Position numbers and translations under genes: made by a program | Part shown: positions 1-35,975 of the stretch, piece after piece | Layout of the letters: every line of letters begins with the position of its first letter | How positions within the stretch are numbered: position 1 is the first letter of the stretch | The notes under the pieces: generated by a model | Databases searched by the model: none | What the model was told of the DNA's origin: nothing | The model's input: only the letters and a program-made list of their open reading frames with translations | Virus record (IMG/VR): IMGVR_UViG_3300034120_000574 | Location: 1 to 35,975 of that record | Direction: 5' to 3' (one strand) | DNA: 35,975 bases | Source: a virus

Positions 1-3000
1 TCACGAGTTATATTTTGAACAGATTCTGTTACTCCTAAATCTTTTAAGTATTTATTTCCTCCTGGTGTTCTTTCTAATTTTTTAATTAAATCATTTAATT
101 GAGTAAGTGCTTCTTCTTCTGTTATGTTTTCTAAAGCCCTGTCTTTGTAGACACCTTGAATTTGTTGATAAATTCCTGTAAGTGGGGATTCTTTTGGCTT
201 TGCTGTTGAAGCTGCGTTGCTTACTGCTGTAGATTTTTTATTTAAAACATCTATTTGTGCCTGTAAAGCATCAATCTTAGATTGTACTGCCTTGTCTATT
301 GCATCTTCTGCTACCTTTAATTGTTGTGCTCCAACAAGTCTTTGAATACTAATTTGTGCTTGTGCGGCACCAACCATATCACCTTTAGCAAGAGCTGTTT
401 GATAATTTAATTGCTCTTGCTGTATTTGAAGCTTAATATCTTCAGACTGTTGCTGATCTCTTAAAGCTTTCTTTCTTTCATCGCCTTCTTTTTTAATTTG
501 TTCAATTTGTTTATTCTTTAAGCTAATTTGAGTTTCAAGATTTTGAATTGCTGTTTTGCTTGCAGTTGCTTGTTTTTTATTAAAGGCGTCAATGTCTTTG
601 GCCATTTTTCCAGTTAAGGAATTTTCTTGAGCTTTTTTGCTTGTAACATCTAATAATTTATTGTAGTTATTGGTTACTTCTTCTACTGCAAAAGCAAGTT
701 TTTTTAATTGTCCTTTATCTAATCCGCTTAAATCTTTTTGAACTCCGCCAAGAACAATTCTCCATTTTGACAAAGCCGTTTCAACATCATCTGATGTGCT
801 TAATATTTCAGCTAATCCTGGGGAAGTTTTTGATATTTCAACTATTAGATCTTGAGTTAATTTTACATTACCTTGTCCAGATTTTTCTATTGCATTATAT
901 TGTTCTTTTAACGCTAAAGATTTATCTGTGGCATTTTCTATGTAGTCTCCCATTGATGAAAATATTTGAAGTAGTCCAGCAGCCCTATCTTTGCTGTCTG
1001 TAAATTTAGACATAGCAACAAGCATAGATTCAATTGCAGTTTTTGCACTTGTAATGCCAGCTAGCCCTTTATCTCCTAGTACTATTTGAATAAAACCAGA
1101 CTTTCCAGATTCTGCAAGTAATGCAGCTATCTTTGCATTAGCTTGTGCTGCTGACTCTCCAGCAGCAACAAATTGAGCTTTTAATCCTTGTGCAACTGTG
1201 ATTAATTTATCCGATGGTGTCTCTTTAAACAATTTAACTAATTCTGGATACGTAGACTTTACTTTTTCTCTTAAGTCAGCAAATTGTTTTATAGTTAATG
1301 TTAAACCAGATAGTCCAGCAGTATTCATTTGTGCATGCAATAACGCTGCGGTTGCTCTGGTATCTTCTATTGTTTTTGTAACTTGCTTTAATTGTGAGTC
1401 AAAATCTTTAATTGGTTTTACACCACCAGAAAATGCTAGTCTATTTAACTTAGCAGATTCTTCTTGATTCTTTTTAAATTTAATTAAAGCTGCTGTTACT
1501 CCTACTATTGCGGCACCAGCTGCTACATATGGATTTGCTAATAAAGGTCCAAGCCTTCCAAGTATTCCAGCAGTTGATGTTCCTTGTGCAGATACCTGGC
1601 CAAGCTTTTGCATAATAGATTGCAGTATGGTTGGGACAAGTATCATTCCAGCTAAAGACCCTAAGTTTCCGCCAGCTTTTTGACCTAATGCTGCACCAGC
1701 AGTACTGCCACCTATATAAGCAGCTGTTGTTCCAAGATTCCCCATAACAGACGGTATTCCATAATTATTTTTTCCACGCTTTACTCGTCCACCAACAACT
1801 CCACCACGATTATATCCTCTAACTTTTCCGCCCATGTTCATAGCTGATAATAGATCGGAGTCTTCTTTGTTATATCTATTTTGTTGTGTTGATCTTATGC
1901 CTCTAATAAATGAACCGCCATGACTTCTTTTACTGCTATCATTTATGCCACCAATTTCAGCAGCATTTACGTATCTTCCCCAATCAGATTCTGTCATGGG
2001 GCCCTTATGTTTTGAAACAAAACCGTTTAGTCTAGTCCCTGCGTATTCAGATATTCTTTTTGCTTCAATTGGCATTACTCCCATTGATTTTAATTTTATA
2101 AGTAAACTTTGCATGCTTTCAGGGCCAACAGGTTCCCAGTTGTCTCTCCAGCCAGTTCCATTTGTATTTGTTTCTGGTAAATTACTTTTTATAGCTTCAT
2201 TAAATCTTTTTGAAGTTTTAACCCATGTACTAGATAAAGCTTTTAGAGTTACGTACTTTGCTCCAGATGGTACTGGTACGCCTATTGATTTTAAAACATC
2301 TACTGGAATATTATCGTCTGGACCGTAGCCCATTTTTTTAAGTCTTTTTATAAAAGAAGGACTATAGGCGTGAGTTAAAGTTTGTCCAGGAAGTGTGGGG
2401 GTTATTCCATAATTTTTATTACTTTCATTTTTATAAACACTACCTCTAGTTAATCTGTAATCATTAAATCTCATTAAAGATCCAGGTTCTGAAAATGATT
2501 GAGTAGTAGAGCCAGTTCTATCCATAACCCCTCTACTTGCTCTATAGTACTCTTTACCTGGAGATCTAAATCCTGAGAAAATTTTGGAGGCTGCTGCGTA
2601 TTTTGCAACAAGAGAGGGAATTCCATAATTATTTTTTGAAGCTACAACCCTGCCGCCAACTGCAAATTGATTGTTATAGGCTAATAGCATTTCAGATTCT
2701 GATGGTGTCGGATTATTAATTATAATTTCTCCAGGAGTTACCATTGCTGGTACTACTTTTCCACCTTGATTGTAACCCATTAAATTATCTGATGCTTTTC
2801 TATTTAATACAATATCTCCCTCTACCAAATTCATAAATTGAGTATCTGTTGTGTCTGATCTTGGCCCAGGAACAACCATTCCGCCTGTTGCAAATTTCTT
2901 TGGCATTGTTGTTTCTGTTGAATATCCTGCCCCGTATGTCCTTACCCCAAGAGATCTTGCAATTTTATCTATGATTTTTGATGCTGGCCTATTTGGTCTA

Positions 3001-5603
3001 AAAATTTCTTTAATGTTTGCTTTACCTGTAGGTCCAACTATTGGCTGATTAATTAAAGGAACTTGTGTTAAATTAGCGGTTCTTCCAAGATCTGCAGCAA
3101 CTTGAGCAGTTGTTTGCGCCATCATTGCTTCTAGCTGTGAATTTATTGCAATAATTTTTGCACGAGCAGTATCTAACGTAATTTTTCCTGCTTGTAGTTG
3201 TTGAACAATTAATGCAGATTGTGATGCTGCATTGGTTGTTATTTTTGTCATTGCTGGAAGAAGCTGTCCGAATGTAGTATTTATTTCTGTGCTAAATGTT
3301 CCTGTTCTAGCAATTTCTTTCTTTAAATCTGCAACTTCTCTTTTTGTCATCATAGACAATGTACCCATTAGAGAATGCCACTTTGCTGCTTCTCCAGCAA
3401 CTATTCCCGTAGAAGCCCCTCTTGAAGATGTTAATCCTTCAATTTTTGGCAGATCCCCTGCCATAAATATTTGAGGAACAGTTCCTATTTTTTGATTTAC
3501 ATCAATTGATCCTGGGGTAACAGAGTGAATTGTTTGAGCATCTCTTTGTCCTTTACTCATTAATGCTCTTGGATTATGGTGTGAAGCAGCTCTTGTGCCT
3601 ACCTCTCCCACAAGCGGGTGATTAGGATTTACTACTCTTTGTCCAGCAATAATATTTGTTCCACCCATAGTAGATACTCCTGGGTTTGTTTGAATTATTG
3701 CATTTGATGCATCTGCTGCTAATTTATTATATGAAGCAGACAGTCTAGATATTGCTTGATTTAATATATCTGCTGCTTTAGCATCACTATAAAATGTTTG
3801 TTCTGCAAGTGACCCTGCTTTATTTGCTGCAAGTATTTCTGGTGTTAAGAGTCTCCAGCCTTCTCCACCTTTAAACATAGCTCTAAAATGAGATGCACCT
3901 TTAATTACATAACCAAAGAAGTTTGCAAGAACACCAGTAAGCATAATAAGTGGTCCAGCTACCGCAGTAAGTCCTCCAAAGAAAGCTAGAATTGTTTTTA
4001 TTGGTCCAGGTAATTTATCTATAAATTTTAATATTCCACTAACAATATTTATTAGATGTGTATTTATTGTTAAAAACTGTTCGCCAACTACAGCTAGATC
4101 TGCCTTTAATCCTTCAAGAGCTCTCCTGTACTTACCAGAAGCGGATTCTGTAACCATACTTAATTCTCGACCAGCAATGTTTGCTAAATCTTGAGAACTT
4201 GCTTTCATTAAATCCATTACTTGTAAGGTTTGGCTTCCTTGCTTTCCAAGGTTTTCAAATAAAGCATTCATACGAGCAAATTGGAATTTACCAAATAATT
4301 GTTCTAATGCCTGTTGTTTTTGTAATGGATCTAAGTTGTCTAATGCTGATTGTAATGCCAATAATGTATTTGTTGTGTTTCCAGCATTTTTTTGAACAAT
4401 GTCAGTTAATGATATTCCAAATCCAGCAAACATTTCTTTTGCTACTTTAGTTGGATTAATTAAAGATGCAAGTCCTGACTTTAAAGCGTTAGCGCCTTCT
4501 GATGCATTGATTCCGCCTTCTCTCATTGCAGTTAAATACAATGCTAAATCTTCTACGCTACCTCCAAGACCTTTAATAATTGGACCAGCTTTAGGAATTG
4601 CTTCTACTAAGTCATTAAGAGTTGTTGATGTCTGGTTTTCAACTGCGTTTAAAAAGTTAATTGATTCTGCTAGTTCATCAGTATTTTGTTTGAATGCAGA
4701 TTGAATTGCTAATGTTGCCTTCATTGCATCTTGTCTATCTACTTCACCAAGAACTGCTAGACGAGTTGTTTCTTTAATTGAGCCTAATAATTCGTTACCT
4801 TGCTTTCCAGTTGCAGCAATGTCAGCACCTAATGCAATTGTTTCTTTAAATGAAGAACCGTATGCTTTAGATAATTCAGATGCGGTTTCAGTAACTTGTT
4901 TTCTTATTTTGCCTAAATCACTTGCTGATGTAGCAGCTAAACCACCATAAACCTTTGTTAAACGAGTTAACTCTTGATCGGCTTCTCGAAATGCTTTTGC
5001 AGATGCAGCTCCAAATGCTGCTAATGGAACAGTTAATCCTACGGTTAATTGACGACCAGCCCACTGGGTATTCTTACCCCAATTAATTAATGAGTTTGCT
5101 CCTTCTTGAACTACACGATTCATAATTTGTAGTTCTTGTCTTGCTAAAGCTGTTTTGCTTTTTACCTTATCAAGGCCAGTTGGAATGTGAACATTGTACT
5201 GCATCAAACCTTCGGCATTTTTGCCAAGAGGTTGAAGAATTGCATTTTGTAGCTGAACTTGTTGTTGAGCTAATTGTCTAATTAATCCGCCATTAGTTTT
5301 TAAATGTCCTTGATATACTTGAAAAAATTGTTTTAATTTGATTTGGCCTTTGTCTAATTGAGATCCAAATTTATCTACATCAGATGTTAAATTTACAAAG
5401 TGTGTGGAAAATTGTCCAGTGCTTCTAAGTGTGTCTGCAAAAGAACGATTCATTACAGCAACTTGTGCTGCTAAATTCTTATTTGTTGCGTTTAATTTTG
5501 TTTGAAGATTAGTTAAGGCTGAAGATACCTTACCGAGATCTGCGATAAGATTTGAAAAGTCGGACGTGGCGACTATTCGGGTGACTATCTGTTCTTCAGC
5601 CAT
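1..5603 (-). CDS. Tail tape measure protein (TP901 family), C-terminus outside window
   Basis: Reading frame open from ATG at 5603 to the window edge, at least 1,867 codons. Tape measure proteins set the length of the phage tail tube and are ejected with DNA. After an N-terminal coiled-coil region, residues about 190-455 read as the TP901 tape-measure core (alpha-helical, motif AFREADQELTRLTKVYGG and later MREGGINASEGANALKSG). A hydrophobic stretch follows at about 535-565 (LAFFGGLTAVAGPLIMLTGV) and another at about 1358-1376. The middle contains the GG-V-PGP...D...EGDIVLN type motif common in tape measures and three NYGIxP-type motifs. The last part (about 1650-1835) is charged coiled coil rich in Gln and Lys. 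It lies directly after the chaperone pair, the standard position. The start is supported by position. The AAGGAG Shine-Dalgarno sits 14 nt upstream, which is long. At 0.15 nm per residue the tail would be at least about 280 nm. Confidence 0.93.
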   Translation of the reverse strand, partial: MAEEQIVTRIVATSDFSNLIADLGKVSSALTNLQTKLNATNKNLAAQVAVMNRSFADTLRSTGQFSTHFVNLTSDVDKFGSQLDKGQIKLKQFFQVYQGHLKTNGGLIRQLAQQQVQLQNAILQPLGKNAEGLMQYNVHIPTGLDKVKSKTALARQELQIMNRVVQEGANSLINWGKNTQWAGRQLTVGLTVPLAAFGAASAKAFREADQELTRLTKVYGGLAATSASDLGKIRKQVTETASELSKAYGSSFKETIALGADIAATGKQGNELLGSIKETTRLAVLGEVDRQDAMKATLAIQSAFKQNTDELAESINFLNAVENQTSTTLNDLVEAIPKAGPIIKGLGGSVEDLALYLTAMREGGINASEGANALKSGLASLINPTKVAKEMFAGFGISLTDIVQKNAGNTTNTLLALQSALDNLDPLQKQQALEQLFGKFQFARMNALFENLGKQGSQTLQVMDLMKASSQDLANIAGRELSMVTESASGKYRRALEGLKADLAVVGEQFLTINTHLINIVSGILKFIDKLPGPIKTILAFFGGLTAVAGPLIMLTGVLANFFGYVIKGASHFRAMFKGGEGWRLLTPEILAANKAGSLAEQTFYSDAKAADILNQAISRLSASYNKLAADASNAIIQTNPGVSTMGGTNIIAGQRVVNPNHPLVGEVGTRAASHHNPRALMSKGQRDAQTIHSVTPGSIDVNQKIGTVPQIFMAGDLPKIEGLTSSRGASTGIVAGEAAKWHSLMGTLSMMTKREVADLKKEIARTGTFSTEINTTFGQLLPAMTKITTNAASQSALIVQQLQAGKITLDTARAKIIAINSQLEAMMAQTTAQVAADLGRTANLTQVPLINQPIVGPTGKANIKEIFRPNRPASKIIDKIARSLGVRTYGAGYSTETTMPKKFATGGMVVPGPRSDTTDTQFMNLVEGDIVLNRKASDNLMGYNQGGKVVPAMVTPGEIIINNPTPSESEMLLAYNNQFAVGGRVVASKNNYGIPSLVAKYAAASKIFSGFRSPGKEYYRASRGVMDRTGSTTQSFSEPGSLMRFNDYRLTRGSVYKNESNKNYGITPTLPGQTLTHAYSPSFIKRLKKMGYGPDDNIPVDVLKSIGVPVPSGAKYVTLKALSSTWVKTSKRFNEAIKSNLPETNTNGTGWRDNWEPVGPESMQSLLIKLKSMGVMPIEAKRISEYAGTRLNGFVSKHKGPMTESDWGRYVNAAEIGGINDSSKRSHGGSFIRGIRSTQQNRYNKEDSDLLSAMNMGGKVRGYNRGGVVGGRVKRGKNNYGIPSVMGNLGTTAAYIGGSTAGAALGQKAGGNLGSLAGMILVPTILQSIMQKLGQVSAQGTSTAGILGRLGPLLANPYVAAGAAIVGVTAALIKFKKNQEESAKLNRLAFSGGVKPIKDFDSQLKQVTKTIEDTRATAALLHAQMNTAGLSGLTLTIKQFADLREKVKSTYPELVKLFKETPSDKLITVAQGLKAQFVAAGESAAQANAKIAALLAESGKSGFIQIVLGDKGLAGITSAKTAIESMLVAMSKFTDSKDRAAGLLQIFSSMGDYIENATDKSLALKEQYNAIEKSGQGNVKLTQDLIVEISKTSPGLAEILSTSDDVETALSKWRIVLGGVQKDLSGLDKGQLKKLAFAVEEVTNNYNKLLDVTSKKAQENSLTGKMAKDIDAFNKKQATASKTAIQNLETQISLKNKQIEQIKKEGDERKKALRDQQQSEDIKLQIQQEQLNYQTALAKGDMVGAAQAQISIQRLVGAQQLKVAEDAIDKAVQSKIDALQAQIDVLNKKSTAVSNAASTAKPKESPLTGIYQQIQGVYKDRALENITEEEALTQLNDLIKKLERTPGGNKYLKDLGVTESVQNITR

Positions 5604-5614
5604 TTACTATAATT

Positions 5615-5977
5615 TTACTCCTTAGAGTATCCTAAACCTGCGTTTATTCCGAATCCTGCTTCTGAGGCAAAGCTTCCTTGTAATGATAGTACATCACTAC
5701 CGCTTGCTTTTACTCCAAGAGCCCTTCTTCGTATGTCGTCAAATGTAGGACCTTCTTTTTCTTGTTCATCATTTAAGTTTACTCCCTGAAGAGATGCTAA
5801 GAATTTTCTTTTCTCATCTTCAGTTTTTTGCATTGCCTTAAATGTTTGTATCAGTTCTGGCATTGAGAGGCTTTCTTCTAATTCTTCGTAATTTTTCCAA
5901 TTACCTAAAAGAAAAACTTCTCCTAATAAAGCGGCTAAATCTAGTTCTGACCAGCCAGAACCGCTGCCGCTAGAAGG
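5615..5977 (-). CDS. Tail assembly chaperone, -1 frameshift extension (T part of G-T product)
   Basis: This frame is open from 5986 down to a stop at 5615 and overlaps the end of the upstream chaperone gene in the -1 frame. It is most likely translated only after slippage at the CCCAAAC heptamer (5983-5977). The joined protein, 5615-6273, would have 99 residues from the first gene plus 120 from this frame, 219 in all. The joined region begins with a Ser/Gly-rich linker, then an acidic segment (WSELDLAALLGEV), then a helical, charged part. An internal ATG at 5863 would give only 82 residues and lacks a good ribosome site, so independent translation is less likely. In lambda-like tails the G-T fusion binds the tape measure and recruits tail tube protein. 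Position between major tail protein and tape measure fits exactly. Confidence 0.85.
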   Translation of the reverse strand, partial: PSSGSGSGWSELDLAALLGEVFLLGNWKNYEELEESLSMPELIQTFKAMQKTEDEKRKFLASLQGVNLNDEQEKEGPTFDDIRRRALGVKASGSDVLSLQGSFASEAGFGINAGLGYSKE

Positions 5978-6273
5978 TTTGGGTCGTCAAGTTTAATTCC
6001 ACCACATACTTCTAGAATTCTATTAATGGTAGGCATGTCTAGTGCATCTTCCAGTTTATCTTTATCAGCTACCAATTCTGGTACCTGAGATTCAATTGCA
6101 ATTCCGCATGCTGTAATTAGAATTGTAAGTGTTTCGTCTTCTCCTGACGAAGTTTCTGTTTTTTTAATTTCTGCCATGAACTTTCTTAAAGCTTTAATAG
6201 TCAATGGTTTTAGTTTTACCTTTGAGCCATTTTGAAGTTCAATTTCTTCTATGTCGTATACTGTTGTAGCCAA
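5941..6273 (-). CDS. Tail assembly chaperone, N-terminal product (G-like)
   Basis: 110-residue acidic protein between the major tail protein and tape measure genes. It begins with a beta-type segment (YDIEEIELQNGSKVKLKPL) followed by helices, the usual form of phage tail assembly chaperones, which coat the tape measure protein before tube polymerisation and are absent from the finished virion. The start is TTG at 6273, preceded by a strong AGGAGG at 5-nt spacing. No ATG is better placed. The last 11 codons overlap the -1 frame of the next reading frame and contain the slippery site downstream of residue 99. It has its own promoter (6300-6328) right after a terminator, so it starts a new transcript with the tape measure gene. 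Confidence 0.85.
   Translation of the reverse strand: MATTVYDIEEIELQNGSKVKLKPLTIKALRKFMAEIKKTETSSGEDETLTILITACGIAIESQVPELVADKDKLEDALDMPTINRILEVCGGIKLDDPNLLAAAVLAGQN
5977..5983 (-). promoter_or_regulatory. Programmed -1 ribosomal frameshift site (CCCAAAC)
   Basis: On the minus strand the zero-frame codons are GAC CCA AAC, giving a canonical X XXY YYZ heptamer C CCA AAC. It sits two codons after the stop (TGA, 5989-5987) that limits the -1 frame and 11 codons before the stop of the zero frame, so it is inside the only 46-base overlap where slippage can work. The same arrangement is known for tail chaperone genes in most lambda-like phages. Confidence 0.85.
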
Positions 6274-6299
6274 TTTATCCTCCTAGGATTGTCTTAATT

Positions 6300-6328
6300 A
6301 TTATAACATAATGGTATTATCACTACAA
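6300..6328 (-). promoter_or_regulatory. Promoter for tail chaperone/tape measure genes (extended -10)
   Basis: Minus strand: TTGTAG (6328-6323), 17-base spacer, TATAAT (6305-6300), with TGT directly before the -10 (extended -10). Transcription would begin about 20 bases before the TTG start and just after the terminator at 6335-6358. Confidence 0.65.
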
Positions 6329-6334
6329 ATAGAA

Positions 6335-6358
6335 AGGCCCCCAAATTAATGGGGGCCT
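6335..6358 (-). terminator. Rho-independent terminator after major tail protein gene
   Basis: Perfect 8-bp stem AGGCCCCC / GGGGGCCT with an 8-base AT loop. On the minus strand it is followed by TTCTATTT. It lies 21 bases after the stop of the major tail protein gene. Confidence 0.85.
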
Positions 6359-6379
6359 CTATAATTTAAATTAGTTAAA

Positions 6380-7087
6380 TTAAACTGTTAACACACGGTC
6401 AATAATCTTACCGTATTCTGAGCCAGAGTAGTTAGCATCTGGTAGAAGACGGAATGTTACTGGGAATGTGGTTGGAGTGGTACGTGCAAGTGAGAATTGT
6501 GACTGTTGTACAGACAATACTCGACGAGCATAATATACACGCTCTGATGCGGTTGAGCTAGCTGTTGGAGCTAGACCTACTGCAATTAATTGACGCTCTG
6601 TTGGAGCCGCTCCTAGGGAACCTGCCTCAAGACCTAAAACGTCTTTCTTAGTTAGTCCAGTTCCTGATGTTGATAAAGATGATGCATTCTGTCCGAATAC
6701 CGCTACAATGTTTTCTAGAGTACCTTCTGACATTTCTGTTGCAATCATAACCTCCATTGCAGATTTAAACAGCTTAGCTGTATCTAGCAATTGGTCAACG
6801 GTTACTGAATCGTATGTTGGGTTGTAAGTAATTTGAAGACCGTTGTTAGTAAAACCAACGTTACGATATCCAAACTTACCTGCTTCTTGATCTACTGCAT
6901 TTAATGAAGTTGTGTATGAAACTCCTGATGCGAAAGCTGGTACACCAACTGTTGTTGCACCTGAAGCTACCGCTACACCTGCTTCTGCGTTAGCAATATA
7001 ATCTGCATCGTTTACGTCAACTGTTGATAAAAACAGTGGTGACGCACCAACGAGAATATTTTTTGCATTACCTACGGATTGTGCCAT
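6380..7087 (-). CDS. Major tail (tube) protein
   Basis: 235 residues, by order and type the tail tube subunit: it follows the tail terminator gene and precedes the frameshifted chaperone pair. The sequence is beta-rich with Ala/Ser/Thr/Gly, few charges and no TM segment, and begins with a SVGNAKNILVGASPLFLS type start seen in tube proteins of Gram-positive phages. The gene is isolated by its own promoter (7169-7197) and a strong terminator, which suits a protein needed in hundreds of copies. The ATG has an AGGAGG ribosome site (GGAGGAAACAAAACT before ATG). No Ig-like C-terminal domain is present. There is no second tube or sheath gene beside it, which argues against a contractile tail. Confidence 0.82.
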   Translation of the reverse strand: MAQSVGNAKNILVGASPLFLSTVDVNDADYIANAEAGVAVASGATTVGVPAFASGVSYTTSLNAVDQEAGKFGYRNVGFTNNGLQITYNPTYDSVTVDQLLDTAKLFKSAMEVMIATEMSEGTLENIVAVFGQNASSLSTSGTGLTKKDVLGLEAGSLGAAPTERQLIAVGLAPTASSTASERVYYARRVLSVQQSQFSLARTTPTTFPVTFRLLPDANYSGSEYGKIIDRVLTV

Positions 7088-7168
7088 AGTTTTGTTTCCT
7101 CCTATATTTCAATATATATATATTTAAATCTTAAGTTCAAGCTGGCTAGGCTTCTTTCCTCATGTCCT

Positions 7169-7197
7169 ATAATACGGCATAATGAGGTCTAAAGCAA
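7169..7197 (-). promoter_or_regulatory. Promoter of major tail protein gene
   Basis: Minus strand TTGCTT (7197-7192), 17-base spacer, TATTAT (7174-7169) in the 111-base gap before the gene. The gap also contains an AT-rich run (ATATATATAT) and an AGGAGG ribosome site. The leader would be about 75 bases, longer than at the other promoters here. Confidence 0.5.
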
Positions 7198-7198
7198 T

Positions 7199-7711
7199 TT
7201 AAAGAAATCGACCAGTTTGGTCTGTTATTCTTGAATATTTAGCCTCTAAAATAATGTCTGTTGACAGGAAGCCTTTTAGCTCTTCGGATGGTTCGGTAGG
7301 GGATATATCGGCTATAAAAATACTATGGAATTTAAACTTGTTATTTAGGGACTCAAACCTATTTACATCTTTTGCAGAGTCATCCATTCTCCTAAATAGG
7401 TCGGTCATAAAATTTCTTATTTCATTAATTTCTGAGACATCTGTGGAGTAAACTGTAAAGAGAATTTGCTCACAGCATATTAGCCAGTTGTCCTCGTATG
7501 AAAGACCAATCTTGTCATAAATTATATGCTTTTTTCCACTCAAGAATTGGTTCATTTCTGGAGATTGTTGGACTGGAATAATAGGGACTATTGCACTTCC
7601 TACGTTATCGCTATAATAATCATCCTCATCAAATATCTTTGCCTCTAATAGTTCTGCCCATAAGAATTTTCTTATTTCTAGCATAGCGTCTAATTTAAAA
7701 TTGGCTGTCAT
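7199..7711 (-). CDS. Putative tail terminator / tail completion protein
   Basis: 170-residue soluble protein with an alpha/beta pattern. It starts with a helix (LDAMLEIRKFLWAELLEA), then beta strands around IVPIIPVQQ and ICCEQILFTVYSTD, then a helix (ISEINE-type, NEIRNFMTDLFRRMDD) and a final strand (IILEAKYSRI). This fits the tail terminator fold that caps the tube and joins it to the head. Position directly before the major tail protein, after an HK97 gp10-like gene, supports this. It overlaps the preceding gene by 4 bases (ATGA), so translation is probably coupled. The assignment rests on order and general fold, not on a diagnostic motif. Confidence 0.6.
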   Translation of the reverse strand: MTANFKLDAMLEIRKFLWAELLEAKIFDEDDYYSDNVGSAIVPIIPVQQSPEMNQFLSGKKHIIYDKIGLSYEDNWLICCEQILFTVYSTDVSEINEIRNFMTDLFRRMDDSAKDVNRFESLNNKFKFHSIFIADISPTEPSEELKGFLSTDIILEAKYSRITDQTGRFL

Positions 7712-8496
7712 ATCATTGACGCTCCAAATGCTTTTTCTGATGCTGCGTCCGCCATTGATCTAATTAAATTTGGAGAAAATGAGTACTTAACTGTTCTGAT
7801 TGTGGCTGGAATTCTTAGAGCCCTTAGTGACTCTGAATTAAATAGTTCTTTAAATCCAGATTTTTTAATAGAACTATTTACCAATTCCCCACTAAAGAAT
7901 CTTGAATATTGTAATTTAAATTGATTCATTACACTAGTTCCTCCTGGCCTTTTAACGGTCACTGAGGCACCTTTAGGCATAAACACTGTATTACCATCAA
8001 CTTCAAATACTAACCTCTCAGAATGGCGTGGAGCAATTTTAAGGGGCATGCCAGCTTCCATGATAGAAGCTTTTGCTGCAAATACATGTCTACGTTTACT
8101 ATTTGATGCTGGGACTAATGACTTAGACATAAGGAATTCAAAATCAATTTTAAACGATATTCCTTCAGAATCTATAGATGTTAACTTAAATAATCTAGCA
8201 TTCTTATTTCCAGACTTTTTCCATTCATATACATGGTGAAATGATTTAGGCTTTGTTCTTGCCTGAGCATCTATATAATTTCCAAAATCTTTTTCTATTT
8301 GAGTAAATACTATTTTTTTAAAAGAATTTTTAAACTTTTTGCTATTGCTTAGTTTGGCAATTACATTAGCTTGGTAATATAAGGCTGCTGATATTTGCGC
8401 CACATTACTATCATTAATAGCCCCCTTTGGATTTTTATTATACATTAATCTTTCAAGACCAGAAGCAGCCTGGAGAAGCATTGCGTTAGATTCCAA
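7708..8496 (-). CDS. HK97 gp10-like neck/tail completion protein
   Basis: 262 residues, basic, no membrane segment. It starts with helices (AMLLQAASGLERLMYN), has a long Lys-rich middle (LSNSKKFKNSFKKIVFTQIEK) and ends helical (FSPNLIRSMADAASEKAFGAS). The pattern and gene position (between head closure-type and tail terminator genes) match the minor virion proteins often called HK97 gp10-like. It overlaps the previous gene by 11 bases and the next by 4, within one head-to-tail connector operon. The exact role, joining head to tail or completing the tail, cannot be told from sequence alone. Confidence 0.5.
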   Translation of the reverse strand: MESNAMLLQAASGLERLMYNKNPKGAINDSNVAQISAALYYQANVIAKLSNSKKFKNSFKKIVFTQIEKDFGNYIDAQARTKPKSFHHVYEWKKSGNKNARLFKLTSIDSEGISFKIDFEFLMSKSLVPASNSKRRHVFAAKASIMEAGMPLKIAPRHSERLVFEVDGNTVFMPKGASVTVKRPGGTSVMNQFKLQYSRFFSGELVNSSIKKSGFKELFNSESLRALRIPATIRTVKYSFSPNLIRSMADAASEKAFGASMI

Positions 8497-8914
8497 TTTG
8501 CTGGTTCTCCGATCTCTTTAATGTTGAGTTGTATGCTAAAACTTGTCCAAATGGATCTGTTATAGGGGTCGTTCCAATTATTTCAAAAACAGTTGGGGTA
8601 TCAGATGGATAGTTTAATTCTGTCCAAATTGCTTCTTCATTGCTATCTCTAATATTAGTAATTTTTTCTCTAGCCGTAAGTCTTTCTGAGGTGCGTACTT
8701 GAATTACCTGCTCGTTGTTATATTTATTACTAAATATCTGTTTGTCCCCAGATCTTGTCGTTGCAGAGTTTGTTATTACTCCTTTTGCATGACAATCTAA
8801 TGTTTTATAATAATTCCATTCTTTTATTATAGCCCCAGTATCTGGGTTTTGTACATCCAATTGTTTATATATATCCATTTTCATGGATAGCACTGCTTCC
8901 ATGATATCGATCAT
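8486..8914 (-). CDS. Putative head closure (head-tail stopper) protein
   Basis: 142 residues. The region reads as a small beta-barrel typical of head closure proteins: MDIYKQLDVQNPDTGAIIKEW at the start (a 'vdvyrqt...Gai' pattern), a disordered loop around residues 45-65 and IIGTTPITDPFGQ near the end. Such proteins plug the portal after DNA packaging. The start ATG overlaps the stop of the previous gene (TAATG). Position, third after the major capsid gene, agrees. A second in-frame ATG pair lies 10-12 codons downstream, and the chosen start is favoured by the coupling. Confidence 0.55.
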   Translation of the reverse strand: MIDIMEAVLSMKMDIYKQLDVQNPDTGAIIKEWNYYKTLDCHAKGVITNSATTRSGDKQIFSNKYNNEQVIQVRTSERLTAREKITNIRDSNEEAIWTELNYPSDTPTVFEIIGTTPITDPFGQVLAYNSTLKRSENQQIGI

Positions 8915-9909
8915 TAGATAAGCACCATGTTTGTTATAACATACGGGGCAAGTAATTTATCTACATATGCAGAGCCAGTTCCAGAAAATGCATTACTTGA
9001 GTATTCAAAGTCCCAGTCAAATGTTGAAACGCTCTTTAAGTATCTATCTGTCCACATTCTATCTTTTGCAAAATATTGTCCAATTAATTGAACTGCTGCT
9101 TGCTCAACTTCATCTGGGACAGATTCCCAACCAAATGTTCCAACTACTCTATACCTAACGTTTTTTCTAAAAGCTTGTCCTGTGTACAAATCATTAATTG
9201 ATGGCGGTATCATTCCATTTGCTACATATACAGTATTGTCAATAAGTTCAGTTCTATCTAGTCTAATACCAAATCCAGTTTCTGATATTACTGGTGTGTA
9301 TCCCCAGTTATTTACTTGAGGGCTAGATAAGTTATCAATTAACAAAAAGTCGTCTGCATATAATTTGTGTATTTGATTTATTTTATGAGGCATAGGAAGA
9401 ATGTCTGATCCATTACCGTATATTACTTCTTCTTCTTGATATAAATAAAAATTCTGCCCAGTAAAATCTTCTATTATTTTACGAGCATATTTTTCTGCCA
9501 TGGACAGATCATGATAATTTTTATACTTAGGATCGGATGGATCGCTTCCAATTTTTAAATCATCTATTGCTTCGGCAAAGCTACAATATGGAGTTACAAT
9601 ATCTAAATAGGTTGCATGTTCTCCATTTAATCCGCCAATATTGTAACTCCATATAATTTTAAATTTTCTATTCCTAGATGTATAAAATGTAGACAGTGAT
9701 ACTTGATACGTTCCAATATCAGATTCTACTTTATCAGCAGTGCTTGTAGAAATTACTGTTGTTGGGCTTATAGATGGACTAATAGTAATATCATTAGTTA
9801 TGTCATAAATTCTAGCCGTAACTAAATCGTCATCAGCATCAACTATTTCATTATTCCAGAATATCTTAGTTTTTACTGGTGTTACCGTATCTTTGTATAT
9901 CTCTGCCAT
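8914..9909 (-). CDS. Putative head-tail connector (adaptor) protein with N-terminal beta domain
   Basis: 331 residues, larger than the usual 100-200 residue adaptor. Residues about 1-105 look like a beta-sandwich (VTPVKTKIFWNNEIV ... YQVSLSTFYTSRNRKFKIIWSY). From about 110 on it becomes the helical/beta form of phage head-tail connectors: FAEAIDDLKIG, AEKYARKIIEDFTGQNF, ILPMPHKINQIHKLYADD, then VEQAAVQLIGQYFAKDRMW near the end. The C-terminal half resembles connectors that bind the portal ring. The N-terminal domain may be an added exposed part. It shares an operon with the following closure gene (1-base overlap). Confidence 0.55.
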   Translation of the reverse strand: MAEIYKDTVTPVKTKIFWNNEIVDADDDLVTARIYDITNDITISPSISPTTVISTSTADKVESDIGTYQVSLSTFYTSRNRKFKIIWSYNIGGLNGEHATYLDIVTPYCSFAEAIDDLKIGSDPSDPKYKNYHDLSMAEKYARKIIEDFTGQNFYLYQEEEVIYGNGSDILPMPHKINQIHKLYADDFLLIDNLSSPQVNNWGYTPVISETGFGIRLDRTELIDNTVYVANGMIPPSINDLYTGQAFRKNVRYRVVGTFGWESVPDEVEQAAVQLIGQYFAKDRMWTDRYLKSVSTFDWDFEYSSNAFSGTGSAYVDKLLAPYVITNMVLI

Positions 9910-9923
9910 ATTAAAGGCTTAGA

Positions 9924-10319
9924 TTAGTTATAGAAGTCTTGAACTTCCTTTGGTGTGGCTAATCTAAAACCTTCCTCCCTATCAAAAATTTCTTGAGCTT
10001 GTTCCTCAGACATTGCTACAAATGGGTGTGTACTTGTAAATGTAAATCCCATAGCATCGTATCTATGATTTGCTCTTTCCATTCTAACTAAAACTGAATC
10101 TTTATCTTGACTCTTTTTAGCATCAAATCTTGGTAAAACTTCAATCTCTTCTTTATTGTCGTCTATATCTTTAATAGTCTTTTGATATATTGACCATGTC
10201 ACGCCCTCTTCAGCTAATGATGCAATAATATCGTTCTTGCTTTTTAGTGTTTGTATATCTACGCCAAAGTCTTCGGCTATTTTTTTTATCTCAGATAGTT
10301 TTAATGTCTCAAATGACAT
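9924..10319 (-). CDS. Small head-associated protein with SAP/Rho-N-like N-terminus
   Basis: 131 residues, charged. Residues 1-40 (LKLSEIKKIAEDFGVDIQTL...KNDIIASLAEEGVT) form the helix-turn-helix-like pattern of SAP/HeH/Rho N-terminal domains, common in small proteins next to phage capsid genes. The C-terminal half contains VLVRMERANHRYDAMGFTF and ends with MSEEQAQEIFDREEGFRLA, a motif often found in capsid-neighbour proteins of phages of Gram-positive hosts. The function is unknown. Decoration of the head or a role at the portal vertex is possible. It has its own promoter (10345-10373) and AAGGAG ribosome site, and begins the connector operon. Confidence 0.6.
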   Translation of the reverse strand: MSFETLKLSEIKKIAEDFGVDIQTLKSKNDIIASLAEEGVTWSIYQKTIKDIDDNKEEIEVLPRFDAKKSQDKDSVLVRMERANHRYDAMGFTFTSTHPFVAMSEEQAQEIFDREEGFRLATPKEVQDFYN

Positions 10320-10344
10320 ATATTCTCCTTAGTCTAGTTATTTA

Positions 10345-10373
10345 ATTATATCATTACTAAATTCAAATGAAAA
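10345..10373 (-). promoter_or_regulatory. Promoter of head-tail connector operon (extended -10)
   Basis: Minus strand TTTTCA (10373-10368), 17-base spacer, TATAAT (10350-10345) preceded by TGA. The -35 lies in the tail of the terminator stem, so one transcript stops and the next starts in the same spot. The predicted leader is about 19 bases with AAGGAG. Confidence 0.7.
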
Positions 10374-10399
10374 GCCCCCAAGATTAATTGGGGGCTTTT
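10370..10399 (-). terminator. Rho-independent terminator after major capsid gene
   Basis: Perfect 12-bp stem AAAAGCCCCCAA / TTGGGGGCTTTT with a 6-base loop. The U-run forms part of the stem on both strands, so it could act in both directions. It lies 19 bases after the major capsid stop codon. Confidence 0.88.
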
Positions 10400-10417
10400 A
10401 TTTAGACTAATTCCTAA

Positions 10418-11476
10418 TTAGGAAGCAATCTTAACGTTCTTTACTACTACCCAAGCGTCTGCTTGCTCAATTTGAACGCCAACACGAGTATACATTGTGT
10501 ACTCGATTGAGTCCTTCTTTGGCCAGAAGAATCGGTATACAGTTACATCACGCTTGATACCAATAACTACGTTATTTGGGAATGTCAAGTGGACGTCACC
10601 GTGTGATCCTGTTGCTCCTGAGTATGAGCCAGTTTGTGTCTCGCTTAATAGCGGAACTTCAACAATTGGAATACCAAATGCGAAAGGTGCTACGTATCCT
10701 GCTGGACCGCCTAGTGGCTGTACGCCTCCACGGATAACGCTTGAAGCGATATCTTGTGGGTTAGCTGATCCATCTGCACCAAGTAATGATGCTGAGTATA
10801 AATAATCTTGAATCAAGTTTGAACCTGACAAGAAGCGAAGGTCTGTACGACGTTGCTTGTACTTACGTGGAAGTGCCTTTAATGCGCTATTAAATGTAGC
10901 ACGACTAATTGCGGCTCCACCTGCATCTACTACGTGACCGTTTGCTTTTGCAAGCTTAACTGTTCCGTCAAATGCTTTGTAAAGTTGATCAGATGATAGA
11001 GCTGTGTTTCCGTTAAGAACCAAGTCTTCAATATCATTACCAGCCTGTGTTGCCATCAGACGTGCAATATGATCTTCTAGATCTGCACCTTCAATGTTGT
11101 CTTCTAGAGACTCAGTTGAAAGTTCCCAATCTAGACGTAACTTCTTTGTTGTCAAAGAAATTTTTGAGAATGTCACAGCAGAGTTGCCACTGTTTGCGTC
11201 ATCTCCTTCTGTCGCAAGCTTCATAAGCTTTTCGCCTACGCCCATGCGATCAATTTCAGTTGTATCAGATTTCATTCTAACGGTACGTGCGACTTTACCA
11301 ATTACGGTTGCGTCGAACATGTAGTCTAGAAATCGAGCTGATTGTTCTGGATTAAGTAATCCACCATTGCCACTTTCTGACCCTGTGTGAATTCCTTCTC
11401 CTCCAGTTGTTGAAGCGAAAGTGCCTGTGGCTGTTGTGCCAGTTGCAATTGCCTTTTCTAATAATTCATTGCTCAT
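10418..11476 (-). CDS. Major capsid protein (HK97 fold)
   Basis: 352 residues. It forms the icosahedral head. The sequence shows the HK97-type major capsid layout: a Gly/Ser/Thr-rich N-terminal arm (TGTTATGTFASTTGGEGIH), then PEQSARFLDYMFDATVIGKV, the E-loop/beta region, the spine-helix segment LEDHIARLMATQAGNDIEDL with VLNG, and a C-terminal P-domain segment with VIGIKRDVTVYRFFWPKKDS and YTRVGVQIEQADAWVVVKNV. It lies directly after the protease-scaffold gene and before a strong terminator. Codons look more regular than in the neighbouring genes, as expected for a highly expressed gene. The length is usual for an HK97-fold subunit. Confidence 0.9.
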   Translation of the reverse strand: MSNELLEKAIATGTTATGTFASTTGGEGIHTGSESGNGGLLNPEQSARFLDYMFDATVIGKVARTVRMKSDTTEIDRMGVGEKLMKLATEGDDANSGNSAVTFSKISLTTKKLRLDWELSTESLEDNIEGADLEDHIARLMATQAGNDIEDLVLNGNTALSSDQLYKAFDGTVKLAKANGHVVDAGGAAISRATFNSALKALPRKYKQRRTDLRFLSGSNLIQDYLYSASLLGADGSANPQDIASSVIRGGVQPLGGPAGYVAPFAFGIPIVEVPLLSETQTGSYSGATGSHGDVHLTFPNNVVIGIKRDVTVYRFFWPKKDSIEYTMYTRVGVQIEQADAWVVVKNVKIAS

Positions 11477-11494
11477 AATTTATTTACCTACCCT

Positions 11495-12799
11495 TTATTT
11501 AAATAGTTCGTTTACGGAACCGAGGAAAGAACCATTCCATTTTGATTTTTGGATTTTTACTTCCTGAGACCCGCCAAGGTCTGAGGACTTCTTAATTGCA
11601 GTCTCTGATTCTACTGCATCGACACGCTTTTCTACACCATCAATCGTGTTTTTGATGTTCTCAACAGTTTTGTTGAGTTCTGAGTGTTGTTCTGCCAACT
11701 CTGATATTCTGGCTTCTACGCTCTTGCTAAAAGATTCAACTGTTTCTTTAATAGTTGTAACTTGTGCTGCATTTGCTTCTGAAGCCTTGCTTAGAGTTTC
11801 TGAGAAAAAGCCTTTTAGGTCACCTAACATTTTTGCAAAATCAGGTTCATCAACGACGACTTCTGAGACGTCTGCTGCTTTTTCAACGATTTCGGCAGAA
11901 GCATCTGCTACTACATCTTCTGTAACAGCTTTTTCAATTACTGCTTCTGCAGGGATTGAAACTTCTACTGGAGCAGTTTCTTCAACTGCTACTGTTTCTG
12001 TGTTTTCTGACACTTCATTACCTCCTTTTGCGTTTGCCTGTTTTGCTATTTGTGTTTCAGGCAACGTAAATCTTGACTTCTTAAATGAAGCAAGAATTTT
12101 ATCTATTTCTTTTGCTTTGTTAACATCGTTAGTTTCTACCCAGCCAATTAAACTTGCTAGTTTGCCAGTTACTGGTGAGGTATAGGTTGCTTCTGTTGAC
12201 ATAAATACGGAATCACTATCTTCACAATAAAAAATATTTTCCGTAATGGTATCTGCTGCTATTCCTTTAAAAATTAATTGTCCATTCATTTTTTGAATAG
12301 ATAAAATATTACATAATTCATTTGCTGGTGAATCTACAACTGATAGTTCTATCAATGAGTATTCTTTAATAAATCTTACTGGATTTCCTGTAGACTTATT
12401 TACTTCGTTTTCTGAATCTACAATCTTTCCGCCAATTGAAAATCCTTGAAGAGTTCCGTCTAAAACTTTTTCCCAGGTATCTTGTGCGCCTTTTGATATG
12501 TATGCATCTACATATACTCCATTATAAAATTCACCTGATTTTGTATCATAATAAGTTTCTGGTCTAAATGAAACCATTTTGCCAACTGCATTGGATGAAT
12601 GCATTTCTCTGATATTGCCTCTAAAACCTTCAAAAGCTTTTAAGCTTGCTTCTGCGGTTACAACATCTCCTGTTTGATCAATGTTGTCTAGTGTTGCAAA
12701 ACCAGAAACTGTTCTCTTTTCACGATTGACTTTTGTGAAAGGAATAGATAAACTAATATCATCGCCATTACTGGACCAATAAGATTTTTCGATATTCAT
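11495..12799 (-). CDS. Prohead protease with C-terminal scaffold domain (XkdF-like)
   Basis: 434 residues from ATG at 12799. An alternative TTG at 12835 would add 12 residues but lies inside a hairpin, so the ATG is preferred. The N-terminal domain (to about residue 165) shows the prohead protease pattern: VSGFATLDNIDQTGDVV, then a His in REMHSSNAVGK (H67) and a Ser in LQGFSIGGKI (S121), and SLIELSVVDSPANE, a typical closing motif. After a short beta region, a long acidic Ala/Glu/Val-rich part and a coiled coil (SKSVEARISELAEQHSELNK) resemble an internal scaffold, and the C-terminus is basic (EVKIQKSKWNGSFLGSVNEL) as in scaffolds that bind the capsid protein. The two roles are probably fused and the scaffold self-digested. 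Confidence 0.82.
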   Translation of the reverse strand: MNIEKSYWSSNGDDISLSIPFTKVNREKRTVSGFATLDNIDQTGDVVTAEASLKAFEGFRGNIREMHSSNAVGKMVSFRPETYYDTKSGEFYNGVYVDAYISKGAQDTWEKVLDGTLQGFSIGGKIVDSENEVNKSTGNPVRFIKEYSLIELSVVDSPANELCNILSIQKMNGQLIFKGIAADTITENIFYCEDSDSVFMSTEATYTSPVTGKLASLIGWVETNDVNKAKEIDKILASFKKSRFTLPETQIAKQANAKGGNEVSENTETVAVEETAPVEVSIPAEAVIEKAVTEDVVADASAEIVEKAADVSEVVVDEPDFAKMLGDLKGFFSETLSKASEANAAQVTTIKETVESFSKSVEARISELAEQHSELNKTVENIKNTIDGVEKRVDAVESETAIKKSSDLGGSQEVKIQKSKWNGSFLGSVNELFK

Positions 12800-12829
12800 A
12801 TGCTTAATTTTATCTTTGTATACATAAAA

Positions 12830-12849
12830 AGGCAAATAACTAGTTGCCT
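12830..12849 (-). terminator. Weak terminator-like hairpin between portal and protease genes
   Basis: Stem AGGCAA / TTGCCT with an 8-base loop, then TTTTTATG on the minus strand. The stem is only 6 bp with half GC, so it may attenuate rather than stop transcription. It would lower portal-independent readthrough or protect an mRNA end. Confidence 0.4.
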
Positions 12850-12854
12850 AATAA

Positions 12855-14441
12855 TTAAGCTGTGGTTCTACCCTCACCTTTTGGATTTCTGGCCTCCCCA
12901 GAAATATCGGGAGAATTTGCAGATCTCTCCTGAGTTCTTTGTCTTGAATTACCAGCCTGGGCTCTTTGCTCTGCCGCTCCCTGTGCTTTTAAATCAACGA
13001 CATCATCTCCGCCATCTCTAGGAACCATGCCCTTTCTAATTCTAACTTCATTTGGGGTAATTACTTGCATTCTTAAATATCGCTCATCAATTTTAGACTG
13101 AGTGTCCTCATCTGTTAAAGTTAATTCATTAAATTTAAGCATTAATGCATCTGTTTTTTCTGAAATAATTCTATTTATTTTTTTCTCTAAAATATCTTGT
13201 GCTGGTCTACATACTTGCTCTTTAAACATTTTATCTGCATCACGAGCAGACGCTAAACTAATTCCTTCTGGAACTCCTATTTTATTTATAGGAACTCTAT
13301 GGGCTAATAGTATTTCATCTCTATTTGCTTTTCTATAAACATTAAATGAAGACTCTTGAGAGTTTGCCTCAATTGGCTCCATTTTAAATTCAACCTTTGA
13401 GTCTGGACTGTCTGGTGGAAGTGGTACATATAATGATCTGTGGTTTTTACCCTTTAGCCCTACTTGAAAAAACTCCAATAATTTTCTTTCAGATTCTGGT
13501 GAGAGCTTTGCGCCCTTAACAGTAATTATATATCTTGGAACTGCTTTATTTTCAAAATAATCTAAATTATATTTACCAGCAAACTCATTGCCAGCCATTG
13601 ATGTTTGTGCTGCGACTATATCTGGAAGGCCATAGTAATTGTTCATTGGTGTATATTTCTTTAAATGAATAATTTCATTTGGTCTATCTGTTCCGTCGGC
13701 TATTGGATTAGGAGTTTCTTGATCACCGAAATTTCTAAAGTATACGGCTTTTCCGTATAACAATTGAATAAATCCATCACGCAAACGACGAACACGCATG
13801 GTCTTAGCTGGGATATGTCCGACATATCCTATGTTTCCTGAAGTAGTTCTACCAATTTCAATAAATCCATTACCCGTAGCTTCTAAATCTGTATAGGCTT
13901 TAATTAATGTTTCTGTAAATGTTTCTTCTTCATTTGTTTCTTCTAGCCAATTATCTAAATCTTGGCGAAGCTTGTTTAATTTTCTACGTGCTCTATCTAA
14001 TTGTTTGTCGTCTGAAATATTGTCTAAAGCATCATTTGCTTTTTTTGTTTCTATAAATGTATACCCAAGTCCTACAATATTTGCAACCTTTGCATTAATT
14101 GCTGCGTAGTTGTACGGTGATATTTCATAAATTTTTGAAAGGTATTCTAGGTTATAGACTGGTTGAACCAAATCGAACATTGCATATCCAGTAACTGCCT
14201 GTTGCAATAAATTTTGTTGCGTTCCAGTTCCGTCTTGACCAATAAATCTTTTTGAAAACTCTCTAGACATTTTTCGTCTAAAATTAGTGCTAAGGCCATT
14301 AACTTTTTTTAATTCTGATTCTCCGATATTAAATGGGTCATTATCTACTACAACCTCTTTGCTATTAAATCTTACCCAATCAGCAGAATTTGATATATCT
14401 ATATTTTGAACAAACTCTGTATCATCATTAATAAATTCCAT
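12855..14441 (-). CDS. Portal protein (PBSX/HK97 type)
   Basis: 528 residues. The portal forms the 12-mer channel through which DNA enters and leaves the head. Recognisable parts are NYAAINAKVANIVGLGY, TFTETLIKAYTDLEATGNGF, IGYVGHIPAKTMRVRR, EIIHLKKYTPMNNYYGLPDIV and FFQVGLKGKNHRSLYVPLP, followed by the stem/wing segment with ANRDEILLAHRVPINKIGV and SLASARDADKMFKEQV. This order is that of the PBSX-family portals. The C-terminal end is polar and disordered with Gly, Arg and Gln. The ATG overlaps the previous stop by one base. It is followed by the protease-scaffold and capsid genes, the usual order. Confidence 0.9.
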   Translation of the reverse strand: MEFINDDTEFVQNIDISNSADWVRFNSKEVVVDNDPFNIGESELKKVNGLSTNFRRKMSREFSKRFIGQDGTGTQQNLLQQAVTGYAMFDLVQPVYNLEYLSKIYEISPYNYAAINAKVANIVGLGYTFIETKKANDALDNISDDKQLDRARRKLNKLRQDLDNWLEETNEEETFTETLIKAYTDLEATGNGFIEIGRTTSGNIGYVGHIPAKTMRVRRLRDGFIQLLYGKAVYFRNFGDQETPNPIADGTDRPNEIIHLKKYTPMNNYYGLPDIVAAQTSMAGNEFAGKYNLDYFENKAVPRYIITVKGAKLSPESERKLLEFFQVGLKGKNHRSLYVPLPPDSPDSKVEFKMEPIEANSQESSFNVYRKANRDEILLAHRVPINKIGVPEGISLASARDADKMFKEQVCRPAQDILEKKINRIISEKTDALMLKFNELTLTDEDTQSKIDERYLRMQVITPNEVRIRKGMVPRDGGDDVVDLKAQGAAEQRAQAGNSRQRTQERSANSPDISGEARNPKGEGRTTA

Positions 14442-14776
14442 TAAGGCTTTCCTCCATTTTTAATTGAATCTTTGTATACGCCGATATCTAGCGGATCTGG
14501 TGTTAGACCCCAATCTAATCTTTGTTTTTGGTGTTCAAATTCTTCATCATCAATTTTACGTCTACCTGATAAAAATTTAGGCTGACCTTCATATATTCCA
14601 AATGATCTTACTTCTCTGGCTAGCAAGTCTATCTTTGACCGATTACCTTTTTTAGATGTTATTGATAAAAAATTTCCATCGTCATCGCCAATCCATCTTC
14701 CGTCTGGCATTTCCCACACGTATATTCCTAGAGTTGTTTCTTCTATTACTTTTTGATTAACATTTTTAATATCCAT
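14441..14776 (-). CDS. Hypothetical protein upstream of portal
   Basis: 111 residues, charged and soluble, with no recognised domain. A central beta-like stretch reads IYVWEMPDGRWIGDDDGN, then LLAREVRSFGIYEGQPKFL. Small proteins of this kind occur at the head operon start of several Gram-positive phages. The function is unknown. It is the first gene of the head operon, and its stop overlaps the portal start (TAATG), so it is probably made together with the portal. Confidence 0.7.
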   Translation of the reverse strand: MDIKNVNQKVIEETTLGIYVWEMPDGRWIGDDDGNFLSITSKKGNRSKIDLLAREVRSFGIYEGQPKFLSGRRKIDDEEFEHQKQRLDWGLTPDPLDIGVYKDSIKNGGKP

Positions 14777-14785
14777 TAGGTATTA

Positions 14786-14814
14786 ATTCTACCATTACTT
14801 GTAGTTAAAGTCCA
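14786..14814 (-). promoter_or_regulatory. Candidate promoter of head operon
   Basis: Minus strand TGGACT (14814-14809), 17-base spacer, TAGAAT (14791-14786) preceded by TGG (extended -10). Transcription would start within a few bases of the ATG at 14776, giving an almost leaderless mRNA. An alternative reading uses TTGACA at 14825-14820 with TACAAG at 16-base spacing. Confidence 0.45.
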
Positions 14815-14819
14815 TATTT

Positions 14820-14836
14820 TGTCAAGACAATTGACA
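14820..14836. promoter_or_regulatory. Inverted repeat, candidate operator (TGTCAA-N5-TTGACA)
   Basis: Perfect dyad of 6-base arms with a 5-base centre, three bases after the LamG-like gene's stop and about 44 bases before the head operon start. The same GTCAA-N5-TTGAC arrangement occurs at 35287-35301, so the two may bind the same regulator. Confidence 0.45.
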
Positions 14837-14839
14837 GAA

Positions 14840-16714
14840 TTATGAGTTTTGTATCACAAGCCAGTCATTATTATATAGGTTTACTGAATTTTCGGACAAG
14901 GTTATGGAAGATCCGCTGGTTTGATAGGACTGCCTAGAGGTATATAAATCATAATGATTAATAATCTTATTATAATCTAATGAATTTTGGTAAAATGACA
15001 TATATTGATATAGAGCCTTTACCGATCCATTAGATTTATGATTTATAGTTAATTCCCCTTCTACTGGCTCCGTTAAGTTAATGACTACATGATATAAATT
15101 ATTATATTTAAATATATTAGAAATATTAGTTTCTGGGGTCGCATCCACACCATTTACGTATATAGAGTCAATATTATCTTTATTGACATTTCCTAGACTA
15201 TCCCAATAATACCCAGTTTCTGTTGAATCTTGTAAAATTAATCCGCTAAATTTAGGAAGTAGGTCTACCACTTCTGCTGGGTTTACGTCTATAGTTTCTG
15301 TATTTGGATTAATTTCAGCATTAATAACATTGTTTTGAGATAAAGGAATGTTTACAATTTCTGCATCGGTTACTGGAAGCAGGAAAAATGGGGTATAAAA
15401 AAACTCAATGCTTTTTATTTTATTAGTTAAATTAATTTTAAATCCAGATTCGCTTGGCGATAATATCCCATTTCTTAAATCTCTAGATACAACTGAATAT
15501 TTTTTTGATCCCAAATAGTATTCTAAATTTTCAATTTTGGATAAATACCCTGATCCATTTTTTGAATACATAATTTGATTATTATAAAAGCTAATATTTA
15601 AATTATATAATTTTGGTAAATATTTAGATATATCTTCAGAAGAGATTGTTATTCTTATATTTAAAAGTCTACTATCATTAAATTCTAAAGAATTATATTG
15701 TGGTATAGATTCTCCATTTGAACATAAAAAATAATTTATTCCGTCTGTGCTAGTTTCTACAGTAACTCCACTGTCTCCAAACCAATCTATTTTTGAAGAA
15801 TTCATTGTTATTGCAGCTGGCAAAAATATAGTGTCTTCTAAAACAATACTTTTTTCTTCTGGGATTTCACTACTTTTTATTTGTATATATTGATTTGTTT
15901 GATCATAATAAAGATCTTCTGTTATTAATTCTTGCCATGATCTATTAAATGGATATGAATATGAAAAAACTTTACTAATGTCTGTATCATAGAACTCAAA
16001 AATTTCTCCGTTGTCAGATTGTGATATTTGTGCTGGACTGGTGTAACTATCATTTAAATAATGATCTAAAATTTTTGTACTTGGTAGCCCATATCTATAT
16101 ATTGCTACATCATCTATCAAAAAAGTATCTTGTGTGTCAGATGTAGGGCCAGATGATATTAATACTTGAGTATTTGTAAATGGATTGCCTTCTATATTTT
16201 TACTAATACATAATATGCCGTCTATATAGATATGAGCCTCTTTGACTAAATAAACACATACAATGTGAATTGATTTATTTACATATGGAAGATTATACTC
16301 TAAAGACTCTTGGTCTAATTTAAAAATTATATTTTTATCTTTATAGAATATTCCAATATTTTTAGAAGCATCTCCAAGTATTTTTGTTATTTTATCCGTA
16401 TATATTTTAGGATATATCCAGCATTCTAATGTAAAATCATTATCTCCGTAATAAACTGTGCCGAATCCTCCTGGGAAATTATTCTGGTAGTACCCGTTTA
16501 TTATTGGAAAATTTATATTATTGTCTGAATTAACCTCTAAACAGTTTTGTCCGCCTAATGATAATGGTATCATTTTGGTTGATGTATCAAAAATTCCACT
16601 ATATGATGCATCATTATTGCATCCAGAAAAATCTTTTAGCGTGCCATTTTGAGCACTATCAAGTGTCCAGAATCCTATTGGGTTATCTTTCATAACCATT
16701 AATTTATTAGACAT
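14840..16714 (-). CDS. LamG-like (concanavalin-like) virion or adhesion protein
   Basis: 624 residues with no signal peptide or TM segment. Residues about 12-215 fit a LamG/concanavalin A-like jelly roll: PIGFWTLDSAQNG, FTLECWIYPKIYTDK, IHIVCVYLVKEAHIYIDGIL and FLIDDVAIYRYGLPSTKI (a common closing motif, 'DDVAiY...Ls...i..hy'). These domains bind sugars or proteins. The rest is beta-rich without a known motif and Asn-rich; it may be a further carbohydrate-binding or trimeric part. The gene stands alone behind a promoter ending six bases before its ATG. Its place after the oxygenase operon and before the head operon suggests a receptor-binding or head-decorating role, which is inference. Confidence 0.7.
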   Translation of the reverse strand: MSNKLMVMKDNPIGFWTLDSAQNGTLKDFSGCNNDASYSGIFDTSTKMIPLSLGGQNCLEVNSDNNINFPIINGYYQNNFPGGFGTVYYGDNDFTLECWIYPKIYTDKITKILGDASKNIGIFYKDKNIIFKLDQESLEYNLPYVNKSIHIVCVYLVKEAHIYIDGILCISKNIEGNPFTNTQVLISSGPTSDTQDTFLIDDVAIYRYGLPSTKILDHYLNDSYTSPAQISQSDNGEIFEFYDTDISKVFSYSYPFNRSWQELITEDLYYDQTNQYIQIKSSEIPEEKSIVLEDTIFLPAAITMNSSKIDWFGDSGVTVETSTDGINYFLCSNGESIPQYNSLEFNDSRLLNIRITISSEDISKYLPKLYNLNISFYNNQIMYSKNGSGYLSKIENLEYYLGSKKYSVVSRDLRNGILSPSESGFKINLTNKIKSIEFFYTPFFLLPVTDAEIVNIPLSQNNVINAEINPNTETIDVNPAEVVDLLPKFSGLILQDSTETGYYWDSLGNVNKDNIDSIYVNGVDATPETNISNIFKYNNLYHVVINLTEPVEGELTINHKSNGSVKALYQYMSFYQNSLDYNKIINHYDLYTSRQSYQTSGSSITLSENSVNLYNNDWLVIQNS

Positions 16715-16720
16715 CTTTTA

Positions 16721-16750
16721 ATTATACCCTAAATTTTAAAAAATTGTAAA
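16721..16750 (-). promoter_or_regulatory. Promoter of LamG-like gene, leaderless type
   Basis: Minus strand TTTACA (16750-16745), 18-base spacer, TATAAT (16726-16721), then TAAAAG and ATG. The start of transcription would fall at or next to the ATG, and no Shine-Dalgarno is present. Confidence 0.6.
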
Positions 16751-17353
16751 TTACCAAAATTTCTCTTTAAACCAAAAAAGAGGTATCATATATTTTAAAC
16801 CAGATTTTGTTGGTTTTGGATCATGCATATATGGCTGATAAGATGGAAAAATTACTAAGCTTCCAGCAGATGGCTTAATCTTAATTCCTTGATTTGGAAA
16901 CTCTATTTCTCCACCCTCATAATCATCGTTTAAATAGAATACCATTGAAATTGATGGTTGCTTAATGTTATAAATATCTTCCGTATCTACGTGAGGACCC
17001 ATGTATGCACTTGTATTATATTTTCTTATTGTAAAATGGTCTGGCATGTACCCAGAATCTTGATTAGTTTTTTTACAATAATCCTCTACACAAAAATCTA
17101 TTAAGTTTTTAAGAGTTTTTGCAATAATAAAAGAACTTGATTCTTCATTACAATTATTTAATATATTTGTAAATGAAGCCTCTCTAAATTCTCCATATAG
17201 CACATTTGCATTACTAGCATACCATGGCTTCCAATTAGAAAAAATATTTGCATTTTCTTGTTCTACATCATTAATTAAATTAATAAAATGATTTAAATCA
17301 TCAATTAAATTTTCATAATATACAACATTATCACATAGTATTGTTGTTTTCAT
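16751..17353 (-). CDS. 2OG-Fe(II) oxygenase, prolyl 4-hydroxylase type (sixth of six)
   Basis: 200 residues. The family uses 2-oxoglutarate, O2 and Fe(II) to hydroxylate proline or other side chains. The double-stranded beta-helix is intact: iron ligands H121-x-D123 (GPHVDTED) and H177 (YMHDP), with K187 in the place that binds the 2-oxoglutarate carboxylate. YLNDDYEGGEIEF and KPSAGSLVIFPS are hallmark motifs. It has no leader peptide, so it acts in the host cytoplasm. It overlaps the upstream gene by 23 bases and is the last gene of the eight-gene operon. It is nearest the simplest catalytic core, without extra domains. The substrate is unknown. Confidence 0.88.
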   Translation of the reverse strand: MKTTILCDNVVYYENLIDDLNHFINLINDVEQENANIFSNWKPWYASNANVLYGEFREASFTNILNNCNEESSSFIIAKTLKNLIDFCVEDYCKKTNQDSGYMPDHFTIRKYNTSAYMGPHVDTEDIYNIKQPSISMVFYLNDDYEGGEIEFPNQGIKIKPSAGSLVIFPSYQPYMHDPKPTKSGLKYMIPLFWFKEKFW

Positions 17354-18149
17354 TATTTTTCATTTTTTCTGAATACTTTATTTGTTTTCCATCTTCAAAA
17401 TAAAGCATTGCTTCTGGCATTTCTCTTTTAATTCTTTCTTCTTCTATTTTAAGCCATTCTCTAGGTCCATAAATTTTTTGACTATTTAACCAAGATTGTG
17501 ACCCGTCTGAAATATAGGTAATAAAGTTTCTTACAAAAAACTTTTCTCCTTTTTTAATTGTTTTTACTCCATGAAAATATGGTGGCACTGAAGGGAAGAC
17601 TAAAATGTCTCCCGCTTTTGGCTTGTGTGAAACAAATTGTCCATCTATAAAAAATTCAATATCTCCACCATCATAGTCGTCATTAATGTATGTTGTGCAT
17701 GTTAAAAAAAACTTTGAACCTGGCCATTCAGCTTCAAATATTTTAAAATCTGTGTGATACTGCATTGCTAGATTATTTTCTAAAACATCTAAATCTTTTT
17801 TATATTTTGAAAATGAGGAAGACATTAATTGCGCTCCCTCTGGCATAACAACATTATTGTTTTTTATATATTCATTTATTGCAATGTTATATGCTTCATA
17901 AACACTATCAGATAAAAGTTTTTCTTTATCATACATTTCGCCATACTCTCTAGCTTCTGAATCTTCGTGTTTTTGTTGAGTATAGGTTCCAAAAACTGAC
18001 CACTTATCCCATTTTCTTAAATAGTATTTGCCATCAGATGTTTTTTCAGATTCTTTCATAGTTTGATATAAATCTTCTACATTTGGCAATAAATTTCTAT
18101 ATACCTCTATTTTTGGATAAATTACTATTCTTTGATACTGGTTACTCAT
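17331..18149 (-). CDS. 2OG-Fe(II) oxygenase, prolyl 4-hydroxylase type (fifth of six)
   Basis: 272 residues. The catalytic core is complete: H132-x-D134 (QYHTDFK), distal H193 (YFHGV) and a basic residue about ten later (K203), with YINDDYDGGDIEF and KPKAGDILVFPS. Residues 1-110 form a helical N-terminal part which may select substrate, with WDKWSVFGTYTQQ and an acidic segment. The C-terminal 60 residues are helical and Glu/Lys-rich. It differs clearly from its neighbours, so it is an old paralog. The start overlaps the previous stop by four bases (ATGA). Hydroxylation of a phage virion protein is possible but not shown. Confidence 0.87.
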   Translation of the reverse strand: MSNQYQRIVIYPKIEVYRNLLPNVEDLYQTMKESEKTSDGKYYLRKWDKWSVFGTYTQQKHEDSEAREYGEMYDKEKLLSDSVYEAYNIAINEYIKNNNVVMPEGAQLMSSSFSKYKKDLDVLENNLAMQYHTDFKIFEAEWPGSKFFLTCTTYINDDYDGGDIEFFIDGQFVSHKPKAGDILVFPSVPPYFHGVKTIKKGEKFFVRNFITYISDGSQSWLNSQKIYGPREWLKIEEERIKREMPEAMLYFEDGKQIKYSEKMKNNENNNTM

Positions 18150-18880
18150 GCATTTTTCTCCTTTTCGTATTTACTCTTATATGTTGGAATTATTCCATTT
18201 TGTCTATCTTGTTCCCATTTTTTATACATTAAATCTTGTTCTGATCTTATTCCCTTTAGTTCCACTTCCCATTTAGCTTTTTCTTCATCTGTGTAGACTG
18301 CATCTGCATCGTCCCAAAATGATCCAATAGTATATCTCTCTCCATTTTTAACTGTAGTTACTTCGTGCTCATTCTTATATCCACCTTTAAATATTGAAAT
18401 CATTCCAGTTTTTGGTTTTATATTAATTGGATAATGTTCAAAATTTAAATTTCCACCATCAAAATTATCATTTAAATATAAAAATATTGCATATTTACTT
18501 CTTTGAAATGCTGTAGGGTTACCGTGTTCATCAGAGTTATCGGAATGAAATCCTGCAAATGCTCCTTCTGTCCATTTTTGTGCATGATAACTAATTTCAG
18601 ACAGCTTATTGTTAAAACAAATTTCTCCAGCATTTTTTATTTTTTCTTTAAGGCTGTGAAAATATTTTGGGTCAAAACCAAACGGAATTAAATTATTATC
18701 ATATTCCCAAAAACCCATAGCATACGATTCATAAAAAGAAATTTGATTCCATTTTATGTAATCATTCTGCACAGACATTTCTAAATAATCTATAATTCTT
18801 TTGCATTCGTCTTCATTTAAAAAGTTATCTATTGTAAAAACATCGTCTTTATGTTGTTTTATATCATACATTATTGTCAT
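18146..18880 (-). CDS. 2OG-Fe(II) oxygenase, prolyl 4-hydroxylase type (fourth of six)
   Basis: 244 residues. Ligands are H112-x-D114 (FHSDNSD) and H172 (NEHEV), with R182 (NGERY) for 2-oxoglutarate. YLNDNFDGGNLNF and KPKTGMISIF are conserved. The N-terminus VFTIDNFLNEDECKRIIDYL is the usual start of this enzyme group, where the helix caps the fold. The C-terminal extension is helical. It starts 17 bases inside the previous gene. All catalytic residues are present, so the enzyme should be active. Confidence 0.87.
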   Translation of the reverse strand: MTIMYDIKQHKDDVFTIDNFLNEDECKRIIDYLEMSVQNDYIKWNQISFYESYAMGFWEYDNNLIPFGFDPKYFHSLKEKIKNAGEICFNNKLSEISYHAQKWTEGAFAGFHSDNSDEHGNPTAFQRSKYAIFLYLNDNFDGGNLNFEHYPINIKPKTGMISIFKGGYKNEHEVTTVKNGERYTIGSFWDDADAVYTDEEKAKWEVELKGIRSEQDLMYKKWEQDRQNGIIPTYKSKYEKEKNA

Positions 18881-19583
18881 CCTTTAATTTAGTTATGGTC
18901 CAAAACCAAGGAGATGTGTATCTACATCCTTCTTTAACAACATTAACCCCGTGAATATAATTCATATCTCCAGGGAAAAAATATGCTGCTCTAGCTTTTG
19001 GTTTAAATGATATATTTTGTTTTGGAAAATGTAACTCCCCGCCTTCATAGTCATCATTTAAATAAAATATTGTTCCTAAATCGTACCATGGGAAGTCATT
19101 TTCTTTTCCTGCGTCTGGGCCCTCGTGTAACTCTTTATCTGCATGGGGGAATTGATATGTTCCTTTTGGCCAACGTACAATAGCTGGGTGGGTAGACATG
19201 GCCTCTACATTATAAAATGATTCAATAACAGGTTTTAATCTATCTATAATATTTCTTAGCATTAGAACAACATCTTGATTTGCTTTCATTAAAGTATTAA
19301 GTGTGGCTACTCTATTTTCCCATACCCTATGATCATAAATTATTGTTCCATTTTCATTATAATGGGATTCTGTAACATCCCAAATTTTATTATTTTTAGC
19401 AAAATTTAATAAAAATTCTTGTTCTTCATTTGTTAAAAAGTTTTCTATTTCTTGTATCATATCTGAAGATGATCCGAAATAGCCAGAAGGTGTTATTGAT
19501 TGCCTTGCTGTTCTAATATACTTATTATCGTTTATAGAATCAACATTTTGAATTATGTCTTTTCCTTTAGCGTTTTCAAACAT
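18864..19583 (-). CDS. 2OG-Fe(II) oxygenase, prolyl 4-hydroxylase type (third of six)
   Basis: 239 residues. Ligands are H147-x-D149 (FPHADKE) and H211 (YIHGV), with R221 (GCRYTSPWFW). YLNDDYEGGELHF and KPKARAAYFFPGD are conserved. The N-terminal 60 residues hold IQEIENFLTNEEQEFLLNFA, the cap helix typical of the group. AGGAGG sits five bases before the ATG. The gene follows the second non-enzyme gene after a gap of 9 bases. The WRPKG-like VRWPKGTYQFPHAD segment before the HxD motif is typical of prolyl hydroxylases. Confidence 0.88.
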   Translation of the reverse strand: MFENAKGKDIIQNVDSINDNKYIRTARQSITPSGYFGSSSDMIQEIENFLTNEEQEFLLNFAKNNKIWDVTESHYNENGTIIYDHRVWENRVATLNTLMKANQDVVLMLRNIIDRLKPVIESFYNVEAMSTHPAIVRWPKGTYQFPHADKELHEGPDAGKENDFPWYDLGTIFYLNDDYEGGELHFPKQNISFKPKARAAYFFPGDMNYIHGVNVVKEGCRYTSPWFWTITKLKDDNNV

Positions 19584-19592
19584 ATGTGCCTC

Positions 19593-20327
19593 CTATTTAT
19601 ATTCCTTTGGTACCCAAATATTTTTTTTATAAATTCCTCCGCCTTTTACTCTAAAATTTTTAGCAGTCTTAACGTGTTTTTTTACCATTTCTTTTTTTTC
19701 ATGAAGGACTGGATCCATCGACCAATCCTCTCTTTTAAATGGAATTACTTGTGCATACGGAGTTCCTTTTGGAATTAACCCGACAAAATCATTTTTTAAA
19801 AAAAATGGAATAAGGCCAGATATAGTATACATATCACTATCTATAATACCATTAGTTGTTAAAAATGGTAAATCAAATCTATTAAGGGGATTTAAAACTA
19901 ATAAGCTATATCCTTTGGGGGTCTCCATAGCCCAATTTGGCCACCAATGAAAATGAGTTTCTCTATATCCACTTGGTACCACAAACTCTGGCATTTTTTC
20001 TCTTCTTGCACAAAACTCTTCATATCCTTTTGGCGTTTCTACGTATATCTCACCTTTATATTCGTAAAAAGCTAAATCACATGGAGTTTTTAAAAGATAC
20101 CCTAAAGAAAATGAATCTAGTAACGCTGGGCAAGACTTAAATCCAAGTCCTCTTTCTCCAAAATTATCAGTTACATAAGATCCATCATCGTTTTTCCAAT
20201 ATTTACTTGCTTGGGAAAACCAATTGGGAATGCTTAATTTTGCTGGTACTGGCAAAAAGTCTTTTGAGTCTTTGTTATATGGCCTTGAAGAATGAAAAAT
20301 AATTTTATTCATTTTTATTATTAACAT
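19593..20327 (-). CDS. Uncharacterised protein in oxygenase operon, distantly DUF6065-like
   Basis: 244 residues, no catalytic motif recognised. It contains ILFHSS-like start (KIIFHSSRPYN), PVPAKLSIPNWFSQASKYW, an LKTPCDLAFYEYKGEIYVE segment, HFHWWPNWAMETPKGYSLLV and VGLIPKGTPYAQVIPFKRE. The order, a Cys-Pro helix, a beta-rich middle and a final 'ipkGtpyaqviPf', resembles the next gene's arrangement and similar proteins in marine phages, often with oxygenases. It may fold as a cupin-type beta barrel, but that is a guess. It overlaps the previous gene by 23 bases from ATG 20327; ATG 20312 would reduce this to 8 and gives MNKIIFHSS as a natural start, and neither has a clear ribosome site. Confidence 0.55.
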   Translation of the reverse strand: MLIIKMNKIIFHSSRPYNKDSKDFLPVPAKLSIPNWFSQASKYWKNDDGSYVTDNFGERGLGFKSCPALLDSFSLGYLLKTPCDLAFYEYKGEIYVETPKGYEEFCARREKMPEFVVPSGYRETHFHWWPNWAMETPKGYSLLVLNPLNRFDLPFLTTNGIIDSDMYTISGLIPFFLKNDFVGLIPKGTPYAQVIPFKREDWSMDPVLHEKKEMVKKHVKTAKNFRVKGGGIYKKNIWVPKEYK

Positions 20328-21009
20328 AAAGTCTTATTGCTTTTACTTCATGCTCTCCTATTTTTTGACCTTTATAGTTTACTGCATCTCTGTAAAAATT
20401 AGTCCACTTACCGCTATCTGTTTTTTCTTTAACAATTTTAACGTGCTCTTCTTCTTTTAAAACTACATTATTTTTTATATTTTTATAATTGTCAATTTCA
20501 ATTATAGAGTTTTGTAAATATGATAAAGATATTGGAACAATTGATATAAATGGTTGATTAGCTTTTATAGTAATTTTTGTAAAAGGTTTAGTAATTCTTA
20601 ATGCACAGGGAAACTCTCCTTTAAAAAATGATGTACTTATAATTGTAGTAAATGCTTGTGCCCCATCTATAAACATATTTGGAACTGGCATTTGTAACAA
20701 ACTAACATCTTTATCTGTTTCAAATACTATTCCAGTTTTAAAACTTATTGTTGCATTAGCTCTTTCTGTATAGCAGTATTCTTCGCCTTCTAATATTTTA
20801 ACATGATTTCCAGATGTGTCTGATATTCCGTCCCATACAAAAGAAATATCTTTTGGAAATGAAAGGCCCCACCCTAAGCCATTTGCTAATGTTACTGGAA
20901 AACACTTATATGCATGACCATCTACTGTATTGTCCATCCAGTCTCTTTTAATATTTATTTGAGAAATATTTGCAGAGTTATTATTTTTATAGGCTGTAAC
21001 TTTATACAC
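20305..21009 (-). CDS. DUF6065-family protein in oxygenase operon
   Basis: 234 residues. The line KRDWMDNTVDGHAYKCFPV followed by TLANGLGWGLSFPKDISFVW and a WDG motif fits DUF6065 as I remember it: a 'RDWMD..t..r.AYrClPl.iAN..GW' start, then beta strands with GI-F-T and KPFTKITIKANQPFISIVPIS near the end. No function is known to me for DUF6065. The start is GTG overlapping the previous stop (TAGTG). It lies between hydroxylases 2 and 3 in the same operon, so it likely works on the same substrate or pathway. I do not see a metal site. An HMM search with the family would decide the assignment. Confidence 0.62.
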   Translation of the reverse strand: MYKVTAYKNNNSANISQINIKRDWMDNTVDGHAYKCFPVTLANGLGWGLSFPKDISFVWDGISDTSGNHVKILEGEEYCYTERANATISFKTGIVFETDKDVSLLQMPVPNMFIDGAQAFTTIISTSFFKGEFPCALRITKPFTKITIKANQPFISIVPISLSYLQNSIIEIDNYKNIKNNVVLKEEEHVKIVKEKTDSGKWTNFYRDAVNYKGQKIGEHEVKAIRLYVNNKNE

Positions 21010-21704
21010 TATGCATAATTTTCTGTATATTTTTTTTCTATTTCTCTATATTCTGGAGTATGTGGTGCTTCTAGATAGTCTAACATAGTTACTATAGAAT
21101 ACTTAACACCTTTTGTGACTGGCATAGCTGCGTGAGAATATATATAAGATGAAGGAAATAGGTATAGATCGCCAGCCTTTGGTTTAATTTTTAAATTAAA
21201 TTTATCAAAAAATAACTCTCCGCCTTCATAATCGTCATTTATATATCCGACTGATGAGAGCACACAGATATAAGAATATCCGTGATCAGAATGAACTTGG
21301 AAATGTTGATCTTCTCCGTATTTAACAAAATTAAAGGATTCCCAATAATTTAAAGGAGCAAGCCCAAACATTTTGCTATAGTCTTTAACTGGATCTATCT
21401 GTGCTACGTATGAATCTTCCCAAATTTTTTCTAAAGCATATTCAGTTTCTTTTTTATTTTCTGGGGGGACGCTTTCTCCGCCTAGCATCAAATATCCATT
21501 AGGATTACTTTTTATTTTAAAATCGGCACAATCTCTATATCTTTTATCTTCTAGATTATATCCTGTTTTTGCAGTTTTCCATTTATATGGGTTGTTTTCT
21601 TTTGATAATTCATTTTCTAATCTTGCAACTAAATTCATTGACTCTGTAAAAACATTTCTATAGACCATAATTCCTGGTGCTAAGTATTCTGCATTTTCTA
21701 ACAT
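21009..21704 (-). CDS. 2OG-Fe(II) oxygenase, prolyl 4-hydroxylase type (second of six)
   Basis: 231 residues. Ligands are H138-x-D140 (VHSDHGYSY) and H191 (YSHAAM), with K201 (GVKYS). NYWESFNFVKYGE, YINDDYEGGELFF and KPKAGDLYLFPSS are shared with the next upstream gene (21705-22322), so the two arose by tandem duplication and then diverged. The HxD motif is followed by HGYSY, which may affect substrate choice. It starts directly at the previous stop and ends overlapping a GTG start by one base. All catalytic residues are present. Confidence 0.88.
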   Translation of the reverse strand: MLENAEYLAPGIMVYRNVFTESMNLVARLENELSKENNPYKWKTAKTGYNLEDKRYRDCADFKIKSNPNGYLMLGGESVPPENKKETEYALEKIWEDSYVAQIDPVKDYSKMFGLAPLNYWESFNFVKYGEDQHFQVHSDHGYSYICVLSSVGYINDDYEGGELFFDKFNLKIKPKAGDLYLFPSSYIYSHAAMPVTKGVKYSIVTMLDYLEAPHTPEYREIEKKYTENYA

Positions 21705-22322
21705 TTATACTCCTTTATGATGCTTATCGTTATAATCAAACATTGTTACTATCGAATATTTTGTACCAGATTTTATTGGTAGCGATTTATGAGAATATAT
21801 AAAAGAAGATGGGAATAAGTATAATTGCCCAGCTTTTGGTTTAATGTATATGTTTAATTTTGGAAAATATAATTCGCCACCATCATAATTATCATTTAAA
21901 TAACCTACTCCAGAAACTGTACAAACATATGCGTCGCCGTGATCTGAGTGCTCTTCAAAATGATGACCCTCTGTATATTTAACAAAATTAAATGATTCCC
22001 AATAATTTAATTTAATATTATACATACTTGAATAGTCTTCTAAACATTCCTTTTGAGCATTATAAGAGTCCTGCCAAATAGATTGTAATTCTAGACTACT
22101 TTTATTTTTTATAATAGAAAAATTATTGGATTTTGCAATTTTAAAATCTAAACAATTTCTATATTCTGGAATTTTTTTCTTCCATCCTACCATTGCTTCT
22201 TTCCAGGAATATATTCCGTTGCTTTGTTTTATTGTACTCTCTACTCTTTCAATTAAATTAAGAGAATCTGGAAATACGTTTTCATACAGCCAAATACCAT
22301 ATCCTACTTCTATTTTTTGCAA
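21705..22322 (-). CDS. 2OG-Fe(II) oxygenase, prolyl 4-hydroxylase type (first of six)
   Basis: 205 residues. Ligands are H125-x-D127 (EHSDHGDAY) and H178 (YSHKSL), with K188 (GTKYS). YLNDNYDGGELYF and KPKAGQLYLFPSS match the close paralog downstream. It is the first gene of the operon; the start is TTG at 22322, preceded by AGAAAG and a promoter with near-consensus -35 and TGC-TATAAT. The stop of the proline-repeat Hint protein gene is only 58 bases upstream, so substrate and enzyme genes, if they are that, adjoin. The active-site residues are complete. Confidence 0.88.
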   Translation of the reverse strand: MQKIEVGYGIWLYENVFPDSLNLIERVESTIKQSNGIYSWKEAMVGWKKKIPEYRNCLDFKIAKSNNFSIIKNKSSLELQSIWQDSYNAQKECLEDYSSMYNIKLNYWESFNFVKYTEGHHFEEHSDHGDAYVCTVSGVGYLNDNYDGGELYFPKLNIYIKPKAGQLYLFPSSFIYSHKSLPIKSGTKYSIVTMFDYNDKHHKGV

Positions 22323-22348
22323 AATAAATTCTTTCTACTAGTTTATTT

Positions 22349-22377
22349 ATTATAGCAAAATAATCTAAAAATGTCTA
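22349..22377 (-). promoter_or_regulatory. Strong promoter of the oxygenase operon (extended -10)
   Basis: Minus strand TAGACA (22377-22372; 5 of 6 to TTGACA), 17-base spacer, TATAAT (22354-22349) preceded by TGC. The predicted leader is about 20 bases. This is the best promoter in the window and gives the oxygenases their own expression level. Confidence 0.75.
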
Positions 22378-22379
22378 GG

Positions 22380-22871
22380 TTATTTATTATGCGTTAATAT
22401 GCCATTGGCATAAATTAAATCATATGGTTCTGCGTTGAAGGTATGAACAGTACATTCTTCGGTAATTACCTCTAAAGATATAATTTCTTCTGAAATAATA
22501 TTACCGTTCGAATCATGTTTAGATAATATGTCTCCAACCTGAATTGATCCAGCCAAAATAAAACTATTTTGTCCGTTTCTAGTAATAAACATTGGATGCT
22601 CTGCTGTAAACCTAGAAGAAGGATCATTATTAATAATAATTGTTTCTTCTGCTAGAGAAGTATATTTATTAATAACTTCTGTTTTTACCAGCTCTCCAAA
22701 TGTTGCTGTTGGACTTGACCAAAATAATGATGAATAAGCAGCTTCATCTGCTGGCAGTTCTTGAATATCTACTGCCCATATCCAGTCACCTTCTTGAACA
22801 TCTTTTGCTGATTTATACTCAATAGAATCATTTTCACCAACAACTGTTACTGGCGTGTCATCATGTAAGCA
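22380..22871 (-). other. Hint (intein-like) autoprocessing domain, codons 291-453
   Basis: Intein/hedgehog-type module of about 163 residues at the extreme C-terminus. Conserved parts: N-terminal C-L-H-x-D-T-P, TAEH (block B), and a final T-H-N-K. No endonuclease insertion. A bacterial intein-like domain with no C-extein, expected to break the bond before C291 by N-S shift. Confidence 0.8.
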
Positions 22872-23741
22872 TTTGCTAAAGTATGGTGGGCCAAAGAATC
22901 TTGGAGGTGCAAAGAATCCTGGAGGTGCAAAGAATCCTGGAGGACTAAAGAATCCTGGAGGACTAAAGAATCCTGGAGGTGCAAAGAATCCTGGAGGTGC
23001 AAAGAATCCTGGAGGTGCAAAGAATCCTGGAGGTGCAAAGAATCCTGGAGGTGCAAAGAATCCTGGAGGTGCAAAGAATCCTGGAGGACTAAAGAATCCT
23101 GGAGGACTAAAGAATCCTGGAGGTGCAAAGAATGACGGTGGAGAAAAGAAAGTAGTTACTGAGTTCGTGGAAGCACCAGTAGATGTTCCATTAGCATTAA
23201 TTGCATAAACGGTATAACTTTGTGTCTGCCCACCAGTTTCGTCAATATTACGTGATGTGACTGTAATATTTTCATATGATGGCCCATCACTTGATACAAC
23301 GGTATATGATGAAATTGCTTTACCGCCAGTTTCTGGGGCAGTCCATGTAACATCATCTCTGTTTGCTACAGAAGAAGATACTGACGGAGAAACTGGTGCC
23401 TGCGGTACTGTAGTTACCAATATAGATGAAGATGGGTCTGAAGATACAGAGTTTCCGTATGAATTAGTTCCATAAACTGTAAATGTATAACTTGTATTTG
23501 ATGCTAGTCCAGTCATTGTTAATGGAGAAGACGACCCACTAACTGTCAATCCTGTAGGACTTGAAGTTACTGTAAAAGAAGATGCTTCTGGTGATCCTGC
23601 TGGCAATTCAAAAGAAATAATAGCGGATCCATTATTATATGCTCTTCCCGTTCCTACATCTGAAACAGAATTAATTATTGGTTTTTGCGGCTCTAAGAAA
23701 TCGTTTGTCGCTTGTGATTTTCTACCAGATCTTTTGCTCAT
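22380..23741 (-). CDS. FN3 / Pro-Pro-Gly repeat / Hint self-processing surface protein
   Basis: 453 residues. Residues about 17-112 and 113-197 are two fibronectin type III-like domains (VYGTNSYGNSVSS and SYTVYAINANGTSTG are FN3 endings). Residues 198-287 are 15 units of F-F-(A/S)-P-P-G, with variants at the ends (PPS, PPR, PPY). Residues 291-453 are a Hint (hedgehog/intein) domain: nucleophile C291 in CLHDDTPV, T379-A-E-H382 in block B, and C-terminal ANGILTHNK with H451-N452. The protein ends at K453, one residue after the HN, with no Cys/Ser/Thr extein residue, so it should cleave, not splice. It likely releases or links the FN3-repeat part. Probably a virion-tail or head-fibre protein acting outside the cell. 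AAGGAG precedes the ATG. Confidence 0.85.
   Translation of the reverse strand: MSKRSGRKSQATNDFLEPQKPIINSVSDVGTGRAYNNGSAIISFELPAGSPEASSFTVTSSPTGLTVSGSSSPLTMTGLASNTSYTFTVYGTNSYGNSVSSDPSSSILVTTVPQAPVSPSVSSSVANRDDVTWTAPETGGKAISSYTVVSSDGPSYENITVTSRNIDETGGQTQSYTVYAINANGTSTGASTNSVTTFFSPPSFFAPPGFFSPPGFFSPPGFFAPPGFFAPPGFFAPPGFFAPPGFFAPPGFFAPPGFFSPPGFFSPPGFFAPPGFFAPPRFFGPPYFSKCLHDDTPVTVVGENDSIEYKSAKDVQEGDWIWAVDIQELPADEAAYSSLFWSSPTATFGELVKTEVINKYTSLAEETIIINNDPSSRFTAEHPMFITRNGQNSFILAGSIQVGDILSKHDSNGNIISEEIISLEVITEECTVHTFNAEPYDLIYANGILTHNK
22881..23150 (-). repeat. Tandem 18-bp repeat encoding (F-F-A/S-P-P-G) units, 15 copies
   Basis: About 15 copies of an 18-base unit with almost no base difference beyond an A/S codon switch (GCA vs AGT). 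The unit order from the N-terminus is nearly mirror-symmetric (A, S, S, six A, S, S, A). The repeats keep frame when copy number changes by one, so length variation by slippage or recombination would not break the protein. Confidence 0.95.
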
Positions 23742-23754
23742 TTATAATATCTCC

Positions 23755-26418
23755 TTATGCCTTAAGATCTCCGTATACTACCCAAGAGTTGGTTGCTCTC
23801 TTGAATAATGTACATGATGACCATTGAGTACGTAATTTTAATCCAGGAGTAGCATTTACAGTTACCCCAGTATCTCCTGCAATTGTAATTAAGCCAGTAT
23901 TTGTACCAAGTATATCTAGAGTTGTTCCAATTGGATAAGCAACTGCTGAGTTAGTTGGGATTGTTATTGTTACTGGGCTTGTAGAATCTACCTCTATTAA
24001 TGAGTCTCTTTCAGATAGTTCAGATAATGTGTAGTTTGCAGTTTTTGAAATAATTGGAGTTCTTGAAGGAACGCCTTCTTTTGTTTGGGTACCATCTGAA
24101 AATGCTACTCCAGAAGATGCTGTTATTACTCCTGAGAATGTTGGTGCATTTTCTACTGCAATTGTTGCACCATCCTTTGTAATGTTTGTGCCAGCAATTA
24201 CTGCCTCAGAAGCATTAAACTGTACGTAGCTAATATTTGTAGTTCCGATTGTAATTGTTCCTGTTGTACTAACAAGGAAGCCTTTAGAACCATTTGATGA
24301 GCCAGATGTTACGAATACGAAGTCTCCAGTTGAAACTTCTCCCGCAGGACTATTATCGCTGTCTGCTGCACGAGTAATTTGCCAAGGATTTGAACCATCT
24401 CCTACAGCGGTAATTGTGTAAATACCATTTTCTTTAGCATCAGTTTGTGCACGAAGAAGAATTCTATCTCCTACAGCAACTGCTGCTCCGTCGATAGTTC
24501 CTATAGATCCATTTGTTGCTTTTGTTAATGTTGCTCCCACTCCAGAAGTACCATTGTTATATGTTCCAGCAAGGTTTCCTGCAGTTGCTGCAATTACTGG
24601 TTGATGAAAGTTAATTCCAGCTGCAAGTCCATCAACATACTGTTTAGTTACTGCGTGGAGATCTGACGTAGGTGCACCTGAAAGTGTTAGTGCTCCTGTC
24701 ATTGTTCCACCAGCAAGTGCTAGTTTAGCGTCTAAAGCTGTTTGTGTAGCAGTTGATACTGGTTTGTTGGCGTCAGATGTATTATCAACATTTCCTAATC
24801 CAACCATTGTTGCTGTAATTCCTGTTGCTGTTGTTGTTACTGAAAGCGTAGGTATTGTTACGGTACCAGTAAATGTTGGTCCTGCTATATTAGACTTTAA
24901 ATTGTCTGCGTCGTCTACATATGTCTTTGTAGCAAGAGCAGATGTGTCTGCAATACCGTGTACAGATGTAGTTGCAGAATTGTGATTGGAAACTGCTGTT
25001 CCTAGATTTGATGCCGTGGTGATTGCTTCTTGAGTTACAGCATTGTCTGCATATGTTTTTGTAGCAAGAGCAGATGTGTCTGCAATACCGTGAATATTTG
25101 TAGTATCTGATTCGTGGGTTGAAACAGCGCTATCTGCATATGTTTTTGTAGCAAGAGCAGATGTGTCTGCAATACCGTGAATATTTGTAGTATCTGATTC
25201 GTGGGTTGAAACAGCGCTATCTGCATATGTTTTTGTTGCCAATAAAGATGTATCTGCAATACCATGAATATTAGTTGTATCAGATTCGTGTGTAGATAAG
25301 TCAGTTGATGACGCCTTACTATTTAATTGTGTTTGTATAGAAGATGTAACGCCGTCTACATAATTAAGTTCTGTTGTAGATAATGTTGCACCGTAAAGTA
25401 TATTTAACTCTGTAGCGCTTGCTGTTAAAGGCACATCCTCATTAATTTTAGGGGAATTTAAAGTTTTGTTTGTAACGGTTTGTGTTCCATCTGTTGTAAG
25501 AAGCTTAGATGTGTCTGCAATACCATGAATATTTGTAGTATCTGATTCGTGGGTTTGAACAGCTCCAGTAGTAAAGCTTTCTAGCGTACTTTGTAATGAA
25601 TCTAAATTATCTAGAATTGCTAATTCTTTTGAATTTGCTGCTCCATAATTAGCTACCCATTTATCATTTACTTCATCCCATTGAATAAATGCTGGTAGTG
25701 AAGATCCTCGTCTTACAGAGAATGCAGCACTAAGAGTCGGAGCTCCAGTAGATACATTTGAATTTAAAATAATTTCATTATCTTCTACAAGAAGTTCTGC
25801 AGTATTTAATGTTGTTGTATCTCCAGAAACTGTCAAATTTCCAGGAACTACTAAATCTCCAGAACTTGTAAATACTGCTACTGTTCCTGTAGCATTTGGA
25901 AATGTAATTGTTTGATCTTCTGTAGGATTTGTTACTGTAAGGGTTGTTTCATATGCGTCTGCAGATGATCCCTCTAAAATAATGCTTGATTTTGGAACCA
26001 ATAAGTTTCCATCGACATCTAACTTTGCTGGTCCGCCTGCGTTACCAACATCTGCTAGTAATACATAATCTGCTGCTGCTGCGTTGTCTAATCCAGTTAT
26101 TTGATCATCGACATAAGATTTAAGTGCAACAACTGATGAGTCAATATTAAGAGAAATTGTATTTGTGCCATCATTGTAAGATTTTGTAAGACCTGCTCCC
26201 ATTGAAAGTGCTGAGTCGATTGCATCTTGTGCAATTTCTGTAATTCCTGGTGCATCTGATGCAATGTATGCAAGGCTAGTCCATGCTGTGTTGCCAGTTC
26301 CAACTTTAATTTTTCTGGTGTCTGTTTCAACACCCATTTCACCTGCGGCTAATGTAGGATTTGCTGAGGTCCATTCTGATGCTGTTCCTCGTCTTACTTG
26401 AATTCTTACTGTTGACAT
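23755..26418 (-). CDS. Tail fibre protein, large, with repeat segment
   Basis: 887 residues. The N-terminus STVRIQVRRGTASEW and NPTLAAGEMGVETDTRKIKVG is a phage tail-fibre/tropism-determinant start that binds the baseplate. Residues about 190-270 (NLTVSGDTTTLNTAELL...DEVNDKWVANYG) match a module in the 29496-31073 protein. Residues about 315-365 (ELNILYGATLSTTELNYVDG) match a module in 26885-28492. Residues about 370-457 are three 29-residue repeats (STHESDTTNIHGIADTS). The middle ALTLSGAPTSDLHAVTKQYVDG and the NGIYTITAVGDG segment are common in phage fibre proteins. The C-terminus has a beta-type tip. No signal peptide. Adhesion or host recognition is the likely role. Confidence 0.85.
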   Translation of the reverse strand: MSTVRIQVRRGTASEWTSANPTLAAGEMGVETDTRKIKVGTGNTAWTSLAYIASDAPGITEIAQDAIDSALSMGAGLTKSYNDGTNTISLNIDSSVVALKSYVDDQITGLDNAAAADYVLLADVGNAGGPAKLDVDGNLLVPKSSIILEGSSADAYETTLTVTNPTEDQTITFPNATGTVAVFTSSGDLVVPGNLTVSGDTTTLNTAELLVEDNEIILNSNVSTGAPTLSAAFSVRRGSSLPAFIQWDEVNDKWVANYGAANSKELAILDNLDSLQSTLESFTTGAVQTHESDTTNIHGIADTSKLLTTDGTQTVTNKTLNSPKINEDVPLTASATELNILYGATLSTTELNYVDGVTSSIQTQLNSKASSTDLSTHESDTTNIHGIADTSLLATKTYADSAVSTHESDTTNIHGIADTSALATKTYADSAVSTHESDTTNIHGIADTSALATKTYADNAVTQEAITTASNLGTAVSNHNSATTSVHGIADTSALATKTYVDDADNLKSNIAGPTFTGTVTIPTLSVTTTATGITATMVGLGNVDNTSDANKPVSTATQTALDAKLALAGGTMTGALTLSGAPTSDLHAVTKQYVDGLAAGINFHQPVIAATAGNLAGTYNNGTSGVGATLTKATNGSIGTIDGAAVAVGDRILLRAQTDAKENGIYTITAVGDGSNPWQITRAADSDNSPAGEVSTGDFVFVTSGSSNGSKGFLVSTTGTITIGTTNISYVQFNASEAVIAGTNITKDGATIAVENAPTFSGVITASSGVAFSDGTQTKEGVPSRTPIISKTANYTLSELSERDSLIEVDSTSPVTITIPTNSAVAYPIGTTLDILGTNTGLITIAGDTGVTVNATPGLKLRTQWSSCTLFKRATNSWVVYGDLKA
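25046..25306 (-). repeat. 87-bp tandem repeat in fibre gene (three units)
   Basis: Units begin at 25046, 25133 and 25220. The first two are nearly identical and the third is diverged, giving 29-residue repeats. The period keeps reading frame. A related partial unit is found at 24908-24962, and one at about 25505-25560. Confidence 0.9.
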
Positions 26419-26440
26419 ATTTATTACCCCTTATTTGCTA

Positions 26441-26449
26441 ATTATAGCA
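26441..26449 (-). promoter_or_regulatory. Extended -10 element before the large fibre gene
   Basis: Minus strand TGC-TATAAT ending 23 bases before the ATG at 26418, followed by an AAGGGG ribosome site. No good -35 at 17-18 bases, so it relies on the TG extension or on a phage-specific factor. Confidence 0.5.
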
Positions 26450-26460
26450 TTTATTTTTTA

Positions 26461-26817
26461 TTAGACTATAACTCCAGAATCAAATGTTAACCCATATGTT
26501 GAAGTTGATGGGTCTCCACCGTCTGCGAATTTAGTTGCTGTTGTACTTACTCCATTTGCCTGAACTGTATAGACTGGAAGACCATTGTAGTCAATAGCTA
26601 ATCCAATATCCATAAAGCCTATTTCTGCTGTCATGTCTGGAATGTCTGCCACAAATGCAATTGGGCTCCAGGTTCCATTTAATTGGATCTGTAGTTTGTT
26701 TGTTGTTGTGTCAAATCTAAGGGGGGTTGAACCTAATACGACGTTAGAATCAAATGTAGCATCTCCTGCGACATTTATTCCATTCTTAACTTTAAAGTTT
26801 TTATTCTCTGTTGCCAT
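26461..26817 (-). CDS. Small tail fibre-associated protein
   Basis: 118 residues. It begins with NKNFKVKNGINVAGDATFDS and LRFDTTTNKLQIQLNGTW, the typical 'ffkVknGi.V.G.atf' start seen in phage fibre modules, also present in the 26885-28492 protein (NFRIKNGLVVEG). Then a beta-rich C-terminal part. It may be a fibre adaptor or short collar piece, and its isolated position between two large fibre genes fits a swapped module. No enzymatic motif. Confidence 0.7.
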   Translation of the reverse strand: MATENKNFKVKNGINVAGDATFDSNVVLGSTPLRFDTTTNKLQIQLNGTWSPIAFVADIPDMTAEIGFMDIGLAIDYNGLPVYTVQANGVSTTATKFADGGDPSTSTYGLTFDSGVIV

Positions 26818-26848
26818 TTAAGTTCACATATCCCCTAATTGTTTTTGT

Positions 26849-26869
26849 GGGGAGATTCAGGCTCTCCCC
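26849..26869. other. Hairpin between fibre genes (weak terminator candidate)
   Basis: Perfect 7-bp stem GGGGAGA / TCTCCCC with a 7-base loop. The T-rich tail is on the plus-strand side (TGGCCTTTTATTT), so it would stop plus transcripts better than the minus transcripts that run here. Its role in minus-strand mRNA could be end protection. Confidence 0.4.
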
Positions 26870-26884
26870 TGGCCTTTTATTTAA

Positions 26885-28492
26885 TTATACTAACAGTGTA
26901 CCAGTGATTAATACTTCGGTATTGTCATTTGCAGGTGTTACACGAATTCTTACATCTGTTCCGCTTACATCTGCTGAAACTGTTTGAAGTGCAACTCCAC
27001 TTGTTGATGACATTCCATATTCTGTGATATAGACGTTATCTGAAGAGTCTAGAGTTACCATAATTTTTGCAACTTCTGTGTGATTTCCACTTTTTGACTT
27101 AACAAGGAATTCTCCGCTTCGGTATGAAGCCTTTGCCCATGCATAAGCTGTGGTTGCGGCTGCGGTAGCAATATTACCTGTGGTTGCAGCAATTTGCTTA
27201 GCTACTGAGTTAACATTTACTGCTGTAAACGCTGTGGTTCCTGCAGTTACTCCAGAAAGAGCAGATGATGCTGTGGCTTCTGCTGCTGCTTGAGCGGCGT
27301 TAGCCTTTGATGTTGCATCTGCTGATGCTGTGGCTTCTGCTGCTGACTGTGCTGCGTCTGCTTCTGCTTTAGCAAAAGCTGTTGTAGCTATTTGAGTAGT
27401 ATTTGTGTCTGCTGCTGCTGTTGGAGCAGTAGGTACTCCAGTTAATGCTGGTGATGCTAAAGGAGCTTTTGTTCCTAGAGCTGTTGTAATAGTTGTTGTG
27501 TAGTTAGCATCATCATTAATTGCTGCTGCTAATTCATTAAGAGTATTAAGAAGGTCTGGTGCGCCGTCTACTAAATTGCTAACTGCTGTTGAAATTGCAG
27601 CATTACGATTTGATACCTCTGTTGTAATTACTCCGTCAACATAGCCTTTAGTTGATGCGTCTGTTGCATCTGTTGGTGTTGCAAGGCCAGTAATCTTTTG
27701 ACTGTTTAAATCTACTGCTGCAGATGGTGCGCCGATAGAGTTTAATGTAAACTCTGAAGGGTCTACAGAAATTGCTCCTGTTGCATCATCATAATCAAGA
27801 CCATTGCCTACAGAGTTTCCTACAGCATCTTGTGCTCTTTCGTCTGTAAAGTAGAGGTTTGTGCCTTCTGAAATATTTGTTGTTGAAGCATTTGCTGAAT
27901 CAAATTTATTGTTTAATTGTGTTTGAATTGAAGAGGTTACGCCATCTACATAGTTAAGTTCTGTTGTAGAAAGTGTTGCACCATCAAGAATGTTAAGTTC
28001 TGTAGCGGTTGCTGTAAGGGCTACGTTTTCATTTATGTTTGGTGATGTTAAAGTCTTATTTGTTAATGTTTCGGTTTTGCTTGCAGTTGACTTATCGTCT
28101 AATTGTGTCTGAATTGAAGATGTTACGCCATTAAGGTATCCAATTTCAGTGTCAGATACATCTGCGACACGAGCCTGAATTGTGGCTGTGTCAACAGATA
28201 TTGCACCTGTTGTATCGTTGTATGAAAGTCCAGTTCCGACTGCGTTACCAACGGCATCTTGTGCTTGCTCGTCTGTGTATGTTACTGCGCCAGTTAAACT
28301 AATTGTTCCAGTAGTGTCATTATAACTTACTGAAATGTTTGTATGTGTTCCGTCTACAAGTTGTGCCGCTACGGTATCTTGAATAAATTCTAGTGAGTTT
28401 TCAGTAAGGATATTAGATCCATTTACTGTAGCTGTTGATCCCTCAACAACTAAACCATTCTTAATTCTAAAGTTTTTATCTACTGTTGCCAT
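26885..28492 (-). CDS. Tail fibre protein with Ala-rich coiled coil
   Basis: 535 residues. N-terminal NFRIKNGLVVEGSTATVNG, then two TDEQAQDAVGN modules (residues about 70 and 215), TELNILDGATLSTTELNYVD (shared with the large fibre protein), an LNELAAAINDDANYTTTI segment and a long Ala-rich coiled coil (residues about 370-430: AFAKAEADAAQSAAEATAS). The C-terminal 75 residues are beta-rich (FLVKSKSGNHTEVAK, SGVALQTVSADVSGTDV, RVTPANDNTEVLITGTL). This end domain resembles that of the protein at 28514-29071. The organisation is that of trimeric side-tail fibres: rods, coiled coils and a tip. Confidence 0.82.
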   Translation of the reverse strand: MATVDKNFRIKNGLVVEGSTATVNGSNILTENSLEFIQDTVAAQLVDGTHTNISVSYNDTTGTISLTGAVTYTDEQAQDAVGNAVGTGLSYNDTTGAISVDTATIQARVADVSDTEIGYLNGVTSSIQTQLDDKSTASKTETLTNKTLTSPNINENVALTATATELNILDGATLSTTELNYVDGVTSSIQTQLNNKFDSANASTTNISEGTNLYFTDERAQDAVGNSVGNGLDYDDATGAISVDPSEFTLNSIGAPSAAVDLNSQKITGLATPTDATDASTKGYVDGVITTEVSNRNAAISTAVSNLVDGAPDLLNTLNELAAAINDDANYTTTITTALGTKAPLASPALTGVPTAPTAAADTNTTQIATTAFAKAEADAAQSAAEATASADATSKANAAQAAAEATASSALSGVTAGTTAFTAVNVNSVAKQIAATTGNIATAAATTAYAWAKASYRSGEFLVKSKSGNHTEVAKIMVTLDSSDNVYITEYGMSSTSGVALQTVSADVSGTDVRIRVTPANDNTEVLITGTLLV

Positions 28493-28513
28493 TTTTTTGT
28501 TTCCCCTTACGCC

Positions 28514-29071
28514 TTAAAACTTTAAGGCGGTTCTATAATATCTAGCGGTTATAGATCCACTTGTCGGTGTTACTTTCAAACTAATTATACCTGCATTTTC
28601 TTCTAATTGCACAGTATAAAGAGAATTATTTGTATTTGATGATATTTCATATCTATTCATATGTAAGTCTGTTCCATCATTGACTATATCTAGTTGATCA
28701 GAAACAAACAAGTTGTCTTTTTTGATTTGTAGTGTATATCTTACTGTTGAATATAGAGATTTAGCAAAACTGTCTACTGTTGTTTTGTTCTCTATTCCAC
28801 TTATTGTTAAATCATTATTTCCTTCAAGACCTAACAAAAGTTCTGCTACTGAGGTGCTGTTTTCTATGTCAGTTAAAGTTGTTTGTATTGCTGCAATCTT
28901 GTATTGAATAGAATTTGAATCATTAGAGCCATTTGCTCCAATTTTTGTTTCTATTGCTTCAACAGCATCATTAAGATTTATATGCTGTTCAGAGTGCGAC
29001 GGACTAGATAATGGATCCGTTGAATTAGGATTTACCAATGTATCTAATGAGTTTGGAAAGTTTGTTGCCAT
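28514..29071 (-). CDS. Tail fibre/appendage protein
   Basis: 185 residues. The N-terminus FPNSLDTLVNPNSTDPLSSP followed by HSEQHINLNDAVEAIETKIG is a phage-tail module commonly at fibre starts, with the coiled-coil-prone helix SIQYKIAAIQTTLTDIENS following. The C-terminal half (YTLQIKKDNLFVSDQLDIVN to ISLKVTPTSGSITARYYRT) is beta-rich and similar in form to the end of the 26885-28492 protein. The likely role is a fibre piece or tip module. It has an extended -10 promoter in front and a clear AGAGGT ribosome site. Confidence 0.78.
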   Translation of the reverse strand: MATNFPNSLDTLVNPNSTDPLSSPSHSEQHINLNDAVEAIETKIGANGSNDSNSIQYKIAAIQTTLTDIENSTSVAELLLGLEGNNDLTISGIENKTTVDSFAKSLYSTVRYTLQIKKDNLFVSDQLDIVNDGTDLHMNRYEISSNTNNSLYTVQLEENAGIISLKVTPTSGSITARYYRTALKF

Positions 29072-29099
29072 GTTTACCTCTTAATTATGACTTAAGATA

Positions 29100-29108
29100 A
29101 TTATATCA
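29100..29108 (-). promoter_or_regulatory. Extended -10 element before 28514-29071
   Basis: Minus strand TGA-TATAAT ending 29 bases before the ATG at 29071. The -35 region at 17 bases (AGGCAA) is poor. Confidence 0.45.
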
Positions 29109-29134
29109 TCTGATGTTTATAATTGCCTGAAACA

Positions 29135-29491
29135 TTAAGCTTTTCCGCCATCTAACAATGATAGTTCTAAGAAGCTAGGATCTTCAACAACATCTGAAGG
29201 CTGGCCTCCATCAAACCCTGTTATCTTAGGAAGAGTTTCTGAAACGCTTGCTGTTGTGTTTATGTCTCTAAACGTTATAGGGTTTTCAATATCAATTGTA
29301 TGTATTGCTCCATCGTATGTATGAGTGTGTAAATAAAATGGTGCTGGGTCTGTATTAGTTGCTATTGTTACCCATATTGCTCCGTTGTGAATTTTTAAAG
29401 CCTTTTCTGTTGTATTAAAAAAGACATCGCCTTCCGACCCCGCAGGGTCGGATGCTAATGTTGCTAAATTTAATAAAGACTTTAGTTTCAA
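29135..29491 (-). CDS. Small tail fibre-associated protein
   Basis: 118 residues from TTG at 29491, five bases past the previous stop, with AGGA ribosome site. NLATLASDPAGSEGDVFFN and TEKALKIHNGAIWVTIAT form the module found in many phage fibre proteins, with YLHTHTYDGAIHTIDIENP after. A perfect 8-bp hairpin lies within this module's DNA (29433-29452). A role in fibre assembly is plausible. Confidence 0.7.
   Translation of the reverse strand: MKLKSLLNLATLASDPAGSEGDVFFNTTEKALKIHNGAIWVTIATNTDPAPFYLHTHTYDGAIHTIDIENPITFRDINTTASVSETLPKITGFDGGQPSDVVEDPSFLELSLLDGGKA
29433..29452. other. GC-rich perfect hairpin inside a fibre gene
   Basis: TCCGACCC / GGGTCGGA, 8-bp stem with CGCA loop, 39 bases into the coding region of 29135-29491. 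It stands out in an AT-rich region and is not required by the protein code alone. Confidence 0.7.
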
Positions 29492-29495
29492 TTTG

Positions 29496-31073
29496 TTATC
29501 CTATAACTACTACTTTATATGCTCCAGATGATGGTGCGGTTGCAAATTTAATTGTTACCGCTGAGTCTGATGTAAGTTCTACATCTGTCTCGACCTTAGA
29601 ATATGGAGACGCTACTTCTGAAACTTGAACTAACACATCGGCGGATCCTAAATTATGAGTTACTGTGTAGGATGTTGCAGAGGTTGAAAGAGTTTCTACA
29701 TACTTTCTAGTAATAGCATGATAATTGGTTCCGTTATTTGTAAGTGTCCACTTGTCATCTGTTTCATTCCAAATAATTGATGTATTTGTAGAGTCTCCAC
29801 GCTCTACTTCAATTCCAGCGTTTGCTAATGGAGAGCCTGTAACGTTGCTATTTAAAACAACTACGTTATCTTCAATTGTTACTTGTTCAGTATTTAAAGA
29901 AGTTAATGTTCCATTAACTGTTAAATTTCCACCAACTGTTAAATCGTTGGTAATTGTTACGCTATCTGGAAGTCCAATTGTTACTGCTGAATTTTCAGAT
30001 CCAGAGCCAGAAACTTCAATTTCATTAGCTGTTCCAGCAATTGTTGCAATATAGTTACCAGTTGTCTGTGTTGCAAGATCAACATTTTTGATACTTACTG
30101 CGCCATCTGTTACAGTAAAGTCTGCTGTAGCAAAGGAAGCAACACCACGATTTGTAGTTGTTGCAATTTCTGCATCTACTGTTAGAGTTCCTGCGTTGTC
30201 ATCGTATGTTACATCAATGCCTTCGCCTGCAACAATTTGTGAGGATACAATATCTTGTACACGCTCAGCGTTTAATGTTACTGCTCCAGATGTTACTGTA
30301 AAATCTGTTGAATCAAAGCTGGCAACACCTTTGTTTGATGAGGTTGCATCTTCTGCTGATACAGTAATTGATGTTCCTGTATGTGTTACATCAACGCCTT
30401 CTCCACCAAGAATTGATATTCCATGTGCTGATGGGGTAAGTGCTCCAGAATCAGTTGTAATTGCTTTAACAACTGTATCTTTTAGTTCTGCGTGTCCTGC
30501 TGTTACATTAAAGTCATCTGTATTAAATGATGCGGCACCCTTGTTGGTTGTAGAAGCATCTTCTGAGGATATTGTAATTGTGTTTTCTGTTACATCAACA
30601 TTAATACCTTCTCCTCCAGCTACAGTTAAACCTTCTGTAAGCAAAGAGATTGAAGTTGTGCCAGTATCGCCAGTAATATCTAGCTCTGTAGCTACGTCTA
30701 CTGTTCCTGCTGCAGTCAAACGACCTTGTGCATCTACTGTAAATGTAGGAATTGCTGTTGCAGATCCGTATGATCCAGCTGTTACCGCTGTGTTGTCTAA
30801 ATCAATTGTTGTAGTGCCTGTTGAGTCACTATATGTTGCTGTTAAGCCAGTGCCACCAGAAACGTATGCTCCAATAGCATCTTGAATTACTTCTAGTGAG
30901 CCAGATGTAGAGATCCAGTTTGTTCCGTCATAAAAGTATACAATTTTATCTACTGTATTAAAATATATTTGACCGTCTACTGGGCTTGAAGGCGCAGAGC
31001 TGAGGTTTTGAATTCGAGCATTTTGTAATTCATTTTTGTTAAGGTCTAAGCTAACTAAAAATTTTCTTGCCAT
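29496..31073 (-). CDS. Tail fibre protein with internal repeats
   Basis: 525 residues. N-terminal KFLVSLDLNKNELQNARIQN and PSSPVDGQIYFNTVDKIVYF are phage fibre-type. Then about four copies of a roughly 45-residue repeat ending ...TTNKGVASF..DFTVT.GAV, which reads as a beta-spiral rod. Residues about 375-450 (TITNDLTVGGNLTVNGTLTS and NETDDKWTLTN) match a module in the large fibre protein at 23755-26418. The C-terminus is a beta tip (YTVTHNLGSADVLVQVSE). Tail fibre rod is the likely role. AAAGGAG sits before the ATG. Confidence 0.82.
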   Translation of the reverse strand: MARKFLVSLDLNKNELQNARIQNLSSAPSSPVDGQIYFNTVDKIVYFYDGTNWISTSGSLEVIQDAIGAYVSGGTGLTATYSDSTGTTTIDLDNTAVTAGSYGSATAIPTFTVDAQGRLTAAGTVDVATELDITGDTGTTSISLLTEGLTVAGGEGINVDVTENTITISSEDASTTNKGAASFNTDDFNVTAGHAELKDTVVKAITTDSGALTPSAHGISILGGEGVDVTHTGTSITVSAEDATSSNKGVASFDSTDFTVTSGAVTLNAERVQDIVSSQIVAGEGIDVTYDDNAGTLTVDAEIATTTNRGVASFATADFTVTDGAVSIKNVDLATQTTGNYIATIAGTANEIEVSGSGSENSAVTIGLPDSVTITNDLTVGGNLTVNGTLTSLNTEQVTIEDNVVVLNSNVTGSPLANAGIEVERGDSTNTSIIWNETDDKWTLTNNGTNYHAITRKYVETLSTSATSYTVTHNLGSADVLVQVSEVASPYSKVETDVELTSDSAVTIKFATAPSSGAYKVVVIG

Positions 31074-31085
31074 TTTACTTCTCCT

Positions 31086-31541
31086 TTATGACAGGTACGC
31101 TGTCCCTGAAAATGGTTGAGCCATTGTCAGTTTAATTGTGTTTGTATTAACATATTCTAGTCCAGTTTCAACTGTTTCACCTGAACTATCTTTTGTTGTT
31201 ACGTTTGGAAAAAATCCTAAATTATGTGTTATCGATACTGAATATATTCCAAGTAACGGTCCAGTCACTTGAGCTATTTCCCATGATTGAGAAAATGCAA
31301 AATCTGCACCTTCTGCAGCCAATTGAATTATGTTTGCGTCAGTCCAAGATGTGTCTGTAAGTTTTGGTCCATAGAATTGATGTGTAGTATTATTAACATA
31401 AAAATCTCCTGTGACCCCAAGATTGTTTGATGGGGCAGAGTTTCCATTTAATATAGTTTTTCCAGCAGGGCCTTGTGGTCCTGGTGATTTTATAATTACT
31501 TTATTTTTTACTTCTGTTACTATTACTTTTTCTGCTGACAT
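31086..31541 (-). CDS. Tail appendage protein with collagen-like GPQGPAG segment
   Basis: 151 residues. Residues about 19-27 include GPQGPAGK, a short collagen-like stretch, followed by NSAPSNNLGVTGDFYVNNTT and YGPK, the common tail-fibre module. The C-terminal part (SVSITHNLGFFPNVTTKDSS and EYVNTNTIKLTMAQPFSGTAY) is beta-rich. It starts at the previous stop (TAATG). Likely a fibre or baseplate-attachment protein. Confidence 0.72.
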   Translation of the reverse strand: MSAEKVIVTEVKNKVIIKSPGPQGPAGKTILNGNSAPSNNLGVTGDFYVNNTTHQFYGPKLTDTSWTDANIIQLAAEGADFAFSQSWEIAQVTGPLLGIYSVSITHNLGFFPNVTTKDSSGETVETGLEYVNTNTIKLTMAQPFSGTAYLS

Positions 31542-31891
31542 TATATAGTTACCGATCTACTGAGAGTTAAAAACCCTTCAAGGAGTTTTATTTTATTCCC
31601 GTTAGAATCGACAACCATAATGTCATAAGAAGATTTTGGATAAAAGAGTTTATTTGTCTGGGTAGGTGTCATTTTAACGGTTAGTGTTCCAGTTGCGCCA
31701 TTAATTGTTATACCACCAGAGGGTGATGTTAGTGTAAATGCTAGTTTGGATCCACCTTTAGTATCACGTACTTGCATCTTTGCAGTTGCATTTACTAAAC
31801 TTATTGGTGTGACTTCATCTTCTAAGGTGTATTGAACCTCAAAGGTGAATGTAGCATTTTGATCTACTTCAAAATTCTTTTGTACTGCCAT
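31541..31891 (-). CDS. Baseplate-type (BppU-like) protein
   Basis: 116 residues from ATG 31891, chosen because AGGAG is 9 bases upstream; TTG at 31897 would be too close. The sequence AVQKNFEVDQNATFTFEVQY... AKMQVRDTKGGSKLAF ... GTLTVKMTPTQTNKL ... SYDIMVVDSNGNKIKLLEGF is a beta-sandwich of the BppU N-terminal type that attaches receptor-binding proteins to the distal tail. Fits its position at the head of the fibre block. Exact partner unknown. Confidence 0.6.
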   Translation of the reverse strand: MAVQKNFEVDQNATFTFEVQYTLEDEVTPISLVNATAKMQVRDTKGGSKLAFTLTSPSGGITINGATGTLTVKMTPTQTNKLFYPKSSYDIMVVDSNGNKIKLLEGFLTLSRSVTI

Positions 31892-31917
31892 TTTCAAAAT
31901 CTCCTAAAATAGGAAAA

Positions 31918-31943
31918 CTCCTATGCTTATTTTAGCACAGGAG
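31918..31943 (-). terminator. Rho-independent terminator after the holin-like gene
   Basis: Minus strand stem CTCCTGTGCT / AGCATAGGAG (10 bp, one G-U pair), 6-base loop, followed by TTTTCCTATTTT. It lies 24 bases after the stop of 31967-32194. Confidence 0.75.
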
Positions 31944-31966
31944 CTTTCTTAATTCAGTTTACTAAA

Positions 31967-32194
31967 TTACTTAGCTGACTTGAAACCAAACTCTTGATTG
32001 CTTGGTGAAAGAGCCTTTAAAATTACTGGGGCTACTGCTGCAATTCCACCCATCAAAAGGTCCTTTGGATTTGTATTACCAGTCATATACAAAGCTATTG
32101 CTGCTGAAAGGAATGCACGAGCATACGTTCCAACCGCTGCTAGGATTTGTTCTGTCATTGTTATTACTCCATCGTTATTTAGATCTTTTTTCAT
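31967..32194 (-). CDS. Holin-like membrane protein with EF-hand-like N-terminus
   Basis: 75 residues. Two hydrophobic segments: about 18-41 (ILAAVGTYARAFLSAAIALYM) and 47-63 (LLMGGIAAVAPVILKAL), short loop, and a basic tail (FGFKSAK). This is the shape of a class II or small phage holin. Residues 4-15 (D-L-N-N-D-G-V-I-T-M-T-E) fit the 12-residue EF-hand loop D-x-N-x-D-G-x-I-x-x-x-E. AGGAGG is six bases before the ATG. A second ATG (codon 13) has GGAG 8 bases upstream, so a short form of 63 residues is possible (dual start). The role in lysis is inferred from form, not shown. Confidence 0.6.
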   Translation of the reverse strand: MKKDLNNDGVITMTEQILAAVGTYARAFLSAAIALYMTGNTNPKDLLMGGIAAVAPVILKALSPSNQEFGFKSAK

Positions 32195-32254
32195 TAAGAT
32201 CCTCCTATTTCTGAGCCTTGTGCCCAGGAATTTTGGGGGTTACCCAATACTAAT

Positions 32255-32283
32255 ATAATACCACTATGCAGAGATATCTACAA
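32255..32283 (-). promoter_or_regulatory. Promoter of holin-like gene, inside end of RNR gene
   Basis: Minus strand TTGTAG (32283-32278), 17-base spacer, TATTAT (32260-32255) preceded by TGG. The -35 is identical to the one at 6323-6328. Confidence 0.5.
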
Positions 32284-34198
32284 GTTCACAATTTCCGTCA
32301 GACGTACATGCAAGTGTGGCGTTTGTAGAAGTTCCATCTTCTGTTTCATAAAAAGATAAATCTTCCCAACGAATAGACTTTGGCATCTTAGACAACAAGT
32401 CTTCGTATTCTTTTTTTGTTATTTCCTGATATGGTGCTTGCTTGTATGAATGATCAGAAGAAGGCAAGAATGAGATTCCAGAAACTTCATCAAAGTTTTT
32501 GTATACCCAGGCGCCAACTTCCATCCATTCGTCTTCTTTTACTGACACAGTAATTGAAGGCTTATGCTCACACCATGCTCTTTGATAAACAAGCCATGTG
32601 TTTAAATGATCTATAGCGGTTAAATCATTTCTAACAATTGCATCGTCTGGAGATTTTATTGGAAAAGAAAATACATATGTTTCTGTTGGTTTCATGACAT
32701 CATCTTCGACTGGTATGCCCACTTCTTTTAAGAAAACAGAGATTGGGTCTGTCTTTGATCCACGAACTGTTCTAATATAATATTTAGAGTGCCACGGATG
32801 CATTCCAGAAGAAACTCCGACTAGCTGCGAGACTGTACCTGACGGCTTAACGCAAGTAATTGCTGCTGACTCTTGAATTCCAATTTTTTTAGCCTCTTCA
32901 GCATTTACCTTTCTTGCTGATTCACGAAGAGATACAAGAGTTTGCTCTAGTTTGTCTAAACCTTCTTGTCCAGAAAAGAATTTATGTCCAAATTGTCCTG
33001 TTAAAGATACGCCAAGCAGTCTTTCTTCTTCTGTATTATCTTTCCAAATTTTACGCAAATATTTAAAGTCTGTTAATGTAGATTGCCACGTTCCTAAAAT
33101 AGTGGCAAGTCTTACTTTATTCTTAACATCATCAACTGTATCCTTTTCACGTAATACGACTTCTGAAAGGTTACAAAACTGATAAGGACGCAAAATAATT
33201 TCTGAGCAAGGGTTTGTCCCATAGTGTATTTCAGGATCCCGCCTTCCATATCTAGCTGCCTGTGCTTGTGCAGCGGCAACATTATAAATTCCACGTTCTC
33301 CAGATTTTGAGTCATAAAGATTTTTCCATTCTGCTATAAATTGTGCCATTTCTGGTTTTCTAGAATAAGCAACTGAGTTATTTGACAATGCTCTTTGTGG
33401 ATTGTTCTCCCACCAATTACCTGACTTAGCTGCTGCCATTTCAATATCATTAATATTAGAAAGAGATATCATTGCAGATCTACGAACGCCACCAACTACA
33501 ACAACTTCTCCAATTTTACACATAAGGTCGTGACATTCAATTGGCTTTAAATTTCTTCCAACTGCATTTTTAAATATTTTAATTGTAAAATCAAAAAGAT
33601 TTACTAATGGTTGTGGTCCAGAAGATCTTCCGCCCATAGTTTTAAGTCTTGCGCCTGCGGGTCTAAGTTTAGTTACATCAACTGCTGGAATCTGTCCAGA
33701 CCAAAGCAATGCTAATAGTTCACGATATGCTTTTGCCCAACCTTGTTTTGAATCTTCTACTGTAATTACTGTAGTTGATTTTTCTAAAGATTCTGGGACA
33801 GCAGGAAGTTTATTAATATACTTATACTCAACAGAAAACCCTACGCCAGTGCCACACATAAGGATATACATTGTTTCATCAAATGAACGTGGTGAATCAA
33901 CTGGAACAAATGAACAATTGTATCCAGCAACATGATCTCTTTCTAATGCTGGGCCAGAAGTCATTACTGCTCTCATTGATGGCATAACGTTTCTGTCTAA
34001 AACTGCTTGTTTTAATTCTGATATTAATTTTGCTGAAGGTTCGTATGAGTATTCTTTAAATAAATGATCTAGCATAAAAGAAAAATATCTATCTACAGTT
34101 TCTTGCCAATTTTCTCTGCGGTTTTCTTCTGGAACCCACTTTGCATATCTAGATAATGCAATAAAATTTTCATATGGGTTTTCAATTGTAAATGACAT
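32264..34198 (-). CDS. Ribonucleotide reductase, class II (adenosylcobalamin-dependent, monomeric type)
   Basis: 644 residues. It reduces ribonucleoside triphosphates to deoxynucleotides, using B12 coenzyme and no oxygen, for phage DNA synthesis. Motifs: C95 in YNCSFVPVDSPRSFDE, CGTGVGFSVE, VRRSAMISLSN, and N329-P-C331-S-E333 followed by C342 in FCNLSEV. These match N406, C408, E410, C419 and C119 of the Lactobacillus leichmannii RTPR with the same C408-to-C419 spacing of 11. CVKPSGTVSQLVGVSSG lines the active site. The C-terminal C631 and C637 (CTSDGNC) would be the thiol pair for regeneration (C731/C736 in that enzyme). It is shorter than the 739-residue enzyme, as in many phages. No intein or gap. 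The B12 cofactor must come from the host. Confidence 0.93.
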   Translation of the reverse strand: MSFTIENPYENFIALSRYAKWVPEENRRENWQETVDRYFSFMLDHLFKEYSYEPSAKLISELKQAVLDRNVMPSMRAVMTSGPALERDHVAGYNCSFVPVDSPRSFDETMYILMCGTGVGFSVEYKYINKLPAVPESLEKSTTVITVEDSKQGWAKAYRELLALLWSGQIPAVDVTKLRPAGARLKTMGGRSSGPQPLVNLFDFTIKIFKNAVGRNLKPIECHDLMCKIGEVVVVGGVRRSAMISLSNINDIEMAAAKSGNWWENNPQRALSNNSVAYSRKPEMAQFIAEWKNLYDSKSGERGIYNVAAAQAQAARYGRRDPEIHYGTNPCSEIILRPYQFCNLSEVVLREKDTVDDVKNKVRLATILGTWQSTLTDFKYLRKIWKDNTEEERLLGVSLTGQFGHKFFSGQEGLDKLEQTLVSLRESARKVNAEEAKKIGIQESAAITCVKPSGTVSQLVGVSSGMHPWHSKYYIRTVRGSKTDPISVFLKEVGIPVEDDVMKPTETYVFSFPIKSPDDAIVRNDLTAIDHLNTWLVYQRAWCEHKPSITVSVKEDEWMEVGAWVYKNFDEVSGISFLPSSDHSYKQAPYQEITKKEYEDLLSKMPKSIRWEDLSFYETEDGTSTNATLACTSDGNCELVDISA

Positions 34199-34251
34199 TT
34201 ATATACGACCTTTTCTCCGCCAACGCAGTTTTAAAATTTGATTGAAGTCTA

Positions 34252-34280
34252 AGTGTACCAAACTTTATTTTATTGGTCTA
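34252..34280 (-). promoter_or_regulatory. Candidate promoter of RNR gene
   Basis: Minus strand TAGACC (34280-34275), 17-base spacer, TACACT (34257-34252) preceded by TGG. The -35 resembles the TAGACA of the oxygenase operon promoter. Confidence 0.45.
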
Positions 34281-34284
34281 GGTT

Positions 34285-35274
34285 TTAATTAAGTTTTTTT
34301 AAAATTTTATCAAATGAATTCTTAGTCAACTGCTCCCAATTATAATCTTTATGTATTTTAGTTGACTGAGAGAAATAATATCCTGAATATGCATTAAAGT
34401 TTATTGAAACATCTCTCATAAGTTCAAGTAGATGTTGATAGTTTGGTTCAAAAACTTTTCCTTCGTGTGGGAATGGCCAAGGTGAATCTATTAGTTCTGA
34501 TTTTAATTTTAATGGACCTAAATATTTTTCATAATGTGCCCAGCCGCTTGTACAAATTGTTGGCATGCCAGTTGCTAGTGCTTGAAGTGGAATAAATCCA
34601 AATCCTTCTCCATAGCTTGGATATACTAAAACATCATGAGACTGATACAGGCTTACAAGCTCTTCGTCATTTAAAACATCTGTAATCACAGACACATTGT
34701 TGTAATATTTATCTGGAACACCTAAAATATTTTTATCTAGATAATTGTTATATACTCTAGTTGTATTTATTTGATCTGCTTTAATGGTTAACAAATATCC
34801 TTCTTTATTTCCAAACAAACTACCAAATGCATCTAGTACCATTTGTCCAGCTTTTCTTGGTGCTGGTTCTCCTATATGTAAAAATTTAATCACACCGTCT
34901 TCTTTTCTTCTATTTGGCATCCACATAGGATCAATGCCGTGTGGGTATACATTAGAAACCTTAAAACCATTATCTTCAAATACATTTGCACACCAATCTG
35001 AAGTTACCCAAACTTCGTCGCATGCATCCATATAATATTTCCAATCTTCTGGAATTACAGTAGATTCCCATGGTGTATAACTAATTTGATATTGATTTTT
35101 ATGTAATTTAAAATGTGATGGTTGTGAAAAATTTAATTGTAATTTAGATTTTGGATCTTGAAATGGAGTAAAGTGTCCTAAGTTATTTAAAGATTTTATT
35201 ATATTTTTACTTGCATATCCATATCCATTATTAGTTCTTAGGTTAACTATAGGCGTAGAAAATGAAATATTCAT
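34285..35274 (-). CDS. Glycosyltransferase, GT4 (group 1) family
   Basis: 329 residues. Transfers a sugar from a nucleotide sugar to a protein, lipid or DNA. GT-B fold: N-terminal Rossmann half (VWVTSDWCANVF, VYPHGIDPMWMP), then FLHIGEPAPRKAGQMVLDAF, LVSLYQSHDVLVYPSYGEGF and GFIPLQALATGMPTI, the GT4 donor-binding region. The E-x7-E motif is E223-x7-Q231, so the second Glu is replaced by Gln, which may still work or alter donor use. No TM segment. It is alone in its transcript, divergent from the transglycosylase gene. The acceptor is unknown: host surface, phage fibre or DNA. It could act on hydroxyprolines, which is only speculation. Confidence 0.85.
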   Translation of the reverse strand: MNISFSTPIVNLRTNNGYGYASKNIIKSLNNLGHFTPFQDPKSKLQLNFSQPSHFKLHKNQYQISYTPWESTVIPEDWKYYMDACDEVWVTSDWCANVFEDNGFKVSNVYPHGIDPMWMPNRRKEDGVIKFLHIGEPAPRKAGQMVLDAFGSLFGNKEGYLLTIKADQINTTRVYNNYLDKNILGVPDKYYNNVSVITDVLNDEELVSLYQSHDVLVYPSYGEGFGFIPLQALATGMPTICTSGWAHYEKYLGPLKLKSELIDSPWPFPHEGKVFEPNYQHLLELMRDVSINFNAYSGYYFSQSTKIHKDYNWEQLTKNSFDKILKKLN

Positions 35275-35286
35275 AAATTCTTTCTG

Positions 35287-35301
35287 GTCAACTGGGTTGA
35301 C
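35287..35301. promoter_or_regulatory. Inverted repeat, candidate operator (GTCAAC-TGG-GTTGAC)
   Basis: Perfect 6-bp arms, 3-base centre; read as GTCAA-N5-TTGAC it equals the dyad at 14820-14836. It overlaps the -35 of the plus promoter and lies just upstream of the glycosyltransferase ATG, so a bound regulator could affect both divergent genes. Confidence 0.5.
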
Positions 35302-35326
35302 ACGCTTAAGTAATCAATGCTACTAT
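35297..35326 (+). promoter_or_regulatory. Plus-strand promoter of the transglycosylase gene
   Basis: TTGACA (35297-35302), 18-base spacer, TACTAT (35321-35326). The same region holds a perfect minus-strand TATAAT at 35330-35325, which may serve the divergent glycosyltransferase but lacks a good -35. Confidence 0.6.
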
Positions 35327-35358
35327 TATAGTTCGTTATCTCTAAAGGAGGAATGCCA

Positions 35359-35919
35359 ATGGAGAGAATCAAACAAAGTTTGAGCGATGTAGTTCATAAT
35401 TGGACTGTTATTATAATGATAACATTATTTTTATTTACAGTCCAGCCTGGACCTACAATGAGTCAAGCTTTAACAACTGCGCCTGAAAAGGTACAAAAAA
35501 CCGAAAAACAACTAAAGAGAGAAATAATAAATAAGTTCAGCAATGAAACTTATAAGCATTCTGAAATGCTTGCAGCCGAAGATTTAAAAGATTTATTATG
35601 GGCTGTGGGATTTGAAGGAATTGCTTTAAAAACAGCTTGGGCTGTTGCTAGGGTAGAGTCTAACGGAAGACCGCTTGCTCTAAACGACAACAAATCAACT
35701 GGTGATAAATCTTACGGGATTTTTCAAATTAATATGCTAGGGGAACTTGGTGTAGATAGATTAGAAAAATTCAATTTAGTGTCAAATAAGGAATTATTTG
35801 ATCCAGTAACAAACGCAGAGATAACGTACTATATGACCAAGGGCGGTAAAGATTGGTCGTCATGGCCTAACTCAATAGGAAAGGCCAAGGAGTTGATTAA
35901 TCAATTCCCTAAAGCTTAA
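35359..35919 (+). CDS. Membrane-anchored SLT-like lytic transglycosylase
   Basis: 186 residues from ATG 35359. AGGAGG is 7 bases upstream of this ATG but only 1 base before the in-frame ATG at 35353, so the second is preferred. Residues 15-28 (WTVIIMITLFLFTV) form a TM segment or uncleaved signal, then a helical, Lys-rich linker. The catalytic domain has E100 in AVARVESNG as the SLT acid, SYGIFQINM (118-126) and AEITYYMTKGGKDWSSW, the typical end of this fold. It cuts peptidoglycan. Its reversed strand and separate promoter suggest lysis or an entry role. No glycine-rich or LysM domain is seen. Confidence 0.82.
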   Translation: MERIKQSLSDVVHNWTVIIMITLFLFTVQPGPTMSQALTTAPEKVQKTEKQLKREIINKFSNETYKHSEMLAAEDLKDLLWAVGFEGIALKTAWAVARVESNGRPLALNDNKSTGDKSYGIFQINMLGELGVDRLEKFNLVSNKELFDPVTNAEITYYMTKGGKDWSSWPNSIGKAKELINQFPKA

Positions 35920-35928
35920 GGAGCAATT

Positions 35929-35975
35929 TTGCGACAGATACAATATGTATCTCAATATATAGCTTTATCAGAAGA
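35929..35975 (+). CDS. Possible start of next plus-strand gene (partial)
   Basis: TTG at 35929 follows AAGGAG with 5-base spacing and stays open to the window edge (MRQIQYVSQYIALSE). It begins 9 bases after the transglycosylase stop, so it is probably co-transcribed. Too short to identify. Confidence 0.4.
   Translation, partial: MRQIQYVSQYIALSE

Follow-up and report, generated by a model that had tools for sequence, protein, structure and literature searches.

In a freshwater phage, the genes for six prolyl-hydroxylase-like enzymes adjoin that for a tail-fibre-linked protein built of Phe-Pro repeat units, an arrangement that probably constitutes a dedicated protein-hydroxylation operon for this tail-fibre-associated Phe/Pro-repeat protein. 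Within the window, the whole 35,975-nucleotide stretch of viral DNA that was analysed, the six-oxygenase region spans 16751–22322 on the minus strand and is preceded by the gene for the proposed substrate, the repeat protein (22380–23741, minus strand). Directly upstream of the repeat gene lies a gene for a tail-fibre-type protein (23755–26418, minus strand) with PHROG tail fibre/structural matches and the C-terminal sequence ...WVVYGDLKA, and a GDLxA ending was found in the upstream neighbours of repeat genes at most FFxPPG loci and often at FPFFPP loci. The island is closed by a gene for a LamG-type structural protein (14840–16714, minus strand; PF13385), a conserved neighbour of the portal that occupies the same position in Streptomyces phage Coruscant. 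Judging from portal and gene order, the nearest cultured relatives are Streptomyces phages of the Stanwilliamsviridae: the portals of Coruscant and Wakanda are ∼55–58% identical to that of the phage studied here, and both share the order glycosyltransferase, ribonucleotide reductase, ..., portal. Both lack the island, however, and the variable slot that it fills, bounded by the ribonucleotide reductase gene and the LamG gene, holds only an endolysin or LysM gene.

All six open reading frames scored above the Pfam cut-off for the 2OG-Fe(II) oxygenase family PF13640, in line with the six intact 2OG-Fe(II) hydroxylases of the sequence-only reading. They lie on the minus strand and belong to ortholog groups 0 (21705–22322, E 1.2e-11; 21009–21704, E 2.3e-12), 1 (18864–19583, E 1.7e-6), 2 (18146–18880, E 1.1e-10), 4 (17331–18149, E 6.6e-7) and 3 (16751–17353, E 1.1e-11). 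The HxD...H iron triad and the 2OG-binding Lys/Arg, likewise anticipated, were kept in 6/6 enzymes in the alignment, and HxD..H..R/K was present in 446 of the 455 members from five main ortholog groups across relatives. Profile phrog_61 matched five of the six oxygenases, and the 21009 gene product was matched by 179 phage records, mostly from Synechococcus phages. For one enzyme, the group 0 product of 21009–21704 (model pLDDT 95.5), the top fold matches were the prolyl hydroxylases 2jig, 3gze, 5hv0, 6f0w, 5c5t and 4iw3, including a structure solved with a (Ser-Pro)5 peptide (3gze) and the viral enzyme of PBCV-1 (5c5t). By this model, its group appears closest in fold to prolyl hydroxylases acting on protein, and the sequence profile of the oxygenase agreed with protein prolyl hydroxylases.

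The repeat protein contains an uninterrupted tract of 15 FF[ASG]PPx units (residues 198–287; 22881–23150, minus strand), the proposed hydroxylation target, whereas 2000 trials of residue shuffling yielded at most two such units. The expected number of units was thus confirmed but not their uniform Pro-Pro-Gly ending, since Gly ends 12 of the 15 and the others end in Ser, Arg or Tyr. Calling the product a Pro-Pro-Gly repeat protein was also incomplete, as it carries an FN3 domain (residues 36–105; 23427–23636, minus strand; PF00041, E 2.7e-8) and a C-terminal intein-like (BIL/Hint) domain (22383–22871, minus strand) that runs from Cys291 to ...THNK, its last residues being HNK. The best solved match of the latter was a bacterial intein-like domain (2lwy, E 2e-4), with PF14890 matching below the cut-off. 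Like BIL domain proteins, it starts with Cys and ends with HN plus one residue, features that mark it by sequence as a candidate BIL/Hint domain with putative cleavage or ligation activity; unlike them, it follows FN3 and Phe/Pro repeats in a fusion encoded by a fibre-linked phage gene. An opposite-strand open reading frame across the repeats (22855–23208) was rejected as a mere complement of them.

Two other genes are interleaved with the oxygenase genes, and profile searches identified them as DUF6065/phrog_7084 paralogs. The product of 20305–21009 (minus strand) matched DUF6065 (PF19541, E 3e-28) with 99 bits at a cut-off of 26.6, while that of 19593–20327 (minus strand) matched phrog_7084 only (E 3e-30). 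The best solved matches for a model of the latter (pLDDT 91) were dCTP deaminase and dUTPase, with E 4e-4 and a modest TM of 0.3–0.6, suggesting a dUTPase-like beta-clip fold. The alignment also showed conserved GIIDxD and GxPxxQxIPF, candidate nucleotide-binding motifs that resemble a dUTPase motif.

We then evaluated the association between repeat and enzymes in viral records retrieved by the repeat pattern alone. A PF13640-type oxygenase was present in 118 of 120 such records, in one of them with a score short of the Pfam cut-off, but in only 2 of 25 random control records, which upholds the view that repeat protein and enzymes go together. At the level of loci, an oxygenase was found at 104 of 120 repeat-pattern loci and at none of 38 control loci. 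At least three oxygenases occurred at 79/120 FFxPPG and 80/120 FPFFPP loci, at 0/38 random loci and beside none of 120 genuine collagen-like GPxGPx phage proteins (Fisher ∼1e-33 for this array comparison, whose rows are not independent). All 29 large repeat records tested carried 3–15 PF13640 genes, including eight without a detected relative of this phage's portal. The nearest oxygenase lay within 1.5 kb of the repeat gene in 167 of 172 loci and shared its strand in 155, and repeat and oxygenases were kept together in hundreds of related phages. The array persisted where the repeat was on different scaffolds and its motif shifted (FFxPPx, FPFFPP), and among relatives the repeat gene was found on either side of it. 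The TPFGF class kept the repeat gene with mostly one or two PF13640 genes and other enzymes, and the relative L313, with just one oxygenase, lacked a Phe/Pro repeat. A Gly-free FFxPP pattern of five residues was discarded, as its matches were mostly out of frame and real repeats occurred only in L218, which had two oxygenases. The repeat pattern was not found in cellular genomes. A nucleotide search and a tblastn search with the repeat protein found no match in cultured phages, but BLAST masks low-complexity repeats, so cultured phages may nevertheless carry the repeat; a T4-portal search was uninformative, having matched nothing even in the controls.

On the portal tree, the oxygenase state changed approximately seven times. 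In seven independent pairs, the Phe/Pro repeat followed the oxygenases in six, was unchanged in one and went in the opposite direction in none (p = 0.031), although the genes are neighbours, and their transfer as a single cassette could explain part of this joint gain and loss. A candidate role of the 17331 oxygenase as a reader of Gly-containing units (48/51 versus 12/26 loci, p = 4e-6) was dropped because the signal was lost under phylogenetic pairing.

The sequence-only reading had explained the locus by Pro-Pro-Gly and collagen logic, in which classical X-Pro-Gly prolyl 4-hydroxylases act on the FFxPPG tract as a collagen-like substrate. Pro-Pro-Gly does end most units in this phage and collagen-type prolyl hydroxylases are among the nearest fold relatives, but the tract does not follow the Gly-X-Y (X-Pro-Gly) pattern of collagen prolyl 4-hydroxylase substrates, as the FFxPPx unit lacks Gly at every third residue. 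Across relatives, moreover, Gly is replaceable (858 of ∼1,570 units), the substitutes being S, R, A, L, N and V, and Gly-free FPFFPP repeats stand as often beside oxygenase arrays as FFxPPG repeats do, with equally large arrays, while true collagen-like proteins have no array of three or more. This logic thus did not hold, and we regard a collagen-type system as highly improbable. Arrays in related phages without any Pro-Pro-Gly protein had been named as evidence against the proposal; such arrays exist and the narrow Pro-Pro-Gly claim fails, but they adjoin other Phe/Pro repeats.

Several known systems share parts of this arrangement. Mimivirus encodes both collagen and a lysyl hydroxylase, that is, a repetitive structural protein together with its hydroxylase, but the enzyme of that giant virus is a lysyl hydroxylase/glucosyltransferase acting on Gly-X-Y collagen. 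PBCV-1, a eukaryotic giant virus, is known to have a single prolyl 4-hydroxylase rather than a phage array of six, and we know of no dedicated repeat gene beside it. That enzyme (5c5t) is likewise a 2OG oxygenase of P4H type encoded by a virus, and its fold is the same (E 4e-9); there are reports of peptide substrates and of viral proteins containing 4-hydroxyproline (Eriksson 1999, as cited in PMC7019647). The bacterial and algal P4Hs of B. anthracis (3itq/5hv0), P. putida (4iw3) and Chlamydomonas (2jig/3gze) have the catalytic residues and fold in common with the phage enzymes, but are single cellular enzymes and not a paralog array within a structural-gene block. Cyanophage sets (phrog_61; T4-GC 104/240/412/611) belong to the same superfamily, match the phrog_61 profile and include numerous paralogs in a genome, some of them next to tail fibres, but their identity to the enzymes studied here is low (∼27–38%). 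No Phe/Pro-repeat partner was found in the cyanophage regions inspected, most of which had no proline repeat, and an extension to all cyanophage oxygenases was therefore rejected. The sequence-only reading had set a six-member array beside its possible repetitive substrate, as something undescribed, against individual phage 2OG oxygenases, but multi-member phage sets are known, cyanophage S-SCSM1 having 24 2OG oxygenase genes (PMC9602691); what appears to be new is the dedicated repeat partner.

The roles suggested in the literature for phage 2OG oxygenases lie in host nitrogen/2OG metabolism or DNA repair (PMC3037559, PMC9602691), and the enzymes could accordingly be auxiliary metabolic genes, consuming 2-oxoglutarate or repairing DNA, with an incidental adjacency to the repeat. 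This has been proposed for cyanophages (PMC3037559) and again for S-SCSM1 (PMC9602691), and the cyanophage homologs are dispersed, frequently close to helicase/primase genes instead of a repeat gene. However, it predicts neither the tie to Phe/Pro repeats nor the joint gain and loss, five catalytically intact ortholog groups exceed the needs of a 2OG sink, and the modelled fold is that of protein-acting prolyl hydroxylases; we consider it very unlikely. The possibility that the repeat protein is a mere neighbour and that the enzymes target the cell surface or a different virion protein encoded in the block, either the LamG protein or the tail fibre upstream, draws on the tail-fibre-type gene flanking the repeat gene, the LamG gene closing the island and the annotated block of seven oxygenases in S-SCSM1 that lies next to two tail-fibre genes, of which one has RxP-type repeats. 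Portal relatives without oxygenases, though, keep the LamG and fibre-type genes and lack the Phe/Pro repeat, which leaves this explanation unlikely. Finally, the repeat and enzyme genes may co-travel as a variable adhesion cassette without mutual action, as the variable slot and its endolysin or LysM gene in the cultured Streptomyces relatives might suggest, but the link persists across scaffolds, whichever side of the array the repeat gene occupies, and extends to records in which no member of this portal family turned up, and this makes the idea rather improbable. Points against the hydroxylation-operon reading are the TPFGF class, L313, the possible cassette transfer and the cyanophage homologs near helicase/primase genes; it does not account for the need for five or six paralogs, and no cultured member is known.

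In the hydroxylation operon that we favour, the phage would make a tail-fibre-linked protein with a tandem Phe/Pro repeat core (here FFxPPx), and the co-encoded P4H-type 2OG-Fe(II) oxygenases would hydroxylate residues of the repeat, most likely prolines, inside the infected cell, either ahead of virion assembly or while it proceeds. Different paralogs may carry out 3- and/or 4-hydroxylation at different positions, and how stiff, soluble or sticky the fibre element is would depend on this modification. Once the repeat segment is finished, the intein-like domain may cut or transfer it, and both DUF6065/phrog_7084 proteins may act as helpers. More tentatively, this could be a widespread multi-enzyme phage pathway in which several hydroxylations on one Phe/Pro-repeat fibre protein, giving a hydroxyproline-rich, adhesive-like virion material, are followed by intein-like processing, and in which enzyme sets diversify with the repeat motif.

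Among the unexplained genes of aquatic phages, those for 2OG-Fe(II) oxygenases are some of the more common, with up to 24 per genome (PMC9602691). Our data argue against the obvious collagen model and point to tandem Phe/Pro repeats of a fibre-associated protein as a specific class of physical substrate, so that these puzzling viral oxygenases gain a testable candidate substrate. If the proposal is true, phages hydroxylate their own adhesion parts post-translationally, a virion chemistry that would be invisible to genome annotation and that standard proteomics would miss unless +16 Da on proline were allowed.

The window, a virus record of 36 kb, carries, in minus-strand reading order, a glycosyltransferase gene, a ribonucleotide reductase gene, several fibre-type genes, a tail-fibre-type gene (23755–26418), the repeat protein gene (22380–23741), two oxygenase genes, a DUF6065 gene, a phrog_7084 gene and four further oxygenase genes, followed by a LamG-type gene, a small gene and the portal, protease, capsid and tail genes. 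The nearest cultured matches to the portal were Streptomyces phages classified in Stanwilliamsviridae (55–58% identity), and we infer that the host is likely a freshwater actinobacterium. The order running from glycosyltransferase and reductase to small gene and portal is also that of these phages, and Streptomyces phage Coruscant has a LamG gene in the matching place, but an endolysin or LysM gene is all that occupies the slot behind their reductase, so the fibre, repeat and oxygenase block is an extra, variable island. Genuine collagen-like GPSGPSG proteins were found in the same variable region of oxygenase-free portal relatives (loci L297, L302, L304, L305 and L314–L316).

All six oxygenases (16751–22322, minus strand) passed the PF13640 cut-off and retained HxD...H...K/R, which bears out the sequence-only reading that they are intact. 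They fall into five main ortholog groups, in which the catalytic residues were kept in 446 of 455 members. The best solved matches to a model of the group-0 enzyme (21009–21704; pLDDT 95.5) were algal, bacterial, HIF-type and PBCV-1 viral prolyl hydroxylases, and a sequence profile pointed the same way. The oxygenase at 18146–18880 also matched, weakly and below the cut-off, the family of YhhC, a RiPP oxygenase for cyclophane peptides. PHROG families 2297, 274 and 3531, labeled DNA endonuclease, endonuclease V and ferrochelatase, match the oxygenase domains of the window, and these labels are therefore probably wrong.

The repeat protein combines an FN3 domain with 15 FFxPPx units, where residue shuffles reached at most two. 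Directly after the repeats lies an intein-like domain (22383–22871) whose best solved match was a bacterial intein-like domain; relatives have short Cys-rich or other tails instead. The gene immediately upstream of the repeat gene, of tail-fibre type in the window, usually ends in GDLxA at its C-terminus: this ending occurred in nearly all of the commoner upstream-gene endings of FFxPPG loci and many in FPFFPP loci, and in none of those listed for collagen loci. Together with the tail-fibre-type neighbor, it is supportive evidence, short of proof, for the repeat protein being part of the fibre. Two different FFxPP-repeat proteins were present in some records (L041; also L017 and L043, which are one contig).

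The pairing of oxygenases with the repeat protein is strongly supported. An oxygenase-blind DNA pattern for two FF[AS]PPG units retrieved at least 120 viral loci; an oxygenase lay within the fetched DNA of 104 of the 120 listed, which include near-copies and are not independent events. Among the other 16, the whole record held an oxygenase in 14 (one below the Pfam cut-off), and the last two were fragments of 7–8 kb. In random-pattern controls, oxygenases were found in 0 of 38 loci and 2 of 25 whole records. In 167 of 172 loci, no more than 1.5 kb separated the repeat gene from its nearest oxygenase, and in 155 the two shared a strand. Each of the 29 large repeat records tested contained 3–15 PF13640 genes; in eight of the 29 no relative of the window portal was found, so the pairing probably extends beyond a single phage lineage.

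The sequence-only reading had taken collagen-type Pro-Pro-Gly as the substrate logic. Across 128 distinct repeat ORFs, which had been selected by their Phe-Phe-x-Pro-Pro core, Gly filled the sixth position of 858 units, and the remaining units had S, R, A, V, L, F, N or others there. With a second, Gly-free pattern, FPFFPP, oxygenases were found in 96 of 120 listed loci and at least three in 80, the latter figure being 79 of 120 for FFxPPG. True collagen-like GPxGPx repeats had an oxygenase in 17 of 120 listed loci and never three or more, TPFGF repeats had one in 24 of 66 loci and at least three in one, and the random pattern gave no locus with an oxygenase. Near-copies again keep these counts from being independent. 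Since arrays are as frequent with FPFFPP as with FFxPPG and none of three or more accompanies GPxGPx, the oxygenase array accompanies Phe/Pro repeats, not collagen; with Gly replaceable as well, the collagen reading was rejected. The TPFGF sister phages (portal relatives L275, L285 and L347) have a different enzyme island, with one or two PF13640 oxygenases, several DUF6065-like genes, a short-chain-dehydrogenase-like gene and further oxygenase-like genes.

Shared ancestry was controlled for with 80 loci fetched by portal alone. The loci with sufficient upstream sequence were clustered at 97% portal identity: 12 states combined an oxygenase with a Phe/Pro repeat, 14 had neither, none had the repeat only and three the oxygenase only (p = 1e-5); in two of these three, a TPFGF repeat protein lay just beyond the fetched flank. 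On the portal tree, with states hand-coded by us, the oxygenase state changed about seven times, and in seven independent pairs the repeat state followed it in six and did not differ in one (sign test p = 0.031). Since the repeat and oxygenase genes lie side by side, their transfer as one cassette could account for some of the joint gain and loss, but the changes in scaffolds and gene order argue that it is not the whole cause.

Loci with at least four oxygenases and a distinct repeat protein also carried one to three DUF6065/phrog_7084 genes. For the phrog_7084 protein (19593–20327; model pLDDT 91), the best solved matches were dCTP deaminase and dUTPase, and the predicted fold is a beta-clip of this type; the neighboring DUF6065 gene (20305–21009) is its weak paralog. 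Haloviruses, HF1 among them, have phrog_7084 homologs too, and the region inspected there had no oxygenase; a limited literature search found no mention of DUF6065.

Phage 2OG oxygenases themselves are already known: 14 of 16 cyanophages have several (PMC3037559), cyanophage S-SCSM1 has 24 whose functions were not specifically investigated (PMC9602691), and a Baltic Sea study termed cryptic the use of prolyl 4-hydroxylase by viruses (PMC9301287). In Synechococcus phage S-SCSM1 (L260), we observed two tail-fibre genes flanked by seven annotated 2OG oxygenase genes, and RQPRNFRQPR-type repeats in the short tail fibre. A limited literature search turned up no account of a dedicated repeat partner for phage 2OG oxygenases. 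We consider it reasonably probable that the block in the window is an operon for post-translational hydroxylation of a fibre-associated protein with Phe/Pro repeats, for which we infer both the hydroxylation reaction and the residue modified.

Follow-up and report, generated by a model that had tools for sequence, protein, structure and literature searches.

Hint domains have been described from inteins, hedgehogs, BILs and toxins. A report on type-A BILs describes splicing at a low level via the freed amine of the C-terminal part, with cleavage dominating (PMC4031507). A separate precedent for a removable C-terminal fibre domain is T5 pb1, whose S74 domain is reported to be a trimeric chaperone that is cleaved off ahead of its Ser; the authors propose that this removal unmasks receptor binding (PMC4690869). 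How viruses use prolyl hydroxylases 'remains cryptic', in the words of a 2022 survey (PMC9301287). Hint domains have already been noticed in phage proteins such as the one described here, as database names such as 'Fibronectin type III' and 'Hint domain containing protein' and the 'intein domain' of a Phage NCTB record attest, while we found no functional study of a C-terminal Hint domain on phage fibre proteins in the open PMC literature, outside which most subscription journals lie.

The window analysed here is a 35,975-base viral record from an uncultivated virus of bacteria, and the ORF described here, its parts, the six oxygenase genes and the upstream tail-fibre-type gene with coordinates given below lie on its minus strand. 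An ORF with an ATG start (22380..23741) encodes a 453-residue protein composed of an FN3 part, an FFxPPG repeat and a Hint domain. The FN3 domain (residues 36-105; 23427..23636) is the one Pfam-significant FN3 match (fn3, E 2.7e-8), and a probable second β-sandwich (residues about 117-196; 23154..23393) is visible only in the full-length AlphaFold model, in which this block has a pLDDT of about 57-79. As that model is poor overall (pLDDT 51.8), we make no claim on the shape of the repeat that follows, an array of 13.4 copies of an 18-base unit detected by TRF (22892..23133). The Hint domain (residues 291-453; 22383..22871) is supported by sequence and profile matches, an AlphaFold2 model and structure comparison. 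It begins at the junction GPPYFSK/CLHDDTP, where the first residue after the slash is C291 (codon 22869..22871), the N-terminal nucleophile by sequence and alignment. Block B contains T379-x-x-H382 in the context RFT379AEH382PMF (22596..22607), and block G consists of H451-N452 followed by the terminal K453 (22383..22391), so that the protein ends GILTH451N452K453-stop.

An earlier note on this DNA had pointed to C291 at the repeat boundary, to the T-x-x-H motif and to a final H-N-K with one residue after the Asn; all are present in the sequence, and the interval it gave, 22380-22871, runs exactly from C291 to the stop codon of the ORF. The same note spoke of an FN3-repeat protein of fibre type, of which one Pfam-significant FN3 domain stands, with the second sandwich seen in the model alone. 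The fibre-type assignment we infer from gene context: the gene sits in a structural module with tape measure, head-tail adaptor, major head protein, protease and portal genes, and tail-fibre-type genes lie immediately upstream, including one whose product has an Mtd_N start (23755..26418; PF18454, 3e-16; PHROG tail fibre matches).

Searched on its own sequence, the Hint part finds the BIL structure 2lwy with a similarity that is weak but genuine (E 2.4e-4), and the Pfam Intein_splicing profile stays below threshold (19.1 bits against a cut-off of 35.8). A search of the window's own record for PT-HINT (PF07591) gave no match, and the only NCBIfam hit was a weak one, to a DNA polymerase that bears an intein. 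A profile built from 53 distinct relatives finds 2lwy at 7.5e-8, together with several inteins, and an AlphaFold2 model based on the same alignment reaches a pLDDT of 91.2 and a pTM of 0.85. The closest solved structure to this model in VIA-align is Tetrahymena BIL2 (6y75; Z 18.3, 1.9 Å over 137 residues), followed by the Mtu RecA intein (Z 17.6), 2lwy (Z 17.3) and hedgehog 1at0 (Z 17.2); the matches to BIL, intein and hedgehog span 132-140 residues at Z 17-18, values within 1 of each other counting as tied. Z was at least 8 for 84 of 993 aligned chains, and the 50 entries among the matches listed are all of intein, BIL or hedgehog type. A Foldseek comparison with viral models returned uncultured-phage proteins named 'Fibronectin type III', 'PASTA' and 'Hint domain containing', plus unnamed entries. 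As judged from the model, the C-terminal domain is a member of the Hint superfamily by fold, in line with the earlier note, which had also recognised that all canonical residues are present and that Cys, Ser or Thr is missing at +1.

Close relatives were found at 11 viral-contig loci, with Hint domains 81-100% identical and all ending GILTHNK-stop. The identical 453-residue protein contains 15 FFxPP motifs and the 495-residue protein of L029 contains 22; the proteins of L001 and L029 differ from those of L002-L006 by seven FFxPPG units (495 against 453 residues) and are otherwise identical, a case of repeat-number variation. A genome scan for FFxPPGFFxPP gave four stretches, counted regardless of frame. 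The pattern NGIL-x-HNK-stop occurs in 20 stretches, nine of them on new contigs, where L043 is a divergent FN3-repeat relative and L026 combines a PASTA match with FFxPP repeats. The other seven (L025, L032, L035, L036, L037, L041, L042) belong to a different kind of phage protein, whose last Hint-like domain ends HNK-stop; judged from their sequences, these proteins apparently carry two or more Hint-like units in tandem, with multiple HMM domains in L035 and L037 and, in L025, two stretches that have Pfam matches of Hint type. Searched with tblastn against named phages, the whole 453-residue protein had no match; the Hint parts matched Phage NCTB alone, a third Hint query having no match, and a tandem-Hint query hit 25 records, whose annotation is mostly helicase, terminase or hypothetical.

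The wider P/F-repeat family, a large one in uncultivated phages, was assembled from an FFxPPxFFxPP scan and the earlier loci, including those from the HNK scan, and comprises at least 132 ORFs, at least 125 of them with a stop codon, the seven open ORFs being omitted. After the last repeat, at least 68 ORFs (at least 53 distinct) have a tail of 130 residues or more, assigned as Hint by this length together with alignment, and at least 57 have short tails; the ratio of 68 to 57 describes the matches listed, with HNK-scan loci mixed in, and is not a frequency. For 15 Hint ORFs among the matches listed that contain at most two FFxPP motifs, the HMM matches end 0-16 residues from the C-terminus. 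For the 53 distinct Hint tails among the matches listed, the window counted, position 1 is Cys in 46 and Ser in 7 with no exception, and the complete canonical set (C1, T/SxxH, HN) is kept in 9. The other catalytic positions vary across these 53 tails among the matches listed: the block-B His is His in 16, Gln in 22 and Glu in 15; the penultimate position is His in 24, Tyr in 15, Ile in 7, Phe in 6 and Asn in 1; the Asn position is Asn in 39, Ala in 7 and Asp in 7; and the His-Asn pair is retained in 24 and gone in 29. Seven distinct tails (from L055, L073, L076, L086, L105 and L145) combine Cys1 with Gln for the block-B His and an Ile-Ala end, without His-Asn.

The alignment has 157 columns and a mean identity of 30%, and position 1 ranks in its top five for conservation; the conservation groups were defined partly by catalytic residues. 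In a tree built by a quick method with the catalytic columns excluded, the window falls in a five-row clade with support of 100 in which all canonical residues are retained. When the window is compared with four relatives, dN/dS is 0.08-0.16 for the Hint part and 0.14-0.32 for the FN3 part, lower for Hint in 4 of 4 pairs; the ratios are rough, several dS values exceeding 1. On these comparisons the Hint domain of the window's clade is under firm purifying selection, and across the aligned family the nucleophile is seen as the most durable catalytic feature, the C-terminal residues having been lost more than once. The presence of Cys or Ser at position 1 throughout the 53 tails implies that, of the Hint reactions, selection maintains the N-terminal one best.

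The FN3 body also occurs without Hint, since many short-tail proteins have an FN3 body 51-69% identical to that of the Hint proteins and end differently, with a few to a few dozen unrelated residues after the repeats. These homologues stop near the predicted Hint cut site. At one locus, L066 (9935-9969 region, minus strand), the FFxPPG repeats read PPGFK/SDLRDK and are followed, where others have Hint, by a Peptidase_S74 domain (PF13884, E 2e-10). A targeted scan for further Peptidase_S74 domains after repeats found no second case beyond L066, and a Pfam search of the window protein for PF13884 gave no match. Other C-terminal tips, Cys-rich or aromatic, are found where Hint sits in relatives. 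Of 48 distinct short-tail proteins among the matches listed, 13 have FK-stop as their end, and Lys directly precedes position 1 in 18 of the 53 distinct Hint tails among the matches listed; the parallel is only suggestive because these proteins have other N-termini, their N-terminal parts giving no BLAST match to the Hint proteins.

On balance, we consider it probable, if by no great measure, that the last 163 residues form a type-A BIL-like Hint domain, an end piece that removes itself from a phage fibre or tail-associated protein. The steps would follow by analogy from Hint chemistry. After folding or assembly, C291 would attack the K290-C291 bond in an N-to-S shift assisted by T379 and H382, and the thioester would be resolved, most likely by water, to leave an FN3-FFxPPG protein with the end GPPYFSK. 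Cyclisation of N452 may free K453, and ligation would be limited to at most this single Lys. The domain would serve in the manner of the Peptidase_S74 fibre chaperones, being required during assembly and then discarded. Several observations weigh against self-removal: of the 53 tails among the matches listed, the block-B His is replaced in those with Q (22) or E (15) and His-Asn is lost in 29; the -1 residue is variable in the distinct Hint tails among the matches listed, being Pro in 3 of 53; the FK-ending short proteins show no N-terminal kinship to the Hint proteins; and S74 takes the place of Hint in a single locus. Pro at -1 would be expected to hinder the N-S shift.

Since the domain is kept in clades in which the block-B His is replaced or His-Asn is lost, it may not cut there and could form a tip or cap. 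Extended to the window, where the active-site residues would be a relic, this gives a catalytically spent Hint fold serving as a structural cap or receptor-binding tip. Such a role would suit a fold that persists while 37 of the 53 tails among the matches listed lack the block-B His and 29 lack His-Asn, as well as the Cys-rich and aromatic tips that occupy the same place elsewhere. The constancy of Cys or Ser at position 1 among the matches listed and the full canonical set of the window's clade speak against it, and we regard it as unlikely, if the most credible of the alternatives.

The earlier note had described the domain as built to cleave and not to splice. The missing Cys, Ser or Thr at +1 and the good retention of the N-terminal reaction favour the first part, but type-A BILs splice without a +1 nucleophile, so its absence does not by itself forbid splicing (PMC4031507). 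The freed amine of the C-terminal Lys, or of x-Lys, might then take the thioester, adding one or a few residues. In 23 of the 24 His-Asn rows among the matches listed, either the +1 or the +2 residue is Lys, against 5.5% of residues overall, and a free-residue scan for NGILVHNx-stop returned 17 stretches, seven of which are the same tandem-type Hint proteins with x = Lys in all seven, the remaining ten being four intein-type genes in which the next codon is not a stop and six short chance frames. Against this, the rows are related, the Lys may merely aid folding or solubility, and it is missing from clades without His-Asn; such low-level splicing seems to us distinctly unlikely in the window protein.

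Also proposed in the earlier note was covalent attachment, in which the Hint thioester is passed to an amine on a different virion protein or on a cell surface, much as hedgehog is joined to cholesterol. A nucleophile at position 1 in 53 of 53 tails among the matches listed, even where the Asn is lost, and a fold no further from hedgehog 1at0 (Z 17.2) than from inteins are compatible with such a transfer. Neither an acceptor domain nor a partner is seen, though, and the Hint-less homologues would be left without attachment; these homologues, ending near the cut, and the one Peptidase_S74 domain at that place favour removal of a C-terminal assembly domain instead. The hedgehog-like joining finds no counterpart in a sterol-binding-type part after Hint, and membership of the hedgehog Hog group was rejected, as the protein ends one residue past the Asn with no sterol or adduct region. 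The attachment proposal gained no direct support, and we hold it to be very doubtful. A selfish intein remnant at the fibre gene, to which the intein-type fold and His-Asn might point, is exceedingly improbable and was rejected: the +1 position is Lys, then stop, with no nucleophile and no C-extein beyond it, the domain is not inserted between two halves of a conserved protein, its 163 residues leave no room for a homing endonuclease, and the Hint-less homologues have unrelated short tails in place of a common C-extein.

The proposed self-removing end piece can be set beside the genes that directly follow the PPG-repeat gene, a run of six 2OG-Fe(II) oxygenases (16751-22322), all six of which match PF13640 and retain the HxD...H triad. 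The first gene after the Hint gene (21705..22322; PF13640, 1.2e-11) and the second oxygenase (21009..21704) both match prolyl 4-hydroxylase structures, and the others lie at 18864..19583, 18146..18880, 17331..18149 and 16751..17353; prolyl 4-hydroxylases are the best solved relatives of the oxygenase profile (E about 9e-12). A DUF6065 protein (PF19541, E 3e-28; window 20305-21009) lies within the run. Counting only genes among the matches listed whose flanks total at least 6 kb, the oxygenase HMM finds an oxygenase within 6 kb of the repeat gene for 33 of 37 Hint genes and 25 of 34 short-tail genes. Viewed in reverse, from the best 80 of 308 loci retrieved with the first oxygenase, 66 of the 68 with at least 1.5 kb upstream have a P/F-repeat gene there (49 with Hint and 17 without; two have none), or 37 of 39 once duplicates are removed, against a background in these best 80 of 308 loci of P/F repeats in 52 of 866 distinct ORFs of at least 100 residues. 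Inherited gene order explains part of this linkage, because the loci are related. The small FK-ending repeat proteins show a different arrangement, with an oxygenase 9 bases away on the opposite strand.

In collagen, PPG is the motif that becomes hydroxylated, and procollagen loses its C-propeptide. The adjoining P4H-like enzymes probably hydroxylate the PPG repeats, and the linkage suggests a collagen-like maturation in which hydroxylated PPG repeats would be combined with a removable C-terminal domain. We tentatively advance, as a possibility well short of probable, that a tailed-phage fibre may follow a procollagen-like route, with PPG hydroxylation by phage-encoded prolyl 4-hydroxylases and autocatalytic removal of the C-terminal domain by Hint, or by Peptidase_S74 in another repeat gene, and that the +1/+2 Lys of the Hint form may capture the thioester. 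Because the P4H-like oxygenase genes are tightly linked to the repeat gene, phage prolyl hydroxylases gain a concrete candidate substrate. More broadly, a broad phage family that places Hint at the end of proline-rich repeat proteins, and in which catalytic residues are lost by degrees around an invariant nucleophile, would lend itself naturally to asking which Hint reaction is maintained by selection.

Compared with known systems, the window's Hint domain is distinct from a class 1 intein in having Lys-stop at +1 and in lacking an insertion between two exteins. It shares the fold, the N-terminal Cys and the T/H residues with the hedgehog Hog domain (1at0), but is without the sterol-binding part and retains the terminal Asn. 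Phage NCTB (LT598654) likewise has tail-region proteins ending in Hint (HNAVMVAKK, HNAPVDQKH), one of them with collagen-like repeats, although they are without FFxPPG repeats and only 23-28% identical over the matched stretches. The Peptidase_S74 chaperones of endosialidase and T5 pb1 resemble it in the proposed role of a C-terminal self-cleaving fibre domain and in occupying the same place in L066, whereas their fold and chemistry are unrelated to Hint. Type-A BILs (2lwy; BIL2, 6y75) are alike in the Hint fold at Z 17-18, Cys1, TxxH, the terminal His-Asn and the absence of Cys, Ser or Thr at +1; they sit flanked on both sides in a variable region of a host protein, whereas the window's domain lies at the very C-terminus, itself variable, of a phage P/F-repeat protein, with a single residue past the Asn.
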